From an archaeon (GTDB taxonomy: Archaea > Thermoproteota > Nitrososphaeria > Nitrososphaerales > Gagatemarchaeaceae), in contig JAJZNC010000060.1 of NCBI GenBank assembly GCA_021848045.1, forward strand, positions 62,001-126,000: a stretch of DNA of 64,000 bases, written 5' to 3'. The translations under genes were made by a program, and so were the position numbers. The notes below the pieces were generated by a model that was not told the origin of the DNA, made no database searches, and saw only the letters and a list, made by a program, of their open reading frames with translations. Of this stretch, positions 1 through 64,000 are shown piece by piece. Numbering within the stretch: position 1 is the stretch's first letter; every line of letters starts with the position of its first letter.

Positions 1-999
1 CTTGTCACGCAGGGCTTCCTCCACCACGCGAAGTACGGGGTCGGGACGGGCAAGGCTGAGGAGGTCGCCGCCGCGGTCAGGGATAGCGGCGCGGGCATCG
101 TCCTTCTCGACTCGGCGCTGAGGGCGTCGCAGGCCTACTCGCTCGCCAAACTCTGCAAGGTCGAGGTCAAGGACAGGGAGAAGCTCATACTCGAGATATT
201 CGCCATGCGGGCGTCGACGGCGGAGGCGAAGCTCCAGGTCCAGCTCGCGGAGCTGGAGTACGAGCTCCCGAGGGCTAGGGAGAGCGTCAAGATGGCCAGG
301 AGGGGGGAGCAGCCAGGGTTCTTCGGGCTCGGCAAGTACGAGGCGGACGTCTACACCAGGATGATGAAGAGCAGGGTCGCCACGCTCAGGAGGAAGGTGG
401 AGGAAGTCGCAAAGAGGAGGGAGATATTCCGCGAACACAGGAGGAGGCTCGCGTTCCCCACCATCGCCCTCGCGGGGTACACCGCCGCGGGGAAGACGAG
501 CCTCTTCAACAAGCTCACCGGGGAGACGAAGAGCGTCGACGCCGGCGTCTTCACCACCCTGGCTCCCACCACGCGGGCGGTGATGGTGGGAGAGAGGAAG
601 ACCCTGCTCACCGACACGGTGGGCTTCATCAGCAACCTCCCGGCGTACCTGATAGAGTCGTTCAAGTCGACGCTGGAGGAGATATCCTATGCTACTGTGG
701 TCTTCCTCCTCCTCGACGCGAGCCAGCCGGCGGAGAAGTTCATCAGGAGCTACGAGAGCTCGGCCCAGGCTCTCTCCCACCTCATGGTCAAGCCCTCTAA
801 GACGATAGCCGTCCTGAACAAGTGCGACCTCGCCCCGGCCGAGCTGATCGAGGAGAGGAAGAGGGAGCTCGGGCCCATCGAAGCTGTGGCGGTCTCCTCG
901 AAGACCGGTCAGGGGATGGACTCGCTCTTGGGGGTCGCCGACGCCAAGCTCACCGAGGTCGCCGAGGAGGAGGGCATGGAAGGGAGGGTGCCGGCCTGA
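1..999 (+). CDS. hflX: GTPase HflX (5' end outside window)
   Basis: Ribosome-associated TRAFAC-class GTPase of the HflX family, known to split or rescue stalled ribosomes. The frame is open from the first base, and the upstream residues (a glycine-rich N-terminal domain) match the HflX N-domain, so the gene starts before the window. A coiled linker (visible residues about 65-145) is followed by the G domain: P-loop GYTAAGKTS, switch II DTVGF, specificity motif NKCD and a G5-like SSKTG. It is followed at once by Trm56, whose start lies at the stop codon. The GTPase motifs are intact. Family assignment is firm; the cellular role in archaea is inferred from bacterial homologues. Confidence 0.93.
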   Translation, partial: LVTQGFLHHAKYGVGTGKAEEVAAAVRDSGAGIVLLDSALRASQAYSLAKLCKVEVKDREKLILEIFAMRASTAEAKLQVQLAELEYELPRARESVKMARRGEQPGFFGLGKYEADVYTRMMKSRVATLRRKVEEVAKRREIFREHRRRLAFPTIALAGYTAAGKTSLFNKLTGETKSVDAGVFTTLAPTTRAVMVGERKTLLTDTVGFISNLPAYLIESFKSTLEEISYATVVFLLLDASQPAEKFIRSYESSAQALSHLMVKPSKTIAVLNKCDLAPAELIEERKRELGPIEAVAVSSKTGQGMDSLLGVADAKLTEVAEEEGMEGRVPA

Positions 1000-1001
1000 G
1001 C

Positions 1002-1532
1002 TTGGGGCTGAAGAGCCTGAAGGTGGTGCGGGTGGGGCATAGGTATGTCAGGGACTATCGCACGCTGACCCACCTGTGCCTCGTCTCTAGGGCGCTCGGG
1101 GCGGAGTGCGTCTATCTCGAGGAGGTGGAGAGCGGGCTCATGGACACGGTCGGGGAGGTGAACAAGGCGTGGGGAGGCGACTTTCCGGTCGTCCAGGCCC
1201 CATGGAAAAAGGTCTTCCGCGAGGCGAAGGGCGAAGGGAGGACCATCGTCCACCTCACCATGTACGGGGACCCTCTCCAGGACAGGGTGGAGGAGCTGAG
1301 GGAGAAGGGGAGCTTCCTGCTCGCGGTTGGCGGGCCGAAGGTCCCGGGGGAGGTCTACCAGCTCGCCGATTACAACGTGGCCGTCACCTCTCAGCCCCAC
1401 TCGGAGATCGCCGCCCTGGCGATCGCCATCCACGACATCCAGAGGGGAGAAGAGCTTAAGAAGGTGTTCAGTGGTTATAAGCTAAGGATAGTCCCTTCGG
1501 CTAGAGGCAAGCAGGTAGAACAGAAAACGTGA
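1002..1532 (+). CDS. trm56: tRNA (cytidine(56)-2'-O)-methyltransferase Trm56
   Basis: SPOUT-family methyltransferase that 2'-O-methylates C56 in the T loop of tRNA, an archaea-specific modification. The N-terminal signature RVGHRYVRDYRTLTHLCLVS and the C-terminal trefoil-knot region with SQPHSEIAALAIAIHD are recognisable. About 176 residues, normal for the family. There is no ATG near the conserved N-terminus; TTG at 1002 is the earliest start that does not run deep into hflX, and GTG at 1023 is a second option. The stop overlaps the GTG start of the TFE gene, so the two are probably translationally coupled. Confidence 0.88.
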   Translation: MGLKSLKVVRVGHRYVRDYRTLTHLCLVSRALGAECVYLEEVESGLMDTVGEVNKAWGGDFPVVQAPWKKVFREAKGEGRTIVHLTMYGDPLQDRVEELREKGSFLLAVGGPKVPGEVYQLADYNVAVTSQPHSEIAALAIAIHDIQRGEELKKVFSGYKLRIVPSARGKQVEQKT

Positions 1533-2038
1533 AAATAGAGTACGAAGATACTTTCGTAAAGGTCGCAGGTCTAATAGGCGGTCCGGACTACGTCAGGGTA
1601 GCCAGGGCGCTGCTCAACAACGAGAACGCGACGGACGAAGAGATCGCCTCGGCCACCGGGCTAAAGATAAAGACGGTGAGGAAGGCCCTTTACGACCTGT
1701 TCGGGAGGAGCCTCATCTCCGGCGTGAGGGTAAGGGACCCAAAGAGGGGTTGGTTCGTCTACAGGTGGAAGGCGCAGCGCGACCAGACCGATGGGTTCAT
1801 CCAGACGCAGAAGAAGAAGATCCTCGTGAGGCTCAAGCAACGCCTGGAGCACGAGGAGACCCGCGAGTTCTACTTCTGCGGGACCCCGACGTGCGTCACC
1901 CGGACATTCGAGGAGGCCATGGAGACCTTCTTCAAGTGTCCCACCTGCCAACGGCCCCTCAACAGGATCGACAACACGGAGCTCAAGGAGGCCCTCCGGT
2001 GGAAGATCAATCAGCTCGAAGAGGACATCGCGAAGTGA
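1529..2038 (+). CDS. tfe: Transcription factor E, alpha subunit (TFE)
   Basis: Basal transcription factor that joins TBP/TFB/RNA polymerase pre-initiation complexes and helps open the promoter. 169 residues: an N-terminal winged helix (residues about 8-90, including the run TGLKIKTVRKALYDL) and a C-terminal zinc ribbon with cysteine pairs CGTPTC and CPTC, matching archaeal TFE. GTG start overlapping the Trm56 stop; the downstream HD-domain gene begins 4 bases after the stop, so trm56-tfe-HD reads as one operon. Confidence 0.92.
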   Translation: MKIEYEDTFVKVAGLIGGPDYVRVARALLNNENATDEEIASATGLKIKTVRKALYDLFGRSLISGVRVRDPKRGWFVYRWKAQRDQTDGFIQTQKKKILVRLKQRLEHEETREFYFCGTPTCVTRTFEEAMETFFKCPTCQRPLNRIDNTELKEALRWKINQLEEDIAK

Positions 2039-2042
2039 GCCG

Positions 2043-2579
2043 ATGGTCCCCAGCGCCGAGCAGGCGTCTGCCCTGCACAGGAAGTACCACAGCAACGACA
2101 AGATAGTCGAGCACTGCCGCGCCTGCGCGGCCATCTCCCTACGCCTCTGCAGGAGGGCGGCGGCCCAGGGGAACATGGTGGACGAACGCGCGGCCGTCTC
2201 GGCGGCGCTCCTCCACGACATAGGGAGGAGCAGGACGCAGCTCGTGGACCACGGGCACGTGGGGGCGGCCATCCTCGAGGAGGAAGGCGTCGACAAGGAG
2301 GTCGTCGAGATAGTGAGGAAGCACGTGGGCGCGGGGATCTCTACAGAGGAGGCTGCGTCGCTGGGCTTCCCCGCGGGGGACTACGTCCCCAGGACGCTCG
2401 AGCAGAAGATCGTCTGCTTCGCGGACAAGATGCTCGACGGTGACAGGGCGAGGCCGTTCGTGGAGGAGGAGAAGAGGTTCGTCAAGAAGGGCCACGACGT
2501 CGAGAGGCTGAGGCAGCTCAAAAGGGACGTGGACGTGGCCGTGGGCGGCGACGCCGAGTCGCTCGTCCTCTTCGGGTGA
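2043..2579 (+). CDS. HDIG-domain phosphohydrolase (TIGR00295-like)
   Basis: Predicted metal-dependent phosphohydrolase. 178 residues with a conserved histidine early (EHCRACAAIS), the HD doublet in LLHDIGRSRT, a further histidine in HGHVGAAIL and KHVGAG, as in the archaeal HDIG family TIGR00295. The substrate is not known. It is the last gene of the trm56-tfe operon by spacing (4-bp gap). The initiator tRNA-Met gene follows 51 bp downstream with its own TATA box. Confidence 0.8.
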   Translation: MVPSAEQASALHRKYHSNDKIVEHCRACAAISLRLCRRAAAQGNMVDERAAVSAALLHDIGRSRTQLVDHGHVGAAILEEEGVDKEVVEIVRKHVGAGISTEEAASLGFPAGDYVPRTLEQKIVCFADKMLDGDRARPFVEEEKRFVKKGHDVERLRQLKRDVDVAVGGDAESLVLFG

Positions 2580-2600
2580 CGCTCCACCTTCCGAGAAGGA

Positions 2601-2606
2601 TATAAG
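2601..2606 (+). promoter_or_regulatory. TATA box of the initiator tRNA-Met gene
   Basis: TATAAG starts 29 bp upstream of the first tRNA base (2630), the normal archaeal distance. It lies just after the stop of the HD-domain gene, so the tRNA has its own promoter. Confidence 0.7.
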
Positions 2607-2629
2607 GGTCAGAAATCAGTCTCCGTCTC

Positions 2630-2790
2630 AGCGAGGTGGGGAAGCCAGGAGGCACCAAAAGTGCCTGGTCGTTATCCCGGCGGGCTCATAAGTCCAGAAA
2701 TGGGCTTGGACACCCGCAGAGCGGTGAACGGGCGCAGCCCGTCCGCAAGTTCAAAGGGGGATGACTCCCCTGAAACTCCACCCCTCGCTA
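2630..2790 (+). tRNA. Initiator tRNA-Met(CAT) with four introns
   Basis: The 161-nt gene yields a 75-nt tRNA if four short introns are removed: 2650-2671 (22 nt, D loop), 2691-2711 (21 nt, canonical 37/38), 2727-2748 (22 nt, T stem 52/53) and 2756-2776 (21 nt, T loop 59/60). The spliced form has acceptor AGCGAGG/CCTCGCT, D stem GGGA/TCCC, anticodon stem GCGGG/CCCGC, loop CTCATAA, T stem GGTGG/CCACC and T loop TTCAAAT. A1-U72 and three G:C pairs next to the anticodon loop mark it as initiator. Each intron fits a bulge-helix-bulge: central helices GCCA/TGGT, CTCA/TTGG (one mismatch), GCGG/CCGC and TTCA/TGAA, each with 3-nt bulges cut after the second base. No CCA is encoded. Splicing is predicted from the sequence, not demonstrated. 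Confidence 0.9.
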
Positions 2791-2944
2791 CTCAACCACC
2801 CTTTCGCTAGGTGAGCTTTACCCGAATTGACGGTTTCCCATATCGTTCCAGAGAAGTGATCCTTTTGCGCCCTTGCCTGCCGACGCCGTGAAGCTGAGTC
2901 GGTGCGGCAGAACCATGACCCGCCGGGGACCGCTTCGACGCTAG

Positions 2945-3193
2945 CGATCGCTGGCGGGCGGCCTGCTCGTGCTGGCGTTCTCCCTCTTCGTGCCATCGGT
3001 CATGGGCGGCCCCTCGCACGACACCGGGGTGGTCACCCACGGGAGCGTCACCTCCGTGATAGTGAACAACAGCGCGACCTACACGTTCCCGGGCAGCAAC
3101 CACGCCTACAACGGGACCCTTCCCTTCGGAACTTCGCGGGTCCGTGGCAGGGGTCACGAGATTCGTCGGCGGTATGGCCCGGTCTGGGAGTGA
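2945..3193 (+). pseudogene. Remnant of a secreted-protein gene
   Basis: After an in-frame TAG (2942) the frame reads a signal-peptide-like stretch (SLAGGLLVLAFSLFVPSVMG) and then a beta-rich segment containing SVIVNNSATYTFPGSNHAYN, before losing protein-like character near 3150. There is no plausible start codon before the hydrophobic segment. It looks like the N-terminal remnant of an exported protein. The rest of 2791-3274 shows no gene. Confidence 0.4.
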
Positions 3194-3274
3194 AATTCTT
3201 GTCCTCAGGGACATACTGCGCGCAATCCAAAAGGACAAATGCGGAGACGGGCGAAGGGCGTATGAGACGGGACG

Positions 3275-3418
3275 TTGGAGAAGTTCAAGGCCCTTCTGAT
3301 GCTGCTCCTTGCGGCCGCCTTCGGGCTGGCCGAGAGAGGCATCGTCAGCGCGGAGAAGCAGGGCAACCCCAACGAGGAGACCGCGGCGGGATGGTTCCGG
3401 GATGGGATGGACGGATGA
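3275..3418 (+). CDS. Small hydrophobic-start protein, unknown
   Basis: A 47-codon frame starting at TTG, encoding a hydrophobic stretch (ALLMLLLAAAFGLAERG) followed by a polar tail containing NPNEETAAGWFRDG. Its TGA overlaps the ATG of the next gene in the arrangement ATGA, which suggests translational coupling. No family is recognised. It could be a signal peptide plus short domain, or one transmembrane helix. The support is composition and overlap only. Confidence 0.38.
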   Translation: MEKFKALLMLLLAAAFGLAERGIVSAEKQGNPNEETAAGWFRDGMDG

Positions 3419-4293
3419 CAGCCTCCGACCTGTCTGGGCGCGCGGACGGGGAGCCGATCGTCGCGCACGGTGCAAGGATGAGCTGGGCGGGAATCCTTCG
3501 CCCGGGCGACGAGTTCCCCAGACCCATCATGTCTCGGATTGGGGTCATGACCGGCGGGTCTGGTCGGGCGCTCAGGCGCTGCTTCGGGAGCTGGTCGGAG
3601 CGCTACCGCAGGTTCACCAGCAACCTCTCCTCCCCAACCCTGAAGGTGAGAGTCTTGGAGCCTGGGGAGAAGCCCTCAGGAGGCATACCCTGCGTCGTCC
3701 ACTGGGTGAAGAGTGAAGACCTCGTCCGCACAGGCAAGGGGAGCGTCTGCAGCGGAGACGGATGGCCGGTCTCGCTCTGGCGAGCGTTCCTCGAGGAGCT
3801 GCCTGACCTCCCCGGAGACACGGTCGCAGGGAAGCTCTCCAGTTTCCTCGACTCGCAAGAGCGGGAGGACGAGCTGGCCGTTTCCTCGTGGCGCAAGGCG
3901 GTGGAAGCCGGGAGGGTGGTCGAGCCCACCGGGGCTAGTTGGCGCGGCTGGCTCCCAGTCCCAGCGAGGCTGGTCGCGGGTGGCAGGTCGGGGACATGCG
4001 TGTTCTCGTGGTCCCCTGAGTCGAACCTCTACGACAGCCTCTCAGAGGCGCTCAGATCTCCGGAGGCGCGGCTGATGAAGCCCGACCCTGAGAGCCAGGC
4101 GAGGTACTACGCGGAGTGCGCCTTGGCAAAGCTGCACGGCGTGAGCTTCGAGGAGACCGGGGACTCGCTCGAGGACGAGAGCTACTCGCGCCGCCCCGCC
4201 GTGGAGAGGGTGCTTGAGTCACTCTCCAGGTTGGAGGCGGAGAGGGTGGCAGACAGGTCGATGGGCACGCTAGACAGGTTCGGAGGTCAGTAG
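3415..4293 (+). CDS. Hypothetical protein, unknown family
   Basis: About 292 residues with no recognised domain. The protein is rich in Arg, Glu and Trp, with no signal peptide or membrane segment. ATG 3415 was chosen because it overlaps the stop of the preceding small frame; internal ATGs at 3478, 3529 and 3544 are alternatives. The C-terminal half (ESQARYYAECALAKLHG, a Glu-rich helix and a terminal helix around RLEAERVADRS) looks like an ordinary alpha-helical soluble protein. It overlaps the convergent DUF190 gene by 7 bp. Function unknown. Confidence 0.6.
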   Translation: MTASDLSGRADGEPIVAHGARMSWAGILRPGDEFPRPIMSRIGVMTGGSGRALRRCFGSWSERYRRFTSNLSSPTLKVRVLEPGEKPSGGIPCVVHWVKSEDLVRTGKGSVCSGDGWPVSLWRAFLEELPDLPGDTVAGKLSSFLDSQEREDELAVSSWRKAVEAGRVVEPTGASWRGWLPVPARLVAGGRSGTCVFSWSPESNLYDSLSEALRSPEARLMKPDPESQARYYAECALAKLHGVSFEETGDSLEDESYSRRPAVERVLESLSRLEAERVADRSMGTLDRFGGQ

Positions 4294-4631
4294 ACGTCGA
4301 CCTCCGATGTGGTTATCAGCCCGTTGGTCCCGACCATCTTCTTGACCTCGGTGAGGACCTTCGAGATCCGGTCCGCATCGCTCACGGTCTCGACTATCGT
4401 AGGGAGGTTCACCGAGAGTCCCAGGACGTCCGCCCTCGCGATCCCCCTCGCGCCGTATCCCCGGGCCGCGTGCGTGACGGTCGCACCCGAGACCCCGGCC
4501 TCCATGAGGAGCGAGATGAGGACGTCGACAAGGGGCTTGCCCTTGAAGGCGTCCTTGGCCTTGACCACCACCGTGAGCTTGACCATCCTCTTGGAGGGAG
4601 GCTTCGCCAAGTCGTCACCAGGGCTATGCAA
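4287..4631 (-). CDS. DUF190 family protein, FluC partner
   Basis: 114-residue member of DUF190, a PII-like ferredoxin-fold family often encoded beside CrcB/FluC. Visible family features are an N-terminal beta strand (MVKLTVVVKA), the segment KPLVDVLISLLMEAGVSGAT and the glycine-rich stretch RGYGARGIARADVLGLS, then a strand-helix-strand ending EVKKMVGTNGLITTSEVD. It overlaps the end of fluC by 8 bp, so the two are co-transcribed behind a fluoride riboswitch. A regulatory role on the channel is inferred from association only. An internal start at the Met of MVKLTV would give a more typical length. Confidence 0.8.
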   Translation of the reverse strand: MHSPGDDLAKPPSKRMVKLTVVVKAKDAFKGKPLVDVLISLLMEAGVSGATVTHAARGYGARGIARADVLGLSVNLPTIVETVSDADRISKVLTEVKKMVGTNGLITTSEVDVY

Positions 4632-5004
4632 GTCCGAACACTACGGTGGCCAGCGCCCTTCCTAAAATTATTGCCCCGAGCGAGCCACCGACGTTCAGCA
4701 CGATGTCCGCCCCGGCCGTGGCAAGTTCCCCGACCCCGATGAGGTTGACGGACTCGAAGGCGAACGAGGACATCGTGGTCATGGAGCCGCAGAAGCCTAT
4801 CCCGATGAATATCGTGTAGCGACCGTCCAAGCCGAGGCCTGAGACGGCCGTCGAGCTCGCCCCCAGGATGAAGCTCCCTGCAATGTTGACCAGTAGGACG
4901 GATATTGGGAGGCTCCCGATGAAGAACCCCTCGCCGGTGATCTGGTACCTGACGTAGGCACCGAGGACCGCCCCAACGGCCAGGTAGACCAGGTCATACT
5001 TCAC
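4624..5004 (-). CDS. fluC: Fluoride ion channel FluC/CrcB
   Basis: 126-residue four-helix membrane protein of the FluC (CrcB) family, which exports toxic fluoride. The family motifs are present: GAVLGAYVRYQI in helix 1, LLVNIAGSFILG in helix 2, and the pore segment GFCGSMTTMSSFAFE in helix 3 with its conserved Thr/Ser and Phe residues. The ATG lies 33 bases downstream of a fluoride riboswitch, and the DUF190 gene follows with overlap, giving a complete fluoride-resistance unit. One full-length gene is present, implying a homodimer. Confidence 0.92.
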   Translation of the reverse strand: MKYDLVYLAVGAVLGAYVRYQITGEGFFIGSLPISVLLVNIAGSFILGASSTAVSGLGLDGRYTIFIGIGFCGSMTTMSSFAFESVNLIGVGELATAGADIVLNVGGSLGAIILGRALATVVFGLA

Positions 5005-5037
5005 GCTCTCTCACTCCCGCTCGCTGTTGATTTGTCT

Positions 5038-5093
5038 GGTAGGAGCTATCGGCTCACAAGGGTTTGCGAGCGGTTATGGCGAGCCCCACCGCC
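5038..5093 (-). promoter_or_regulatory. Fluoride riboswitch (crcB motif)
   Basis: On the minus strand, upstream of fluC, the sequence has the crcB-motif layout: a first stem-loop GGCGGTGGGGCTCGCC, then ATAA, a second stem opened by CGCTC and closed by GAGC, and the conserved terminal block CGATAGCTCCTACC whose CTCC can form the pseudoknot with GGGG of the first loop. The element ends 33 bases before the fluC ATG, so translational or early transcriptional control by fluoride is likely. Identification is by eye against the remembered consensus. Confidence 0.85.
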
Positions 5094-5168
5094 GAGGGTT
5101 TTGGACGCTGTCGAGACTTTAAGCTTTTCGAAGGGCCAGGGGTTCGGGCCTACTGGGACGACCCCATC

Positions 5169-6683
5169 CTAGCCCTTGGCGCCGGGACCCTGTGCCAGGA
5201 ATATCCGGTGGTAGAGGTCGTCCCCGTAGCTGGTCGGCAGCGGCTCTCCCGGCAGCACCCTGAAGGTTCGCTCCCCATTCTCGAGCCTCTGCGCGCGGAG
5301 GAAGGCGGCGTTCGGCGTCCCCTTCTCGTAGAGCAGGTGGGCGAACTCGTACTGGTGGGTTACGAAGAACACCTCGACCCTCCTCTCGAGTAGGGCGGCG
5401 ACTATCTGCCTCGAGATCTCCGAGCCTTCCCTCTCGTTTGTGGAGGCGAAGGACTCGTTGAACAGGACCATGCAGTCAGGGGATAGACTGTCGACGATCT
5501 TGCTCATCCTGCCTAGCTCCTCGTCAAGCTTCCCGCTCTTCATCGAGGAGTCCTCCTCGCGGGTGAAGTGCGTGAAGACTCCTGTGCAGATGTCGGCATG
5601 TAGAGACTCCCCCGGGGCGAAGGCGCCCGCCTGCATCAGGAGCTGTGAGATGCCCACGCTCCTGAGGAAGGTCGACTTGCCACCCCTGTTCGCCCCGGTG
5701 ACCACGACCAGGTCCTTGCCCTCCGCCTCGAGGTCGTTACCCACCACCCTCTCGTCCCGCCTAAGGGCGAGGCAGGGGTCGTAGAGACCCTTGAAGGCGC
5801 GCGACCGCCTGCCCCTCTCCGCGGGGGTCGGGAAGCAGACCGGCTCGCCCCTCGCGGCGAGCTGGTCCCTCAAGTTCATGCAAGCTACGTAGAACGCGAG
5901 CTCGTTCCGGAGAGAGACGAAAAAGCCCAGCAGGTGATCGGAGGACTGGGCGAGGGTGTTGGCCAGCCCGTTTATCCCACGGTCCCTCAGCTCGGCCATC
6001 ATCTCGGGCCCGGTCTGGTCGTTGGTGTTGAGCGTGAAGGTGAACTGGCCCGTCTTCCTCCCGAAGAGCCTCCTCCCCTCCTTCCTGTCCTCGGGCTGCC
6101 TGCACAGGGCGTAGCCCGTGCCCTTGTTCCCCTCTCCCAGCTCGGCGCTGATCAGCGTCCCCTCCCCGAGCTCCAGCTCCTTGAGGTGCCCCTCGATGCT
6201 GGCGAGGTAAGAGTCCGAGATCTCGCCCTGGACCATCTCGAATAGCCCCTTGAAGCCGTCTGACTCGAACCTCCCCGCGTGCTGGTCGACAATCGCCCGT
6301 AGTTCCTTGAGCTTGCTGAAGAGCATCTTCAGGAGCCTGACAGACCGCTGGAACGTCTGGTCGGCAGACTTGTACGCGTCGTTCCAGGCCCAATCTTGCT
6401 TCTCCTTGGCGATGGCGTCCGCTGAGAGCTTGAACAACTCGGCCACGACGTCTGGGTTCTTCAGGCAGTCCTTGAGGACGCCTTGCCGGAACAGGATCGA
6501 GTCGACGTCAAGGAGGCTCGTCAGGAGGACCTTCTTCGCGAGGTCGAGGAGGAACTTGTCCTTCCCCGCCATCGCCTTGAAGAGCGTCTCGAGCTGGAGG
6601 TCCCGTGAGAGGTCGTACTCGTTGGCAGGGAGCTTCCCCTCGAGGTCTAAACCCCGGTCCCTGTGCATGAGGAGGACCTTCAC
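5169..6683 (-). CDS. MutS-type ATPase, paralogue 1
   Basis: 504-residue protein with a C-terminal MutS-family ABC ATPase: Walker A TGANRGGKST, a region with DEELGRMSKIVDSL, Walker B CMVLFNES followed by FASTNEREGSEI, and the histidine switch FFVTHQ. The N-terminal part is helical (clamp/lever-like) and the mismatch-binding domain I motif of MutS1 is absent, so this is a MutS-related protein rather than a classical mismatch sensor. Walker B has Asn where MutS has Asp. The start overlaps the stop of the upstream paralogue by 4 bp, so the two are co-expressed and may form a heterodimer (inference). Confidence 0.85.
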   Translation of the reverse strand: MKVLLMHRDRGLDLEGKLPANEYDLSRDLQLETLFKAMAGKDKFLLDLAKKVLLTSLLDVDSILFRQGVLKDCLKNPDVVAELFKLSADAIAKEKQDWAWNDAYKSADQTFQRSVRLLKMLFSKLKELRAIVDQHAGRFESDGFKGLFEMVQGEISDSYLASIEGHLKELELGEGTLISAELGEGNKGTGYALCRQPEDRKEGRRLFGRKTGQFTFTLNTNDQTGPEMMAELRDRGINGLANTLAQSSDHLLGFFVSLRNELAFYVACMNLRDQLAARGEPVCFPTPAERGRRSRAFKGLYDPCLALRRDERVVGNDLEAEGKDLVVVTGANRGGKSTFLRSVGISQLLMQAGAFAPGESLHADICTGVFTHFTREEDSSMKSGKLDEELGRMSKIVDSLSPDCMVLFNESFASTNEREGSEISRQIVAALLERRVEVFFVTHQYEFAHLLYEKGTPNAAFLRAQRLENGERTFRVLPGEPLPTSYGDDLYHRIFLAQGPGAKG

Positions 6684-8227
6684 TGCCGGATGCGCTCCTT
6701 TATCCGTTCGTAGGAGAGCTGATGCTTGTCGGCTATCGCCATCGCAAACGCCAGGCCGTCGGCAGGCTTCCTCGTTATCTTGAACGTCCTCAGCTCTGGG
6801 TTATCCGGGAGCACCGTGCTCATGACGCTGACCGCCTTGTCCATGGTCGAGAGCTCGTCGATGAAGGTCACGTAGACGCAGAGAGCGTCGAGCTGGATCA
6901 CCCGCTCGAGGACCTTCCTACCCAGGAAGACCGCGTCGCGGAGGGTGCTCGAGCTGAACAGCTCGTTGATTATCACGACGCTCCTCGGGGTGCACGCGTC
7001 GAGGATGGAGTGCACCCTCATCAGGTCGTCCTCGAGCCTGCTCCTGAGGTCGTCGAAGTTCTCCTCCCTCTCGAAGTGTGTGAATATCCTGTCGAACAGG
7101 AACAGCTTCGCGCTCGTGCCAGGCACGGGGAGGCCCAGGCAGGCCAGGTGGTGTAGCTGTCCGAATGCCCTGGCGAAGGTGCTCTTCCCGCCCTGGTTGG
7201 GGCCGTTAACGACGAAGACCCTCTCGTTGTCCTTCAGGAAGAAGTCGTTCGTGACGAGGGGAGACTTTTCTCGGACGAGCTTGTTCGCAAGGGCGAGGTC
7301 GAAGCCGTTGTGGCTCTCCACCTGCTTGCTGTCGGAGACCACAGGATAACAGAACCTGAGCCCGGTGCCCGTGAACTGCGCGACGAACTCGTGGTATGCG
7401 ATGTAGAACTGCACCTCGCGGTCGAAGTCGGCTACGGTCTGGTCCAGGAACTCCTTGTTCCTGGCGCAGTACTCGTCCAGGCTCTGGAAGACCTCGGGAT
7501 AGAGCTTTGCGACGAACTCCAGGGCGGCTTCCTCCACGTGGTTCACCTCCGGGTAGCCGGTGAACCTGATGCGGTAGTCCTTCGCCGCGCCCTCCCTGAA
7601 CTTCTCGAAGGCTTTCTCCACCTCGACGCTGTAGTCCTCCTCCCCCTCGTACTTGCGCACCGTGAACTGGTTGTTGGTCTTCATGAGGAGGCAGTATCTT
7701 GACGCTGCCAGGTCGGCCCTCATCTTCTCGGTCTCGGCGCGGAGTGCCGCAAACCCGGGAGACTCAAGGTAGCTCAGGAGGAACCCCCGGAAAGACAAGA
7801 AGCCCCGGGACTCTAGGTCGAGCGCCGCGAGGTCAGCCCCGAGGCGCGAGACCGCCTCGCAGTATGCCTCGACGCCGTTCAGGAACCAACCCTGCCTGTT
7901 GTACCTGTTGTGGACGTTCTCCGCGAGCTGCCTGGCCCGACGCATGGAGCGCATCCCCTGCGCGAAGGCTTCGATGGCGTCGCGGAGGGACTGGCTCTCC
8001 AGCTCCCTCATCGCCTGGTGACGGTACTCGATTGCCTCGGAGCTGTTCAGGGTGGCCATGAACAGGGTGCCGAGGCGGTACTCCTGTCTGCCGACCAGTA
8101 TCGAGTCGACTATCTGGTCAAGATGAAGGTCGACGACGAAGTCCTGGACTCCCGTCGAGGGCGGCTCGCTGCCGTCCTCCGCCTTCTCGAAGAGGATGCT
8201 GCGGAACGGCCGGGTGGTGTTGCTCAT
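6680..8227 (-). CDS. MutS-type ATPase, paralogue 2
   Basis: 515 residues. The ATG at 8227 overlaps the TGA of tiaS (ATGA), and the sequence becomes protein-like exactly there. The C-terminal ATPase has Walker A NGPNQGGKSTFAR, Walker B SVVIINELFSSSTLRDA (again Asn for Asp) and a helical lever arm before it. The switch His seen in paralogue 1 (VTHQ) is replaced by VTFID. Divergent from paralogue 1 outside the motifs, which suggests specialised halves of a heterodimer. Likely substrates are unusual DNA structures by family analogy; no direct evidence. Confidence 0.83.
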   Translation of the reverse strand: MSNTTRPFRSILFEKAEDGSEPPSTGVQDFVVDLHLDQIVDSILVGRQEYRLGTLFMATLNSSEAIEYRHQAMRELESQSLRDAIEAFAQGMRSMRRARQLAENVHNRYNRQGWFLNGVEAYCEAVSRLGADLAALDLESRGFLSFRGFLLSYLESPGFAALRAETEKMRADLAASRYCLLMKTNNQFTVRKYEGEEDYSVEVEKAFEKFREGAAKDYRIRFTGYPEVNHVEEAALEFVAKLYPEVFQSLDEYCARNKEFLDQTVADFDREVQFYIAYHEFVAQFTGTGLRFCYPVVSDSKQVESHNGFDLALANKLVREKSPLVTNDFFLKDNERVFVVNGPNQGGKSTFARAFGQLHHLACLGLPVPGTSAKLFLFDRIFTHFEREENFDDLRSRLEDDLMRVHSILDACTPRSVVIINELFSSSTLRDAVFLGRKVLERVIQLDALCVYVTFIDELSTMDKAVSVMSTVLPDNPELRTFKITRKPADGLAFAMAIADKHQLSYERIKERIRQ

Positions 8228-9543
8228 CGCGCGACCCACCCCTCGACGATCTCTCGGTGACCGGCGAGCTCGCGGCCGTACCTGATGAGCTGCTTGGTGA
8301 GGTGTCTCTGCGCCCGCGGGGACGGCAGGTAGGTCCCCGGATGGATGCGGGAGGGGGGTCCGTGCTCGACGCGGAGGGCGGCGGTCCTGTGGCCGCACGT
8401 CCTGCACTGGTATCCCTTGCCTCTTCCCTCTGACTTCATCCCAGAGCTGCAAAGAGCGCATCTTGGCCTGGCTTTAACTGCTTGGTGGAGCGCGAGCACC
8501 TCGATCTTCTCCACGTTCAGGGCTGCGGAGTTCCTGGGCGTCGCCCTCCTCACCCCGCCTGAGACTCGCACAGAATCACCCGTCCTCAGCAGGCGCGCCG
8601 TGCGCTTGAGGTCGCCCGAGGGTTCGTAGACCATGCACCGCAGGTCGGCTCCGGCGACGCGGAGCGCGAGCTCGAGGTGCCCCCCCTCGCGCGCGTCTAG
8701 CGAGACGACCTCTCCCTCCAGCCAGCCCGCCGAGTAGGCCTTGAGCGGGACCGAGAGCCGTGGTTTGAGGTGGGCGTCGGTGCACTGGTTGGTCGCGTAG
8801 ACCATGTGGCCTAGCGGCACCTCCCCGGTCCTTACCCTGCGGAACGCCTCGAGGACCGCCCCCGGTGAGTCCCCCCTCACGCCGGCGAGGACGGGGTCGG
8901 GCCCTGTGGGAGCGAGGAGGACCCGGCCGGACTCGTGGTCGTAGTTGTTGAACGTGTGCGGGAATGTCTCAGCCTCCATCTCGACTACAGACTCCCGAAG
9001 AACCGACCTGAGAGTACCGCACCTCTCAGGCCTCCTGTACGCTATGAGCTCGTAGGTGTGGTCGTCCGAGTCGCAGGAGAACCCTAGGCTCGCGGCCGCC
9101 CCCACCGCCCCCATCCCGTTCCCGAGGAGCGTGTGCCTAAGCCCCATCCTGACCAGCTCGTGGATGACGCCGCGGTAGCTCACCATGCCGCTCAGGGCCC
9201 GGAGGTACAGCTCCCTGAAGTAGGGGGCGGCGGCCTCTTCTTTCGAGGCCATCACCAGCCCGGGGTTCGCGCCGTTGCCGACGTCGGCCTCCTCGTCGAG
9301 GAGGGCCTCGGCTGTGTCGAAGGCCCTGTCCCGCAGCGACTCCGAGGTGGGCTCGAACTCAACGCAGACCGCCGCGTTGCCCCTCGTCTTGAAGGGCACG
9401 TTTGGGTTGAGCCGCACCAGCCGGGGGTAGGACGGGATCCGGCACCCCATCCTGGCCAGCTCGCAGGTTATGAGGTAGCCCAGGTGGGTCGTGCAGTGGC
9501 CGAACCGGGAGTCGGTGTCGTCCATCCCTAGGAGGTACCGCAA
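8224..9543 (-). CDS. tiaS: tRNA(Ile2) 2-agmatinylcytidine synthetase TiaS
   Basis: Enzyme that attaches agmatine to C34 of tRNA-Ile2 so it decodes AUA; essential in archaea. 439 residues starting MRYLLGMDDTDSRFGHCTTH, the diagnostic N-terminal DDTD motif, then the FLD-like domain, a central region with TNQCTDAHL, an OB-fold and a C-terminal zinc ribbon (CALCSSGMKS, CRTCGHR). Length fits the family. It is the first gene of a run with the two MutS-type genes, joined by 4-bp overlaps, and is preceded by the glyoxalase gene with a 4-bp gap on the same strand. Confidence 0.93.
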   Translation of the reverse strand: MRYLLGMDDTDSRFGHCTTHLGYLITCELARMGCRIPSYPRLVRLNPNVPFKTRGNAAVCVEFEPTSESLRDRAFDTAEALLDEEADVGNGANPGLVMASKEEAAAPYFRELYLRALSGMVSYRGVIHELVRMGLRHTLLGNGMGAVGAAASLGFSCDSDDHTYELIAYRRPERCGTLRSVLRESVVEMEAETFPHTFNNYDHESGRVLLAPTGPDPVLAGVRGDSPGAVLEAFRRVRTGEVPLGHMVYATNQCTDAHLKPRLSVPLKAYSAGWLEGEVVSLDAREGGHLELALRVAGADLRCMVYEPSGDLKRTARLLRTGDSVRVSGGVRRATPRNSAALNVEKIEVLALHQAVKARPRCALCSSGMKSEGRGKGYQCRTCGHRTAALRVEHGPPSRIHPGTYLPSPRAQRHLTKQLIRYGRELAGHREIVEGWVAR

Positions 9544-9547
9544 GGTC

Positions 9548-9934
9548 TCACTGCTTTCCGAAGAGCTCGACGTAGATTCCGTTGGGGTCCTTGATGTACG
9601 TCCACCGGCTGGTCTTGGTCTTCATGTCCAGCACGACAGGATAGCCCGCCTTCTCCGCCTCTGCGACCGCCTTCTTCAGGTCGTCGACCTGGAACGCGAG
9701 GTGGTCGAGCGCCTCGCCCACGCCGTACCTCGTGTCGTAGTCGCTCCCTTTGCCATAGTAGTTGAGCTCGAGCAGATGCCCTCCGTCCTCGCTGACCAGA
9801 CCCACCGTCTCCCCCTTGGTCGCCTCCACAATTGTCCTGCCAGTGACCTTCATACCCAGGAGCTTAGTGTAGAAATCTATCGATTTGTCGAGGTCCTTGA
9901 CCCTTATGCCCGTGTAGATGAGCTTGGCCTTCAT
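9548..9934 (-). CDS. Glyoxalase/VOC-fold protein (lactoylglutathione lyase-like)
   Basis: 128-residue vicinal-oxygen-chelate protein. Two beta-alpha-beta-beta-beta modules are visible: ITYTGI-like strand with RVKDLDKSIDFYTKLLGMKV, and DHLAFQVDDLKKAVAEAEKAG, with the C-terminal DPNGIYVELFGK typical of glyoxalase I and methylmalonyl-CoA epimerase relatives. Metal ligands by position would be His in DHLAF and Glu in YVELF plus one more. The start (ATG 9934) is where the VOC fold begins. The substrate is not determined from sequence. It precedes tiaS on the same strand. Confidence 0.85.
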   Translation of the reverse strand: MKAKLIYTGIRVKDLDKSIDFYTKLLGMKVTGRTIVEATKGETVGLVSEDGGHLLELNYYGKGSDYDTRYGVGEALDHLAFQVDDLKKAVAEAEKAGYPVVLDMKTKTSRWTYIKDPNGIYVELFGKQ

Positions 9935-10270
9935 CGTCTCCGCGCGTGGGAACGGGCAAGCGGCCGTAGATAAGTGGTGGGTCGGAGCCAAGACGTCCTT
10001 GCGTGGAGATGCTGGAGGAGCCCCTGAGCCGGAGTGGCTGCGGTGGCGTCGATGAGTCGCTGGCCCAGGTCTCCGCGAGGGTCGCCGGTGCGGGCGCCGC
10101 CCGAGGCTGGGAATGCCAGCCAGCCAACGCCAGGGTCGAGGGACGACGGTCCGGCATACGAGTATTGCTTCTTCGCCGCGGCAAAGTGCGCCCCTCCACA
10201 CGACAGGCCCAACGCTAGGGAGTCCGAGAACTGTGGCTACTAGCTGGGCTCGGCCGCGGTTACTGACAGC
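9935..10270. other. Intergenic stretch, no gene seen
   Basis: About 335 bp upstream of the glyoxalase gene. Both strands give only low-complexity Arg/Pro-rich translations. I see no RNA gene or repeat here. Confidence 0.4.
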
Positions 10271-10531
10271 TTGAAGGCGGTGCTCGCGCTAGGCCGGGCA
10301 GCCTTCGATGCGTACATTGACCGCGCCCCGCGGCTGGGGGCGTCTACGAAGGGGACGGCCTTCGCGCACGGTCGAAGGCGGCGTCCCACCTCCACCCTCT
10401 ACGCGAGCTACCGCCCCAGCCCCCGGAACACGCGCACCGGGAAGCTGACAAGCAAGAGGCTGGTCTCGCTGCTTGAGGCTCGGAAGAAGAGGAGACGGGC
10501 GAGGAAAGTCTATCTGATGCCCGGCCAGAAC
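10271..10531 (+). pseudogene. Fragment of a family 5 uracil-DNA glycosylase (UDGb)
   Basis: The frame encodes only a C-terminal piece: VLALGRAAFDAYIDR, then FAHGRRR and LYASYRPSPRNTRTGKLT, which matches the end of UDGb enzymes, where the catalytic loop normally reads HPSxxNT. Here the His is Arg (YRPSPRNT), and the N-terminal two thirds with the iron-sulphur cysteines is missing. The remnant runs up to the DUF488 gene. A decayed gene is the simplest reading. Confidence 0.6.
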
Positions 10532-10566
10532 AGGCGCCATGCTGCCCAGGGGTCACGTGAACGTTG

Positions 10567-10914
10567 ATGATCAGGATCGAGAAGAGCATCTACGACAACC
10601 CCGAGCCTTCTGATGGGAAGAGAATCCTGGTCACGAGGCTCTGGCCCCGAGGGATCTCCAAGGACAGGGTCGACCTCTGGATGAAGGACTTGGGTACGGA
10701 AAGGGATCTGATCAAGAAATGGAAGGGAGGCGTGATGTCCTGGGACTCGTTCGCCGCGGAGTACAATGGTAGCCTACGCGGCAAGGAGAGCCTGCTGAGG
10801 GAGCTTGCCAGGCAGTCGAAGGCGGGGACGATCACGCTCCTCTGCACCGACAAGGACCCCCGGCGCTGCCACCGGTCGCTGCTGAAGGCCGCTGTCGAAC
10901 GGCTTGCCCCCTGA
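10567..10914 (+). CDS. DUF488 family protein
   Basis: 115 residues with the family hallmarks: RILVTRLWPRGISKDRVDLW near the N-terminus and TLLCTDKDPRRCHRSLL near the C-terminus. DUF488 proteins are small cytosolic proteins of uncertain function, found widely in bacteria and archaea. ATG 10567 is preferred to the TTG just before it. It stands alone, directly downstream of the UDGb remnant and convergent with a membrane-protein gene. Confidence 0.85.
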   Translation: MIRIEKSIYDNPEPSDGKRILVTRLWPRGISKDRVDLWMKDLGTERDLIKKWKGGVMSWDSFAAEYNGSLRGKESLLRELARQSKAGTITLLCTDKDPRRCHRSLLKAAVERLAP

Positions 10915-10943
10915 CTGCTGCGCACCCGCGCCTAGTGGGTAGT

Positions 10944-11321
10944 TCAGCCCGAAGGCGCCACGCCGATGCTCCGCTCGATCTCCTTCTCCCTGGCGCGGGC
11001 CTCTCTGACCTGCCGCCCGAGCCGCGAGGCGAAGAGGTAGTTCACCACACCGACATAGAGCCAGGCGAAGGTCACCAGGATCAGGACGGCCTCGAGGGCG
11101 AGGAGCGTCGGGTCGAGGAGGTTCACCGTTACCACTCTTGTCCCCGTGGCGAAGGGGGTGATGACCTGGGCGAAGTACGAGGCGAGGAGGAGGAACGCCA
11201 CGCCAATGGTGATTAGGGACAGGACCCGTATCCTCGCCTGGCCGCTCTCTATGTGGTGGACGAACTCCTCATGGGCGTCGAGAATCGCGACCCTGGCCTG
11301 GTCCCGGCTTTCCTCAGCCAC
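10944..11321 (-). CDS. Two-helix membrane protein, unknown
   Basis: 125 residues: an amphipathic N-terminus, two transmembrane helices (IRVLSLITIGVAFLLLASYF and LLALEAVLILVTFAWLYVGV) and a charged C-terminal tail rich in Arg and Glu. No family is recognised. Its promoter carries a 19-bp element (11354-11372) identical to one at the promoter of the 12110-15431 operon, so the two units are probably controlled together. That link is the only clue to its role. Confidence 0.7.
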   Translation of the reverse strand: MAEESRDQARVAILDAHEEFVHHIESGQARIRVLSLITIGVAFLLLASYFAQVITPFATGTRVVTVNLLDPTLLALEAVLILVTFAWLYVGVVNYLFASRLGRQVREARAREKEIERSIGVAPSG

Positions 11322-11353
11322 AAGACCAAGAGGACGCCTTCGGCATAAAACCC

Positions 11354-11372
11354 TTCCTCACCTAAGATAAGT
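11354..11372 (-). promoter_or_regulatory. Shared promoter element, copy 1
   Basis: Read on the minus strand this is ACTTATCTTAGGTGAGGAA, identical to 12059-12077 on the plus strand. In both places a TATA-like sequence follows after three bases (here TTTTATG) and TCCTCTT appears at the same later distance. It lies about 33 bp upstream of the membrane-protein start (11321), in the BRE/operator position. Confidence 0.7.
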
Positions 11373-11702
11373 GACCTAGCTCGCCGGCCGGCCCACGCTC
11401 GAGCGCGCTGCGCAGGCGCCAACGGCGAACACCGCCGCCCTGATTAAGAGGAGCGCGGCGCAGAACGGCGAGGACGACCAAGGCAAGAGTTCTGAAGTCG
11501 CCACAGGGTCACCGGGGCGTCCGTCATCGTGGCGGCCGACAATCCACGAAAGCGGTCCTGGCGGTGGACTGATGACGGAATGGCGAAGCACCTTGTCCGC
11601 GCCGAGAGTCACGGCCGACGCCATCAGGCAGCAGAGCCTTGGAGCGCGAGGAGACCAGTCCTTCTCAATGACGTGGGAAGAGTTCTGCCTCCCTTCTATG
11701 GT
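11373..11702. other. Intergenic stretch, no gene seen
   Basis: About 330 bp between the shared promoter element and the winged-helix gene. Neither strand gives a convincing protein; no repeat or RNA gene is apparent. Confidence 0.4.
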
Positions 11703-11957
11703 CTAGGGGGCCAGCCTGTTCCAGACCTTCTTCCAGTCCCTGTTGAGGTCGGCGCCCTGCCCGGTTATGAAGTACATCTCGCGTCCCTCCTGTGCCTGGA
11801 CCTTGATCAGCTGCTTGGCTATCAGGAAGGACGCGAACTCCGAGAACTTGTTGAAGTTGAGACCCAGCCCCTGCGCGAGCCTTGTCGGGCCCCTAGGCCC
11901 GTCCAGGAGCAGGTCGAGTATCTCCATGTAGATGAGGACGTTGGGCCTCCTCTTCAA
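11703..11957 (-). CDS. Small winged-helix regulator
   Basis: 84-residue winged helix-turn-helix protein of the short archaeal type: helices MEILDLLLDG and TRLAQGLGLNFNKFSEFASFL, then a wing ending EMYFITGQGADLNRDWKK. It is divergent from the 12110 operon; the shared 152-bp intergenic region holds a perfect 10-bp-arm palindrome (12050-12071) overlapping the 19-bp element. This protein is the natural candidate to bind it (inference from position). Confidence 0.75.
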   Translation of the reverse strand: MKRRPNVLIYMEILDLLLDGPRGPTRLAQGLGLNFNKFSEFASFLIAKQLIKVQAQEGREMYFITGQGADLNRDWKKVWNRLAP

Positions 11958-12049
11958 CCGTGTAGAACGCGGTGCCGACGGTAATTAAGGAAGCGCGAGA
12001 GCGCACCCAGACGTCCAACGCCGACTCGTTGCGTGAGGAAGAAGCACTT

Positions 12050-12088
12050 ACCTAAGATACTTATCTTAGGTGAGGAACTCTCTATAAG
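12050..12088 (+). promoter_or_regulatory. Palindromic operator and TATA box of the 12110 operon
   Basis: ACCTAAGATA (12050-12059) and TATCTTAGGT (12062-12071) form a perfect inverted repeat with a 2-bp spacer. The right half continues into the 19-bp element shared with 11354-11372. TATA box TCTATAAG follows at 12081-12088, placing the transcription start at or next to the GTG at 12110, so the mRNA is probably leaderless. Confidence 0.75.
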
Positions 12089-12109
12089 GTCGGACCGTCC
12101 TCTTCCGGC

Positions 12110-13333
12110 GTGACTTTCGGGAACTCTGTCTGGTTGGGATTCACCAGGAACGGGGGGAGGTTCGAGGTCAAGCTCGACGACCTCAAGAACGGCATCGCGA
12201 TGATGGGACAGGGCTCCAACCAGCTCGCAGGCATGGCAGCCTGCGCGTGCCACGAGGCGGGGCTCAAGACGCTCCTGGTGGACCTTGACGGCGGCGCGTC
12301 CGACGGGCTCTCCGGATACATCGACGAGTGCGACGTGTCTTATTTCCTCTACGACTCGCTCAGGATCGAAGAGAACCCCGTCGTCCACGCCCAGATGATA
12401 GCGGGCGCGTATTCGACCGCGCTAGAGCTCTCCTTCGAGCAGGAAGCGAGCCTGAACTCCATCGCCCAGATAATCGCCAACGAGCGGGGGGTGGCCAGCC
12501 CCGCGTCCCTCGCAGACCTGATACAGTCGCCCGACTCGGCCAAGGGGCGCGCGGTCGACAGGCTGAGGGTGAGGCTGGATGCCCTCCGGTCGCTCAACCT
12601 CGTCGGCGAGAAGCACGTGGTAAAGCGCCTCGTTCAGAAGAGCGCAATCCTGAGCTTCAGGAACGCCGGGTCGCCCGAGGCGGCGGAGACGGCGGTGGCC
12701 TTGTTCCTGGCGAAGCTAATCGCTGTCGCAGGCTCGGGCGAAGTCGCCGGACCCGACGTGGTTGTGCTCACCGAGGCCAACCGCCTCTTCAAGGAGAGGC
12801 CGGTCTTCAGGAGGAACCCCCGCTTCCTCACCGCGTTCGTCTCTTCCCCGGTGGCGAAGGTACTCGCCTCTGACGAGGCCTACGGGCTCGACAAGGAGTA
12901 CATGGACACCTGCTCGGTGAGGATACTCTCGAGCGCGGCATGGAACGGCTCAGGCAGGGGCGGCCTGGTCCTCACCCCGAACATGTACATGTTCCAGAAC
13001 CCCTCGTACGGCTCTCGCGAGGTCTTTGTCCCGAGGGAGTTCGAGCGGCGGAAGGGAACGACCCTGACGGTGGCCCCCGTCGCGCCTGACGAAGACGCTA
13101 TGCTGGCGCGCAGGATACTCGAGGAGGTCTCCGCTTTCGGCGGAGCGACCCGGGCGTCCCTGCTGTCGTTCCTGGCGTCTGAGTTCGACAGGGACATCCT
13201 CGAGAGGGCGTTCGACCGGCTCCAGAGCGAGGGCTACGTGGCGGTCGAGCGCCAGGAAAGGTCGGGGAGGGCGATCCACACACTCTCGCTCACGGAGAAG
13301 GGTCGCGCAGTTCTCGGGAGGCGGCAGGGTTGA
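12110..13333 (+). CDS. Degenerate HerA/VirB4-like ATPase with C-terminal winged helix
   Basis: 407 residues. The layout resembles HerA/TraG-type pumping ATPases: a P-loop position (MMGQGSNQLAGMAACACHEA), a strand LLVDLDG, the segment ALELSFEQEASLNSIAQII seen in VirB4/HerA helical inserts, and a Walker B-like strand DVVVLTEANRLF. The P-loop lacks the GK[ST] residues and Walker B reads TEAN instead of DEAH, so ATP hydrolysis is doubtful. The C-terminus (about 330-405) is a winged helix ending SLTEKGRAVL. GTG start, leaderless by promoter position. First gene of a tightly overlapping operon. HerA relationship is an inference from motif order and needs a profile search. Confidence 0.6.
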   Translation: MTFGNSVWLGFTRNGGRFEVKLDDLKNGIAMMGQGSNQLAGMAACACHEAGLKTLLVDLDGGASDGLSGYIDECDVSYFLYDSLRIEENPVVHAQMIAGAYSTALELSFEQEASLNSIAQIIANERGVASPASLADLIQSPDSAKGRAVDRLRVRLDALRSLNLVGEKHVVKRLVQKSAILSFRNAGSPEAAETAVALFLAKLIAVAGSGEVAGPDVVVLTEANRLFKERPVFRRNPRFLTAFVSSPVAKVLASDEAYGLDKEYMDTCSVRILSSAAWNGSGRGGLVLTPNMYMFQNPSYGSREVFVPREFERRKGTTLTVAPVAPDEDAMLARRILEEVSAFGGATRASLLSFLASEFDRDILERAFDRLQSEGYVAVERQERSGRAIHTLSLTEKGRAVLGRRQG

Positions 13334-14370
13334 TCCCCCAGCTCGAGAGGCTGCAGACGGGCTGCCATGCACTCGACCTCCTCACCGACGGCGGGCTCCC
13401 GACAGGGACGATAACCCAGATCTTCGGGGAGAAGGCCCTCGGCAAGAGCATCCTCTCCCTCCAGGCCGCCTACTCCACCGTCGCGGCAGGGCACAGCGCG
13501 GTGATACTCGACACGGAGCAGTCCTACTTCAGCTACCTGGTGGGCTACCGGAGGCCGGGCTTCGAGCAGAGGTTCGGCGACAAGGTGCAGGTGAAGGAGG
13601 TCAAGCTCCAGAGGACGACGCGCTCGGCGAGGAAGAAGGACATGCCGGTCTCCAGGAGCGAGCTGGTCAATTCCCTGAGCAGTACTCTCGACCGTATCGG
13701 CGTGTCCTACAACGACAACCACCTCGCGGCCATCGCGGAGGTGCTCTCGCCAGACTTCACCATCGACCTAGGAGAGGACGAGAAGGAGCCGGCCATCTTC
13801 GTCGTCCAGCTCCCCGACGTCATCGACCTCCTGGCCCTGCACGGGCACGACGTCCAGAAGATCGTCTCCGAGGGAGGCAGAGTCGAGCTCAGGCTAAAGT
13901 CCAGCCCGGTCTACGAGTCCGCGCTCCACAACATGGTCGAGCAGACCAAGGCCAAGCTCCTGGTCTACGACTCGATCTCCGCCCCGTTCAAGGCGTCGTT
14001 CTTCGGCACGCAGGACCTCCCCGCAAGGAGCGCGGGGATGGCGATATTGCTCGCCCACGCGCAGCGCCTCTGCATCCAGTACGGGATAGCGGTAGTGGTG
14101 ACGAGCCACGCCTCGATCAACCCCACGGCGGCTTGGGACAGGGGCAAGCCCTACGGCGGGATAACCCTGGGGCACGAGGCGAAGTTCAGCTTTGAGCTGA
14201 CCAAGCACATGGCGAAGAGGGGGGAGCTGGTGAAGGAGAACTCTGTCAACCCCGACGAGTGGATTGCCAAGGAGAAGGACGGCAGGGCGCTCTGGGTGCA
14301 CAGGCACCCCGCCCTCGAGGACTGGTCGAAGTTCGGACACGCCTACATCGACGACGAGGGGTTCCACTGA
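13330..14370 (+). CDS. RecA/RadA-family ATPase paralogue
   Basis: 346-residue RecA-fold protein resembling RadB/aRadC paralogues: N-terminal LQTGCHALDLLTDGGLPTG, Walker A FGEKALGKSIL, strand AVILDTEQS, Walker B-like AKLLVYDSIS, and AVVVTSHAS near the end. A large insert (about 85-185), including an acidic stretch, separates the ATPase halves and is not typical of RadA. No helix-hairpin-helix domain is present. TTG start overlaps the stop of the preceding gene; its own TGA overlaps the ATG of the membrane-protein gene. Likely works with the adjacent proteins on DNA (inference). Confidence 0.8.
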   Translation: MIPQLERLQTGCHALDLLTDGGLPTGTITQIFGEKALGKSILSLQAAYSTVAAGHSAVILDTEQSYFSYLVGYRRPGFEQRFGDKVQVKEVKLQRTTRSARKKDMPVSRSELVNSLSSTLDRIGVSYNDNHLAAIAEVLSPDFTIDLGEDEKEPAIFVVQLPDVIDLLALHGHDVQKIVSEGGRVELRLKSSPVYESALHNMVEQTKAKLLVYDSISAPFKASFFGTQDLPARSAGMAILLAHAQRLCIQYGIAVVVTSHASINPTAAWDRGKPYGGITLGHEAKFSFELTKHMAKRGELVKENSVNPDEWIAKEKDGRALWVHRHPALEDWSKFGHAYIDDEGFH

Positions 14371-15431
14371 TGGGCTGGTTCCTCAAGGTCGTCGCCCTGC
14401 TTCTTGCTTTCGTCCTTGTGGGTGCGGGGACGTGGTCGCTCGCGCTCATCATCTTCGCAGCGCTCCTCCTCCCGCCGGTCTTCAGGCTGCTCCATAGGAG
14501 CAAGCAAGCGCCCCAGACGACCGGGAAGAAGGGCCGGCTCCCCGCCAGGTACCTGCTGGCAGGAACCCTCCTCGTGCTCGCTTTCGCGGGATACCTCGCC
14601 CACGGCAGCTTCTCCCCCCTGGCGTTCGGCACCCTCGGCCTTGTCGTGCTGCTCTGGGGAAGGCTCGCAGTGCTCGCGGTCAGCTCCAGCCTGAAGCCGG
14701 TCAACGAGTCGATCCTTCTGAGGTCGACGCGCCTCCAGGCGTCGTGGGCAGGGGTCGCCAGAGTGACGTCCATCACCCGCGACCTTGGAAGGGCCCTAGC
14801 CGGAGTGTCGGGGACAGTCATCCTTTCGCTCTCCGACGTCCCTGCGGTCTACGTGGTGGTGGAGAGGAAGGCGTGGAGCGAGAAGGCCGCGGAGGAGGAG
14901 GTTCTCTCGGCGTTGAGGGAGCTCACGTGGTCGCTGGCCCCGCGGGGGGCGTATCTCTTGCCCCTCGACTCCCAGCAGGCCTACGCTCTTTTCCAGCCCT
15001 CGTTCGAGGCCGCCAGGTTCGCCGAAGCAGACCTGACCCACACTCTCGCCTCGGGCTCGCACGACCTGATTTCGCTGCGGCAATCCGGGGGCTTCGCACG
15101 GGCCCTCGGCCTGTACAGGAGGACGGGCGGGGTGCACGATGGAAAGGTGAGGATCCCCCTCCCTGAGAGGGACCTCTCCCGTCAGCCTGTCTTCCTGGAG
15201 GTGTTCAAGGCCATCGGGGGCAGGCTGTCGTCGCCATCGCCAGACCAATACACGGCGTTCCTCAGCAGCCTCTATGCCACCAGCGGGGAGCCGGTGGGCA
15301 CGAGGGTCTTCGACGGCGGAACCGCCACCCAGTCAGGCATGATGCTCGTGAAGTCGCAGGGGAGCCCGCCGGTCGAGCTGAGCAAGGCCCAGCTCAGGGC
15401 CGTGGTAAGGATCTACGAGAAAGCGCGGTAG
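14370..15431 (+). CDS. Membrane-anchored protein, unknown
   Basis: 353 residues. Two N-terminal helices (LKVVALLLAFVLVGAGTWSL, then a hydrophobic continuation) and two more around 60-110 (LAGTLLVLAFAGYLAHG, FGTLGLVVLLWGRLAVLAV), followed by a soluble domain of about 240 residues ending RAVVRIYEKAR. No family is recognised. ATG overlaps the RecA-family stop (TGATG). Third gene of the operon; the topology suggests an anchor that brings the two ATPase-fold proteins to the membrane. Confidence 0.7.
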   Translation: MGWFLKVVALLLAFVLVGAGTWSLALIIFAALLLPPVFRLLHRSKQAPQTTGKKGRLPARYLLAGTLLVLAFAGYLAHGSFSPLAFGTLGLVVLLWGRLAVLAVSSSLKPVNESILLRSTRLQASWAGVARVTSITRDLGRALAGVSGTVILSLSDVPAVYVVVERKAWSEKAAEEEVLSALRELTWSLAPRGAYLLPLDSQQAYALFQPSFEAARFAEADLTHTLASGSHDLISLRQSGGFARALGLYRRTGGVHDGKVRIPLPERDLSRQPVFLEVFKAIGGRLSSPSPDQYTAFLSSLYATSGEPVGTRVFDGGTATQSGMMLVKSQGSPPVELSKAQLRAVVRIYEKAR

Positions 15432-15962
15432 AGGCAGAGGACGGGAGCCATCGGGGGCATCGCGGAGCTGACTGCGGTCGCGATGATCCTGCTGGTGGAG
15501 ACCACCGTGCACCATGGGAGCTAGACGCCGTCCTTCTCGGAGGAACCGCGGCCCCTCGGCCCTCGTTGGCGTCTTCGCCGCCCCGATCTCGCTCGCCATG
15601 GTCGGGCACGGAGCGGCCTGGATCGAGCACGCGGGGACTTGACGAATTGTGACCTCGAGGAGAAACAGATGGAGCGAAGCAGGGTCCGCCCCCACAACCT
15701 GACGCCGAGCTCTTCCGAGGGGTTAAGGTGATGGAGCGGGGCGTCGACCGAGGCGACTGCATGAAGGCGGCTGTCTTTGAAGAGCCGCACAGTCCGCAGT
15801 TCAAGGGGACGAAAAGAGAGCTCGAGATAAGCTCGTTCGAAGACCTCCTTGGCTAGGTGAAGCCGTTGCGTTGTGCAAGCCGCAGGAGAACCTGAAAGGA
15901 GCAATGGTTATTACCACTGCGCGCCATAAGTAGGACGAGAGGCAGAGATTAGACAGTTGCCA
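15432..15962. other. Intergenic stretch with gene debris
   Basis: About 530 bp after the three-gene operon. Apart from the short dehydrogenase-like remnant at 15761-15856, no protein or RNA gene is convincing on either strand. Confidence 0.4.
15761..15856 (+). pseudogene. N-terminal remnant of a zinc-type alcohol dehydrogenase
   Basis: A 31-codon frame starting MKAAVFEEPHSP, the typical opening of medium-chain (zinc) dehydrogenases, continuing with ELEISSFEDLLG and then a stop. The remaining 300 or so residues are absent. Too short to be functional as that enzyme. Confidence 0.35.
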
Positions 15963-16190
15963 ATGGCTTTCGTGCTCATAAACGCCGATCTAGGAGCAGA
16001 GGAGGAGCTTTTGAAGAGCCTGAGGGGGATAGAGTTCGTCAAGGACGTTTTTGTCGTGTACGGAGTGTACGACATCATCGCTAGGGTCGAGGCCGACACG
16101 ATGGAGAAGGTCAAGGAGACCATCACCTGGAAGATTCGCAGGCTCGACCGCGTCAGGAGCACCCTGACGATGATAGTCGTCGAAGGCTGA
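15963..16190 (+). CDS. Stand-alone Lrp/AsnC ligand-binding (RAM) domain protein
   Basis: About 75 residues forming a single RAM/ferredoxin-like fold: AFVLINADLGAEEELLKSL, the loop VYGVYDIIARVEAD and KIRRLDRVRSTLTMIVVE. It has no DNA-binding domain, so it is one of the archaeal stand-alone Lrp C-terminal proteins that sense small molecules (often amino acids) or modulate full-length Lrp proteins. ATG 15963 preferred; TTG 15957 is possible. Confidence 0.88.
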   Translation: MAFVLINADLGAEEELLKSLRGIEFVKDVFVVYGVYDIIARVEADTMEKVKETITWKIRRLDRVRSTLTMIVVEG

Positions 16191-16475
16191 ACCCGCCGCC
16201 GAAGCTTCCCGCGCAAATCTCGGTCTTTTCCGAGACGTGTGGTTGCCAGTCCAGCGGCGGGAGAGCTCTGACTGCTCGATAATCGAAAGAGCGCCCCCGT
16301 CGTCGCCTGTTCGTGTCCGGGAACTTCTGACCTCTGACTCGGCAGTGGACCAGGTGGTTGAGAAGGCCCTCAGGGGAAGACGGAAGCCGGGCGAAGAGAA
16401 AGTCTTGGCAGAACCCCTCGATCGGCTGGCCGCAGGCCAGGTGGCGGGTGGTTCGACGAAACTAGGATGGGAGCG

Positions 16476-17264
16476 TCACCCTGGCGAGCTGGCCGCGCCT
16501 ATCAGGTCGAAGTAGGTGTAGCCGACGAGAAGAGGATACGGCAAACCAGGCAGGGTGGCGGCTTTGCAACCGGCTTCCGTCAGGGTGCACGGGCCCGCCG
16601 CCGCCTGGAACGGGTACCCCACGCAGAGCGGCGTCATCGAAGCAGAATAGTCAGGCTGTCCGCTCCCCGCAACCAGAACCCCGTAGGCGCCGCAGGTCTC
16701 CGGCTGGCTCCCGAGCATGAAGTCGTCCAGCGTCCCCGTCAGGAAGCCGATCCAGTAGGTCCCGCTCGCCCCAGGCTTCGCCGTTATGGCATACGCCAGC
16801 ACCACCCCCTCGCTCTCGTTGGTCGGACCTCCAAGGGTGATGAGGGGTTGGCTCGGGGTGATAGTGAAGTTGGCCGAACCGTCGATGGAGCGCACCCCGA
16901 CAGAGAGTAGCTGCGTGACGTTCAGGGTCTCAGTGGCGTTCCCGTTGTAATAGAAGAGTCGGACGCAGAATATGGCCGGCGTTGCGGTCGTGACGTTCAC
17001 GGTCCCGAACCCCACCTCGCCAGCGGGCGGGCACTCTGCGACCAGGGCCGCCCCCGATAGTGGGGGGCCCGTCGACGCGGTGCTCGAGGACGAGGTGTTC
17101 GCGGCTTCCTGGCTGCTAATCCCGTTGGGAGACGGCGTGAGTTGAGACCCAGACGCGCTGCCGGCGGACGAGGCTAGAGATATCGCGCCGAATGAGGCGG
17201 CGACCACTATGACGGTGGCCGCAAAGACCACGGTCGCGGATCGGACCCCCTTCTGGACCTGCAT
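16476..17264 (-). CDS. Membrane-anchored extracellular protein, unknown
   Basis: 262 residues with an N-terminal hydrophobic anchor (TVVFAATVIVVAASFGAISL), a Ser/Thr/Pro-rich linker, and an extracellular domain with several N-glycosylation sequons (NVT, NAT, NFT, NES). Six cysteines occur, including CPPAG, a pair near LCVGYPF/PCTLTEAGC, suggesting disulphides. No enzymatic motif is recognised. The organisation resembles the other anchored Ser/Thr-linker proteins in this window (21783-22541, 28888-29328). Confidence 0.7.
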   Translation of the reverse strand: MQVQKGVRSATVVFAATVIVVAASFGAISLASSAGSASGSQLTPSPNGISSQEAANTSSSSTASTGPPLSGAALVAECPPAGEVGFGTVNVTTATPAIFCVRLFYYNGNATETLNVTQLLSVGVRSIDGSANFTITPSQPLITLGGPTNESEGVVLAYAITAKPGASGTYWIGFLTGTLDDFMLGSQPETCGAYGVLVAGSGQPDYSASMTPLCVGYPFQAAAGPCTLTEAGCKAATLPGLPYPLLVGYTYFDLIGAASSPG

Positions 17265-17304
17265 CCGGTGCTGCGCGCACGGGTCGAGCCTCTAATACTT
17301 TTGT

Positions 17305-17645
17305 CCGGCGGGTAATGTTCTCACAGGACAAGGCGAAGCCGCCGTAGCCTTGCTGTCGACGGCCTGGATCTCCCTGGCGCTCACCCTCGCCTCGGAGGCC
17401 ATCAGATGGCTGAGCCTCCTCGTCCCCCTGGACCGTGGGTTCCTTGCTCCTTGCGTAGGCGACCTTGCCCTCGCAAACCACGTTGTCGACGACGACGAGG
17501 CTGCCAGGATGCGAGAGCTTCAGCGCCCACCCCGAAGTAGCTTGGGTTGTTCGGCTTCTCGCCATCGATGAAGAAGAGGCGGAAGGAGCCGCTGAACCTG
17601 GGAAGCGACTCGAGCGCCTGCCCGACCCCACCTCCGCCCACTTTC
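17305..17645 (-). pseudogene. Frameshifted O-methyltransferase remnant
   Basis: Pieces of a class I SAM-dependent O-methyltransferase (caffeoyl-CoA type) lie in different minus-strand frames: LESLPRFSGSFRLFFIDGEK then PNNPSYFG in one, and GWALKLSHPGSLVVVDNVV in the next, followed by a terminal GGFALSCEN. These correspond in order to the acidic loop, the FDLVFID..KPNY motif and the C-terminus of the family. At least one frameshift and a missing N-terminus mean it is broken. Confidence 0.65.
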
Positions 17646-17755
17646 TGTGCGCCATCGACGGGCGACCAGTCGTCCCGAGGTAACGAGCGAGCGTCCCGCG
17701 CTCGGGACGTATATTAGCACCCGTCCCGCCAGCTCTCTCGAGGGACGTCCCAGGC

Positions 17756-18286
17756 GTGAACGTGTTCGTCATCGACTACGGGCAGGACGACCCTGCCAAG
17801 TGCACCGCGAAGAAGATGGCCCACATGGAGCTCGCGACCGAGGTGACGAGGAAGTTCCACGCCTCGAACACCACGCTCGTGCTCAACCCCTTCGCCGGCA
17901 CCCTGCTCACGCCCCTCGACGTGGGGGCCAAGTCTATCCTCGCGATCGACTGCTCGTGGAACCAGGCCCAGGAGGTCTTCTTCAGGAAGATCGGCGGGAA
18001 ACATCGGAGGCTCCCCGCGCTCCTGGCCGCGAACCCCACGAACTACGCCAGGCTGGGGATCCTCAGCTCGTTGGAGGCGGTGGCCGCCACGATGTTCATC
18101 CTGGGGGAGAAGGATCAGGGGATGTCCTTCCTCAACCTGTACAAGTGGGGCCCCACTTTCGAGACGCTCAACCACGACCCCCTCGAGGAGTACTCCGGGG
18201 CGCGCTCGGAGACTGAGGTGGAGGAGATAGAACAGAGCTTCTTCCCTCAGCTAGCGCGCCAAGCCGGGGGCAGGGCTACGAGCTGA
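17756..18286 (+). CDS. tsr3: rRNA aminocarboxypropyltransferase Tsr3
   Basis: Transfers the 3-amino-3-carboxypropyl group from S-adenosylmethionine to a hypermodified uridine/pseudouridine of small-subunit rRNA; acts with Nep1, which is also encoded in this window (49746-50429). 176 residues with the family motifs LNPFAGTLLTP, AIDCSWNQAQEVF and LPALLAANPTNYARLGILSS. The start at 17756 coincides with the conserved N-terminal strand NVFVIDYGQDDP. TATA-like ATATTAG lies about 45 bp upstream. Convergent with the next gene, overlapping by 11 bp. Confidence 0.92.
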   Translation: MNVFVIDYGQDDPAKCTAKKMAHMELATEVTRKFHASNTTLVLNPFAGTLLTPLDVGAKSILAIDCSWNQAQEVFFRKIGGKHRRLPALLAANPTNYARLGILSSLEAVAATMFILGEKDQGMSFLNLYKWGPTFETLNHDPLEEYSGARSETEVEEIEQSFFPQLARQAGGRATS

Positions 18287-18932
18287 GGTATGGGAGCTCG
18301 CGGACGTACTTCCCGTCGGCCGCGCAGCTCAGCATGAAGGCCGCCACGTCCGCGCGCGAGACCCTCGACCCGGCCCCCTTCTCCTGCCGCCCTGCGTGAT
18401 ACTTACCTGTAGGAGGGCCGTTGGTGAGGAGGCCGGCGCGGACTATGGTCCAGTCGAGGCCGCTGTCCCTAATCACCTGGGCTTTTGCGAGGGAGTCGTC
18501 ATAGATGTCCTTCCTGAACGTCTTGACCACCCAGCTTGTGAGTCGCTGCCCGAGGGTCGGCTTGTCTGCGGGGTCGGCCACCACGGCGCTGCTGAGGACC
18601 ACCAGCCTCCTCGCCCCTGCCTTCGCCATGGACGAGACGATGTTCCTCATGGCGGTGGCCTCTACGTCCCTCGGCGAGCCCTTCACGTGACCCAGCGCGC
18701 TCAGGACCGCCTCCGACCCTGCGACCGCCTTGTCGACGGCGGCCTGGTCGGCGACGTCGCCTTTCACCACGTCCACCCTTCCTGTGTACTCCCCGAGCCC
18801 GGCCGGGTCGCGGACGAGCACGGACACCGTGATCCCCCGGGCGAGCGCCTGCTCCACTATCTTCCTGCCCGTGGCCCCCGTCCCTCCGAAGACGGTCACT
18901 CGCTTGGGCGCGCCCGAAGAGGTCGTAGACAT
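18276..18932 (-). CDS. NAD(P)-binding atypical short-chain dehydrogenase (NmrA-like)
   Basis: 218 residues with a Rossmann fold: VTVFGGTGATGRKIVEQAL at the N-terminus (GxxGxxG), VDVVKGDVADQAAVDKAV, AVLSALGHVKGSPRDVEAT and RRLVVLSSAVVAD. It has the shape of NAD(P)H-binding NmrA/SDR-a5 proteins such as biliverdin reductase B relatives; the classical YxxxK motif is not evident. The substrate is unknown. ATG 18932. Confidence 0.85.
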   Translation of the reverse strand: MSTTSSGAPKRVTVFGGTGATGRKIVEQALARGITVSVLVRDPAGLGEYTGRVDVVKGDVADQAAVDKAVAGSEAVLSALGHVKGSPRDVEATAMRNIVSSMAKAGARRLVVLSSAVVADPADKPTLGQRLTSWVVKTFRKDIYDDSLAKAQVIRDSGLDWTIVRAGLLTNGPPTGKYHAGRQEKGAGSRVSRADVAAFMLSCAADGKYVRELPYLSS

Positions 18933-19328
18933 CGCGTGTACGATGCGGGCTTCGCTGATAACGATTGCGGTCGCCGAGCGGAGGGTGGTCGCCTCAGAAA
19001 GGCTTAACTGCGCTCCCGGAGGTCTTGGAGTCGACGCGAGCCGGTGGGTGGGCCACGGGGATCTCCTGGGGAAGTTCCTCCCTCGATGCAGGATGCACGA
19101 CGCCGAGAGGCGTAACCGGAGACGGTTGGCTACGGAACAGAAACGAGACCCGTCCCGTCAAATGCGATGAAGGAGCGATCCCGAGGTCGATGGGAACGAG
19201 ATGAAACGGCCGACCCGTGCAGAGCAAGGCCGAACGTGGTCTAAGACGCGCCTGCACCAGGCCAAGGTAGGCCGCTGAGCTGAATCCCGCCTAGAACAAA
19301 AGGAGGACTACGGCCGGCACGCGCCGCT
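18933..19328. other. Intergenic stretch, no gene seen
   Basis: About 400 bp between the NAD(P)-binding gene and the hairpins that follow the molybdopterin oxidoreductase gene. No convincing protein or RNA gene on either strand. Confidence 0.4.
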
Positions 19329-19407
19329 GTCCCCGGCAGGGGGGCGCAAGTCCCCCGCCGGGACTCTTGCAGACGCGAGGACGTTCGCGGGCAGTCTGAG
19401 CTGCCCG
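19329..19407 (-). terminator. Two strong hairpins downstream of the oxidoreductase gene
   Basis: Hairpin 1 (19329-19364) pairs GTCCC, GGC and a run of five G with CCCCC, GCC and GGGAC around a short loop. Hairpin 2 (19388-19407) is CGGGCAG/CTGCCCG with a 6-nt loop. They lie within 85 bp after the stop of the minus-strand gene 19414-21534. A role in 3'-end formation or mRNA protection is possible; archaea do not usually need hairpins to terminate, so this is tentative. Confidence 0.4.
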
Positions 19408-19413
19408 CCGGCT

Positions 19414-21534
19414 CTAAGCGGCTCCAAGGGGGCCAGCGTCCAGGGCGTTCCTGGCAGAGCCATCGCGCCTCGCCATCTCCTCCGGCGTCAGTGGCGTCTT
19501 GCGCAGCCTCTTCCCGATTATTTTCTCCAGCGACCGGACCGCCGCCGGCGGGACTCCTGTGGTCGGAGCCTCCCCGACGCCCTTCACCAGGCGTGGGCCG
19601 GACGCAGGCTCCTTGGCGAAGGCCACCGTCACATCAGGCATGAGGGAGGCGAGCATCAGCCCGGCGTCCGAGAGGGTCGCTGCAAGCTGCTGGCCGTCCT
19701 CGTTGTAGAGGACCGTCTCGTAGAGGACCTGGCCGATCCCCTGGGCGGTGCCGCCGACGATCTGCGCCTCGGCCATGCTCCGGTTCAGGATCCTACCTGC
19801 GTCGTAGTATGCGAAGCACTCCTCCGCCCTCGCCTGCCCGGTCTCCGCGTCGAGTGACATCTTCACGAGGTTCGCCCCGAACGAATTGGCCTGCTCGGTC
19901 ACTCTGTGGAAGACCGTCACGTCGAGCTCCTGCTTCAGCAACTCCTCCGGCGAAGCCCTGTCGCCCAGCCTCTCCCGCGCCTGCTCCTTCAGCTTCGCGG
20001 CCGCCTCGGTTAGTGCGGCGGTCGCGACTATGGAGGTCCGGCTCCCCCAGCTGCCGATCCCCTTGTCCAGCTGGTCGGTGTCGCCCGACTCCAACTCTAT
20101 TGCGCCCTCAGGGAGACCGAGCTCCTCGCTCAGGATGGTCTTTACGATGGCCGCGAAGTCCTGGCCGGTGTCGCTCCCCCCGAGCCACACCCGCACCCTG
20201 CCCCCACTGATCGCCACCCTGGCGGACTCGCCCGGCTGGGCGGAAGACATCAAGACGAAGGCGGAGAAGCCCACCGGCCCCTCTGCGCTCCTCCTGGCGT
20301 AGCCCAGCTCTGCTACCGCAGACCTCAGGAACGGCTCGAAGGCGTCGAGCTTCACCCCGAGGGGAGAGACTCGGGGCTGGGGGCTCGCGTTCCTCAGCCT
20401 CACTTCCACGGGGTCGAGCTTGAGCTCGTCCGCGAGCAGGTCCATCATCCTCTCGTGCAGGAACGCCGCCTCCGGCCTCCCGGCCCCGCGGTAGGGGCCC
20501 TGGGGAACTTTGTTGGTGTAGACCGCCGTGGCTGTCACGAAGGCCTTGTCGATGGCGTACGGACCGAGCGCCTGGGTGCCGATGAACCTGGGGGTGAAGG
20601 ATCCGATTCCGACGGAGAAAGCCCCGCAGTCTGTCAGGACGTCCGCCTTCATCCCCCGCACGCGGCCGCTCCTCTCCGCGTAGACCTTCACCTTCCCCCT
20701 GGCGCCCCTGCCCTGGTTGGTCGCCAGGAGGTGCTCAGTCCTCCCTTCGACCCACCTCACCGGCCGGCGAGTCTTCATCGCGGCGTAGCACGCGACAACG
20801 TACTCCGGGTAGATTGCGCTCTTGGAGCCGAAAGCGCCTCCGGTGTCCATCTCGATGACGCGCACGGCCTCCGGAGCAAGGCGAAGAGCGGCGCAGAGTC
20901 CGCCCTTCCATGTGTGGACAGACTGGGTGGACGCCCACACGGTCAGCTTCGAGCCATCGTAGCGGGCGACCAACCCCCGCGGCTCCATCGGGTCGGGCGA
21001 TATCCTCGCGTTGAAGAGAGTGTCCTCGAGGACGACCGGCGCGTCATCCGAGAAGTCTCGCCCAAGCTCGACGCTGTTCGCTACATTAGAGCTAGTGCCG
21101 GGGTGGATCGGCTCGAAGGCAAGGGCGTGCTCCGGGTCGACCAGCGGCCTCAGGCTTTCGTAGTCTACCTCGACCGCCTCCGCGAGGTCCTCTGCCTTGT
21201 ACGGGTCGTCGCCGAGTACGGCAGCGACAGGCTGGCCCACGTAGCTGACGTAGCTGCCAGCCAATACGGGATAGGGGGCGCTAGGCGGAGCGCCTCCCAT
21301 GGCCCCCTCGCCCGCGGCCGGGATCACGGCGGTTAGCTCCGAGGCATTGATGCCTCCCCTAACCTTCGTGACCAGAGCCCTTGCGAACGGGCTCCTCACA
21401 AGTTTGAGGTGGAGCATCCCATCTAGGCGCAGATCCCCCACGTACTCTCCGCGGCCGGCGACCAACTCGAGCGTGCCGTCCTTCGTTCTGGCACGCCCAG
21501 ATGAGTCCGAGGTATCGCGGCTCGTCTTGAGCAC
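19414..21534 (-). CDS. Xanthine dehydrogenase/CO dehydrogenase-type molybdopterin subunit
   Basis: 706 residues of the large (MoCo-binding) subunit of the xanthine oxidase family: N-terminal hammerhead domain (GEYVGDLRLDGMLHLKLVRS), GGAFGSKSAIYPEY, VPQGPYRGAGRPEA (the PYRGAGR loop of form II/xanthine-type enzymes, not the CoxL AYRCSFR loop), GSDTGQDFAAIVKTIL and the catalytic-glutamate motif VKGVGEAP near the end. The partner FAD and 2Fe-2S subunits are not adjacent, which is unusual. The natural substrate cannot be told. ATG 21534. Confidence 0.88.
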   Translation of the reverse strand: MLKTSRDTSDSSGRARTKDGTLELVAGRGEYVGDLRLDGMLHLKLVRSPFARALVTKVRGGINASELTAVIPAAGEGAMGGAPPSAPYPVLAGSYVSYVGQPVAAVLGDDPYKAEDLAEAVEVDYESLRPLVDPEHALAFEPIHPGTSSNVANSVELGRDFSDDAPVVLEDTLFNARISPDPMEPRGLVARYDGSKLTVWASTQSVHTWKGGLCAALRLAPEAVRVIEMDTGGAFGSKSAIYPEYVVACYAAMKTRRPVRWVEGRTEHLLATNQGRGARGKVKVYAERSGRVRGMKADVLTDCGAFSVGIGSFTPRFIGTQALGPYAIDKAFVTATAVYTNKVPQGPYRGAGRPEAAFLHERMMDLLADELKLDPVEVRLRNASPQPRVSPLGVKLDAFEPFLRSAVAELGYARRSAEGPVGFSAFVLMSSAQPGESARVAISGGRVRVWLGGSDTGQDFAAIVKTILSEELGLPEGAIELESGDTDQLDKGIGSWGSRTSIVATAALTEAAAKLKEQARERLGDRASPEELLKQELDVTVFHRVTEQANSFGANLVKMSLDAETGQARAEECFAYYDAGRILNRSMAEAQIVGGTAQGIGQVLYETVLYNEDGQQLAATLSDAGLMLASLMPDVTVAFAKEPASGPRLVKGVGEAPTTGVPPAAVRSLEKIIGKRLRKTPLTPEEMARRDGSARNALDAGPLGAA

Positions 21535-21782
21535 CCATCGAGCGTTCTCGCCCCGCGCTTAAGAACGTGAGGGAGCCGCGCAGCGACTGCGAAGAGTCCA
21601 TCCCGAGGCTCGAGCGCAGGGAACCCTGGAGAACGACAGCGCTTCGCCTCGTGCCTGGATTCACGCGTTGGTGGACGGGAATGCGGGCGCAGCCCCGCCG
21701 GGGCAGGACTGGCGGAAGATGGAATCGGCAGGTCGCCCCCGATGAGTCCGCCGTTGGTCCCGCGCTTGTCTTGGAGGAGGAC

Positions 21783-22541
21783 CTAGGACGCAGAGAGCGT
21801 TATCTGAGCCTCGGCCTGCTGGCCCACCACCAGGATGGTGTACTGGGTCCCGGACGCGACCCCGGAGCCAATCGGTCCGCTGTACTGGAGCGTCACCGCT
21901 TGGCCGGCCGGGAGCTGCAGCCCGGAACCTGAGAGGTTGCCGAGCATCCCCCTGGGGAAGGCTCCGGAGAAGTTGCCCGGGAACAGCCCGGAGAAGTTGC
22001 CCGAGAAGATCCTAGAGAAGTTCGCGGAGAACGTCCTGGAGAAGTTCGCCGACCTGAACGCGGAGGTGAAATTGGAGGACGCGTTGAAGCGCGGCAAAGA
22101 CAACGGGCTCAGGGTGCTGTTGCTCTGGACTACAAAGAAGTCCTCCTGAGCCAGGCATGCGGGAGGCGTGAACCGGCCGCTCGTCACGTTGCTCGGAAGA
22201 GTCTGGTTGAAGGCGAATGCGCTGCGCGATAGGTTTCCAAGGGCGCACCCGGTCCCCGGAGAGACGGTGATAGCGTCCAACGACACGGGCGCCGACCCCG
22301 TGTTCTGGACGGTGACCAGGAGCGAGCCGTTGGAGAGGTCGGCGTTGCTTATCTGGATGCTCTCGCTGGTGGTAGCGGACGACTGGGCCTGCAGAGAAGA
22401 CCCGGGGGGCTGGCTCTCCGTGGTCGTGCTCGCGTGCTGGCCCGCTGGCGCCAGGTAGACGTATCCGAACAACGCCGCCCCTCCGATGATCACGAGCACG
22501 CCGGCGACGACGGCGACCGCCGCCACCCCTCCTCTGGCCAC
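21783..22541 (-). CDS. Anchored extracellular protein with NFS sequon repeats
   Basis: 252 residues: N-terminal transmembrane anchor (VAAVAVVAGVLVIIGGAALF), Ser/Thr-rich linker, a beta domain (LLVTVQNTGSAPVSLDAITV), and then a striking run of 8-residue repeats with the pattern [SP][AG]NFS[RG]xF repeated four times (SANFSRTF, SANFSRIF, SGNFSGLF, PGNFSGAF) preceded by related NAS and NFT copies. Each repeat carries an N-glycosylation sequon. A closing beta segment follows (AGQAVTLQYSG). Probably an S-layer-associated or surface glycoprotein; function unknown. Confidence 0.7.
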   Translation of the reverse strand: MARGGVAAVAVVAGVLVIIGGAALFGYVYLAPAGQHASTTTESQPPGSSLQAQSSATTSESIQISNADLSNGSLLVTVQNTGSAPVSLDAITVSPGTGCALGNLSRSAFAFNQTLPSNVTSGRFTPPACLAQEDFFVVQSNSTLSPLSLPRFNASSNFTSAFRSANFSRTFSANFSRIFSGNFSGLFPGNFSGAFPRGMLGNLSGSGLQLPAGQAVTLQYSGPIGSGVASGTQYTILVVGQQAEAQITLSAS

Positions 22542-22644
22542 GTCCGCTTTTTTTGGCGCAATCGGATTTAAGTGGATTGGTTCAACTGTCTATTGGCCCC
22601 AGGGGTTACAGAATTAAGTAGCGACTCGGGGCGGCTCACGGCCA

Positions 22645-23919
22645 TTGAGTAAGTTCGTCCACATGTCGGACATCCACCTCGGGGCTCACCGGGAGCCCTC
22701 GCTAAGGGACCTCGAGCGGAAGTGCTTCGGCGAGGCGGTGGATGCCTGCATCAGGGAGGACGTCGACTTCCTGCTGATCTCAGGCGACCTCTTCCACGTT
22801 GGGATACCAGACCTGGGGGTGGTCAACGACGCGGTCAAGAAGATGAGGGAGCTCCGCGACTCGAGGATCCCAATATACGCAATCTACGGGAGCCACGACT
22901 ACACGCCTACGGGGACATCGGTCATCGACATACTCCACACAGCGGGCGTCCTCACGAACATCATGCAGGCCTCGAAGGAGGAGGGGGGCAGGCTCAGGCT
23001 CAAGATGTTCGTCGACCCCGAGACGGGGGCGAAGCTCACAGGGATAGCCGCGCGGAAGGTCGGCCTCGAGAGCCGGCACTACGAGGCCCTCGACAAGGAA
23101 GCGCTCGAGCAGGAGAGGGGGTTCAAGGTCTTCGCGTTCCACAGCGGGATCACCCAGTTCAAGCCCGACTATCTCAGCGAGATGGAGACCATCGAGATCA
23201 CGAGCCTCCCAAAGGGATTCGACTATTACGCTGGCGGGCACATCCACCAGAGGGGCGAGTACAGCGCGCCCGGGTACGCCAAGGTGGTCTTCCCGGGGCC
23301 GCTCTTCACAGGGTACGGGGGCAAGGACATTGAGTCAACAGTAAGGGGCGAGAAGAGGGGGTTCTATGTGGTCGACTTCGACGACAGGCTCAGGTCTGCA
23401 CGGTTCGTCCCTGTAGAGACGTTCGAGGGAACGTACCTCGAGGTCGACGCGGGCGGAAGGAACGCGGCGGAGGTGAACAAGGAGCTCCAGGAGAGGGGGG
23501 GACGACTAGAGGTGGGGGGGCGGGTGGTCGTGGTCAAGGTATTTGGTGAGCTCGCGGGCGGGAAGGCCGGCGAGGTCGACGTCCACGCTGCCAGGAAGGA
23601 GATGGGCGCGAGGGGGGCGCTCTCGGTCTACGTGAACCGGAACGGCCTGAAGTCCAGAGAAGAGGTCCAGGTGAAGGTCGCGGGGGAGGACGCCGCCGCG
23701 ATAGAGCGGAACCTGTTCTCGGCGAACGTCGCGAGGCTCAGGCTCTCCACTAAGGAGCTCACCGGCGCGAGCGGGGCTGAACACGCTTTGGAGCTACTGA
23801 GGCTGACGAGGCAGGGCCAAAAGTCCAACGAGATGAAGAAGGACTATTCCAAGAGAGTGGTCGAGGCGGCGGCTCAGGCTATCCTCGCCAGAGACGTGCT
23901 GGAGGAGAGGGTCGAATGA
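22645..23919 (+). CDS. mre11: DNA double-strand break repair nuclease Mre11
   Basis: Metallophosphoesterase nuclease that forms the Mre11-Rad50 complex and processes DNA ends. 424 residues. Phosphoesterase motifs in order: HMSDIHLGAH, LLISGDLFHVG, YGSHDYT, FAFHSG and YYAGGHIHQRG, followed by a capping domain and a C-terminal helix that would bind the Rad50 coiled-coil base. TTG start at 22645 gives the conserved N-terminus. The stop overlaps the Rad50 ATG (ATGA). Confidence 0.95.
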   Translation: MSKFVHMSDIHLGAHREPSLRDLERKCFGEAVDACIREDVDFLLISGDLFHVGIPDLGVVNDAVKKMRELRDSRIPIYAIYGSHDYTPTGTSVIDILHTAGVLTNIMQASKEEGGRLRLKMFVDPETGAKLTGIAARKVGLESRHYEALDKEALEQERGFKVFAFHSGITQFKPDYLSEMETIEITSLPKGFDYYAGGHIHQRGEYSAPGYAKVVFPGPLFTGYGGKDIESTVRGEKRGFYVVDFDDRLRSARFVPVETFEGTYLEVDAGGRNAAEVNKELQERGGRLEVGGRVVVVKVFGELAGGKAGEVDVHAARKEMGARGALSVYVNRNGLKSREEVQVKVAGEDAAAIERNLFSANVARLRLSTKELTGASGAEHALELLRLTRQGQKSNEMKKDYSKRVVEAAAQAILARDVLEERVE

Positions 23920-25922
23920 TAGTGAGGAGGCTACGGATGGAGAACGTCAGGAGCTACAGGCAGGCCGAGGTAGAGTTCCCGATGGGAAAGACGCTATTCG
24001 AGGGGGACATCGGGTCGGGCAAGTCCACGATACTGATGGCGATCGAGTTCGCGCTCTTCGGTTTGGGGAGCGCAAGGGCGTCGTCCCTCCTAAGGATCGG
24101 GGAGAGCAGAGGGAGCGTCGACCTAGACTTTGAGTCAGGAGGGAGCGAGTACTCCGTGAGACGGGTCCTCGCCAAGAAGGGCGGGTCGATCCAGCAGGTT
24201 GAAGGCAAGTTGAAGGGGCCCGGGGGAGAGGAGGACTACCCGCCCTCAGAGCTCAAGGAGCGCATCCTGGCGATACTCAACTTCCGCGAGCCTACGGACC
24301 CGAGGTCGAGGAGCCTCATCTTCCAGTACGCGATTTACTCCCCCCAGGAGGAGATGAAGCTGATCCTCGCCCTGCCCGCGCGCGACAGGGTCCAGATCCT
24401 CAGGAGGGCGTTCGGGCTTGAGGAGTACAAGGTCGCGATGGAGAACGCCGCTGAACTGCTGCGGAGGGTGCGCGAGAAAAAGTCCCTGCTCGAGTTTGCC
24501 TCCAAGGACGCGTCCAGCCTCAAGAGGGAGGCGGAGGCGCTGGAAGAAAAGGCCAGGAAGGGGGATGAGGAGCTGAGGGGGCTGGAAGGAAATGAGCGGG
24601 CGCAGGAGGAGTCCCTGAGGTCGCTCATGGGCGAGAAAGAGGGGCTCCACGAGTTGGAGGTGCAGCTTGCGAGCGCGCTGCGCGACAGGAAGCACCTGAG
24701 GGAAGAGGCCGACGGAAAGAAGAGAGAGGCGGAAGAGACCGCGATGGAGCTTGACAGGCTCGCGAAGAAGAAGCAGAGCTTGGCCCCCGCTTCGCTGGGG
24801 CCACCCCCCACAGAGATGGGGGTGCCCGAGCTCAGGGCGGCCGTCTCCTCCCTCCGGATCGGCATCGAGAAACACAGGGCATCAGAGGTCGAGATCGGCG
24901 TGAAGGTCAGGCAGTTTGGGAGCATCTCCCAGAACGGGCGCTGCCCCGTCTGCGAGCGCCCGGCAGAGGCCAGGGAGTTCGACGCCAAGGCGAGGAGCCT
25001 GTCGCAGCAGCTTGCCGAGAACTCAATCCACCTGCAGGAGCTCAAGGGTGACCTCGATGAGCTCGAGGGCACGTTGGAGAAGAGGAGGGAGTACGACGCG
25101 GCCCTCGCCAAGGTCAACGAGGAGAGGGAGAGGGCGAGGGAGTACGAGGAGGAGTGGGAGAGGAAGAACGGGCTCCTCGCCAAGACGCGCGATGCGGCCG
25201 CGAAGTCGGAGAAGGACCTCGCCGACCTCGAGGTGAGGATACGCGTCTTAGAGTCCGAGGCGGCAGCCCTCGAGCCGCTCAACAGGAAGATCGAGGCGGC
25301 CCAGAAGGAGCTCGACGCGACCAGGGGGAGGATCGTCGCGCTTGGGGGGGACGCCAGGAGGTGGAGAGAGGACGCCAAGCGGCGCTCCGATTCTGCCGCC
25401 CACAAGGACGGCCTGGCGGCAAAGGCGTCCGCCCTTGGAGAGAGGGAGATCTGGCTCGCGGAGTACTACATCCCGACCGTAGAATCCATCGAGAAACACG
25501 TGATGGTCTCGATCAACCAGGAGTTCGCGCTGAGCTTCCAGAAGTGGTTCGGGATGCTCGTCGAAGACGGAGAGAAGGAGGCCGCCGTGGACGATGAGTT
25601 CACCCCAACGGTCTCTCAGGAGGGGTACGACCAAGATCTCGAGTCCCTGAGCGGCGGGGAGAGGACGAGCGTGGCCCTCGCGTACAGGCTCGCGCTCAGC
25701 CAGATGGTCAGGAGGTTCGCAGAAGGGGCGACTACCCCCCTCATACTCGACGAGCCGACGGACGGATTCAGCAAGGAGCAGCTCGGGAGGGTGAGGGAGA
25801 TCCTCGACGAGATGGCCAACCCCCAGGTTATCATAGTGTCCCACGAGAGGGAGCTCGATAGCATGGCCGACCAGATCTACCGGGTCGCCAAGGTCGGGAA
25901 CGAATCGAAGATATCCCGGTGA
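23916..25922 (+). CDS. rad50: DNA double-strand break repair ATPase Rad50
   Basis: SMC-like ATPase partner of Mre11. 668 residues: Walker A FEGDIGSGKST, Q-loop region, two long coiled coils around a zinc hook CPVCERP (about residue 345), signature SLSGGERTSVAL, Walker B PLILDEPTDGF and D/H-loop IIVSHERE. All catalytic motifs are intact. The protein is shorter than the usual 850-900 residues of archaeal Rad50 because both coiled coils are short. Co-translated with mre11. The common archaeal partners herA and nurA are not adjacent; NreA follows instead. Confidence 0.95.
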   Translation: MIVRRLRMENVRSYRQAEVEFPMGKTLFEGDIGSGKSTILMAIEFALFGLGSARASSLLRIGESRGSVDLDFESGGSEYSVRRVLAKKGGSIQQVEGKLKGPGGEEDYPPSELKERILAILNFREPTDPRSRSLIFQYAIYSPQEEMKLILALPARDRVQILRRAFGLEEYKVAMENAAELLRRVREKKSLLEFASKDASSLKREAEALEEKARKGDEELRGLEGNERAQEESLRSLMGEKEGLHELEVQLASALRDRKHLREEADGKKREAEETAMELDRLAKKKQSLAPASLGPPPTEMGVPELRAAVSSLRIGIEKHRASEVEIGVKVRQFGSISQNGRCPVCERPAEAREFDAKARSLSQQLAENSIHLQELKGDLDELEGTLEKRREYDAALAKVNEERERAREYEEEWERKNGLLAKTRDAAAKSEKDLADLEVRIRVLESEAAALEPLNRKIEAAQKELDATRGRIVALGGDARRWREDAKRRSDSAAHKDGLAAKASALGEREIWLAEYYIPTVESIEKHVMVSINQEFALSFQKWFGMLVEDGEKEAAVDDEFTPTVSQEGYDQDLESLSGGERTSVALAYRLALSQMVRRFAEGATTPLILDEPTDGFSKEQLGRVREILDEMANPQVIIVSHERELDSMADQIYRVAKVGNESKISR

Positions 25923-26026
25923 CGCTCGGGCGCCTTCCCTCTCCGGCGGACTTCCGGGGAGGGTTTTAAGGCACCAGCGTAGGTCTTGGTGACAAGCTGC
26001 CCCGCAGGATAACTTGGCTCTCAAAT

Positions 26027-27307
26027 GTGATCTCGACCGAGCGGATGGGCTTCGAAAAGGTAGCCCGGTCGATCGAGGTGGTCGAGGAGCCTCCGGCCTG
26101 GATGTGCCTGCAGTGCAGGGGTGCGAAGCTCCTGTGCGGCAAGCCCCGCTGCCCGATAATCGTGAAGGCCGAGGCGATAGGACGTTCAGACCAGTCTTAC
26201 AGCGAGCAGGTCTCCGGCTCGTCCCCGCCAGGCGTCTTCGTCGGCAGGATAGGCTACCCCAAAGTCTCGATAGGCCCGATGGTCCCGCCACGGTACGGCG
26301 ACACCTCGATAATGGACACCCCAGAGCTCTGGCTCGGGAGGCCGCTCGAGTCAATCGTCGACTACCGATACTCCCTCGTGAGAGGGAGCACCGCCGCGAG
26401 GGTGGAGGAGGCGGCCGACCCAGGGAGGACGCTCCAGCAGCTCCAGGAGCTCTCGATGGCCGCCAGGCCGGTCGACTCGGAGCTCCGCCTATCAAAGGCG
26501 CCCAGGAAGGTCCTCACGCTAAGCGAGGACACCCAGCCCTTCGGCCCTTCAGCCCCGATGGAGAAGCTCACGACCTCAAATGTCGTCGTGGAGGGGAAGA
26601 TCGAGAAGCCGTACTACGACCGCGACCTCAAGGCGGAGGAGGCCATCTACTCCCTCTACAGGGAGGGGATCATGGTGACCCGCATCCAGAGGGCGTTGAG
26701 CGTCGGGATGTTCGGCGAGGGCGCGAGGAGGAGGCTGGTCCCCACGAGGTGGGGCATCACCGCGGTGGACAGCACGATAAGCTCCAGGCTCGTGGAGCAG
26801 GTCAAGGGGTTCCAGACCATCGACGAGTACAGAGTGTACAGCTACAGCGTATACGACAACCAGTACGTCGCGGTGCTCCTGCCGCAGCAATGGAGGTTCG
26901 AATGGATAGAGGCATGGTTCCCCAACACCACGTGGAACCAGTTTACCAAGGAGCCTTACGTGGTAGGCGACTACGAGGAGTACTTCGGGAGGCGTACCTA
27001 CGCCAAGGTCGGCGGCTGCTACTACTCGACCCGCCTCGCTGTGGCAGAGGCCCTCGAGAAGGAGCGGAGGCAGGCGGCCGCGATAGTCCTGAGGGAGACG
27101 TATCCAGGCTACATAATGCCGCTGGGCGTCTGGAACGTGAGGGAGAGCATACGCGAGCTGATGCGTCAGAGCCCGGCGAAGTTGGAGACATTCGGAGAGG
27201 CGTTGAACTTGGCGCTCTCCAAGATGAGAATCTCGCCGGAGAGGTGGAAGGGCTCCTCGGTCCTGGTCTCCCGGGAGCTCTCGCAGTCCAAGATAACGAG
27301 CTTCTAG
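26027..27307 (+). CDS. nreA: DNA repair protein NreA
   Basis: Archaeal repair protein of the Nre family (DUF650/651), linked to PCNA and UvrABC-independent repair. 426 residues: N-terminal zinc-binding CLQCRGAKLLCGKPRCP, then VFVGRIGYPKVSIGPMVPP and DTPELWLGRPLESIVDYRYS, all diagnostic. The last residues QSKITSF form a C-terminal PCNA-interacting (PIP) motif (Q, I, F positions). GTG 26027 used; ATG 26045 is an alternative. A TATA box TTTTAAG lies near 25963, so it may have its own promoter although it follows rad50 by about 100 bp. Confidence 0.92.
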   Translation: MISTERMGFEKVARSIEVVEEPPAWMCLQCRGAKLLCGKPRCPIIVKAEAIGRSDQSYSEQVSGSSPPGVFVGRIGYPKVSIGPMVPPRYGDTSIMDTPELWLGRPLESIVDYRYSLVRGSTAARVEEAADPGRTLQQLQELSMAARPVDSELRLSKAPRKVLTLSEDTQPFGPSAPMEKLTTSNVVVEGKIEKPYYDRDLKAEEAIYSLYREGIMVTRIQRALSVGMFGEGARRRLVPTRWGITAVDSTISSRLVEQVKGFQTIDEYRVYSYSVYDNQYVAVLLPQQWRFEWIEAWFPNTTWNQFTKEPYVVGDYEEYFGRRTYAKVGGCYYSTRLAVAEALEKERRQAAAIVLRETYPGYIMPLGVWNVRESIRELMRQSPAKLETFGEALNLALSKMRISPERWKGSSVLVSRELSQSKITSF

Positions 27308-27798
27308 CCGATGGTCACGGGCGTCCCGACCCTGATCCCGTTGGCGGCAGCGAAGCCCGCCTTCGCCTCGATGACGTAGTTCGCCCTGGCGGCGGGCTGG
27401 TAGGTGGCGCAGACGACGGTGACGTGACAGGGCGGCACGCCCAATGCCAGGTAGACGAATGTGCCGGTACCAGTGCCGGGCGGGACGTAGACCCACATGA
27501 TGTCCAGGCTCGAGTTCATCCCGTACATCCAGAAGCCATAGTAGCTCGCGTTGGGGAAGACGAAGAGCTCGGTGGTGGTGTCGGTGACATTGACGCCCAT
27601 CAGGCCTTTGTAAAGGGCGCTTTCGTTGGTCGCGACGTATGTGAACGGGAAGGTCTTCCCGCCCACGGAGAAGGATTTGAAGTGGGCGCCGGGCGAACTG
27701 CCGATCGGCGCAGAGTCATATAGAAGGACCGCCCCAGTGAAGATCAGGACGGGAATTAGCACGGCGACCAATATCAGCAGCCTAACCCTGTTCACCAA
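27304..27798 (-). CDS. DUF192 family anchored protein
   Basis: 164 residues with an N-terminal transmembrane anchor (RLLILVAVLIPVLIFTGAVLL) and a DUF192 beta-barrel domain: FPFTYVATNESALYKGLMG, FVFPNASYYGFWMYGMNSSLDIMWV, and VIEAKAGFAAANGIRVG at the end. DUF192 proteins are small extracellular or periplasmic proteins of unknown biochemical role. Ends overlap the nreA stop by 4 bp (convergent). Confidence 0.85.
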   Translation of the reverse strand: MVNRVRLLILVAVLIPVLIFTGAVLLYDSAPIGSSPGAHFKSFSVGGKTFPFTYVATNESALYKGLMGVNVTDTTTELFVFPNASYYGFWMYGMNSSLDIMWVYVPPGTGTGTFVYLALGVPPCHVTVVCATYQPAARANYVIEAKAGFAAANGIRVGTPVTIG

Positions 27799-27864
27799 GG
27801 CTTCCGCCTCCGCTCGTAATCCCCCGGATATTTATCCGGGCCTCGGTGGAATCGTGGCGACGAG

Positions 27865-28563
27865 ATGACCGAGCGCATCTTCTGGCAGGACGCGTACGTC
27901 CGCGAGTTCGACGCGAGGGTGGAGTCGGTGGACGAGAGAGGTGTAAGGCTGGACAGAACTGCGTTCAACCCGCGAGGGGGTGGGCTGGTCTCAGACGTCG
28001 GTAGGCTCGATGGGGCAGAGGTCGTCGAGGTGACCAAGGAGGAAGAGGCGATCTACCACGTCCTCGAGCCGGGGAGGACGGTCCGCCAAGGTGACCAGGT
28101 ACACGGGGCCATCGACTGGGACAGGAGGCACAGGGTGATGAGGATGCACACCACCGCCCACATCCTGAGCGCGGTAGTGAACCGAGAGGCGGGCGCCCTG
28201 ATCACGGGCAACCAGATTGCGCCGGTCGAGTCCAGGATCGACTTCTCCCTAGAGGCGTTCGACAGGGAGAGGCTTGCCGACTACGTCAAGACCGCGAACG
28301 AGGCTGCCGCGAGCGGGGCCGAGGTGAGGTCGTTCTTCATGAAGAGGGAGGAGGCCCTCAGGACGCCGGGGTTCGTCAAACTCGCGGGGGCGCTCCCCCC
28401 AGAGGTCGACGAGCTACGCATTGTGGAGATCGGTGAAATCGACACCCAGGCCGACGGAGGAGTCCACGTCAAGGACACGTCGGAGATTGGAGAGATAGTC
28501 GTCAACAGGATAGAGAACAAGGGGAAGAGCAACAGGCGCCTCTACTTCTCGCTGCGTCCGTAG
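27865..28563 (+). CDS. alaX: Alanyl-tRNA editing protein AlaX-M
   Basis: Free-standing trans-editing enzyme that hydrolyses Ser-tRNA-Ala (and related mischarged tRNAs). 232 residues: the editing core with RTAFNPRGGG, zinc-binding HTTAH in RMHTTAHILSAVVN, and the C-terminal GVHVKDTSEIGEIVV followed by NKGKSNRRLYFSL. In the usual AlaX motif CxxxH the Cys is replaced in GGVHV, so zinc ligation rests on the HxxxH and a His nearby. The AlaRS gene is in the same window (36211-38964). Confidence 0.92.
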   Translation: MTERIFWQDAYVREFDARVESVDERGVRLDRTAFNPRGGGLVSDVGRLDGAEVVEVTKEEEAIYHVLEPGRTVRQGDQVHGAIDWDRRHRVMRMHTTAHILSAVVNREAGALITGNQIAPVESRIDFSLEAFDRERLADYVKTANEAAASGAEVRSFFMKREEALRTPGFVKLAGALPPEVDELRIVEIGEIDTQADGGVHVKDTSEIGEIVVNRIENKGKSNRRLYFSLRP

Positions 28564-28887
28564 GCAGGGAGAGATTCCCGCCCGCCTCCTCGTTGGGCGC
28601 CTAGAAGCTCCAGGCAGCCTTACCTCCCCTCAAAGATCTCCGTCCTCGGAGAGACCGTTCGAGCCGCAATCGAGGCCGCGACCGGACGCAGGCAGACCGA
28701 CGACCAACCGCTCTTCCAAGGTGAGAAGGTCGGCGGTGACTCTCGGAACGCCGCTGAGATGCGGCGGCCGCCTTGGTCCGAGAGAAAGCAGCCCTCTCGA
28801 CGACGCATCGCCTCTCGACCGGGAGGGTTCGCGAGAAAGGCTTAATCTGGAGGCCTCACTGCTAGGCGGTCGTTCGAGGCGGGATTA
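28564..28887. other. Intergenic stretch, no gene seen
   Basis: About 320 bp. A plus-strand frame around 28635-28740 (KISVLGETVRAAIEAATG) is protein-like but short and has no start or family match; it may be a remnant. TATA-like GGCTTAATC at 28840-28848 probably belongs to the next gene. Confidence 0.35.
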
Positions 28888-29328
28888 TTGCGAGAAGGCT
28901 CCTCTGTGGCGGTTGGGAGGGCCGCAGCTGTCGGAATCTTGTTGCTCCTTGTGGCGGGGGCCGCCGCTGTCCTGGTCGTCGTGGCCCCGCGGTCTTCCAG
29001 GAGCGCCGCCAACGACACGGTAACGGCAGAGATGGTCGAGGCCAACGGGGGGCTCACCACGAACGGGACGCTGACCCTAGGCCAGGACATGCTCCTGTCG
29101 GTGATGGTGCCCAACTCTACGAACCCGGTCTCCCTCCACCAGGTCTTCGACGGCCACGTGTACGCGACATTCCCCTGGAACGTGACAGCTACGCACTACG
29201 ACTACATCCTGAACTCCAACCCCGCAGACCCGGCAGACCTGGGCGTTAACACGGTGTACGCGGTGGTCACCTTCGCAGACGGGATCACCGCGAGGTCGAA
29301 CAACGTAACGATGAACGTCGTCCAGTGA
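28888..29328 (+). CDS. Small anchored extracellular protein, unknown
   Basis: 146 residues: N-terminal hydrophobic anchor (AAAVGILLLLVAGAAAVLVV) and an all-beta domain with five sequons (NDT, NGT, NST, NVT twice). Pattern resembles other anchored glycoproteins in the window, and the domain may be an Ig-like fold. TTG 28888 gives the full anchor with a TATA-like box about 45 bp upstream; GTG 28906 is the alternative. Function unknown. Confidence 0.65.
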   Translation: MREGSSVAVGRAAAVGILLLLVAGAAAVLVVVAPRSSRSAANDTVTAEMVEANGGLTTNGTLTLGQDMLLSVMVPNSTNPVSLHQVFDGHVYATFPWNVTATHYDYILNSNPADPADLGVNTVYAVVTFADGITARSNNVTMNVVQ

Positions 29329-29371
29329 CGGAGGCCGCACGCTCTCCGGCCAGCCGACGCTTGGATGGGCC

Positions 29372-29758
29372 CTAGTGTACGAGGTACTCGTGGAACGAGA
29401 AGGTCAACTGCTTGTCGACGACCCCCCTTACCACGGCGTCCCTCCCGTCCTCCAAGACGACGTGGACTAGTGAGGAGGATGACGGAAGGTCGAGGCTCTC
29501 CAGGTCCTCACGGTCGTCGTACTCGGCGACCTTCACGAGGGCGCCGGTCCCGCACTTGAACTGGTACGCCTTGGAGGGCGATGGGGGTGCGCCTCCGCTC
29601 GACGCCTTCCTGGAGAGTTCCACGACGTAGACGTCGTTCTGACGGTCGAGCCTGCGCAGGTCAATCGGGTGCTCTGCGACGAAGACCCGCTCGCCTTCGC
29701 CCTCGACCAGCTCGGAGAACTCCTTGACCAACCTGGACGAAGTCATGCTGGATGCCAT
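29372..29758 (-). CDS. Hypothetical cytosolic protein
   Basis: About 128 residues, no recognised domain. Sequence has an acidic helix (VKEFSELVEGEGERVFVAE), strands DVYVVELSRK and KAYQFKCGTGALVKVAEY, and a C-terminal RDAVVRGVVDKQLTFSFHEY. ATG 29758 was chosen because a minus-strand TATA box (AATAAATA, 29791-29798) places transcription just before it; an upstream in-frame start would lie before the promoter. Confidence 0.6.
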   Translation of the reverse strand: MASSMTSSRLVKEFSELVEGEGERVFVAEHPIDLRRLDRQNDVYVVELSRKASSGGAPPSPSKAYQFKCGTGALVKVAEYDDREDLESLDLPSSSSLVHVVLEDGRDAVVRGVVDKQLTFSFHEYLVH

Positions 29759-29842
29759 CTCGACCACCTGTGCAAGGCGACCCTCCGCGCTATTTATTCT
29801 CCCCAGGCGATTCTCATGGGTGAGAGCCGGGCTGGGCATCGA

Positions 29843-30721
29843 TCAGGCGGTTAGGTAGAGCAGGGCTGCCACGCTCGTGACGATTACGGCTATCCCCACC
29901 GCGTGGTTGAGCATGACCCTCTCCTTGAGGAGGAGGAGCGCGAACCCCACCGTGAAGACCGCCCCCATCCCCGCGAGCGTGGTGGTTATGGGGAGAGCCG
30001 CGAGGCCAGACGAGTAGAACGAGGCAAGCCCGAAGGCGAACAGCCCGGCGGCCTCCAGTGCGGCCATCGCGAGGAGCCGCACCAGCGGAGGCCCGCGGAA
30101 CGGCCTGAGGTCCTGCCCCGAAGCGGCCCCCGCGAGCAGCCCTACGAGCGCCCCGCCTGCCCTGGCTGAGATCGGGGGGAGGAGGTAGCCCATCCTCGAG
30201 TAGCCGTCACCCAGTGACGTCAGGGCGACCGCGAAGAGGACAGATGCGGCCAGGGCCTCGGGGACCCCGGGGGTGAGCGTCCTGCGCGCGGAGCCTAACA
30301 CAGACATGTCGGTGGAGACAAGAAGGACGCCAAGGATCACCCCCGTGAGCGCCAAGAGGACGCCCCCCGAAATGCGGACCCCGAGGACCAGGACCGAGAA
30401 GCCGACCGAGAATATCGGGAAGGAGTTGACGACCGGCGAGACTACAGATAGGTTGCCCCGCTGGTAGCCTCGGTACATGAACGCGAACGCGGCGAAGGTG
30501 GAGCAAGCGATCACCCCTAAAATCGCGCCGTCGGCGTAGGTGGTGCGTCGCGCCTCCCCAAGGAAGAGCGAGGGCACAGCCACCAACGCGCCGCTCGTCG
30601 CCAGAGTGTAGACAGTGGCGCGGTATGACCCGACCTTCCCGACCAGCCCCTTTGAGAGGTAGTCGGAGGTCCCGAAGCAGAACGCCAGGGCGAGGCCCAG
30701 GACTATTGCCGCTGCGACCAT
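29843..30721 (-). CDS. EamA/DMT-family transporter
   Basis: 292-residue membrane protein with ten predicted helices in two EamA repeats, starting MVAAAIVLGLALAFCFGTSD. Internal features include VSPVVNSFPIFSVGFSVLVLG (end of repeat 1) and PITTTLAGMGAVFTVGFALL then LLKERVMLNHAVGI (repeat 2), where the ...ER...G motif is typical. Exports or imports a small metabolite; substrate unknown. The start overlaps the end of the phosphoribosyltransferase gene by 19 bp, so they are co-transcribed. Confidence 0.88.
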   Translation of the reverse strand: MVAAAIVLGLALAFCFGTSDYLSKGLVGKVGSYRATVYTLATSGALVAVPSLFLGEARRTTYADGAILGVIACSTFAAFAFMYRGYQRGNLSVVSPVVNSFPIFSVGFSVLVLGVRISGGVLLALTGVILGVLLVSTDMSVLGSARRTLTPGVPEALAASVLFAVALTSLGDGYSRMGYLLPPISARAGGALVGLLAGAASGQDLRPFRGPPLVRLLAMAALEAAGLFAFGLASFYSSGLAALPITTTLAGMGAVFTVGFALLLLKERVMLNHAVGIAVIVTSVAALLYLTA

Positions 30722-31392
30722 CGTTTCACGCCTCCTGCGCCCCTGTTCCAGTACTCCTGGAGGATGCTCTGGACCTCCTCGTCGGTAACCGGACGGAAGT
30801 CGTCGTAGAAGGCGCCGATAGCGTAGAACGGCTCGACTGCGTTCGGGCAGACGACGCGGTCTGCCTCGCCCTTCAGGCGCTCGACCGTAGACGGCGGGGC
30901 CACCGGGGCGGCAGCAACCACCTCGGCGGGTCTCTGGGACCTCACCCACCTGAGCGCGACCGTCATGGTCGCGCCGGTGGCAATCCCGTCGTCGACCACC
31001 ACGACAGACCTTCCCTTGACGACAGGCTCGGGACGGCCCGCGCGGTATGCCCGGAGGCGCCTGGACGCCTCCTCCATCTCCCTGGCCTTCTCGGCTTCGA
31101 TGTACTCTGGCCTCGACCCTGTCATGGCGACCGCCGCTGGGTCGAGGTAGAGCGTGCCGTCGGGCATCACTGCGCCTATGCCATATTCAGGGTTGGCCGC
31201 GGCCCCGATTTTTCTCGGAACCACGAGGTCTAGCTCGGCGCCCAGGGCGGCGGCCACGTCCCGTCCGACGGGCACGCCGCCCCGCGGGATCGCAAGGACG
31301 AGCGGCTCGTTGTGGATTCCGCGCGTGAACTCCATCCTGACCACGACGGCGAGTGCCCTCCCCGCGTCCCTCCGATCGGCGAACAACGTCAC
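30703..31392 (-). CDS. Phosphoribosyltransferase-domain protein
   Basis: 229 residues with a type I PRTase fold: N-terminal FADRRDAGRALA, the loop PLVLAIPRGGVPVGRDVA, PRKIGAAANPEYGIGAV and the PRPP-binding motif SVVVVDDGIATGATM. This subgroup (often called ComF/Hpt-like predicted phosphoribosyltransferases) is usually of unknown substrate. Upstream of, and overlapping, the EamA transporter gene; a nucleobase-related role for the pair would be speculative. Confidence 0.87.
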   Translation of the reverse strand: MTLFADRRDAGRALAVVVRMEFTRGIHNEPLVLAIPRGGVPVGRDVAAALGAELDLVVPRKIGAAANPEYGIGAVMPDGTLYLDPAAVAMTGSRPEYIEAEKAREMEEASRRLRAYRAGRPEPVVKGRSVVVVDDGIATGATMTVALRWVRSQRPAEVVAAAPVAPPSTVERLKGEADRVVCPNAVEPFYAIGAFYDDFRPVTDEEVQSILQEYWNRGAGGVKRWSQRQ

Positions 31393-31459
31393 GGGCGACC
31401 GTCCTCGTAAGGCTCGTCGCCCGTCTAGGCTTTAAGGGCTCGAGCGCTTCTCATGGGGC

Positions 31460-31999
31460 GTGGCCAGGCACCTTCACGTCTCGGTGGTCGGGTACAACGA
31501 AGACTCGTGCACGGAGACGGCCAGAGACGCGGCGTACCAGGTAGGGAGGGCCGTGGCGGAGGGGGGCGGGATAGTCGTGTGTGGGGGACTCGGAGGGGTG
31601 ATGGAAGCAGCCTGCAGGGGGGCGAGCGATGGCGGCGGCATCTCCGTGGGGGTGGTCCCTTCGGAGGAGCCGGGCAGCGCCAACGCGTTCTGCGACGTGG
31701 TGGTCGCCACGGGAATCGGCGGCTCTAGGAACTTCCTCGTGGCGTACTCCGGGGACGCCATGGTCGTCGTGGGAGGAGGGGCAGGCACCCTCATCGAGAT
31801 GGCAGCGGCGTACCAGGCCGCGAGGCCGATCGTTGCGGTGAGAGGGACGGGCGGAGCGGCCGACGAGTGGGCGGGCAGGTACATCGACCAGAGGAGTACC
31901 GTGAAGGTGCTTGCAGGCGCCAGTCCAAAGGACGCGGTCAGGAGGGCCCTGCGCGCGGCGAAGGGCGTGAGGGTCAGGGCGCGGCCTATCCACGACTGA
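31460..31999 (+). CDS. SLOG/LOG-family protein (TIGR00725-like)
   Basis: 179 residues with a Rossmann-like SLOG fold: VSVVGYNEDSCTETARDAA, GGGIVVCGGLGGVMEAACRG and GDAMVVVGGGAGTLIEMAAA, the latter corresponding to the PGGxGTxxE motif of lysine-decarboxylase-like/LOG proteins with the Pro lost. TIGR00725-type members are cytosolic nucleotide-binding proteins of unclear function. Convergent with the glycosyltransferase gene, overlapping by 14 bp. Confidence 0.85.
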   Translation: MARHLHVSVVGYNEDSCTETARDAAYQVGRAVAEGGGIVVCGGLGGVMEAACRGASDGGGISVGVVPSEEPGSANAFCDVVVATGIGGSRNFLVAYSGDAMVVVGGGAGTLIEMAAAYQAARPIVAVRGTGGAADEWAGRYIDQRSTVKVLAGASPKDAVRRALRAAKGVRVRARPIHD

Positions 32000-33026
32000 G
32001 CGCGGATGCGAGTCGCTCGGCCGTCCGCAGGGCGCCGGGATAGCGAGCGGGCACCCCCCTTTTCCCCAGCATCTTGGGCATCAGCTCCTCCAGGCGGTCG
32101 ATGTCGCCGGGTGCGAACCCGAGCTCGGAGGCGTTCCTTTCCTGCTCCGCGTGGTTCTTGACAGGGATGGCGATTATGGGGGTCCCGCTGCTCACAGCCT
32201 CGTCTATGGTACTCTTCCCAGCGGTGGAGATTACCAGGTCGGCCGCGGCGACGAGGTCCTGGTTGTCGCGGACGGTCCCGAGCTCCCTGACCCTCCCGGC
32301 CCCCGGGCTGGCCTCCCCGAGACCGACCGTGACGAAGACCTCGGATCCGGTGCAGACATTGGAGAACGCCTCCAGCGACCTCCTGAGGAGGAACCTCCCG
32401 ATCCCGCTCCCGCTCGCGCTGAAGAGGACGAGGCTCGAGCTGCTTGGGAGCCCGTACTGGGCCATTGTCGCTTCGCGCGGCTTGGTCACCTCCCTCACGA
32501 CAGGCCCCACGTAGTGCACGTTGGAATGGTCTTTCCCAAAGTCCGGGACGATGAGGTCTGAGACCCGCCCCTGCAGGTCGGAGTACCAAGCGCCCACGCG
32601 CGCCTCAACCCTCCTCGCGACCGCGCCCCTCGCGAAGCCCAGCTCCAGCTCGTCGGATATCATGGCGTGCCTCACCCCCCTCTCGAGAGCGAGGGAGACG
32701 GAGGTGAACTCCTCGTCCCCCACCACCAACTCGGGCGAGAGCCTGTCCAGGAGGGCGGCCATCCTCTTCCTTGTCGACCGGTAGCCGAGCCAGTACCTCA
32801 GGTACCAGAGCGCGGCCATCTTCATCTCGCCACCAGACTCGGAGGGGATGGGTTCGGTCACGACGTCGTGGACCTTGAAGCCGTAGGAGGCGAGGAACCT
32901 TGCGGCGGGGCCCCCGGTCGCGAACTCCGGCTCCAGGGACATCTCCTTCAGCTTGAGCCCCACCGCGGCCGAGCGGGAAGCGTGCCCGAACCCGATCGGG
33001 CTCACTCCGTAGAGGACCGTCGTCAT
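31986..33026 (-). CDS. GT-B glycosyltransferase (MurG/family 28-like)
   Basis: 346 residues with two Rossmann-like halves: N-terminal VLYGVSPIGFGHASRSAAVG (acceptor side) and C-terminal SLVLFSASGSGIGRFLL, DLVAAADLVISTAGKSTIDEA and IIAIPVKNHAEQERNASELG, the nucleotide-sugar binding site of GT28/MurG-type enzymes. Donor and acceptor cannot be told. Likely cytoplasmic face of the membrane. ATG 33026 follows a clear N-terminal strand. Confidence 0.85.
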   Translation of the reverse strand: MTTVLYGVSPIGFGHASRSAAVGLKLKEMSLEPEFATGGPAARFLASYGFKVHDVVTEPIPSESGGEMKMAALWYLRYWLGYRSTRKRMAALLDRLSPELVVGDEEFTSVSLALERGVRHAMISDELELGFARGAVARRVEARVGAWYSDLQGRVSDLIVPDFGKDHSNVHYVGPVVREVTKPREATMAQYGLPSSSSLVLFSASGSGIGRFLLRRSLEAFSNVCTGSEVFVTVGLGEASPGAGRVRELGTVRDNQDLVAAADLVISTAGKSTIDEAVSSGTPIIAIPVKNHAEQERNASELGFAPGDIDRLEELMPKMLGKRGVPARYPGALRTAERLASALSRG

Positions 33027-33164
33027 CGTAACCTCGACGCTCCCGCTCGAGGGCGCACGACGTAATAAGGCTCAGGGACTTGTCTAATCTAGTGAAGCCA
33101 GGGGCGAAGCCTTTCGGGCTGGGCGGGTTAAACCGGCCTCCTCGGAGAAGTGCAGCGAGATCTG

Positions 33165-33305
33165 ATGGTGACAGGATATTGTGTGCGCTGCAAGGCGAAA
33201 CAAGAGATCAAGAACCCCCAGAACATAGTGATGAAGAACGGGAGGAAGGCGGTCCAAGGCGTATGCCCGAAATGCGGGACTAAGATCTTCAAGATCGGCG
33301 GCTGA
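33165..33305 (+). CDS. Small zinc-ribbon protein (DUF5679)
   Basis: 46 residues: MVTGYCVRCKAKQEIKNPQ with CxxC, then a basic middle and CPKCGTKIFKIGG with the second CxxC, matching the DUF5679 family, common and often fused or free-standing in archaea. A compact zinc ribbon is expected, possibly nucleic-acid binding. It is short but its cysteine pairs and spacing are diagnostic. Convergent with leuS. Confidence 0.85.
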   Translation: MVTGYCVRCKAKQEIKNPQNIVMKNGRKAVQGVCPKCGTKIFKIGG

Positions 33306-33342
33306 GCCCGGACACCTGTCCGCGCTCGCCTCCTACTTTTCC

Positions 33343-36207
33343 TCACTCCAGGTAGAACGACGGCTTGAACGGGAGCGCATCCTTGGCCTTGTTGGCGGGG
33401 TCCTCCGTCCCCTTCGCCCCGGCCTTGAAGACCCTCACGTCGATTCCAACCTCGCCCGAGAGGAAGGGCGCGGCACCGCTTAGGACCGCGTGCTCATCTA
33501 GCGAGCCGAGCGCGGCGAGCCTCGAGACGAGCTCCCCGCCGAGCTCGTGTTGGAGCTTGATGACCCGCTCGGGTCTTATCCCGGAGGAGGCGTGCTTCCT
33601 GATGACGTCCCCGCGGTTGCCTTCACCACGTTCCGCCTTTGCGAGCTCGAGGAAGTAGCTCGACGCCTGGTCCGAGGCGGCGTATATCGTCAGTCGGCCT
33701 TTCCGTTCTTTGATTATGCGCAGGAGGTTCCTGGCGTCCTCTATCACCTTGGTGACTAGCAACTCGGACAGCTCCGCGGACTCGTCGATTGGTAAGTCCA
33801 CGGCCGACGGCCAGTCGGCAGTCGCGATCAGCCCCTTGTTGCCCAGCCTCTTGTTGAGCTCCTCTGAGGCAAAGGGGGTGAAGGGGGCGATGAGGCGGAT
33901 CCATGTCTCGAAGGCGGTGCGCAGGGTGTCGTACCTGGGTTCGCCCGTCCTCCTGAGGTACCACCGGATGTCGTTCCAGACGTCGAGGAGACCCACCGAG
34001 ATCGCCTTCCTGATCTTCATCTCCTCGAGCGAGGAGGTCACAGCCTCGACCCTCCGGTGCAGGACGGAGAGCAACCAACGGTCTGACAGGTCGGCTGGGC
34101 GCTCGGCAGCTCCAGCGAGGTTCTTCTCAACGAAGGAGAAGAGAGAGCCGATCTTTGAGCTGATGTCTTCCGCGTTCTTCGCCTTCCAGTCGGCATCGTC
34201 CATCCCATCCGCGGCCAGGGCGAGCGTGGCGCGTAGGCCGTCCGCGCCGTACTGGTCGAGGGCACGCCTCCAGGTGACGAAGACGTTCCTCGACTTGCTC
34301 ATCTTCTGGCCCTCTATCTGAATCATCCCGTTGACGCTGAACCCCCGCGGCCAGTGCTTGGGCTCGAAGAGCGCGGCGTGCTGGAAGGCGAAGAAGGTGA
34401 GGTGGTTGGGGATAAGCTCCTTCGCAGAGTTCCTGAGGTCTACGGGGTACCAATAGAGGAACGAGCTCCGCATCGCCTTCAGGTGCCTGAGCTCTATGCC
34501 CGAGAGCTTCGAGACGTGCGCCTCGGAGCCCCTCCCCAGGAGGACGTAGTCGAAGACCTCCGGGAGGAGCTGGTCGAACCTCACGGTCTCGGAATTCACG
34601 TACTGGGAGATCGTGTAGAACGCCATGTAGATGGTCGAGTCTGAGAGCGTCTCCACGATCCAGTCCTTGTCCCACGGGAGCCGCGTACCCATCCCCGACT
34701 TGCGCGCGCAGGGCCAGTTTCTGAGCCAGTCGATCGTGGAGAAGTACCACTCTAGGGACTGTTCGGGGAAGACGCTCGCCGCCCTGATCAGGTCTTTCGT
34801 CCTCTCCTTCCAGGCGGGGTCGGAATAGTTGAGGAACCACTGGTTCTCGAGTATCTTGACGTAGCACCTCGTAGCGCACTTGCAGACCACCTTCTGGGGG
34901 AGCTCGCCCATCACCGAGAGGATGCCCTCGGCCTTCATGTCCGCGATGACCTTGTCCTTCGCCTCGCTCACCTTCGCCCCCCGGTACGGGCCCGTGTTCT
35001 CCTTCATGACGCCGCGGTGGAACTCCGCCTTGTAGAGCTCAGCGGTCGCTTCCTCGAGCCTCGGGTCGTCGGACCCATTGATCCCGCGCCTCTTGACCTC
35101 GTCCTCGGCGGGGACCGCGGAATATCCCTGGACGGAGATTATCGGGATCGGCTTCAGGGCAAGTGCGAGCGCGCGGACCGCCGGGGCGGCCTTGACCCTC
35201 CCCTCTTGGACGTCGACCAGCGCCATGTAATCGTAGGGTGCGTGGGCCGGGACGCTGTAGACGACCCCGGTGACAAGCTCGGTGTCAACGAAAGTCCCCG
35301 GAAGGACGGGGAGGTCCTTCCCTGTGATTGGTGCCCTCACAGTCAGCCCGAGGAGCTCCGAGCCCTCGAGCTCGTTCAGCACCTTCACCCTGCGCTGCTG
35401 CTCTGATAGCCTCTGGACCGCGGAGAGACTGACTATCCACGTCTCGCCATCGACGTCGGCCACGGCGTATCGCCCGTGTGGGTGCACCCAGACGTTGGTC
35501 GCCCCGAAGATGGTCTCCGGTCGGAGCGTCCCGGCGACGAGGAACTTCCTCATGACCGTCGGCTGGTCCTTCGCGGCGGGCTCGTCAACCTCGAACCTGA
35601 GGAGGTCGAACTCCTCGGGGGAGACACCCTCGCCCTCCATCCTGTCGTGGTCGCCCGTCGGACTCTGGTCGTGGGGGCACCAGACCACGGGGTGGGTCCC
35701 CTGGACGACGTAGCCCAGCTCCCTGAGTCTCTGGTACTGCCAGTCGATGAACTTCTTGAAGGCGGGGTCGACCGTCCTGAACTCGCGCCTCCAATCTATG
35801 GAGAAGCCCGTGTCCTTGACGGCTTCGCGGCTCACCCTCGTGTAGTATGAGGCGAGGTACTCTGGGTCGACGAAGCGCTCGACCTCGCTCTCGGGGACCC
35901 CGTCTATCTCCATGAAGGCCCTCTTGACACCCTCGTCTCCCTGTGAGAGCCTGTAGCTCATCCCCGGGATGCTCTCCCCCGTCCAGTGCCAGGCCCACGG
36001 GAAGAGGACGTTGTAGCCCTGCATCCGCTTGAACCGTGCATAGATGTCGACCCTCGTCGCGGTGAAGCAGTGGCCGATGTGGAGGGGGCCGTTCATGTAG
36101 GGGAACGGGAAGGTCACGAAGGCCTTCTTCTTGTTGGGGACGGCCTCGGACTCGAAGACCCTCCGCTCGTTCCACACCTTGAGCCAGTATCTCTCGTAGG
36201 ACGCCAA
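33343..36207 (-). CDS. leuS: Leucyl-tRNA synthetase (archaeal type)
   Basis: Class I synthetase charging tRNA-Leu. 954 residues, typical for archaeal LeuRS. HIGH-like motif GPLHIGHCFTATRVD, the connective-polypeptide editing domain (about 220-500, including TLRPETIFGATNVWVHP), catalytic-core WLRNWPCARKSGMGT, and KMSKS motif GQKMSKSRNVF. A C-terminal archaeal extension ends EDPANKAKDALPFKPSFYLE. It lies directly downstream of alaS (3-bp gap), so two class-defining synthetases share an operon. Confidence 0.97.
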   Translation of the reverse strand: MASYERYWLKVWNERRVFESEAVPNKKKAFVTFPFPYMNGPLHIGHCFTATRVDIYARFKRMQGYNVLFPWAWHWTGESIPGMSYRLSQGDEGVKRAFMEIDGVPESEVERFVDPEYLASYYTRVSREAVKDTGFSIDWRREFRTVDPAFKKFIDWQYQRLRELGYVVQGTHPVVWCPHDQSPTGDHDRMEGEGVSPEEFDLLRFEVDEPAAKDQPTVMRKFLVAGTLRPETIFGATNVWVHPHGRYAVADVDGETWIVSLSAVQRLSEQQRRVKVLNELEGSELLGLTVRAPITGKDLPVLPGTFVDTELVTGVVYSVPAHAPYDYMALVDVQEGRVKAAPAVRALALALKPIPIISVQGYSAVPAEDEVKRRGINGSDDPRLEEATAELYKAEFHRGVMKENTGPYRGAKVSEAKDKVIADMKAEGILSVMGELPQKVVCKCATRCYVKILENQWFLNYSDPAWKERTKDLIRAASVFPEQSLEWYFSTIDWLRNWPCARKSGMGTRLPWDKDWIVETLSDSTIYMAFYTISQYVNSETVRFDQLLPEVFDYVLLGRGSEAHVSKLSGIELRHLKAMRSSFLYWYPVDLRNSAKELIPNHLTFFAFQHAALFEPKHWPRGFSVNGMIQIEGQKMSKSRNVFVTWRRALDQYGADGLRATLALAADGMDDADWKAKNAEDISSKIGSLFSFVEKNLAGAAERPADLSDRWLLSVLHRRVEAVTSSLEEMKIRKAISVGLLDVWNDIRWYLRRTGEPRYDTLRTAFETWIRLIAPFTPFASEELNKRLGNKGLIATADWPSAVDLPIDESAELSELLVTKVIEDARNLLRIIKERKGRLTIYAASDQASSYFLELAKAERGEGNRGDVIRKHASSGIRPERVIKLQHELGGELVSRLAALGSLDEHAVLSGAAPFLSGEVGIDVRVFKAGAKGTEDPANKAKDALPFKPSFYLE

Positions 36208-36210
36208 GGC

Positions 36211-38964
36211 CTATTCCTGCTTCCCAAGCATGGTGGAGACTGAGCGGGCGACCGTCTCTCTAGCGGCAGCCTCCTCGATGGGCTTGGGCCCGCCCCCCTG
36301 GGCAAAGTCCCTGCTACCGCCCCCTGACCCCCCGAGCACCTTGGCGAGCTCCCTCACGAGGGCGTCCGCGGCGACCCCGGATTCTTTGGCCTTCGCCCCG
36401 ACGAAGCAGACCAGCCTCGTAGACGCCCCCCTCGGCGAGAAACTGACCTCGACCAGCGAGGGCTCCGCCTTTACGAGCTTCTCGCCGCGGCTAACAATAA
36501 GTTCGTCGCTCATGTCGGGGTCGGCGGACACATAAATCATTGCCCTGCCCTTGGGGCCCTCGACCGTGGTCGCCGAGGCTAGGATCTTGGGCACGGACGC
36601 CTCGATGAGCTTCTCCCCGAGGAGCCTCTCCCTCTTGGCGTGGTCCTCGAGCCCCTGTTTCATCCCCGAGACGACCTTCACCACGTTCTCCCTCTGGACG
36701 CCGAGCATGGAGGAGATCTGCTCGACGGTCAAGTCAACGTTCTGGACGTAGTCCACAGCGGGGTATCCGGCTACGAAGACGATCCTCTCGACCCCGTCCT
36801 GGATCCTCTCGGTACGCACGATCTTGATGAAGCCTACCTGTCCGGTCGTCTCGGTGTGGGTGCCACCGCAAGCCTCCACGTCCCAGTCGTTGATGTTGAC
36901 TATCCTGAGAGTCCTCGATGGGACGACCCCTCCCTGGAAGAGCCTGAACCCGTACCTGGCCTCTGCCTCCTTCCTGGGGAGCCACGAGACGTTGACCGGG
37001 TAGTTCTTCATCACGACGTCGTTGGCGACGTTCTCGATATTCCTCACCTGCTCGTCGGTCAGCTTGGCGAAATGGGTGATGTCCAGGCGGCCGTAGTCCT
37101 CCTCCTTGAAGGCGGAGTGCTGCCAGACCCACGGGCCTACCACCTGCCTGGAGGCACCGTTGACGATGTGGGTGGCGGTGTGGATGCGGCGTATCCTCTG
37201 CCTCCTCCTGGAGTCGACCTTCCCGACGACCTTCGAGCCCTCCCTGGGGAGGAGGCCCTCGAGCTTGTGGACTATCACCCCGCTGTCCTTCTCGATGTCG
37301 ACGACCTTCCTGTCCGCAATCGTCCCGTGGTCGGGCTCCTGACCCCCGCCCCGGGGGTAGAAGGCCGTCTGGTCGAGGACGACGTAACCGCCCTGGAAGG
37401 CCTTCAGCACTGTGGCTTCGAACTCGAACCGCTCCCCGTCCTCGTAGTAGATCGGCTTGGTCTCTGGGAGGCCGGTGACGTCGAACTCGGGCCGCTTCTC
37501 CTCGACCTTCTGAGAGACGTGCTTGGCGACGACCCGTTGGTAGAAGTCCTCGGGGACGGCGACCCTCGCCCCACCCTCGACCAGCTGCTCGGGGGTTATC
37601 CCGTCGGACTCGTAGAGCCTGACGAGGTCGTCGACGGTGACCTCCTTCCGGGAGGACGCGAGGGACGAGACAGTCCGTTGGACGCGCTGGACAGTGGTCG
37701 AGTAGCGGACGGACTCCACCTCGAGTACCTTGGACACGTCGTCCCTGTGGTCCTTCAGCTCGGGGTACATCGCCTTGAGCTGGTCGATGTGCCAGTTGAC
37801 CACGTCTACGAGCCTGAACTTGAAGCCGTGGTAGTCGATGAACGACTGGGCCCTCCTGAATAGGACACGGAGATTGTATCCACCCCCCACGTTTGAGGGC
37901 GGTAGGCCGTCAGTGATGGCGAAGAGGAGCGTCCTCGCGTGGTCCGCCACCGCGTACATGGCCTGCACCGGGCCGAGAGACCTCGCCAGGGCGTCAGGGT
38001 CAGCCCCGAGGCTCTCGGCAATCACCTTCCTCGCCGCTGAGAGAGTCGGGTACTCGTCGAGGTTCATCGCCCCGGCGAGCTTCGAGTAGCGCTCGAAGAG
38101 CTCCTGGTCGTAGCTTACCTTTGCCTCCTGCCTCATCATGGAAAGGACCTGCGAGAAGGTGGAGTCGTAGCAGGTGGGGGTGCCCTGGGTCATCCAGGCG
38201 AGCCTCTCGAGCCCCGCGCCCATGTCTACCACCTTCTCGGGGAGTTCCGTGTAGCTCGCAGGGTCCCCCTGGAAGGCCGTGAAGACCGCGTTGCCCAGCT
38301 CGAGGCCCCTCGCGTAGTACTCGAGCGAGTAGCCGAATGCCCCCGCGCCGACCCACACATCCTCGATGAAGGTGATCTCGTCTTCGGGGATTCCGAACTC
38401 CTCGGTGAGGAGCTCAAAGTCCAGATCCATGCACCTGTCCTTCCAGTATCCCTGCTTGTCGGCTATGGCGGTCTGGCCCACCATACAGAACGAGGTGAAG
38501 TGCTTCCCGCTCACGCCTACGCTGGGGACGTCATTGAACCTCAGGCACATCTGAGGAACGACGAGGGGGTTGGTCGGTAGCTCGAAGACCACCTTCCCGT
38601 TCTCGATCCTCTGGAAGTCGACGATCGAGGCCACAGTGAAGAAGAGATCGGGCCTCCACCGGCTCACTACGGGGTAGCGGGGGACGCTGGCGTGGCCGTT
38701 CCTGACGAAGAACTTCTCGACGACGCTCCACGCCTGGGTGTACTCGAACCGTTTCATTGTCGGGGGGTCCCCGATGAACGTATAGGGCGAGCAGGTCGAG
38801 TCGTCGCAAACGTCCCTTTCCGGCCTGAGGGTCCAGAAGTGCTTCCCGCACTTTTGGCACTTCTTCCTGATGAAGCCCCTGCGCCTGAAGAGGTCTACGA
38901 GATAGTACCTCTCGTGGTCTCCGGAGAACTTCTCCCGGAGGACTTCCTTGGGGGTCCTCGACAT
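36211..38964 (-). CDS. alaS: Alanyl-tRNA synthetase (archaeal type)
   Basis: Class II synthetase charging tRNA-Ala. 917 residues starting MSRTPKEVLREKF. The N-terminal zinc motif CQKCGKHFWT/C of archaeal AlaRS is present, then the class II core (RYPVVSRWRPDLFFTVASI), tRNA-binding domain, editing domain with TATHIVNGASRQVVG and CGGTHTETTGQVG, and a C-terminal domain. ATG 38964 chosen because upstream residues are low complexity. Upstream of leuS in the same operon; a trans-editing AlaX lies at 27865-28563. Confidence 0.97.
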   Translation of the reverse strand: MSRTPKEVLREKFSGDHERYYLVDLFRRRGFIRKKCQKCGKHFWTLRPERDVCDDSTCSPYTFIGDPPTMKRFEYTQAWSVVEKFFVRNGHASVPRYPVVSRWRPDLFFTVASIVDFQRIENGKVVFELPTNPLVVPQMCLRFNDVPSVGVSGKHFTSFCMVGQTAIADKQGYWKDRCMDLDFELLTEEFGIPEDEITFIEDVWVGAGAFGYSLEYYARGLELGNAVFTAFQGDPASYTELPEKVVDMGAGLERLAWMTQGTPTCYDSTFSQVLSMMRQEAKVSYDQELFERYSKLAGAMNLDEYPTLSAARKVIAESLGADPDALARSLGPVQAMYAVADHARTLLFAITDGLPPSNVGGGYNLRVLFRRAQSFIDYHGFKFRLVDVVNWHIDQLKAMYPELKDHRDDVSKVLEVESVRYSTTVQRVQRTVSSLASSRKEVTVDDLVRLYESDGITPEQLVEGGARVAVPEDFYQRVVAKHVSQKVEEKRPEFDVTGLPETKPIYYEDGERFEFEATVLKAFQGGYVVLDQTAFYPRGGGQEPDHGTIADRKVVDIEKDSGVIVHKLEGLLPREGSKVVGKVDSRRRQRIRRIHTATHIVNGASRQVVGPWVWQHSAFKEEDYGRLDITHFAKLTDEQVRNIENVANDVVMKNYPVNVSWLPRKEAEARYGFRLFQGGVVPSRTLRIVNINDWDVEACGGTHTETTGQVGFIKIVRTERIQDGVERIVFVAGYPAVDYVQNVDLTVEQISSMLGVQRENVVKVVSGMKQGLEDHAKRERLLGEKLIEASVPKILASATTVEGPKGRAMIYVSADPDMSDELIVSRGEKLVKAEPSLVEVSFSPRGASTRLVCFVGAKAKESGVAADALVRELAKVLGGSGGGSRDFAQGGGPKPIEEAAARETVARSVSTMLGKQE

Positions 38965-39115
38965 GCGCCTTCCCCGCTGCCGCAGCCTGAAGGTAATAAA
39001 CGAATTCGGGCCCCCCGGCCCGCGACGGGAACCACCGTCCTGTCGCATACCCCAGACGGGGTGGGCGCTTCCTGGGGTCCCGCCGCGGACGCAGTCAGCA
39101 GCCTTCCGGCAAAAA

Positions 39116-39124
39116 CTATAAAAG
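39116..39124 (+). promoter_or_regulatory. TATA box of the rpl12 gene
   Basis: CTATAAAAG lies 32-40 bp upstream of the rpl12 ATG, giving a short leader. It is also the divergent intergenic region with alaS. Confidence 0.65.
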
Positions 39125-39155
39125 CGGTAGAAAGCTGGCGCGTCTGGAATCAGCG

Positions 39156-39467
39156 ATGACGGACTCGTACATGTATGGCGCTTTGATGCTTCACAAGGCT
39201 GGGAAGAAGGTCGATGAAGCCAGCCTCACTAGCGTGGTAAAGGCCGCCGGCGTAGAGGTCGATCAGGTGAAGGTAAAGGCCCTCGCCTCTGCCTTGAGCG
39301 AGATCAACATCGACGAGGCCCTCAAGAACGCCGCCTCGATGGCGGTTGCTGCGGCAGCGCCCGCGGCGGCGGCACCTGCAGCTGCAGGCAAGGCGGAAGA
39401 GAAGCCAAAGCAGGACGAGAAGAAGGAAGAAGAGGCCCTGGCAGGGCTCGCCTCGCTCTTCGGCTAG
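39156..39467 (+). CDS. rpl12: Ribosomal protein P1/L12e (aL12)
   Basis: Stalk protein of the large ribosomal subunit. 103 residues: [20 protein letters not shown] (dimerisation helices), an Ala/Pro hinge, a Lys/Glu-rich segment and the C-terminal factor-binding peptide [13 protein letters not shown]. In most archaea this gene is the last of the L11-L1-L10-L12 operon; here it is on the opposite strand, convergent with the L10 gene and with its own TATA box. A 290-bp region containing gene debris separates it from L10. Confidence 0.96.
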
Positions 39468-39536
39468 AAGAACCGTTCTCCGTGGCCCGCAGGGACGTCT
39501 GCCTGGCCAGCGCGCTCAGGTTCGACAGTAAGCTGA

Positions 39537-39746
39537 ACGGCAGGGAGCGGATACTTTGCGGGCGTCTTCAGCGCTCACGCGGTCTGGGGGAACTCGAACT
39601 CGACCTCAGCGAACATCGACCTGCTATCGTTCTTCCCTCTCGGGGCGATAGGGGAGAACGTGAACGGGTCTTGCTCTGCGCCCGCAGAGGGTGGCTTCAC
39701 GAACCTCCCCTGGTACCTCACCGGGCTGGACCCTTCGGGATGGTAG
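39537..39746 (+). pseudogene. C-terminal remnant of an exported protein
   Basis: Between rpl12 and rpl10 a plus-strand frame opens after TGA and encodes 69 residues that look genuinely coding (SGYFAGVFSAHAVWGNSNS, then LLSFFPLGAIGENVNGSC and FTNLPWYLTGLDPSGW) with sequons and no start codon. It appears to be the end of a secreted protein whose beginning is gone, likely left by the rearrangement that separated rpl12 from rpl10. Confidence 0.45.
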
Positions 39747-39759
39747 CGCCGGAGAGGGT

Positions 39760-40641
39760 CTAGGCGGCGTAGCCCTTTTCCTTGGCCTTGGCGAGCACGG
39801 CGTTAGCCTCGGCCTCTGCCTTCGCGAGTATCGCAGGGGCGCTCTCCTTCGTGACCTCGCCGGCTTCGACGGCTAGTGCGAGGGCTTCACGGTACGCTTT
39901 TGCGATTATCTCAGGCCCGCTCTCCTTGGTGACGTAGCCCAGTATCACCGCCAGCCCCCTGGCAGAGGAGAAGCCACCGGTGAGGTCTGAGCGGTACTTT
40001 TCCAGGTCTATCGCTACAGCATCAGCCCCATAGATGAGGCCGGCCTCGTAGGCGAGCGCTATCGCGAGGCCCGCACGGATGGGCTTGATCCCGAGCCTGG
40101 AGAGGAGGCTGGCCAGCTTTGGGGAGATGACTGCGCCGGGCTTGGCGACCACCGAGTCCTCTACCACCTGGATGCTCCCGGCGTCTATCTTGGTCTTGAT
40201 GCCCGCCTCCCTGAACTCGCTGAGGACGGGCCCGGCCTGCTGGCCTGTGTTCCCCGCTGGGACCACGATGTCGGTCGGTGCGACGTCCCCGGCTCTGGCC
40301 GCGAGGTTTACCCTGTTCTTCTCCAAGAGAAGGAAGAGCTTGAACGGGTCGAGCTTTGAGAATATCAACGCGTTCTGCCCCTCGAGGTTCTTTAGTAGCT
40401 CGTCGGCGTTCTTCAGGCCGGACCTCTTGAGCCCGAGTATGGCGAGCTTGTTCTTGACAACGACGACCTCCGCGTTCCCCCTCAGTACCTTCCTCACTGC
40501 CATCAGCTGCGCGGACCTCACCTTGGAGAGCCTGGTGACCGCCAGGACGGGATACTGCTTGGAGAGCTTCGCTATGCGCTCTACGACCGCGACCTTCTCT
40601 GGGCTCGGCTCCCTCTTGTGGACCTGGACCTGCTTGCTCAA
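39760..40641 (-). CDS. rpl10: Ribosomal protein uL10 (P0)
   Basis: Stalk base protein that binds 23S rRNA and L12 dimers. 293 residues: N-terminal rRNA-binding domain (LAVTRLSKVRSAQLMAVRKVL, VVKNKLAILGL), insertion domain, and C-terminal L12-binding helices (ALALAVEAGEVTKESAPAIL). It ends KAKEKGYAA and lacks the acidic GLxxLFG tail that many archaeal P0 proteins share with P1. The ATG overlaps the rpl1 stop. Third gene of L11-L1-L10. Confidence 0.95.
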   Translation of the reverse strand: MSKQVQVHKREPSPEKVAVVERIAKLSKQYPVLAVTRLSKVRSAQLMAVRKVLRGNAEVVVVKNKLAILGLKRSGLKNADELLKNLEGQNALIFSKLDPFKLFLLLEKNRVNLAARAGDVAPTDIVVPAGNTGQQAGPVLSEFREAGIKTKIDAGSIQVVEDSVVAKPGAVISPKLASLLSRLGIKPIRAGLAIALAYEAGLIYGADAVAIDLEKYRSDLTGGFSSARGLAVILGYVTKESGPEIIAKAYREALALAVEAGEVTKESAPAILAKAEAEANAVLAKAKEKGYAA

Positions 40642-41291
40642 TTCTCCTCGGCCTTGCCCTTTACCAGCTTCCCCATGCTCGTCTTCAAGGAGACGGTCCT
40701 GATGTTCTTGTCGCCGTTGGGGAGCTTCTTCTGGACGGCGGCTATCACGGCGGTCACGTTTTCAGCGATATCAGAGTCGGAGAGCTTCTTGTCCCCTACC
40801 TTGGCGCCCACTCCCAGCGAGCCCCTGCTCCTAACCCGTACGGCGGTCCTCGTCCTGCTAATCATGGCCTCGATTGGGGCGTTGGGCGGTACGGGCTGCG
40901 GGATCTTCCCCCGGGGGCCGAGGTACTGGCCGAGTATGCGGCCTATCCTGGGCATCAGCGCCGTGTCCGCGAGGAAGAAATCGTACTGCTTGGCGAGGCT
41001 CTTCGCCTCCTTCTTGTTCCCTGCGTAGCTTTCGAGCTGCGCCGGCTCGATCGCGCCGTCGACCTTGGCGTTCTTTGCCCTCAGGAGGAGGTCGCCCGAG
41101 CCCACGAAGCAGACGGTGGCACGGTGAGCGCCAGGGTGAGGGAGGTAGACGGTCTCGTTGATGTTGAGGTCGTTCTTCTTGGGGTCGACGTCCCTGAAGG
41201 TGAGAAATGCTTCCATGGACTCGGCGAACTTGCGGTCCTTGGACTCCTTACCCTTCTTGACCAACTCGGCGATCTGGGCGTTCGACGGCAT
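40638..41291 (-). CDS. rpl1: Ribosomal protein uL1
   Basis: Large-subunit L1 protein, which also represses its own operon in several archaea by binding the mRNA. 217 residues with the family segments IGRILGQYLGPRGKIPQPVP and AVRVRSRGSLGVGAKVGDKK. Lies between rpl11 (74-bp gap) and rpl10 (4-bp overlap) on the minus strand. Confidence 0.96.
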   Translation of the reverse strand: MPSNAQIAELVKKGKESKDRKFAESMEAFLTFRDVDPKKNDLNINETVYLPHPGAHRATVCFVGSGDLLLRAKNAKVDGAIEPAQLESYAGNKKEAKSLAKQYDFFLADTALMPRIGRILGQYLGPRGKIPQPVPPNAPIEAMISRTRTAVRVRSRGSLGVGAKVGDKKLSDSDIAENVTAVIAAVQKKLPNGDKNIRTVSLKTSMGKLVKGKAEEN

Positions 41292-41364
41292 GGGTTCTAC
41301 CTTGGAGCTTTGACGAGCCTCTAAATTCTTCTTAAAAGACTTTCTATCTGGCGCGGGCTTCCGG

Positions 41365-41865
41365 TCACTTGTCCGACTCGAATGCGGCGATCTGCTTGTC
41401 CCACTTTCCGCCCTCGACCTCCTTCTGGAAGGCGCGCGGGTCCTGGTTCTCCACCTTGACCCCCATGCTCACGCAGCTCCCCACGACCTCCTTGACCGCT
41501 GACCTTATCGACTTCGCGTACGAGTCGCCCATCTTGACCTTCGCTATCGTTAGGACCTTGTCGAAGGTGACGTTCCCGACCAGGTCGGTGTTCGGCTTCC
41601 CAGAGCCCTTTGGCACCCCCGCCTCCTTGACCACGAGGGCTGACGTGGTCGGGGTCCCCACGGACACCCCGAAGCCCTTCGTCTCCGTGTCTACCTCGAT
41701 CTTCACAGGGACGCGCATCCCCTTGAAGTCGCCGGTGACCTTGTTGATCTCGTTCACGATGGCCAGTACGTTCACGCCGAGGGGTCCGAGCTGAGGACCC
41801 AGGGGGGCTCCCGCCGTCGCCTCTCCGCCCATAACCAGTACCGAGACCACTTTCTTGTCGGTCAT
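41365..41865 (-). CDS. rpl11: Ribosomal protein uL11
   Basis: GTPase-centre protein binding helices 43/44 of 23S rRNA. 166 residues: VVSVLVMGGEATAGAPLGPQ and LGPLGVNVLAIVNEINKVTG (N-domain), then the rRNA-binding domain with VGNVTFDKVLTIAKVKMGD and EVVGSCVSMGVKV. First gene of L11-L1-L10; a membrane-protein gene (41905-43062), not SecE-Spt5, immediately precedes it. Confidence 0.96.
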   Translation of the reverse strand: MTDKKVVSVLVMGGEATAGAPLGPQLGPLGVNVLAIVNEINKVTGDFKGMRVPVKIEVDTETKGFGVSVGTPTTSALVVKEAGVPKGSGKPNTDLVGNVTFDKVLTIAKVKMGDSYAKSIRSAVKEVVGSCVSMGVKVENQDPRAFQKEVEGGKWDKQIAAFESDK

Positions 41866-41904
41866 CTGCTCTACCTTGTTCAGTCCGCCCGAATTGCAAC
41901 CTGA

Positions 41905-43062
41905 TTAAAGCCTTTGCGCGGCCCCTCGGGCTCGGACCCGTCCGGCGGCGACCGCCCCGAGCGGGGGCACCTCTCGGACACCCGAGTAGGCGCGCATCCG
42001 CTCGGCGATCCACTCGTTTATGGTTCGGGCGACGCGCTTGTACCCGCGGGCCACTACCGGCCAGAGCCTGAACCTCCAGAAGATCAGGACGATTACCACT
42101 GCCAGTAGCGCCCCCACCGCGAGCTCAAAGGCGTACCAGACACCCCCGACTCCCGCCAGGGTGACCGTGAATCTTGAGACAGAGGCGCCCGCCGCTGACG
42201 AGTAGGTTCCGCAGTTCACGCTGAACGGGACACCCAGGATTGACACCGTGGCCACCGCCGTGTAGCGGCCGGGCGGCAGCGCGAACGTCACGTTCGAGTG
42301 TGGCCTGACCAAGGCGGCCGCCGCGACCGAGGAGCCCGACATGACCTTTACAGCTCCGTAGGTGAAGACGGGCGCGAACCCTGCGTCGGGTAGCGCCCCG
42401 ATCGGTCCTATCCTGGTCTGGAGGAGCGAAGTCGAGTTCCCCTTCCACCCGACTCCGTAGGTGGACAAGGCGAAGGTCTCGCAGCTCGACCCCGTGAGGT
42501 CGGTCGAGCCCCTCACGACGATGGCCTTGACCGGGACGCTCACAACGATGTAGCCGACCCGCTGCAGGGACCCAGACGACTGCTGGCTCTGCGCCCAGAC
42601 CGAGTAGGTCGTGACGTTGTAGGTCATCCCGGTCATGTGGTAGGTGATGTTCCCCTCCTGGTCGAAGGCCCCCACCAGCACCGTGATGGAGACGGTCTCG
42701 GGGGGCCTTACGGCGTTAAGGGCATCCACCAACCCCGAGGCCTGCGCGCTGGATAGGGGCCCGCTAACGCTCTCCCCTACGGCCGTCTCGAACCGCTTCG
42801 AGACGGTGGGACCGTGGCCGATGCAGTAGAACTCGACGATGAACTCGTTGGTGCTCTGGTTGACGAAAGAGCTCGAGTCCCTGACGAGGCTTATCCCTCC
42901 CGAGAATGAGCTCGTCCCCTGGAGCGCCCCCGCCCGGATATTGGACGGGGAGCTCCGGTCTGGGGGGCTCGGGAGCGTGAGGCCCATCGCCTGCGATGAC
43001 GAGAGTATCAGGAGGACGAGCAGCCCCAACGCCGCAGCCCTGCCATGTGTTCGCTCTTGCAA
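41905..43062 (-). CDS. Extracellular protein with C-terminal membrane anchor, unknown
   Basis: About 385 residues from TTG 43062: a signal peptide (AAALGLLVLLILSSSQAMG), a long beta-rich extracellular region with many sequons (NQS, NIT, NVT, NST), four or more cysteines, a C-terminal transmembrane helix (AFELAVGALLAVVIVLIFWR) and a basic cytoplasmic tail. An upstream GTG at 43152 would add a non-hydrophobic leader and is less likely. It is inserted between the spt5 and rpl11 genes, which are adjacent in most archaea. No family recognised. Confidence 0.7.
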   Translation of the reverse strand: MQERTHGRAAALGLLVLLILSSSQAMGLTLPSPPDRSSPSNIRAGALQGTSSFSGGISLVRDSSSFVNQSTNEFIVEFYCIGHGPTVSKRFETAVGESVSGPLSSAQASGLVDALNAVRPPETVSITVLVGAFDQEGNITYHMTGMTYNVTTYSVWAQSQQSSGSLQRVGYIVVSVPVKAIVVRGSTDLTGSSCETFALSTYGVGWKGNSTSLLQTRIGPIGALPDAGFAPVFTYGAVKVMSGSSVAAAALVRPHSNVTFALPPGRYTAVATVSILGVPFSVNCGTYSSAAGASVSRFTVTLAGVGGVWYAFELAVGALLAVVIVLIFWRFRLWPVVARGYKRVARTINEWIAERMRAYSGVREVPPLGAVAAGRVRARGAAQRL

Positions 43063-43185
43063 GTGCCGAGCGTCGGATGGAGGATTCTTATGAACTCGTC
43101 GTTCGCGGTGCCATAATGGCCGGGCAAGGCCTGGACGAATGTTGTGAACCACCTGACGGATGACCCGGAGCGGGCCTGCGGCCGG

Positions 43186-43677
43186 CTAGGCCTTCTCTTC
43201 GGACGGATGCTTGGCCTTTTCCACTATCTTCGTGTAGCCGGCGTTCAGAGTGATGGGCATCTGGTAGGGCGTGTCGACGAGGACCACGGTGATCTCCTGC
43301 TTCGCCTGCTCAATCCTCGAGATCTTGGCGCGCATCCCCTTGAACGGGCCCGCGACTATCTCCACGGTGTCTCCCTCTCCAAGCTCCGCCACCAGGGACT
43401 TTGTGATGAGGAACTTCTCGATGTCCGAGAACTGCATCATACCAGGGATCTTGCTCCTGATGTGCTTGAATCCCTGGATGCTCTCGTCGACCACCTGCGA
43501 GTTGGGAGCCTCGAATAGGACGTAGCCCTTCCAGGTGTCCAGCGCTAGTATCGAGTAGATGGGCTTGCTCTTCTGCTTGGCCCTCTCGGCCACGAAGGTG
43601 GCAACCGTCCTCTCCTGCCCGCCCGTAGTCTTGACCGGGTATATCGAGGTCTGCTTCTGCTCTGTTGTTGACGACAT
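43186..43677 (-). CDS. spt5: Transcription elongation factor Spt5 (NusG)
   Basis: Processivity factor bridging the RNA polymerase clamp. 163 residues: NGN domain (IYPVKTTGGQERTVATFVAE, GYVLFEAPNSQVVDESIQGF) and KOW domain (EGDTVEIVAGPFKGMRAKIS). Follows secE by 16 bp in the usual secE-spt5 arrangement. Starts MSSTTEQKQ at 43677. Confidence 0.95.
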   Translation of the reverse strand: MSSTTEQKQTSIYPVKTTGGQERTVATFVAERAKQKSKPIYSILALDTWKGYVLFEAPNSQVVDESIQGFKHIRSKIPGMMQFSDIEKFLITKSLVAELGEGDTVEIVAGPFKGMRAKISRIEQAKQEITVVLVDTPYQMPITLNAGYTKIVEKAKHPSEEKA

Positions 43678-43693
43678 GCTAATCTCAAACTCC

Positions 43694-43870
43694 TCAGCCG
43701 AATATGTGTGGCAGGGCGGTCGAGACGAGCTTCACGAAGAAGCCTATCACACCCACGACGCCGAGGCCTAGGAGGACCAGCTTCAGGTAAAGGAAGAACT
43801 CCTCCGTGTCGCTCTTCCTCGACATCCTGAGGACTGCGCCCATCGACCGCAGAAAGTCACGCCAGGCCAA
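43694..43870 (-). CDS. secE: Preprotein translocase subunit SecE
   Basis: 58 residues: an amphipathic helix (AWRDFLRSMGAVLRMSRKSD), EEFFLYLK and a single transmembrane helix (LVLLGLGVVGVIGFFVKLV), as in Sec61 gamma/SecE. TTG 43870 is the first start after an in-frame stop; ATG 43843 would shorten the amphipathic helix. Immediately upstream of spt5. A TATA box (43902-43909) lies 32 bp before the start. Confidence 0.88.
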   Translation of the reverse strand: MAWRDFLRSMGAVLRMSRKSDTEEFFLYLKLVLLGLGVVGVIGFFVKLVSTALPHIFG

Positions 43871-43901
43871 TCGCTAAACTGGAACCCGATGCCCTAGACG
43901 T

Positions 43902-43909
43902 CTTTATAT
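43902..43909 (-). promoter_or_regulatory. TATA box of secE-spt5
   Basis: CATATAAA on the minus strand, about 32 bp before the secE start codon. It is the only good TATA sequence in the divergent secE/dtdA intergenic region. Confidence 0.6.
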
Positions 43910-43985
43910 GGCTTGTTGAAGCCTTTGCAATTCCGCCCCTCCGCCTCGGCGAACCTTTTTGCGCGAGCACCCTGGGGCGGCTTCG

Positions 43986-44822
43986 ATGGCCGCGCCCTCT
44001 CCGACGAGCAGCCCGACCTTCGTTCTGGTCGCCTCCTCCCGGAACATGGCCTCGATGACCATCAGGTCCGCCCTCATTGAGGGGCACGGGTTCGAGTCGA
44101 CGGGGATAGCCTTCGGATCGTCCCCCCTCTACCAGAAAGGTTCGACGATCCTGGCGACGATCGACACCGAGATTATAGAGCCGCCCGACCTCGATGCCTA
44201 CTTCCGCCCTCAGGCGTACGTCTTCCTCTCGACGCACAGGGCCGAGTCGGGGATCCCCTCGCTCACCGTCCACACGACGGGCAACTTCACCGACAGGGTC
44301 GTCCTCGGCGCAAGGCCCAGGGAAGTGGGGGTCATCGACCCTGACCTGCAGAAGAACTACCTTATCGCCCTGAACGAGAGGAGGTCGCGCCTCGACGGCT
44401 ACGAGATGACCATCGAGGCCACCCACCACGGCCCCACCTCGCTGAGGAGACCAGTGCTGTTCGTGGAGCTGGGCTCGACGGAGAGGCAGTGGGGAGACGA
44501 GCGTGCGGCGGGGGTGATAGCGGACGCGCTGATGGCCTCGCTCGCTTCGGGCAAGAGGTGGGAGAAGGTCGCCCTGGCGTTCGGGGGGACCCACTACCCG
44601 CAGAAGTTCAACAGTGCTCTCCTGGGAGGGGAGTACGCGCTTTCTGCGGTGGTAGCAAAGCACTACCTCGAGTGGATAGACGAGGCCATCTTCGGGCAGA
44701 TCATCCAGAAGACCACCCAGTTCCCCAGGTATGTCCTTATCGACTGGAAGGGCGCAGGGCCTCACAGGGAAAAGATAATATCACTCTCCAGGCAATTCGC
44801 GCTCGAAGTGATAAGGGCTTGA
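43986..44822 (+). CDS. dtdA: D-aminoacyl-tRNA deacylase DtdA
   Basis: Archaeal/plant-type (GEK1) enzyme that removes D-amino acids from tRNA. 278 residues: VLVASSRNMASMTIRSALIE at the N-terminus, VFLSTHRAESGIPSLTVH, and the conserved EMTIEATHHGPTSL and AFGGTHYPQKF motifs. ATG 43986 begins the conserved region. TTG start of the following ogt overlaps its stop, so a two-gene operon. Confidence 0.92.
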   Translation: MAAPSPTSSPTFVLVASSRNMASMTIRSALIEGHGFESTGIAFGSSPLYQKGSTILATIDTEIIEPPDLDAYFRPQAYVFLSTHRAESGIPSLTVHTTGNFTDRVVLGARPREVGVIDPDLQKNYLIALNERRSRLDGYEMTIEATHHGPTSLRRPVLFVELGSTERQWGDERAAGVIADALMASLASGKRWEKVALAFGGTHYPQKFNSALLGGEYALSAVVAKHYLEWIDEAIFGQIIQKTTQFPRYVLIDWKGAGPHREKIISLSRQFALEVIRA

Positions 44823-45133
44823 AACCAGAGAGATTCAGCGACTCCGTCTACACGATGACCTCGAGGATTCCCATGGGCAAGGTCAGCACCTACGGTGCGA
44901 TAGCGAAGGCCATCGGATTCCCCGGCGCGGCTCAGGCCGTCGGGCAGGCGCTGGGGGCGAACCCCAACCCCATCGTCGTACCGTGCCACAGGGTGGTGAG
45001 GGCGGACGGCGCCCTCGGGGGATACTCAGGAGGGAGGGGGCAGGTCACCAAGCGGAGGCTCCTCTCCAGGGAGGGGGTCAAGGTCTCCGCCGGCATGGTA
45101 GACCTCAGTGTCTACCTCTTCTCAGACTTTTAG
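44819..45133 (+). CDS. ogt: Methylated-DNA-protein cysteine methyltransferase (Ogt/ATL-type)
   Basis: Suicide enzyme or related protein repairing O6-alkylguanine. 104 residues comprising only the C-terminal DNA-binding/active-site domain: RIPMGKVSTYGAIAKAIGFP (winged helix with Arg finger region) and the active-site NPIVVPCHRVVRADG with its Cys. The N-terminal domain of full Ogt is absent, which is common in archaea. TTG start overlaps the dtdA stop. Convergent with ftsY, ends overlapping by 4 bp. Confidence 0.9.
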   Translation: MKPERFSDSVYTMTSRIPMGKVSTYGAIAKAIGFPGAAQAVGQALGANPNPIVVPCHRVVRADGALGGYSGGRGQVTKRRLLSREGVKVSAGMVDLSVYLFSDF

Positions 45134-46035
45134 CCGACGAGCGAGTCGGCGAACGAACTGGCGTCGAACGTCTTCAGGTCGTCGTAGCCCTGGCCCACAC
45201 CAAGGAAGAGGATGGGTCGTTTCGTGGTGAACGCGATCGATAGTGCCGCGCCGCCCTTGGCGTCGGCGTCGACCTTGGTGAGTATCGCGCCGTCGAACCC
45301 GGTGTACTTGCTGAACAGCTCCGCCTGGGAGACGGCGTCGTTCCCAGCGAGAGAGTCCCCGATGAATATCTTGAGGTCGGGGCTCACGACCCGGACGATC
45401 TTTGCCATCTCCTCCATCAGGTTCTGGTTGGTCTGCATCCTCCCCGCCGAGTCTATCAGGACGACGTCCACGTGGTGGGCCTTTGCGTAGAGTACGCCGT
45501 CGCGCGCCACTGCTGCCGGGTCGGCCCCGTATCTCTGCGCGACCACCTTGACCGAGATGCGCTCGGCGTGCTCTGAGACCTGCTCAATGGCACCCGCCCT
45601 GTGCGTGTCGCCGGCCGCGATCACCACGGAGAACCCGCTCTTCTTCATGAAGTTGGCGAACTTGGCCACGGTGGTGGTCTTGCCCGTCCCGTTTATCCCG
45701 AGGAAGAGCACCTTGAGCGGCTCCCCCTTCGCCTTGCTCGCCTTCACCCTCTCTATGACGTCGACCTCCCCCGGCTGGGAGAAGACCTTGAGGACCTCCT
45801 CGCGGAGCTTCTCCTTCACGAAGGCCTGGACGTCCTTAGACCGCTCGAGGGAGATGCCCAGCAGCTGCTTCTTGAGGTCGTCTGTGACCGCCTCGACGAC
45901 GTTCTGCGCGACGTCGCTCTCCATCAGCGCCATCTGGAACTCGTAGAGCGCCTCGTCGAGGTCCTTCTCGGAGAGCCTCTTCTCGGAGACGGCCTTTGCC
46001 AGCGAGGAGAAGGCTCCCCTGAGCTTCTCGAACAT
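45130..46035 (-). CDS. ftsY: Signal recognition particle receptor FtsY
   Basis: SRP GTPase that docks ribosome-SRP complexes at the membrane. 301 residues: N-domain helices, then G domain with G1 GINGTGKTTTVAKFA, DTHRAGAIEQ, G3 DSAGRMQTNQNLMEEM, G4 TKVDADAKGG and the closing GVGQGYDDLKTFD. A short charged N-terminus only, as in many archaea. Its ATG overlaps the prefoldin alpha stop (TAATG). Confidence 0.96.
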   Translation of the reverse strand: MFEKLRGAFSSLAKAVSEKRLSEKDLDEALYEFQMALMESDVAQNVVEAVTDDLKKQLLGISLERSKDVQAFVKEKLREEVLKVFSQPGEVDVIERVKASKAKGEPLKVLFLGINGTGKTTTVAKFANFMKKSGFSVVIAAGDTHRAGAIEQVSEHAERISVKVVAQRYGADPAAVARDGVLYAKAHHVDVVLIDSAGRMQTNQNLMEEMAKIVRVVSPDLKIFIGDSLAGNDAVSQAELFSKYTGFDGAILTKVDADAKGGAALSIAFTTKRPILFLGVGQGYDDLKTFDASSFADSLVG

Positions 46036-46484
46036 TACCCTGACTGTCCCGGCCGCTGCTGCTGCTCGAGCTCCTGCCTGTCGATGTACGCCTGGAGGGT
46101 CCTTCTGTCGGCCTCAAGCCTCTGTGCTATCTGGTTCCTTTGCGAGAGGATCGTCACGATGTTCTCCTCGATGTCCTTGGACCTCGCCTCGAGCATCTTC
46201 TCGGCGTCCTCCTTTTTCTTCTCCAGCACCACGCTCGCACCAACGCTCACCAGGACCTTGTCTGCCTTTGGCGGCGAAGCTCGCAGGAGGACGCCTGCGC
46301 CCACCGGGACGAGCACTTCGTCCGTGACCGCCGTCCCTATCCCCCGGAGGGTGTCCAGGGAGGCGCGGCTCTCTATGAGCATCCGCTCGAGCATGCTCTG
46401 CCTGCTGGTCAGCTCGTTGTACGTGGCCTCGAGCATCCTGGACTCGACGATGAGCTGGTTCATCCTCTCTTCTTCGGAGCTCAA
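46035..46484 (-). CDS. pfdA: Prefoldin alpha subunit
   Basis: Subunit of the hexameric prefoldin chaperone that hands unfolded proteins to the thermosome. About 149 residues: N-terminal coiled-coil (MNQLIVESRMLEATYNELTS), a beta-hairpin pair (EVLVPVGAGVLLRA, KVLVSVGASVVLEKK) and C-terminal coiled-coil (EENIVTILSQRNQIAQRLEA). TTG 46484 start. A TATA-like CTTAAAAAG lies about 25-30 bp upstream. The gene order aIF6 ... pfdA-ftsY is typical of archaea, but the L20a (LX) gene often found between aIF6 and pfdA is not visible in the 270-bp gap. Confidence 0.92.
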   Translation of the reverse strand: MSSEEERMNQLIVESRMLEATYNELTSRQSMLERMLIESRASLDTLRGIGTAVTDEVLVPVGAGVLLRASPPKADKVLVSVGASVVLEKKKEDAEKMLEARSKDIEENIVTILSQRNQIAQRLEADRRTLQAYIDRQELEQQQRPGQSG

Positions 46485-46756
46485 ACCGGGGTGCGGACAC
46501 AGTCGGGGCTTTTTAAGAGTAAGTGGCCGTTCCGTTGGCAGGGACCTGGCGGCACCCCGCAACCGTCGCCCTGCTGCCTCCACCACGCCCCTCCTGCCGC
46601 ATGGAAGTGGACGACTCCGGTGAAGTGAACGAAGGAGGGCGACGAGAGCTACGTTATAGGCGGAGGTCGGTCTGGGAGCCGGCGGCCACGACGGGGCAGC
46701 AGAAACGGGCCCGGGCGGGGCGCTCATGCTGAAGGGTTTGTCAGGGCAATACCTGC

Positions 46757-47422
46757 TCAGACATTGAGCGCGCGGGTCAAGAAGACCAACTCGGGGCCGG
46801 TTGTGAGGTAGCCGGCTATCGCGTTCTCGGAGTTGGCCACCACGCCCGAAGCAGGGTAGGGGATCCCTCCGTTGACCGAGGATGCGGAGACCTCTACCTT
46901 GAGGACCTTCGCGATCTCTTGCGCCTCCTGCTCGCGCGCAGCGGGGGAGACCGCTGCACCCCTGTTGGTCGCTACTATCATCGCGCCCACCTGGGCGTAC
47001 CCTGCGACGTCCATCGTGACGCTCGGCGTCCCGAGAGCGGTCTCGATCTGCTCGACCGCGTGGCGCTCGAGGAGGGGCGAGACTATCGCGCCGTTGTCGT
47101 TGGCGGCGACGAGGTTCCCAACGGCGGTGAAATTGGACTCGAGCCTGGACACCTTGAGCCCGGTGCCCGCGGCTATCTCGTCCAACTCGTAGTCCTCCAC
47201 CATCCGGGAGACCAGCACCCCCCTGTTGTTCATGGCGACCAGCGGGCCGAGGAGCCTGGTGCCCCCCACAGAGGCGTGGCACGGCGGGACGCCCAGGTCG
47301 GCCGAGACCCGCTCCGACTTGGAGCCAGCGATGCCCTTGGGGACCAGGACCGCGCTGTCGTTGGCCCTTAGGAAGATGCCGATGTTCGGGCTTCTGTAAA
47401 GATCGACTAGGTGGAGTCCCAA
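46757..47422 (-). CDS. eif6: Translation initiation factor aIF6
   Basis: Anti-association factor that binds uL14 on the large subunit. 221 residues with the pentein-fold repeats: NIGIFLRANDSAVLVP, LVAMNNRGVLVSRMVEDYEL, LVAANDNGAIVSPLLERHAV, IVATNRGAAVSP. The start appears to be TTG 47422 directly after the L31e stop. The gene order L39e-L31e-aIF6 is standard. Confidence 0.95.
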   Translation of the reverse strand: MGLHLVDLYRSPNIGIFLRANDSAVLVPKGIAGSKSERVSADLGVPPCHASVGGTRLLGPLVAMNNRGVLVSRMVEDYELDEIAAGTGLKVSRLESNFTAVGNLVAANDNGAIVSPLLERHAVEQIETALGTPSVTMDVAGYAQVGAMIVATNRGAAVSPAAREQEAQEIAKVLKVEVSASSVNGGIPYPASGVVANSENAIAGYLTTGPELVFLTRALNV

Positions 47423-47701
47423 TTAGGATGACTCTTCGGCAGGCAGCCGGACCTCGACCACTCCGTCCTCGTCCCTCTCCATCTCGAGCTTGATGCGCCT
47501 GGGCGGATTCCCGATCCCCCGCGTCCAGAGGAGCTCGTTGACCTCCTTGTCTATCTTCACCTCGTTGGCCTTCATGTGGCGTGTGGTGAACTCGCGAATC
47601 AGCCTGACCGCGACCTTAGTCCGCCTATACTTTGGGGCCTCGAACGCCCGCCTAAGGGGGACCATGTGGACCCGGGTGAGTGGCTCTGCGTTGGTGGACA
47701 T
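47423..47701 (-). CDS. rpl31e: Ribosomal protein eL31
   Basis: 92-residue large-subunit protein near the polypeptide exit tunnel. Family segments RVHMVPLRRAFEAPKYRRTK and LLWTRGIGNPPRRIKLEMER are clear. Located between rpl39e (15-bp gap) and aIF6 (no gap) on the minus strand. Confidence 0.96.
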   Translation of the reverse strand: MSTNAEPLTRVHMVPLRRAFEAPKYRRTKVAVRLIREFTTRHMKANEVKIDKEVNELLWTRGIGNPPRRIKLEMERDEDGVVEVRLPAEESS

Positions 47702-47716
47702 CCGCGCTCGCTCTCC

Positions 47717-47875
47717 CTACTTGTACCCCAGCTTCGTCCTTCTCCAGGGCCTGTGCTTGGAGTTCGACCTGACCTTCCTGTTGGTCCTGGCAATCACCCA
47801 GGTGGGGACCGAGGCGTTGGTCTTCCTTGCCTTCATCAGGCGGTTCTTCTTGGACGCGTCCTTGTTTCTTCCCAC
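47717..47875 (-). CDS. rpl39e: Ribosomal protein eL39
   Basis: 52-residue basic protein lining the exit tunnel. Starts [19 protein letters not shown] from GTG 47875 and ends [13 protein letters not shown], both diagnostic of L39e. The start codon lies inside a different-frame ATG context, so automated calls can miss it. Between pdcd5-like and rpl31e genes. Confidence 0.93.
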
Positions 47876-47878
47876 GGC

Positions 47879-48175
47879 TCATATCCTCCTAATCTTGAAC
47901 TCCCTCTTCGCCGTCCCCTGGATGCTCGAGAGGAGCTCCTTGAGCTGGTCGTCGTCGATGGTCCTCTTCAGCCTCCCGGACGAGACGAGCTGGACGATGT
48001 ACTCCTCGATGGCGTGGGCGACGTCGGGCTTCACCATCTTGACGTTGGCTAGCCGCTGCCTGGCTTCGGAGGTAAGCGCCACGCGCATGACGTTCTCCCG
48101 CATCGCGCGCCTGGCCTGCTCGTCCTGCGAAGCACCCCTCGGTTGGGCCTCCTTGTGCTGCTGCTCGTCCATCAT
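47879..48175 (-). CDS. PDCD5-family DNA-binding protein
   Basis: 98 residues of the archaeal PDCD5/TFAR19 family: REN VMRVALTSEARQRLANVK then PDVAHAIEEYIVQLVSSGRL and DDDQLKELLSSIQGTAKREF. A three-helix bundle that binds DNA in vitro; its role in archaea is unclear. The conserved position between S19e and L39e supports the assignment. ATG pair at 48175/48172. Confidence 0.9.
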   Translation of the reverse strand: MMDEQQHKEAQPRGASQDEQARRAMRENVMRVALTSEARQRLANVKMVKPDVAHAIEEYIVQLVSSGRLKRTIDDDQLKELLSSIQGTAKREFKIRRI

Positions 48176-48179
48176 AGAA

Positions 48180-48632
48180 TCAACTGTACCTTTCCAGCGC
48201 TGGGTTCTGCTTCACGAGTTCCTTAAAAATCTCTTTGCTGACCTTGTCCATCAAGGCGACCCCCTTCGGGGTGAGGACCCTCCCGCTCTGCTGCTTCGAG
48301 ACGAGCTCGGCCTTTTCCAGACCCTTCAAGAGGTTCCTGATAGAGGAGCTCCCGGCGTCTCTGTGGTGCTTGGGGAAGTATGCGAGCTGCTTGCTGCCGC
48401 CGTAGGCGCTCTCGAGCTTCTCTATCCCTACTGGGCCTCTCATGTAGACCTTCCTCATGATAGAGGCGGCCCTCACGTACCACCAGTCCTGCCTCTGGGG
48501 CGGACGGTCGGCGTGGGAGCCTGTCTTGACGAACGACGCCCAGGTGGGGGGCTCGATCTCGGGCACCCTCCTTAGGTGCTGGGCGAGCTCCTCTATCAGC
48601 CTATCCGCGGGCACGTCGTAGACCTTGACCAT
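48180..48632 (-). CDS. rps19e: Ribosomal protein eS19
   Basis: Small-subunit protein needed for 3' end maturation in eukaryotes. 150 residues: VKVYDVPADRLIEELAQHL, EPPTWASFVKTGSHADRPP, QDWWYVRAASIMRKVYMRGP, and the C-terminal LTPKGVALMDKVSKEI. First gene of the S19e-PDCD5-L39e-L31e-aIF6 series, with 4-bp gaps. Confidence 0.96.
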   Translation of the reverse strand: MVKVYDVPADRLIEELAQHLRRVPEIEPPTWASFVKTGSHADRPPQRQDWWYVRAASIMRKVYMRGPVGIEKLESAYGGSKQLAYFPKHHRDAGSSSIRNLLKGLEKAELVSKQQSGRVLTPKGVALMDKVSKEIFKELVKQNPALERYS

Positions 48633-48748
48633 TCGCTCTCTAGCTCCGTTGGGGGATGTCCGGCCCTTCCATTTGGATATTTAAGCCTGCGCCAAGGAAT
48701 CCGTGTCCCGCCGACGTTCAGGAGGAAGGGTTGGGGGCGCCGCAAGAC

Positions 48749-48940
48749 TCAGTCCTTTGGGCGGGTACCTATCTTCAGGAGGATGACCCCGAAGAGGATC
48801 AAGAATACCGACGGTATTGTCGGCCCGACGACCGAGACCGGGCTGACGAGCCCACCTCCGGCTATCCCCGCCGCCATGGTCACGGCTCCAAGGGACAAGA
48901 AGAGCACTCCGCCGGTCAGCCAGGGGTTGGGCCGCCTCAT
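48749..48940 (-). CDS. Small two-helix membrane protein, unknown
   Basis: 63 residues from ATG 48940: MRRPNPWLTGGVLFLSLGAV, a short loop, then FLILFGVILLKIGTRPKD, i.e. two transmembrane helices with a Gly-rich turn and a positive C-terminus. An upstream ATG would add a polar, non-conserved-looking leader. It lies between rpp21 and rps19e on the same strand. Function unknown. Confidence 0.6.
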   Translation of the reverse strand: MRRPNPWLTGGVLFLSLGAVTMAAGIAGGGLVSPVSVVGPTIPSVFLILFGVILLKIGTRPKD

Positions 48941-48998
48941 CTCGCCTGGTCTGGCGTCCGCTTGTTTACAACCATTCCGAAGCGTTGCCGTCTCCTCA

Positions 48999-49223
48999 TC
49001 AGCCCTGGGACGAGGGACCGCCGCCATGCGCCTCGAATTGACGCTTGGAGGGTTGCGCGGAGAGCGACTTTTTGTTCACTCTGCCGCAGCCTGCACAGGT
49101 GGTTAGGAGCATGCCGCCTGCTACCCTCACCCTGGCGTTTACCCCTGGGACAATCAAGCCCTTGCAGCCGTGGCAGTAGAACCGCCTGAGGTCGTACCCG
49201 AACCTGACGTTGTATTTCAGCAT
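48999..49223 (-). CDS. rnp4: RNase P protein component Rpp21 (start unclear)
   Basis: Zinc-ribbon subunit of archaeal RNase P. Motifs FYCHGCKGLIVPGVNARVRV and LLTTCAGCGRVNKK carry the four zinc cysteines. From ATG 49223 only 74 residues are made, but the frame stays open to 49397 and the upstream codons clearly encode the family's N-terminal helices (RALIELSVSTAADDPGLAKR, then QAALARRL). No ATG, GTG or TTG occurs in those 58 codons. Either a non-standard start codon, a sequence error, or a truncated product. Position beside S19e is common in archaea. Confidence 0.75.
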   Translation of the reverse strand: MLKYNVRFGYDLRRFYCHGCKGLIVPGVNARVRVAGGMLLTTCAGCGRVNKKSLSAQPSKRQFEAHGGGPSSQG

Positions 49224-49397
49224 GAGACGCCTCGCGAGGGCTGCTTGCCTCTTGGCCAGGCCGGGGTCATCGGCGGCAGTGGAGACAGAGAGCTCGATGA
49301 GAGCCCTCGCGGTGGTGGTAGCCTGCCTCCTGGCTTCCTTCCTGTTGACCGGTGGGATTCTCTCGCCCGCTCGCGCAAACTGGCGACTTGCCCACTG

Positions 49398-49745
49398 CTA
49401 AAGCTTGTGGGCGCCCTGCCTTGCGCGAACCAGGTGTCCGGACGAGCAGAGGTCTGATTGCCACAGGCGATGACTCGGGCACGCTGTTCCCTCCCTTCGA
49501 GTCTCCATCTGATGACCGCTGTCGACGCGGTGTCGACCGCGGCCGATGCACTCGATCTGTCTAACGTCTGTGGAGTTGTGATCCTCGCACCGAGGTAAGC
49601 TTCCCTTGCTCGGCGTTTGGAAAGCCGGAACGCAGGGCTTCCAAAGCATGAAATTCTAGTCGTGTTCTTCGTCAGAGCGGCCAGCTCGCTGCTCGCTTTC
49701 ACCGAAGCAACTGATAAATCGCGAGGCGAAAGTCTTGCCAGGCCA
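49398..49745. other. Intergenic stretch upstream of nep1
   Basis: About 350 bp with no convincing gene. CTGATAAATC at 49710-49719 resembles a TATA box positioned for a transcript starting next to the nep1 TTG. Confidence 0.4.
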
Positions 49746-50429
49746 TTGAAGCTCCACTTTGTGATAGGGGAGGCCGCGCTCGAGCTCGTCCCCAAACCCC
49801 TCTGGAGGGAACCCTCGGTGAGGAGAGACGCCGAGCGGCGAGGAGTCGAGCCTGGAAGGATCCTCCTCGACAGGAGCGTGCACCACTCCGCGATGCTGAA
49901 GCTCGAGGACGGGTACAGGAGAGGGAGGCCTGACCTCGTGCACCTTACGCTGCTCAGTGTCACCAGCACGCCCCTGCACCAGGAGGGAAAGGCCAGGACG
50001 TACATCCATACGCTCGGCGACTCGGTGCTCGAGTTTGGGGAAGTTGCAAGGCCCCCGAAGAGCTACGCTAGGTTCCGCAACCTCATGGAGAAGGTGCTGG
50101 CGGAACGGCCCCGAGAGGGCCTTGTGAGGGTACGCGATGCGGACATTCCGCGGCTGCTAGAGTCTACAGGGTTAGACCTCTCTATAGGGCTCTCGGTGCA
50201 GGGTGCGCCAGCGTCTTTTGAGGCCCTCTCGAACGACATCACGGCGACGAAGGATCCGGCGGTCGTCGTAGGCGGGTTCCCCCGGGGGCACTTCCTGGCC
50301 AGCAGCATGAGGGCGTTCGACCGCTTGGCGAGGATCCACGAGAGGCCGCTGGACGCGCACGTTGTCGCCGCGCGCATCGTCTACGAGGTAGAGAAGTCGC
50401 TCGGGAAGGTCGAGCGAGACCAACGGTAA
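49746..50429 (+). CDS. nep1: rRNA pseudouridine N1-methyltransferase Nep1 (Emg1)
   Basis: SPOUT methyltransferase acting on a pseudouridine of 16S rRNA, in the pathway completed by Tsr3 (17756-18286). About 227 residues from TTG 49746: LHFVIGEAALELVPK, LLDRSVHHSAMLKLEDGYRR, GRPDLVHLTLLSVTSTPLHQ, and the cofactor knot VVVGGFPRGHF. Upstream in-frame residues do not match the family, and the TATA-like box at 49710 favours the TTG start with a leaderless message. Followed by the intron-bearing tRNA-Gly. Confidence 0.92.
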   Translation: MKLHFVIGEAALELVPKPLWREPSVRRDAERRGVEPGRILLDRSVHHSAMLKLEDGYRRGRPDLVHLTLLSVTSTPLHQEGKARTYIHTLGDSVLEFGEVARPPKSYARFRNLMEKVLAERPREGLVRVRDADIPRLLESTGLDLSIGLSVQGAPASFEALSNDITATKDPAVVVGGFPRGHFLASSMRAFDRLARIHERPLDAHVVAARIVYEVEKSLGKVERDQR

Positions 50430-50459
50430 AAAAGGGGGTAGTTGGAGGTGCAAGCTCGC

Positions 50460-50606
50460 GCGGTCGTCGTCCAGAGCACGCCCAAAACGTGTGGAGAGTC
50501 TGGTCTAGAGTCCACCGGACGGAAAAGACTTCAGCCCTCCAAGCTGGCAATTCGCGTCCCCATAAGGCGCGGACCAGAGACCAGGGTTCAAATCCCTGCG
50601 ACCGCA
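50460..50606 (+). tRNA. tRNA-Gly(TCC) with three introns; attachment site
   Basis: The 147-nt gene gives a 75-nt tRNA after removal of introns at about 50475-50498 (D loop; a 22-nt variant 50476-50497 also folds), 50509-50526 (18 nt, D stem 22/23) and 50550-50579 (30 nt, 45/46). Spliced stems: acceptor GCGGTCG/CGACCGC, D GTCC/GGAC, anticodon TCAGC/GCTGG, T CAGGG/CCCTG, T loop TTCAAAT. The third intron has a clean bulge-helix-bulge (CTGG/CCAG, bulges CAA and AGA). The anticodon loop CCTCCAA has C at position 33 instead of T. TATA-like TAAAAAA at 50427. The last 13 bases are repeated at 62521. Intron ends in the D arm are tentative. Confidence 0.8.
50594..50606 (+). repeat. Left attachment repeat (attL) in tRNA-Gly
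   Basis: CCCTGCGACCGCA, the T-stem 3' strand plus acceptor 3' strand and discriminator base of tRNA-Gly; identical to 62521-62533. Confidence 0.8.
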
Positions 50607-50656
50607 CTCTTATCTACGTTTAAATACGTTCCTCACATCTGTCATTTCGAAGGAAA

Positions 50657-51940
50657 TTGGCCCGTCCAAGGCACAAGCAGCTCCTAAGGGACCCGGATGT
50701 GGAGAGATGGTTCAACAACCTGGCGCGAGGAAGCGTAATCACTGCGGAGGAGCGGCTCCGGCGGCTGGGGCGTTTCTGCAACGCGACAGGCTACACGCCG
50801 CAGACGGTCGTCGATTTCAAGTGGAAGGACCCGGAGGGCTTCGACAAGTTCATGATGGACTATGTTGACGACTCCTTGAAGAAGGGGGAGAAGCCGGCCC
50901 AGGTGAAGAACAACCTCGTCACCATGAGATCGTGGCTGGGTCACTTTGGGCTGAAGATAGAAAGGAGGATCAAGCTGCCTGTCTCGGACTATGTAGACGA
51001 GGTCGTCCCCACAAAGGAACAGCTCGCCCAGCTCCTCAGACATTGCGACACAAGGGCCAGAGCGATTGCTGCGCTAATGGCCTTCTCTGGATTGCGACCG
51101 GAGAGCCTGGGGAACTACTTGGGCAACGACGGCTTGAGGCTGAGCGATCTCCGCGAGCTGGAAGTCAAGAAGAAAGATGGTGCGGTGGAGTTCTCCAAAG
51201 TCCCGACGATTGTTGTAGTCAGGAAGACGCTCAGCAAGGCCCGGCACCAATACTTCTCTTTCCTGCCGGAGGAGGGATGCCAGTACCTGAAGGAGTACCT
51301 CGAGGCGAGATTGAGGGACGGTGAGAAGCTGCAGCCTGACAGCCCATTGATTAGCCACACAAGGGCGAGCAGCAGGCTTTCATTCCTCAGGACTACGAAG
51401 CTCGCTTGGGAGGTGAAACTGGCGATCAAGGCGACGGGGTTCACATGGAGGCCTTACGTGCTGCGGTCGTACTGCGACACAGCCTTTGATATCGCGGAGT
51501 CGAAGGGGTTCATCTCCCACCCCTGGCGGCAGTTCTTCATGGGACACAAGGGCGACATCGAGGCGAGGTACTCGACCAACAAGACGAGGTTGCCACCCGA
51601 CATGATAGAGGAGATGCGAGGAGCCTACAAGCGGTGCGAGGAGCTTCTTCAGACCTCCAAGGGAGAGGCGAGCAGCGAGAAGATTAAGGAGACCTTCAAG
51701 GAACAGCTACTGCTGGTCGCCGGGTTCAAGCCGGAGGAAGTAGAGAAGATGGACCTGACGCAGATAACCAACGAACAGCTCCAGGATATAGTGAGGCAGC
51801 GCTTGCTGGGGGCGATGGTCAACAACGGCTCGAGGCAGAGGGTCATCAACACGGGGGAGGTGGAGCACTACATCCAGCAAGGATGGGAGTACGTTGCCCC
51901 GCTCTCGAACGACAGAGTGATTCTCAAACTCCCAATCTGA
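50657..51940 (+). CDS. int: Tyrosine recombinase/integrase
   Basis: 427 residues. N-terminal SAM-like domain (about 15-105) and catalytic domain with the conserved residues: Arg I in MAFSGLRPESLGNY, Lys in the beta hairpin region, Arg II in YVLRSYCDTAFD (the preceding position is Tyr/Val rather than His), His III in FMGHKGDIEARY, and nucleophile Tyr in ARYSTN. A C-terminal extension of about 120 residues (KETFKEQLLLVAGFKPEEVE) follows, as in thaumarchaeal element integrases. TTG start. Adjacent to the tRNA-Gly attachment site and intact, so the element may still excise. Confidence 0.9.
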   Translation: MARPRHKQLLRDPDVERWFNNLARGSVITAEERLRRLGRFCNATGYTPQTVVDFKWKDPEGFDKFMMDYVDDSLKKGEKPAQVKNNLVTMRSWLGHFGLKIERRIKLPVSDYVDEVVPTKEQLAQLLRHCDTRARAIAALMAFSGLRPESLGNYLGNDGLRLSDLRELEVKKKDGAVEFSKVPTIVVVRKTLSKARHQYFSFLPEEGCQYLKEYLEARLRDGEKLQPDSPLISHTRASSRLSFLRTTKLAWEVKLAIKATGFTWRPYVLRSYCDTAFDIAESKGFISHPWRQFFMGHKGDIEARYSTNKTRLPPDMIEEMRGAYKRCEELLQTSKGEASSEKIKETFKEQLLLVAGFKPEEVEKMDLTQITNEQLQDIVRQRLLGAMVNNGSRQRVINTGEVEHYIQQGWEYVAPLSNDRVILKLPI

Positions 51941-51969
51941 GTCGTGTGAAAGAACGACGAGGCGATCCA

Positions 51970-52443
51970 ATGACCAATCGGCCACGGCTGAGCGACAGGA
52001 TAAGACTGCCCGAAGGCTTCAGGTTGATCCAGCGAACAGACATCGAACAGGAATTCAGCTGCGGCGAGCCGCGCATGGACAAGTACCCTCTCCGCCAGTA
52101 CTACGAGTGGAGCCTTGAACCTGAAGCCTTGGTCATTGTCCGAGAGGTCGAAAGTCGAGTCGCCGGCGTTCAATATCTGATGGTGCACGGTGGCTACATC
52201 ATGCTGGAGATGCTCGCGCGGAACAAGCTGCTGCAGTACCCTGGAGCCGGCGGCGACCTCGTGAGGGTCGTCGAGCGCGTCGTAGCTCCCCAGCTAGGAA
52301 TCACCGAAATTCGAATGGAGGCCCTGCAGCATGTTGTGAGGTATTATGACGACGTATTGGGATACGAGGAGAGTGGGAAGTCCTACAGGGATCCTGAGTG
52401 GGGCTTGCTCACGCCTAAGAGGAAATTTTTGCCTCGACCTTAG
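51970..52443 (+). CDS. GNAT-like acetyltransferase
   Basis: 157 residues. A GNAT-like pattern is suggested by FRLIQRTDIEQEFSCGEPRM (N-terminal strand and the CGEPRMDKY-type start seen in toxin-like GNATs), VIVREVESRVAGVQYLMVHG, MLARNKLLQYPGAGGDLVRV (acetyl-CoA pyrophosphate loop position) and LQHVVRYYDDVLGYEE. ATG 51970 follows the integrase by 29 bp. The tail overlaps a convergent ribbon-helix-helix gene. A toxin role is conceivable but the classical order (RHH first, same strand) is not present. Confidence 0.65.
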   Translation: MTNRPRLSDRIRLPEGFRLIQRTDIEQEFSCGEPRMDKYPLRQYYEWSLEPEALVIVREVESRVAGVQYLMVHGGYIMLEMLARNKLLQYPGAGGDLVRVVERVVAPQLGITEIRMEALQHVVRYYDDVLGYEESGKSYRDPEWGLLTPKRKFLPRP

Positions 52444-52645
52444 ACTTTGAGCGCAACGTCTTCGGGTTGACCAGGTGAGCGCCTTGGTCGGGCTCTGCGC
52501 GCACCTCTGCGATGTACTTCTGGATGTAGGTGCTCTCCCTAAGGTGAGTCTCGATTTCTCTGGACACATTGGTGCCGCTGTCGAGCGCGGCCCGGGTCAG
52601 AGCGGAATAGAGCTCCGGAGTCATCGAGATTGTCGTTTTTATCAT
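52415..52645 (-). CDS. Ribbon-helix-helix protein
   Basis: 76 residues: beta strand KTTISMTPELYSALTRAALD, second helix GTNVSREIETHLRES, then a charged C-terminal tail ending with overlap into the convergent GNAT gene. The TTISM strand with following helix is typical of MetJ/Arc-type DNA-binding domains such as antitoxins. Upstream minus-strand promoter region is AT-rich (TATAAGAATA near 52666). Confidence 0.75.
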   Translation of the reverse strand: MIKTTISMTPELYSALTRAALDSGTNVSREIETHLRESTYIQKYIAEVRAEPDQGAHLVNPKTLRSKSKVEAKISS

Positions 52646-52759
52646 ACTCTAGCCTTACCCTAGTATTCTTATAAACATGCCTGCATTTCATTATCCCGAG
52701 CAAAAGGCTGCGAAGACCGCCTTTGGGGGAAGAATAATACCTGAGACGTCGGAAGCCCC

Positions 52760-53449
52760 TCACGCAGATCGCTCTGCCGGAGGCTCCAATCCCGCTAGAC
52801 TATTGTCCACTTTCCGCGCAGCCTCTCTAAACAAGGCTAGGGAACTGAGTATTTCCTCCTTCACCGGACCCTCGGGTAGTTCCTTCGCTAGATCGAGTAG
52901 ATGGCGATAACGATCTTTCATCCCCCATTTGATGAACCTCTTCTCCCAAAGAATTCCCCCAGTGAGCAATTCAGTAAGTCGGATTTCAGTCCCTTTGCTC
53001 TCACCTTTTTCGAGGTCCTCCCGCATCAGCGACGGGTTGTACTTCAACAACAGATTCCGGATGACCTCCAGCTTCTCGTTCACCTCTCTTTTGTCCTTGC
53101 CATCCAATCGCCTGAAGGTCCTCAGAAGAAGATAGCGGAGGTCGAAGAGTAGATCATAACAGCGGCCCAGTGCTATCGCAATCCGCGTGTTAGTTATGAT
53201 TTCGAGGTCGTCTTCCTCTTCCGCGAGCCTAATGAATCTGATTCGCTCCAGTTCCCGCCTTCCTGCATCGGTAAGTACGTAACGACCTTCTTCGTCTTTT
53301 GAGATGAATTCCGATTCACCAAGCCTCGCCAGCGTGACATAGATTGTTTTGTCGGGCCTTCTTGATTCCCTGACCAGGTCGGAGTAACGTGTTGGCCCCT
53401 TCTTGAGCAATTCTAGAATTGAACCCTTCACTGTGCCGTCTGGCATCAA
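52760..53449 (-). CDS. Winged-helix (PadR-like) regulator
   Basis: 229 residues. N-terminal winged helix: GSILELLKKGPTRYSDLVRE, TIYVTLARLGESEFISKDEE, GRYVLTDAGRRELERI. The remainder is helical with a leucine-rich stretch (CYDLLFDLRYLLLRTFRRL) likely for dimerisation. Two inverted repeats (53454-53465, 53495-53510) flank a shared palindromic TATA box in the divergent promoter region, so autoregulation together with control of the 53515-54976 operon is likely. Confidence 0.78.
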   Translation of the reverse strand: MMPDGTVKGSILELLKKGPTRYSDLVRESRRPDKTIYVTLARLGESEFISKDEEGRYVLTDAGRRELERIRFIRLAEEEDDLEIITNTRIAIALGRCYDLLFDLRYLLLRTFRRLDGKDKREVNEKLEVIRNLLLKYNPSLMREDLEKGESKGTEIRLTELLTGGILWEKRFIKWGMKDRYRHLLDLAKELPEGPVKEEILSSLALFREAARKVDNSLAGLEPPAERSA

Positions 53450-53453
53450 CCTA

Positions 53454-53510
53454 CCTACGCGTAGGAAGGCTTATAAGGATAACTCTACGCAGTCCCTACC
53501 CATAGGTAGG
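53454..53510. promoter_or_regulatory. Divergent promoter with two palindromic operators
   Basis: CCTACGCGTAGG (53454-53465) is a perfect 12-bp palindrome; CCTACC-CATA-GGTAGG (53495-53510) repeats the same half-site. Between them CTTATAAG (53470-53477) is a self-complementary TATA box usable in both directions. The layout fits repression of both divergent units by the adjacent winged-helix protein. Confidence 0.72.
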
Positions 53511-53514
53511 TAAG

Positions 53515-53724
53515 ATGGAACTGCAGCACGAAGAATCCGCGCTAGTCAAAATTCGCTGCGTAAAATCGTGGGCGATCGCGAGCCTAAGGGCTGATTCCCC
53601 GCTAAGAAAAGTGCTAGAACGCGAACTTGACGTCATACGAGTCGACGAGTTTGTTGTAAAATTAGGAGTATGGCTGCAGCTCTTGGAGGTAGAAGAGGAG
53701 GAGAGAGACAATGGCCGGTACTGA
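53515..53724 (+). CDS. Small protein, unknown, operon leader
   Basis: 69 residues: HEESALVKIRCVKSWAIASL, then a helix SPLRKVLERELDVIRVDEFV and a Glu-rich end (LEVEEEERDNGRY). No family recognised. First gene of a three-gene unit; it overlaps the next gene by 14 bp and starts 5 bp after the second operator, suggesting a very short leader. Confidence 0.55.
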   Translation: MELQHEESALVKIRCVKSWAIASLRADSPLRKVLERELDVIRVDEFVVKLGVWLQLLEVEEEERDNGRY

Positions 53725-54016
53725 CCTGCTCCTGGACTGGACTATCCTGTTCGAAGTTGGCTACCTCATCCTCGACGCGTTTGTGAACTTCGACAAGAAG
53801 AATCGGGAAATGACTGCGAGACGGATCGTGGTGGTCTCCCTGCTGTCTCTTCTTGGGTCGTCAATCCTGTTGGTACTCGTCGGACAGGTCAATCAGGACC
53901 TTCCTGCGTTCACGGGCCCTCTTCTAAGCGCCGTCTGGATTGCGTTGCTCTTCTTGGTCTTCCGCGGCTCCTGGATGCTCTATCATTCCATGCTCGCCTA
54001 TTCTGGGCGTCTCTAG
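53711..54016 (+). CDS. Three-helix membrane protein, unknown
   Basis: 101 residues with helices DLLLDWTILFEVGYLILDAF (partly amphipathic), RIVVVSLLSLLGSSILLVLV and LLSAVWIALLFLVFRGSWML, separated by short charged loops. No family recognised. Overlaps the preceding small gene and is followed after 9 bp by the coiled-coil protein, so all three are probably made together. Confidence 0.65.
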   Translation: MAGTDLLLDWTILFEVGYLILDAFVNFDKKNREMTARRIVVVSLLSLLGSSILLVLVGQVNQDLPAFTGPLLSAVWIALLFLVFRGSWMLYHSMLAYSGRL

Positions 54017-54025
54017 TCGGAGCGA

Positions 54026-54976
54026 GTGGACACCGTGGAGCTGGTGGAAAAGCGGACCTCCGAGACACTCGCTCCGATGGGTGAGAAAGTCGGAAAAATC
54101 GAAGCCATCGCGGACGCCCTGAGGGCTTCCGTCGAGCAGTGGGACAAGAAGGCACCTCAGACTCTTGATGCGATAAAGAAGGCGAGCGACGCAACGAGCA
54201 GGTCTAACGAGTGGATCTTCAACTGGGTGGAGATGGCGAAGAAGGACATGAACCACATCGCCAGCCGGTACGAGGAGATGGCCGAGGCGCACCGAAATGG
54301 CGCGGCGACAATCTACCTGGTTTCAAACAAGCTGGAGTCGCTGGTCGAGAGGGCCTCGATTCTCGAGGAGGCCATAGACGAGCTCCTGGCCGACCGCGCT
54401 GGGGCACCAAAGGAGGATGGGAACGTTGACGGCCCCGGCAGCAAAAGCTTGGTACAAGCGGGGGTGGCGGAATCGAGTCTGGTCGTTGCAGCGGAGAAAG
54501 AGGGTACCGCAACAGGGCGCAAGCAGCTGACCAGGGAGGACGGGCTGGCAAACAGGGAGCGGGGCAACAACGCCCAGCTGATGTTCTGCGAGCAGATTCT
54601 TCGTGGGGCAGGGAAGCTGGTGGACAACAGCATAAAGGAGGGGACCCCGGACTACGTCTTCTACGCTCCCGGGACGCGCAACCCCAGGGGCGTAGGCGCG
54701 TTCAAGGCACTGACGTTAAGAGAGGACGGGACTAGGCAGAGGTGGATACCGAGGAGGAAGGTGCTCGCGGAGCAGCGCATGGCCCTGAAGTTGGGCGTCC
54801 CGCTCATCCTGTTCGTCCTTAATTTCGCGAACGGAAGGATTTGGTCCAAGGTCGTAGCGGTGGGGGAGCTGAAGGAGTTCAGCGGGCTCACCACGCCTCT
54901 GATGATGGTGGAAAACGACACGCAAGCAGAGAAGGCGTGCAAGGAGACGCTGGAGATGGCCCTCCAGCTGCTCTGA
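54026..54976 (+). CDS. Coiled-coil protein with possible PD-(D/E)XK-like C-domain
   Basis: 316 residues. The N-terminal half (1-125) is a predicted coiled coil (EKVGKIEAIADALRASVEQW ... VSNKLESLVERASILEEAID), then a low-complexity linker, then a domain from about 185 with NNAQLMFCEQILRGAGKLVD, GTPDYVFYAP, GAFKALTLRE and VPLILFVLNF. The order helix, D, ...xK, strand resembles restriction-endonuclease folds as in RmuC-type proteins, but the usual D/E-x-K reads AFK, so activity is uncertain. GTG start. Last gene of the membrane-protein operon. Confidence 0.6.
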   Translation: MDTVELVEKRTSETLAPMGEKVGKIEAIADALRASVEQWDKKAPQTLDAIKKASDATSRSNEWIFNWVEMAKKDMNHIASRYEEMAEAHRNGAATIYLVSNKLESLVERASILEEAIDELLADRAGAPKEDGNVDGPGSKSLVQAGVAESSLVVAAEKEGTATGRKQLTREDGLANRERGNNAQLMFCEQILRGAGKLVDNSIKEGTPDYVFYAPGTRNPRGVGAFKALTLREDGTRQRWIPRRKVLAEQRMALKLGVPLILFVLNFANGRIWSKVVAVGELKEFSGLTTPLMMVENDTQAEKACKETLEMALQLL

Positions 54977-55271
54977 TGCGCGGACGTGCTTCCGCTGTCA
55001 CGCATTGTCGCGACAGTCTCGCCTGTCCAGCGGTGCTCGCCCGCACACGGCGCCGCACCCTTTTTTATTACTAAGCAAGCCCCTAATCTTGACCATCAGC
55101 ACATCGCGACAACCCGTGCACCCGCACCTCCCAACCCCCTTTGACAGTCCGCCTGTCGCCGGCCGACCGCAGTCGGATAGTTCCGCGTTGCTAGAGTGTT
55201 TTCGTTCAACCCGTCCCTAGAGGCATCCGTTGGCTTCGGCTCGAATAGTCTCCTGAGACACAGCGCGTACG

Positions 55272-55628
55272 TTACCCCCTACGCCTCTCTATCACGACTC
55301 GCTTGCCGTCTATCCTCGCGACCAGCTCCTCGAGTGGCTTGAAGGGGAAGGCGCTGTCACTCACGAACTCGCTGGGGAGGTTGATGCTGTGCCTCCCCTT
55401 TGACACGTAGATCTTGACCTTTGCTTGCGCCGTCGCAGGATTATTACTCGGTAGCTTCAAAAGGTATCCCTGCTTCAATATCTCGAGGTGCCGCCTCGCA
55501 TACAGAGAGGTGCTCGTCTCCTTCATCGAGGTCGTCATGAGGGTGAGCAGGAAACGCGAGAACGACGCAGAGAGGATAGCCTCCCTGATGCTGTCGTCCA
55601 GGGCTAGACTGGGAGCGGATTCTGCCAA
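55272..55628 (-). CDS. Hypothetical protein, unknown
   Basis: 118 residues, no known family. N-terminal helical half (DDSIREAILSASFSRFLLTL, TSLYARRHLEILKQG) and C-terminal beta half (KVKIYVSKGRHSINLPSEFV, RIDGKRVVIERRRG), so an alpha/beta protein of plausible DNA-binding size. Lone gene in an AT-rich part of the element. Start ATG 55628. Confidence 0.5.
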   Translation of the reverse strand: MAESAPSLALDDSIREAILSASFSRFLLTLMTTSMKETSTSLYARRHLEILKQGYLLKLPSNNPATAQAKVKIYVSKGRHSINLPSEFVSDSAFPFKPLEELVARIDGKRVVIERRRG

Positions 55629-55830
55629 AGTTTAGATTATTAGTTGCCACTACTCTAACCAGTTTTTCGAGCGGATTAGCCGTGCAGGAGACCGTGAAGT
55701 TGCCCTCGGGAAGGGCGGCGCTTCCGTCTGCAGGGCACCTACCTGGATGAAGAAGCACACCCCCAATTCTCTTGTGATTCGGTGCAAAAGATAAATCGAG
55801 GACCCTCATCCAAAATGTAAGCAGAAGTCT

Positions 55831-56097
55831 ATGAAATCGATACTAGTGGCCGGCGTTTTCCTAGTGGTCGGTCTGGCCTTCTTCTTTCTTGCTCCCGTCT
55901 ATCAAGTTTCGTACCATAACCCTCCGGTCTGCAATTCGGCCAACGCGGTGATATATTGTGGTGCGGTGGTCCCTCCTTCAATCTGGAAGTCACTGAGCTG
56001 CGTTGTCGGCATCGGAGCAGGAGTGATATATGTCACCGGTCCCTTTCCCTCACCTCGGTATCGTTTAGGCGATTTCCTTCTTTATTGTCCCCTTTGA
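55831..56097 (+). CDS. Small membrane protein, unknown
   Basis: 88 residues: N-terminal hydrophobic helix (SILVAGVFLVVGLAFFFLAP), an extracellular-looking loop with two cysteines (PVCNSANAVIYCGAVVPP), and a second helix (SLSCVVGIGAGVIYVTGPF). Such helix-loop(Cys)-helix proteins are frequent in archaeal elements. Function unknown. Confidence 0.5.
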   Translation: MKSILVAGVFLVVGLAFFFLAPVYQVSYHNPPVCNSANAVIYCGAVVPPSIWKSLSCVVGIGAGVIYVTGPFPSPRYRLGDFLLYCPL

Positions 56098-56503
56098 ACC
56101 AAGTCAGCCGATGAATCCTGACAGGCCTTCAAAATTGCCAAAGCCGACATCAACTCGACAGGGAGTTTATGGGGAGCTTTTTGCCCCTATTGCGAGGACG
56201 TTTTGAGAAAATACGTTATCTGACAGACTGAATGAGAATCAGGTCATTGCTGTTGCAACATTCTTGAAGGCACAATGATTGCCACTAACTAACGTTAGTG
56301 AGAAGCGAATCGACATCAAAGACATTTGTCCCGACAAAGTAACGGAACTACTCATTGAAGCGAAAGGCGAGATTGGTTCGAAGGGTCGGACTGAGCGTTA
56401 CAAGGAGAGTTTCTCTCTTGGACAGAAGAAGGGACCGTTTAGGCAAGCAGCTACTATGGGCGGCTCATGCTTTCAGCACTGCCCCCTCGTCTCGAATGCT
56501 TGA
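56098..56503. other. Intergenic stretch within the element
   Basis: About 400 bp, AT-rich. A plus-strand frame at 56279-56503 has a mixed charged sequence and no family match; I do not consider it a gene. The palindromic CTAACGTTAG at 56287-56296 is noted. Confidence 0.4.
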
Positions 56504-57439
56504 TTAGGAATCCTTCCAACCGAGGGTGAGGGTCGTGGCGCCGCTATTCCAGCCAGCGGTTGGAGTGCAGAAGGTATCGGGCGTCGATGCGCTCGTAGTA
56601 GCGGTACCGCCACTGGGGCTCGTTGTGTAGGAGACCGAGCCAAAGGCATCTGAGGTCGTTCCGGGCATCTGCGTACAGGTGCTCAAATTGATGGGTTCGA
56701 GGGCGCCCGCATAAGCCAAGGGATACTGGTCAGAAGTGCACTGGTACAGAATTGAATGTGTGCCCGCGGAGGTATCCTTGGCGTTTATCCCGTACCCCGG
56801 TCCGTTATTGATGCAACCGGATATACTTGAGTAGTATGTCATCACCCCTTGAATGGTGTCACCGTTACTTGTGCTCACAGGGGTGGCATAATCGACGATG
56901 CTTCCGATAAGGGCATACGCCGTAAGCCTAAAGCTATTGGAGCAGTCAGTTGAGGTGATGCAGCCATAGGTCAGAAGGGGCTGTATTATGTCCGGGTTGT
57001 TCTGGGTCGAGTAGTACACAAGAGCGTCGAACAGTCCTACTCCTTGGTTCGAACCAAATGATCCGCTTGAGGGATTTGGAGGACGGGTCCATTGATCCTG
57101 GAAGCTGGCAAAATATTGGTTGAGGTTCAACCCACCCTCCGTTCCGAGAGCCTCAGGTCCGCCGGAGCAGCAGGAATAAACCACACTCGTCATAGAGCAC
57201 GGGATAGCCGCGTTCGCCACGACGCTGCCGTTCGGAAAAATAATCGTGCCAGCTGCAGAATTCACAATCGAACCCGACGGTACTTCACGGGCGCAGAACG
57301 ATCCTCCGTCCTGCGAGGATACCGCAGAAGTCGAAAGGGGTGCCGCGATTGCGGTCGACAATCCGCCTGATGTGATTAGGACCGCTAATAGTGCAAACAT
57401 ACCTATGACCTCCAGTTTGGATATTGCCCGGCGCATCAT
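56504..57439 (-). CDS. Secreted protein, unknown
   Basis: 311 residues with a signal peptide/anchor (KLEVIGMFALLAVLITSGGL) and a long Gly/Ser/Thr/Tyr-rich domain with about a dozen cysteines (for example VVYSCCSGGPEALG, CITSTDCSN, CINNGPGYGINAKD). No enzymatic motif is recognised. Asn/Gln-rich segments such as LNLNQYFASFQDQW suggest a beta-rich surface protein. Lies in the part of the element rich in exported proteins. Confidence 0.6.
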   Translation of the reverse strand: MMRRAISKLEVIGMFALLAVLITSGGLSTAIAAPLSTSAVSSQDGGSFCAREVPSGSIVNSAAGTIIFPNGSVVANAAIPCSMTSVVYSCCSGGPEALGTEGGLNLNQYFASFQDQWTRPPNPSSGSFGSNQGVGLFDALVYYSTQNNPDIIQPLLTYGCITSTDCSNSFRLTAYALIGSIVDYATPVSTSNGDTIQGVMTYYSSISGCINNGPGYGINAKDTSAGTHSILYQCTSDQYPLAYAGALEPINLSTCTQMPGTTSDAFGSVSYTTSPSGGTATTSASTPDTFCTPTAGWNSGATTLTLGWKDS

Positions 57440-57559
57440 TGCGTCCGAAAGTCATTGGCCCGGACCTAAAAAGGAAGATTCACAACTGATAACTCAATTG
57501 AATAATCAACTGATAACAATGTTCTGTAAAATCACAGGCAAGCCGCCTCTACTATCTTC

Positions 57560-57946
57560 CTAGGCCTCTCCTGTCTGCCGGTATCCCTTCAAAGTATCTT
57601 CTATGTACCTGAGCAGGATCGGGTCACTACAGGTGAACTTGTAGGTCTTATGCGTTCTATCTCCATGACCTTTTGTGGTGACCTCGGCCACGAGATGAAG
57701 TCGTAGCGACGAATACTGGGGCTCGTACGAGCCTGGTTGGCCGCGAATGGCTCCGATGACTTCACTTGGGTAGAGACGTGTCTTGTGACAAATCTCGGAG
57801 ACAGAAAGCGGGTCCAGGCTGTTCATGAGAGTCCAAAGCACGAGACGCCGCACCCGTCCTCGCAATGCCATGTTAAGCAAGCGACGATCGACATTAGGGT
57901 CGCGCGTGGCATCAGCCATGACAAACCCAGAAGATTGTTCTACCAT
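57560..57946 (-). CDS. Winged-helix regulator, unknown
   Basis: 128 residues; the winged helix runs RRLVLWTLMNSLDPLSVSEI, CHKTRLYPSEVIGAIRGQPG, then a wing with LHLVAEVTTKGHGDRTHKTY and a C-terminal helix (PILLRYIEDTLKGYRQTGEA). This is a common archaeal type of predicted transcription regulator. ATG 57919 is an alternative start. It may control the secreted-protein gene downstream. Confidence 0.68.
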   Translation of the reverse strand: MVEQSSGFVMADATRDPNVDRRLLNMALRGRVRRLVLWTLMNSLDPLSVSEICHKTRLYPSEVIGAIRGQPGSYEPQYSSLRLHLVAEVTTKGHGDRTHKTYKFTCSDPILLRYIEDTLKGYRQTGEA

Positions 57947-57972
57947 CCTCGTATTTACGCATTTTCACGAAA

Positions 57973-58443
57973 CTAAAAGCCGAAAAGTCGTGTTATGACT
58001 AACATTGATGAATTTGAACGTAATTGGGTGTGCGAACCTGCCTTGTCGCTGGAGCGGATTATCTCGCGCTTCCTCTTCGAGGGCTCTATCCAGTCCAGCG
58101 CGCGATAGACCCTCTGCACCTTCTTCCTGTTGACGGGCGTGCCGAGCACCCTGGTGAGCTGCGCCGCTATCCTCCTCGTCCCGTAGGTGGGCCTCTTGAC
58201 GGCTATCTCTCTTGCCTTCTCCGTGACAACGGGGTCGAGCGAGACCGTACGCCTCGTCTTCGCGTAGTAGTAGAGGTTCCTGCTCGCGCCTGCGTGGAGG
58301 AGCGCCTTCCCGAGGCTCATTCCAGAGTCAGGCATCGCCCTGATCACCAAGAGCCTCTCCCCCTTTGTCTGCTCCAAAATGTTGGACGAATCGGTTGGAA
58401 CGGCACTAGCATAGCTGGATCGTTGGAAGCACGCTCGAACCAT
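57973..58443 (-). pseudogene. Truncated IS3-type transposase (OrfB N-terminal part)
   Basis: The frame contains the HTH_21-type N-terminal region of IS3 OrfB: GERLLVIRAMPDSGMSLGKA, ASRNLYYYAKTRR and PTYGTRRIAAQLTRVLGTPV then NRKKVQRVYRALDW. The DDE catalytic core that should follow is absent, and the ends of the frame read through unrelated sequence. Its GC-rich composition contrasts with the AT-rich neighbourhood, so it is a later insertion remnant, now overlapping the 3' end of the propeller gene. Confidence 0.75.
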
Positions 58444-60130
58444 TGAATATGTGCAGCGTCACGCATACCCCGTACCCAGCTATCCAACCTCCCGCGGCCG
58501 CCCAAATTGGCCCGCTTGCTGACCCCGCCACCTGGGTAAGGGAAGGTATTGAAAACGCGATAATAGCGGTGCCGTTATAACCAACCAATTCCGCTTGGTT
58601 GGTGGGGTACTCACCACCGAAGAGAACCGCCGAGTCAGTCTGTATCACGGCAACAGGATTACCTGACACCCTCGCGAAGCTATAGTTCCATAGTAGATTC
58701 CCTGCTGAGTCAAGCAACATGACTCCTGTATCATCTCCAATGGCGATGTGGGAACCGTCCGAAGACATGACCACAGGCTGCACCTCCGTGAAGAGCTGCC
58801 GTTGCCAGAGCAAGGCCCCCCGGGTCCCGTCAAAGTAGAGCAGACTGCCGTTGTCGGCACCGGATACGGTTCCCACCGCCACGCGGGACCCATTGCTCGA
58901 CATTTGGATGAATTTGACATTCGGTTCTTCAGTGTAATTCCAGACCTGCTGCCCTTGTGAATTCAGATAGAACACCCCCTTGTCAGCGTATGTAATCGCG
59001 CTCCCATCGTTCGACATTGCGAATTGACCGATTGAGCCTCGAGTAGGGGAGGTGTAGTTCCAGAGATCGAGTCCATCGCTGTTGAAGCAGATTATCCCGC
59101 TTTGGCCGTTCCCGTTTGTGTATGCCACGACGACTTTCGACCCGTTACCTGACATGGCGACATTCTGCAGGTACGTCCCCTGCGCCGCCGTGAAGTTCCA
59201 GAGCGCCGCACCCCCTCTATTGAAGACCAACAGTTGGCTGCTGCCATTTACTGGGCACAAGCATGGACCCTCCCCGAACGCCTGTCCGTTTCCTGCTGTC
59301 CCGGTGGCAGCGACATAAGAGCCATTGCCTGAAATTGCCACCGAGCCGACGGTACTGCCGTTTGTCACGTGCCTCCAGACCACTCTTGGTTGCCCCTTCA
59401 GGGCTACAAGATACACAGAGCCGTTATACCCACCCGTATCTGACGTTCCGGCCGCGGCGTAGGTTCCGTCAGGGCTTACGCTGAGTGCGTCAACTGTTTG
59501 GATTCCTGATAGATTGGTTGGCGCGGTATTCGGAAACTCGATGCTGAAGTTAAGATAGTTCCAAATCTCCCGATAAATCAGCCAGGTTTCATTCGCGACA
59601 GAGTATGAGTAGAAATCCTGTGCGGTGACAGTGCCCCTGAAATTACCGAGGAAGGGGTTTTCTCCGTAAAAGCTGAAGTTCGAGTTAACCACCGCTGACT
59701 TCTCTGATGTCACAGTTACGCTCTGAGTTAGGTTCGCTATGGTGGAGGGACTTCTCCAAGGTGCGAATGTGCTGTTCACCAGTGAGAGTATCTCTTTCGG
59801 ACCGGTGTAGACGCCCTTAAGTCCTGCCAGGTTGCCCAAACCCAACCAAATCAGGGTCGCATTTCCAGCGTACTGGCCAGCGATTCCTGACACATTGCCG
59901 TCGGAAAGGAGCTGCATATGGTGGGTGAAGTCGCTGAGCACAATGTCCGTCATTGACGTGCTCGCTGACGTAGTCGCGGTTTGAGACTGGGATGATCTCG
60001 GTGACGAATTCGAACTAGAAGGTCGTGACTGCAACAGTAATCCATAACCCGCGAAAGCCACGACAATCAACACGACCATTGCTAGGGTTACCAGCTTTGT
60101 TGAGACTCCAGACCGCCCTCCACGCTTCAA
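58406..60130 (-). CDS. Anchored extracellular beta-propeller protein
   Basis: 574 residues. N-terminal transmembrane anchor (LVTLAMVVLIVVAFAGYGLL), Ser-rich linker, an SnoaL/NTF2-like region (about 60-195, including LSDFTHHMQLLSDGNVSGIA and ANETWLIYREIWNYLNFS) and then a six- to seven-bladed propeller with repeated blades of the form MSxNGSxVAVGT ... LYFDGTRGALLW and WNYTxP, similar to PQQ/YVTN-type repeats. Many sequons. The 3' end abuts the transposase remnant, so the last blade may have been altered. Confidence 0.75.
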   Translation of the reverse strand: MKRGGRSGVSTKLVTLAMVVLIVVAFAGYGLLLQSRPSSSNSSPRSSQSQTATTSASTSMTDIVLSDFTHHMQLLSDGNVSGIAGQYAGNATLIWLGLGNLAGLKGVYTGPKEILSLVNSTFAPWRSPSTIANLTQSVTVTSEKSAVVNSNFSFYGENPFLGNFRGTVTAQDFYSYSVANETWLIYREIWNYLNFSIEFPNTAPTNLSGIQTVDALSVSPDGTYAAAGTSDTGGYNGSVYLVALKGQPRVVWRHVTNGSTVGSVAISGNGSYVAATGTAGNGQAFGEGPCLCPVNGSSQLLVFNRGGAALWNFTAAQGTYLQNVAMSGNGSKVVVAYTNGNGQSGIICFNSDGLDLWNYTSPTRGSIGQFAMSNDGSAITYADKGVFYLNSQGQQVWNYTEEPNVKFIQMSSNGSRVAVGTVSGADNGSLLYFDGTRGALLWQRQLFTEVQPVVMSSDGSHIAIGDDTGVMLLDSAGNLLWNYSFARVSGNPVAVIQTDSAVLFGGEYPTNQAELVGYNGTAIIAFSIPSLTQVAGSASGPIWAAAGGWIAGYGVCVTLHIFNGSSVLPTIQLC

Positions 60131-60571
60131 GAGGAATTCCCCCTAATTTTTAGATGACGAGTCTTTTAGAGATATTGGAGGAATGTTCTCAGTCGGGAGG
60201 TCGGGAGACGCAAAAAGCTTACCGAGAGCAATGAAGGAGTAAGGAGTCGCTTTTCGCATAATCTCAGCGCGGACTCAGCATGCGTGTACATTTTCCATCA
60301 GACGCTCATTACGTCTGTAGCAAACAGGGCAGAAATGAGCCGTTCTCGATACGCGGAGCGGCATTTTCACCCACTTTTGGGAATCTCTGGTTAGTCTGAA
60401 CATGATTGCGTTTCCTGAAATGTTTCGTCGCCACCAGAGGACAATCAAACTATCTTGTGGCAGATCCGGTCGGTTCAGATTCGTTCCCCAATTTTCCAGT
60501 AGGGCGCTTGTTCCGAAAGAAACCAGATAGGATGAGACGGCCCAACTTTCGCGCGTGATGTTCCTTCCTTC
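60131..60571. other. Intergenic stretch within the element
   Basis: About 440 bp, AT-rich, no convincing gene. It holds the promoter of the propeller gene (minus-strand TATA-like CTAAAAAT near 60145). Confidence 0.4.
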
Positions 60572-61816
60572 TCAGGCTCCATCGCTTGTATCCCAATGAA
60601 TTAGGAAGGTTCCGTACCCGTTCCCAACTTTGCTCATTGCGTCTGTTGTTGTCTGTTGATAATTGTTGTTGTACATATAGACCCCGTATCCATCCCCTGC
60701 GCTGTAGTACGAATAGACCCCAGTGTAGTCTCCGGTCAATCCGCCGGGGTTGAAGGCTACGTCTGTGAAATTCCAATCCGAGAATCCAGCCAGTTGATAT
60801 ACGGTATTCCACTCTCCCATGAACGCGGCGTATACAGGCGTGAATGGGTTCGTTGAGTCCCCTATGCTCACCGGGTTCCCGTTCGGCTGGGCGTCGCATA
60901 GTTCGCTTGACGTCCAGTCATTGAGGAATATGTAGTAGCCGTTTCCGCTGTAACCCGTGTATGGCAATTCATTCTCCTCGGTTGATTCCATTTCGTCGCC
61001 TGGATTGACTTCGCCATTAGCATACTGCATGTTAGGACAGTACTGGACGCTGGATTGACACCATGTGTCACTGTATCCCTTACAATAGATTTCAGTCCAT
61101 CCTTCATAGTCAACATAATCATTAGGAGGCGGATTTACGTTGGGAAAAATCGTTGAAATGATGCCCGCCTGGACTATTGTGGCATCACTCTGGGACGCCG
61201 TCTTTTGGTCCGTGAGCCCAACCCACTCGGACAGGTCACACTTGTAGGAAGACGTGCAGGTTATCGTACCTCCTGGCTCCTTTAGTTGAGGAATATACCA
61301 TATCGCATCAGACTCGTAGACTTGCTGACTCGCTCCTGAGTTTCCGGCTATTGCGTAGCCACTCCACTGACAGGAAGAGGAGCAACTTGGGGATATTGAC
61401 TCGGACACAGCAGGAGAAATGTGAGCCCAATTTACCACGTCAGTCGTTGGATTTTCCGAAATCGTGAGAGTATAGTCCGACCCATTAGCGCTTCGAGCGA
61501 GGAAGTTCACAGCTACGCCAGTCCAAGAGACAGTGCAATCCGATCCATACGACCATCCATCGTCGGAACCTGTGTACGTTACACTGAAGCCAGCTGCAAG
61601 TTGTTGGTACTGCGGTGTGGAAACGGCGAAAGAAATCGCCGCTTGAGAGGATACCGCTTCTGGTGCTCTAGTCACCTGGGCTTCTAGAGTCCCCATTGTG
61701 CAATCGACAGACGTCTGCGCATGAACAATCGACATGGAGCTCACTATGCCAATGACAATTGTGACCATTGTGACCGCTGCAAAGAATCTAAGGCCGCTTG
61801 ATGTCGATCCTCTCAT
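60572..61816 (-). CDS. Eqolisin-like (G1 family) glutamic peptidase, secreted
   Basis: 414 residues with a signal peptide (RFFAAVTMVTIVIGIVSSMS, then VHA). The peptidase G1 (A4/eqolisin) pattern is visible: QWSGYAIAGNSG, DAIWYIPQL, CDLSEWVGLTD then DATIVQAGI with the expected Gln, and DYEGWTEIYCKG with the expected catalytic Glu, followed by EVNPGDEM. Several cysteines. G1 peptidases act at acidic pH and are known mainly from fungi, with some prokaryotic members. The gene has a clear TATA box and palindromic operators, and a winged-helix gene upstream. Confidence 0.75.
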   Translation of the reverse strand: MRGSTSSGLRFFAAVTMVTIVIGIVSSMSIVHAQTSVDCTMGTLEAQVTRAPEAVSSQAAISFAVSTPQYQQLAAGFSVTYTGSDDGWSYGSDCTVSWTGVAVNFLARSANGSDYTLTISENPTTDVVNWAHISPAVSESISPSCSSSCQWSGYAIAGNSGASQQVYESDAIWYIPQLKEPGGTITCTSSYKCDLSEWVGLTDQKTASQSDATIVQAGIISTIFPNVNPPPNDYVDYEGWTEIYCKGYSDTWCQSSVQYCPNMQYANGEVNPGDEMESTEENELPYTGYSGNGYYIFLNDWTSSELCDAQPNGNPVSIGDSTNPFTPVYAAFMGEWNTVYQLAGFSDWNFTDVAFNPGGLTGDYTGVYSYYSAGDGYGVYMYNNNYQQTTTDAMSKVGNGYGTFLIHWDTSDGA

Positions 61817-61829
61817 TTCCAGAGTGTTG

Positions 61830-61909
61830 CTAATGAAATCATTAGGATATAACTCATGCAGAATCTAACATCAGGGATTAATCATCCCTGATTTGTAATC
61901 CGGGATTAC
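61830..61909 (-). promoter_or_regulatory. Operators and TATA box of the peptidase gene
   Basis: Three inverted repeats: CTAATGA-AA-TCATTAG (61830-61845), ATCAGGGAT-TAATC-ATCCCTGAT (61870-61892) and GTAATCC-G-GGATTAC (61895-61909). On the minus strand a TATA box (GTTATATCC, about 61846-61854) lies between the first and the other two, placing the transcript start next to the ATG at 61816. Good sites for the upstream winged-helix protein. Confidence 0.7.
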
Positions 61910-61985
61910 AGATACTGGTTTCAGAAGATTCCTCCGGATTGCGCTCGTGCCGAGACACAAAGACAGTCGTCGACTGCTACTGAGC

Positions 61986-62279
61986 TCAGTGACCGTATCC
62001 TTCCAAGGTTACCAACGTCTTGTAGGCTCTCAACCATTCTCTCCCCTTGACCGTCATGGAGTATTTCTTGCGGCCTTTGGACTCGTCTATGACTTGAACA
62101 AATCCCCAAGAAAGCAACTGTCTGAGATAACTGCGTGCAACGTCGACGTTGAGATTGGTGGAGGTCACTATCCTGTTCTGGGTGGCATTACCATGGGTCA
62201 GGATTTCCAGAATCGACGCGAGCATATCTCGCCAAGTTCGTCGCCATGATCTTTGGGCCAACCCGTATACCGGATTCAC
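61986..62279 (-). CDS. Winged-helix regulator
   Basis: 97 residues: MLASILEILTHGNATQNRIV (helix 1), TNLNVDVARSYLRQLLSWGF (recognition helices), VQVIDESKGRKKYSMTVKGR (wing) and a final helix. This short archaeal winged-helix type is often an element-encoded repressor. ATG 62222 (MLASILE) is an alternative start. Directly upstream of the peptidase gene and its operators on the same strand. Confidence 0.75.
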   Translation of the reverse strand: MNPVYGLAQRSWRRTWRDMLASILEILTHGNATQNRIVTSTNLNVDVARSYLRQLLSWGFVQVIDESKGRKKYSMTVKGREWLRAYKTLVTLEGYGH

Positions 62280-62520
62280 AAATTGTAGGCCTGAACTTAT
62301 GGGTTGTGAAATAAATCATTCAGGCTAGGTTGGCCAAGTCACCATTAAGATCTTGTCGTAGTCGGGTGGCGGTGTCGCTTCGTATCATGACGACCCTCTT
62401 TTGGCGACTTTTCGTGCGGGAAAAACGCCTCAATTACGAGCTGTCATGCCATCAAGCGAAATCGCCTACCTTCCTTTGCACCACAATAGCAGCGAACTTG
62501 AACGCAACTACGTCTAAGAA

Positions 62521-62533
62521 CCCTGCGACCGCA
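62521..62533 (+). repeat. Right attachment repeat (attR)
   Basis: CCCTGCGACCGCA, identical to the 3' end of tRNA-Gly at 50594-50606. It is the only other copy I find in the window and marks the right edge of the element. A 49-codon minus-strand frame (62452-62601) spans it but has no recognisable product. Confidence 0.75.
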
Positions 62534-62693
62534 ACCCTTCCTCTCTCTTTTGCTCCACTTCCAGCAGTACCAGCAACGCGCTCTACCACCATCGTGCTCA
62601 TACGCACGCCTCCTGTCCCCGGCCCGATGACACGTCTTAAGTAGCGAACAGCATTAGACCGAGATTCACTCCGATGGCCCTGAGGCTTGTCAT

Positions 62694-62828
62694 ATGGCGC
62701 TGCCAGTAGAACAGAGGGCTCTTCTTATTGTCGGCCTGACTGTAATCGTGATTGTCGTGGTGTCCCTGATACGCTTCTTGAGAGGCAGACCTATCTCCAA
62801 CTTCTCATCCTCACCCAGGAAACAGTAG
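62694..62828 (+). CDS. Single-pass small membrane protein, unknown
   Basis: 44 residues: a short polar start, one transmembrane helix (ALLIVGLTVIVIVVVSLIRF) and a basic tail (LRGRPISNF...RKQ). It is outside the element's right repeat. Composition is the only support; no family can be named for so short a protein. Confidence 0.4.
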   Translation: MALPVEQRALLIVGLTVIVIVVVSLIRFLRGRPISNFSSSPRKQ

Positions 62829-63087
62829 GCTTTGGAGTTAGCTAGCCTAGTCGCCCTAGCACTTGCCACCATCCGGACGATCGTCTGTCACATCATAGGC
62901 ATGCGAGAAGCGTGAGGTCTATGGCATGTCCACGGTTTGCGATTGACTTTTCAACTCGCTGCGACCGGACTCCTAGACTCCCCCCATTCCCGCTTGCGAT
63001 GGCGCTGGGCCACGATCGCTGGTCGCGCTGGGAAGCGGACCGCGCCGTTCGGGGGCGGGTTCTCAACAGCGAGAAACGACCACCGGT

Positions 63088-63096
63088 AATAAATAC
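63088..63096 (+). promoter_or_regulatory. TATA box of the structured RNA
   Basis: TAATAAATA, about 25 bp before the predicted 5' end of the RNA at about 63114. Confidence 0.55.
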
Positions 63097-63113
63097 GGCG
63101 GGGCATGACTACC

Positions 63114-63344
63114 GGCTGCCATCCGGCAAAGAGGGATGAATTCGTGGAATCAGAAACAGCGTGGAGGGAAGCCTCGACGTTTGGTACCAATTCACGACCG
63201 CCTAGGCGAGGAGAGTACGAAAGGACGAAAGTCCGGACTTCAGGCTGCGTCGAGGCGAGGGCGAACCGGGACGACGGTAATGAAGGAAAGTAGCTCGACC
63301 GGCTCCAAAGGAAAGCCACATCCATCCTGAGAGCCGGATGGCAG
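63114..63344 (+). ncRNA. Candidate structured non-coding RNA, unassigned
   Basis: No protein frame fits here on either strand, but nested complementary segments do: closing helix CTGCCATCCGGC (63116-63127) with GCCGGATGGCAG (63333-63344), 12 perfect pairs; inside it GGGATG (63133-63138) with CATCCT (63323-63328); TGAATT with AATTCA; CCTCGACG (63172-63179) with CGTCGAGG (63248-63255); and a GNRA hairpin GGAC-GAAA-GTCC (63223-63234). The TATA box at 63088 places the start at the base of the closing helix. Size would allow RNase P RNA, but I do not see its conserved core; SRP RNA motifs are also missing. Identity open. Confidence 0.6.
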
Positions 63345-63473
63345 AATCCCACCGGCGCGGGGCCGTCTTCCAGTGAAGGGAGATGCGCCGTTCTCATGCG
63401 TGAAAACCGTGCCCGCATCTTAAATCTCTCGTCGACTTCACTCCTGAGCGTGTAACACAGAGGTCGCAGAGAG

Positions 63474-63893
63474 ATGGACTCCTCGAAGATCAAGGCAATC
63501 GCCGATGAGATAGTCATGGCGACCACCGGGCTGCCTTCAGCGGGTGCAGTCAGGGAGCTGTTGGCCGAGTACGTCTCACAGCCGTCTCAGGAGAGACGGA
63601 TAGTCATACTGGCCGACGTCTACTCGTGCGTGTTGCAGGACCTTGAGTCGCCTGCCCCGGCCCTAGAGGCGGGAGAACCGCGGGACGACCCGCCACAGGA
63701 ATACACAGGCGTTCGGGACAGGGCGACCTTGGACGGGCAGCTCAACCAGCAGAACACAGCGTGCTCGTTCTGCGAGCTCATCCACGAGTTCTACCCGGGG
63801 GGAACGGCAGGGAGACACACCAGGAGGATGATTGCCAATCACCTCGAGCGGGAGCACGGGGTCGACCTCATCCACAGTAGAATCGCGAGATGA
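63474..63893 (+). CDS. Zinc-binding protein, unknown
   Basis: 139 residues. Helical N-terminal half (IKAIADEIVMATTGLPSAGA, VRELLAEYVSQPSQERRIVI), an acidic Pro-rich linker, and a C-terminal C2H2-like site: CSFCELIHEFYPGG followed by RHTRRMIANHLEREHG. A TATA-like CTTAAATC lies at 63419-63426 and the ATG follows after about 50 bp. It sits next to the structured RNA. No named family; a nucleic-acid-binding role is plausible from the zinc site only. Confidence 0.6.
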   Translation: MDSSKIKAIADEIVMATTGLPSAGAVRELLAEYVSQPSQERRIVILADVYSCVLQDLESPAPALEAGEPRDDPPQEYTGVRDRATLDGQLNQQNTACSFCELIHEFYPGGTAGRHTRRMIANHLEREHGVDLIHSRIAR

Positions 63894-64000
63894 GGTAGAG
63901 GCCTGCGAGAGCAGGTGCCCCAGCGTCTAGGGCTCAGGCTATCCGCGCGTTCACGTTGATTACGTGGGTCATGCTGTAGACCGCCGGGCAGCGCTCTTCA

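Follow-up and report, generated by a model that had tools for sequence, protein, structure and literature searches.

A predicted 11.9-kb integrated element at the 3' end of a three-intron tRNA-Gly gene in an archaeon of the Gagatemarchaeaceae

Results

The window is a 64,000-nucleotide stretch of contig JAJZNC010000060.1, which belongs to a 1.6-Mb assembly of a Nitrososphaerota archaeon of the Gagatemarchaeaceae. A tRNA-Gly(UCC) gene is located at positions 50460–50606 of the forward strand, and EMG1 lies directly upstream of it. The gene carries three introns on the same strand. Intron 1 (50475–50498, 24 nt) is in the D-loop, intron 2 (50509–50526, 18 nt) is in the 3' strand of the D-stem, and intron 3 (50551–50580, 30 nt) is in the variable loop; the ends of the first and the third are placed to ±1–2 nt. 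The joined exons gave a normal 75-nt tRNA-Gly(TCC) fold. Gaps in the tRNA-Gly genes of relatives coincide exactly with the introns, as genome G012 is without introns 1 and 2 and genome G007 is without introns 2 and 3. The tRNA-Gly was not detected by ARAGORN on the intact sequence because of its three introns, and the Rfam search gave no match worth noting. Position 33 of the anticodon loop is C instead of the usual U, and the same base is found in relatives of the genus.

The tRNA gene ends in the 13 bases CCCTGCGACCGCA (50594–50606, forward strand), and a perfect copy of these stands in the same orientation at 62521–62533. An earlier sequence-only reading had taken these repeats of the tRNA-Gly 3' end as the bounds of a compositionally distinct segment. 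The coordinates of both copies proved exact. The GC content is 53.8% inside the 11.9-kb segment and about 63% outside, and in the part of the window to the left of it the values per kb are about 59–69%. An unrelated 14-bp repeat pair is present in the same stretch, so that the 13-bp repeat taken by itself could have arisen by chance. It is raised above chance because it ends exactly with the tRNA and because the right-arm motif GAACTTGAAC (62494–62503, forward strand) stands 27 bases before the start of the right copy. For the end-motif pattern, the expected number of occurrences in the window is 0.18; it was seen twice, once at the right end, and homologous elements have the motif at the same offset of 27 bases. 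Before the right repeat stands GAACTTGAAC...CTAAGAA here and, at equal distance, GAATTTGAAC...CTAAGAA in the related element G033a. This agreement in motif and spacing independently supports the predicted right boundary. The 1.56-kb relative in genome G041 also has GAATTTGAAC at the corresponding place of its right end. Immediately past the tRNA, the left-arm motif GTTTAAATAC (50618–50627, forward strand) is common to related elements, which share a GTTYAAATAC-like sequence in this position. The inverted match between the arms was compared with 2000 controls. Equally good controls numbered 0 for G006b and G041, 2 for G006a, and 7 for G033a and G019; for the 11.9-kb element taken alone they numbered 462, which is not significant. 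The inverted likeness of the arms in several elements is as expected of integrase arm sites.

The integrase gene (50657–51940, forward strand, 427 aa) starts about 50 bp past the tRNA. The expectation of an intact tyrosine integrase adjoining the tRNA was borne out, since the frame is open and the catalytic residues are present. R147, K194, Y267xxR270, H297, and Y305 are invariant in the nearest homologues. The signature of pNOB8-type integrases, R...YxxR...Y (PMC8371274), is found as R147, Y267-V-L-R270, and Y305. The protein matched PHROG integrases (E 4e-7), and a broad profile of its family matched an archaeal XerC-like (XerA-like) recombinase, 4a8e, in the PDB (E 3e-10). A narrow profile had no match among solved structures, and the integrase scored below the cut-off in a Pfam search of its own genome. 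The call was therefore made from the catalytic residues, PHROGs, and the PDB profile, the Pfam score being weak. No relatives were found in viral contigs or in phage and plasmid records. The core at 50594–50606 lies outside the integrase gene, so that the gene is whole after integration. An integrase of the SSV type, the gene of which is split by integration, was ruled out by the single open frame. The wider integrase family is encoded just past the 3' ends of many tRNAs in assemblies of Nitrososphaerota, Bathyarchaeota, and Thermoplasmata. Within it, the clade of the 427-aa protein is found at tRNA-Gly genes with zero, one, or three introns, with a single Bathyarchaeota tRNA-Asn case as the exception.

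The cargo begins with a possible acetyltransferase (51970–52443, forward), for which there was a very weak PHROG match and nothing else, and a small protein (52415–52645, reverse) that by eye could be a ribbon-helix-helix regulator. A winged-helix regulator follows (52760–53449, reverse), 53% identical to one in G033a. The next two frames, both forward, are a hydrophobic N-terminal part (53711–54016) and a coiled coil with a nuclease-like C-terminal part (54026–54976). They are divided by an in-frame TAG at 54014–54016 and form one open frame in homologues, where a hydrophobic N-terminus with a membrane segment is followed by the coiled coil and the C-terminal domain. The TAG may reflect a true nonsense mutation, a restart of translation, or an error in the sequence. 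The C-terminal domain is strongly conserved, and its PD...K pattern is like that of restriction-type nucleases; a nuclease function may thus be predicted. The protein had no family match, and no curated family was found for it. Its homologues adjoin integrases or integrase-like genes in five genomes (G013, G017, G066, G010, and G121), which indicates a recurrent element gene travelling with different integrases. In G010, the order is as here: a tRNA, an integrase-like stretch, a regulator on the opposite strand, and then the homologue.

The rest of the cargo is on the reverse strand. It consists of an uncharacterised exported protein (56504–57439), an EarA-like winged-helix protein (57560–57946), a transposase remnant of the HTH_21, IS3-like kind (57973–58443), an exported beta-propeller (PQQ-like) protein (58406–60130), a further exported protein (60572–61816) to which one in the 4.3-kb element G006b is distantly related, and a winged-helix protein of the Sso10a/HTH_45 type (61986–62279). 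The earlier statement that capsid, replication, and conjugation genes are not recognisable held in Pfam, PHROGs, and NCBIfam profile matches, and PADLOC gave just weak coiled-coil or HTH matches. Its description of the cargo as unexplained holds in part, since the gene at 53711–54976 recurs in elements and one regulator is shared with G033a.

The same design was found in related elements. G033a is 27.0 kb long, has an integrase 71% identical to the present one, and sits in an intron-bearing tRNA-Gly(GCC) with the same end motifs. In G041 (L130, C88), a minimal element of 1.56 kb consists of nothing but a broken integrase flanked by 14-bp tRNA-Gly repeats. Copies of tRNA 3' ends, 12–22 bp long, bound about ten more members of the family. 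Gene order in the host genus is conserved on the left of the tRNA-Gly as far as the tRNA and differs beyond it. An empty site in relatives had been proposed as a check, and its outcome was divided. In G005 and G006, EMG1 and the tRNA-Gly are followed by one shared gene, there is no integrase, and the tRNA is unoccupied; an exact single-junction empty site for the 11.9-kb element was not found. In G007, an 18.8-kb stretch with a different integrase subtype lies between 17-bp repeats of the same tRNA-Gly. Therefore, this tRNA is a reused entry point. Colinearity between the host and G007 returns at about 66.0 kb, which is 3.5 kb past the right repeat. The right repeat of G007 was tried against G005 and G006 as a clean filled/empty pair, and this was dropped as the following gene is not the same.

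G007 also has a 19.5-kb element with a 22-bp repeat at a tRNA-Arg, and the intron-bearing tRNA-Arg of the host is unoccupied. The two were rejected as a perfect pair: the left side is clear, but about 9.7 kb of non-colinear DNA lies past the right repeat. Inside this element (L098, G007:C12, about 31–35.4 kb), part of the tRNA-Arg end recurs twice, each time after a right-end-like motif; the two copies are putative traces of stacked integrations. Tandem related elements were also observed at tRNA-Ile (L114, L115, and L134; G006:C60 and G019:C1), where several right-end repeats in succession have an identical arm motif.

With respect to the introns, the proposed insertion downstream of the last one was verified, as the core lies past all three. 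The introns are no hindrance because the integration site is downstream of all of them. The repeats of the family are 12–22 bp long and end in the T-arm, and none of the introns was seen inside them. Intron-bearing targets, classed by the acceptor-stem distance, make up 15 of the 23 classifiable tRNAs in the wider integrase family. Of the tRNA genes detected in four host genomes, about half are longer than 90 nt, a frequency taken from Rfam tRNA matches, which miss multi-intron genes such as the tRNA-Gly at 50460–50606. Taken together, the compared sequences show no apparent protection by introns, in a small sample whose members are related.

Discussion

The most probable reading of the segment is a chromosomally integrated mobile element bounded at 50594 and 62533, with a pNOB8-type integrase that would use the last 13 bases of the tRNA-Gly as its core (probability about 0.93). 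What speaks for it is the anatomy of the segment with both its ends, the type of the integrase, the recurrence of the design in related elements, and the unoccupied tRNA in relatives. Points against it are that the search for an exact empty site found none, that the arms of this element alone show no significant symmetry, and that a further, imperfect tRNA-like copy starts at 62957. The integrase would recombine the 13-base core of the element with that of the chromosomal tRNA-Gly gene, the exact crossover point being presumed to fall within the core. The motifs flanking the core are probably the arm sites to which the integrase would bind. A tRNA 3' end carried by the element would complete the gene again, and the displaced original end would become the distal repeat. 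Since the core lies outside the integrase gene, this gene stays whole, and its product could also catalyse excision into a presumed circular form. The three introns, upstream of the core, would be left untouched.

From its gene content, the segment is a predicted cryptic integrated element (CIE), a class described for Thaumarchaeota in 2019. It has an integrase gene and direct repeats of the target, and no match to a capsid, terminase, or conjugation gene. The marks of a provirus, a major capsid protein together with a packaging ATPase or terminase, were not found by Pfam, PHROGs, or NCBIfam. The thaumarchaeal CIEs (PMC6563490) are similar in their tyrosine integrase, short repeats of tRNA 3' ends, small size, and mostly unknown cargo, in having no capsid or conjugation genes, and in using intron-containing tRNAs too. 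The median repeat is 17 bp there and 13 bp here, and the median size is 17 kb there against 11.9 kb. Unlike them, the present element comes from a lineage outside that survey, occupies a three-intron tRNA-Gly, and carries the 53711–54976 gene, for which no curated family was found. The integrated pNOB8-type plasmids of Sulfolobales (PMC8371274) likewise have an intact integrase by a restored tRNA with the R...YxxR...Y residues. However, their repeats are 40–50 bp, and replication and conjugation genes of their kind are absent here. The Caldiarchaeum tRNA-Thr element (Sugahara et al. 2012, PMC3293823) is also a mobile element beside a tRNA in an intron-rich archaeon. That element is suggested to have introduced an intron into the tRNA, whereas the introns here are outside the 13-bp core.

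Three other explanations were weighed. The segment may have been integrated once by the same route and now be an immobile island. The in-frame TAG in the recurrent gene, the transposase remnant, the lack of any replication or transfer gene among those seen, and the broken integrase of the 1.56-kb relative all point this way, but the integrase is open, both cores are identical, and a small size and a low number of genes are common among CIEs (PMC6563490). We regard this as a real possibility and lean against it. A larger or composite element, either ending at 62957–62972 or with 62534–62972 as a decayed older element stacked in the same tRNA, is improbable. An imperfect copy of the tRNA-Gly end, CTGCGACCGGACTC, does lie at 62957–62972, 0.43 kb past the right repeat, and 13 of 14 positions agree with the tRNA end and the bases that follow it; the low GC extends to about 63.0 kb, and stacked elements occur in the relatives G006 and G019. 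Nevertheless, the end motif is not found 27 bases before this copy, whereas it precedes the perfect core copy at 62521 as in homologous elements. The distal copy could be what is left of an older, stacked element. That the segment is a provirus of an unknown virus group, with the exported proteins as virion proteins, is very improbable: several exported proteins are encoded, one with relatives in other elements, and a HerA-like ATPase is common to G033a and G006a, but this ATPase is missing from the 11.9-kb element and no capsid, packaging, or virus match was found in PHROGs, phage records, or viral contigs.

Returning to the integrated element, its use of an intron-containing tRNA is not new, because such genes were hit in 10 of 39 thaumarchaeal tRNA insertions, with repeats of median 17 bp (Krupovic et al. 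2019, PMC6563490). As cited in PMC3293823, Randau and Soll's hypothesis of protection concerns introns inside the attachment site; in that form, it is not strictly contradicted by the tRNA-Gly case. The intron-guard proposal is made directly testable here, as one integrase clade is found at tRNA-Gly genes with 0, 1, and 3 introns. Two proposals are put forward jointly and tentatively, at somewhat less than even odds. The first is that the family may serve as a natural test, in which introns would give no protection against integrases with a core in the last 12–22 bases of the tRNA. The second is that these elements may represent an undescribed family in this lineage of Nitrososphaerota, with a module of integrase, winged-helix regulator, and membrane-anchored, coiled-coil, nuclease-like protein. 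If this is true, the module moves together with integrases of different subtypes and has a role in transfer, in maintenance, or in the exclusion of competitors. The case also points to a recurrent and uncharacterised element protein, that of 53711–54976.

Two further observations were made in genome G001. A related 9.8-kb element is located at an intron-bearing tRNA-Asn (L117, G001:C109), and by eye its cargo includes a metal-transporting P-type ATPase, a cation efflux protein, and a catalase-peroxidase. Another contig (L085, G001:C98) ends 11 bases past the orthologous tRNA-Gly, a break that is as expected if the population were mixed for the sequence past the tRNA.
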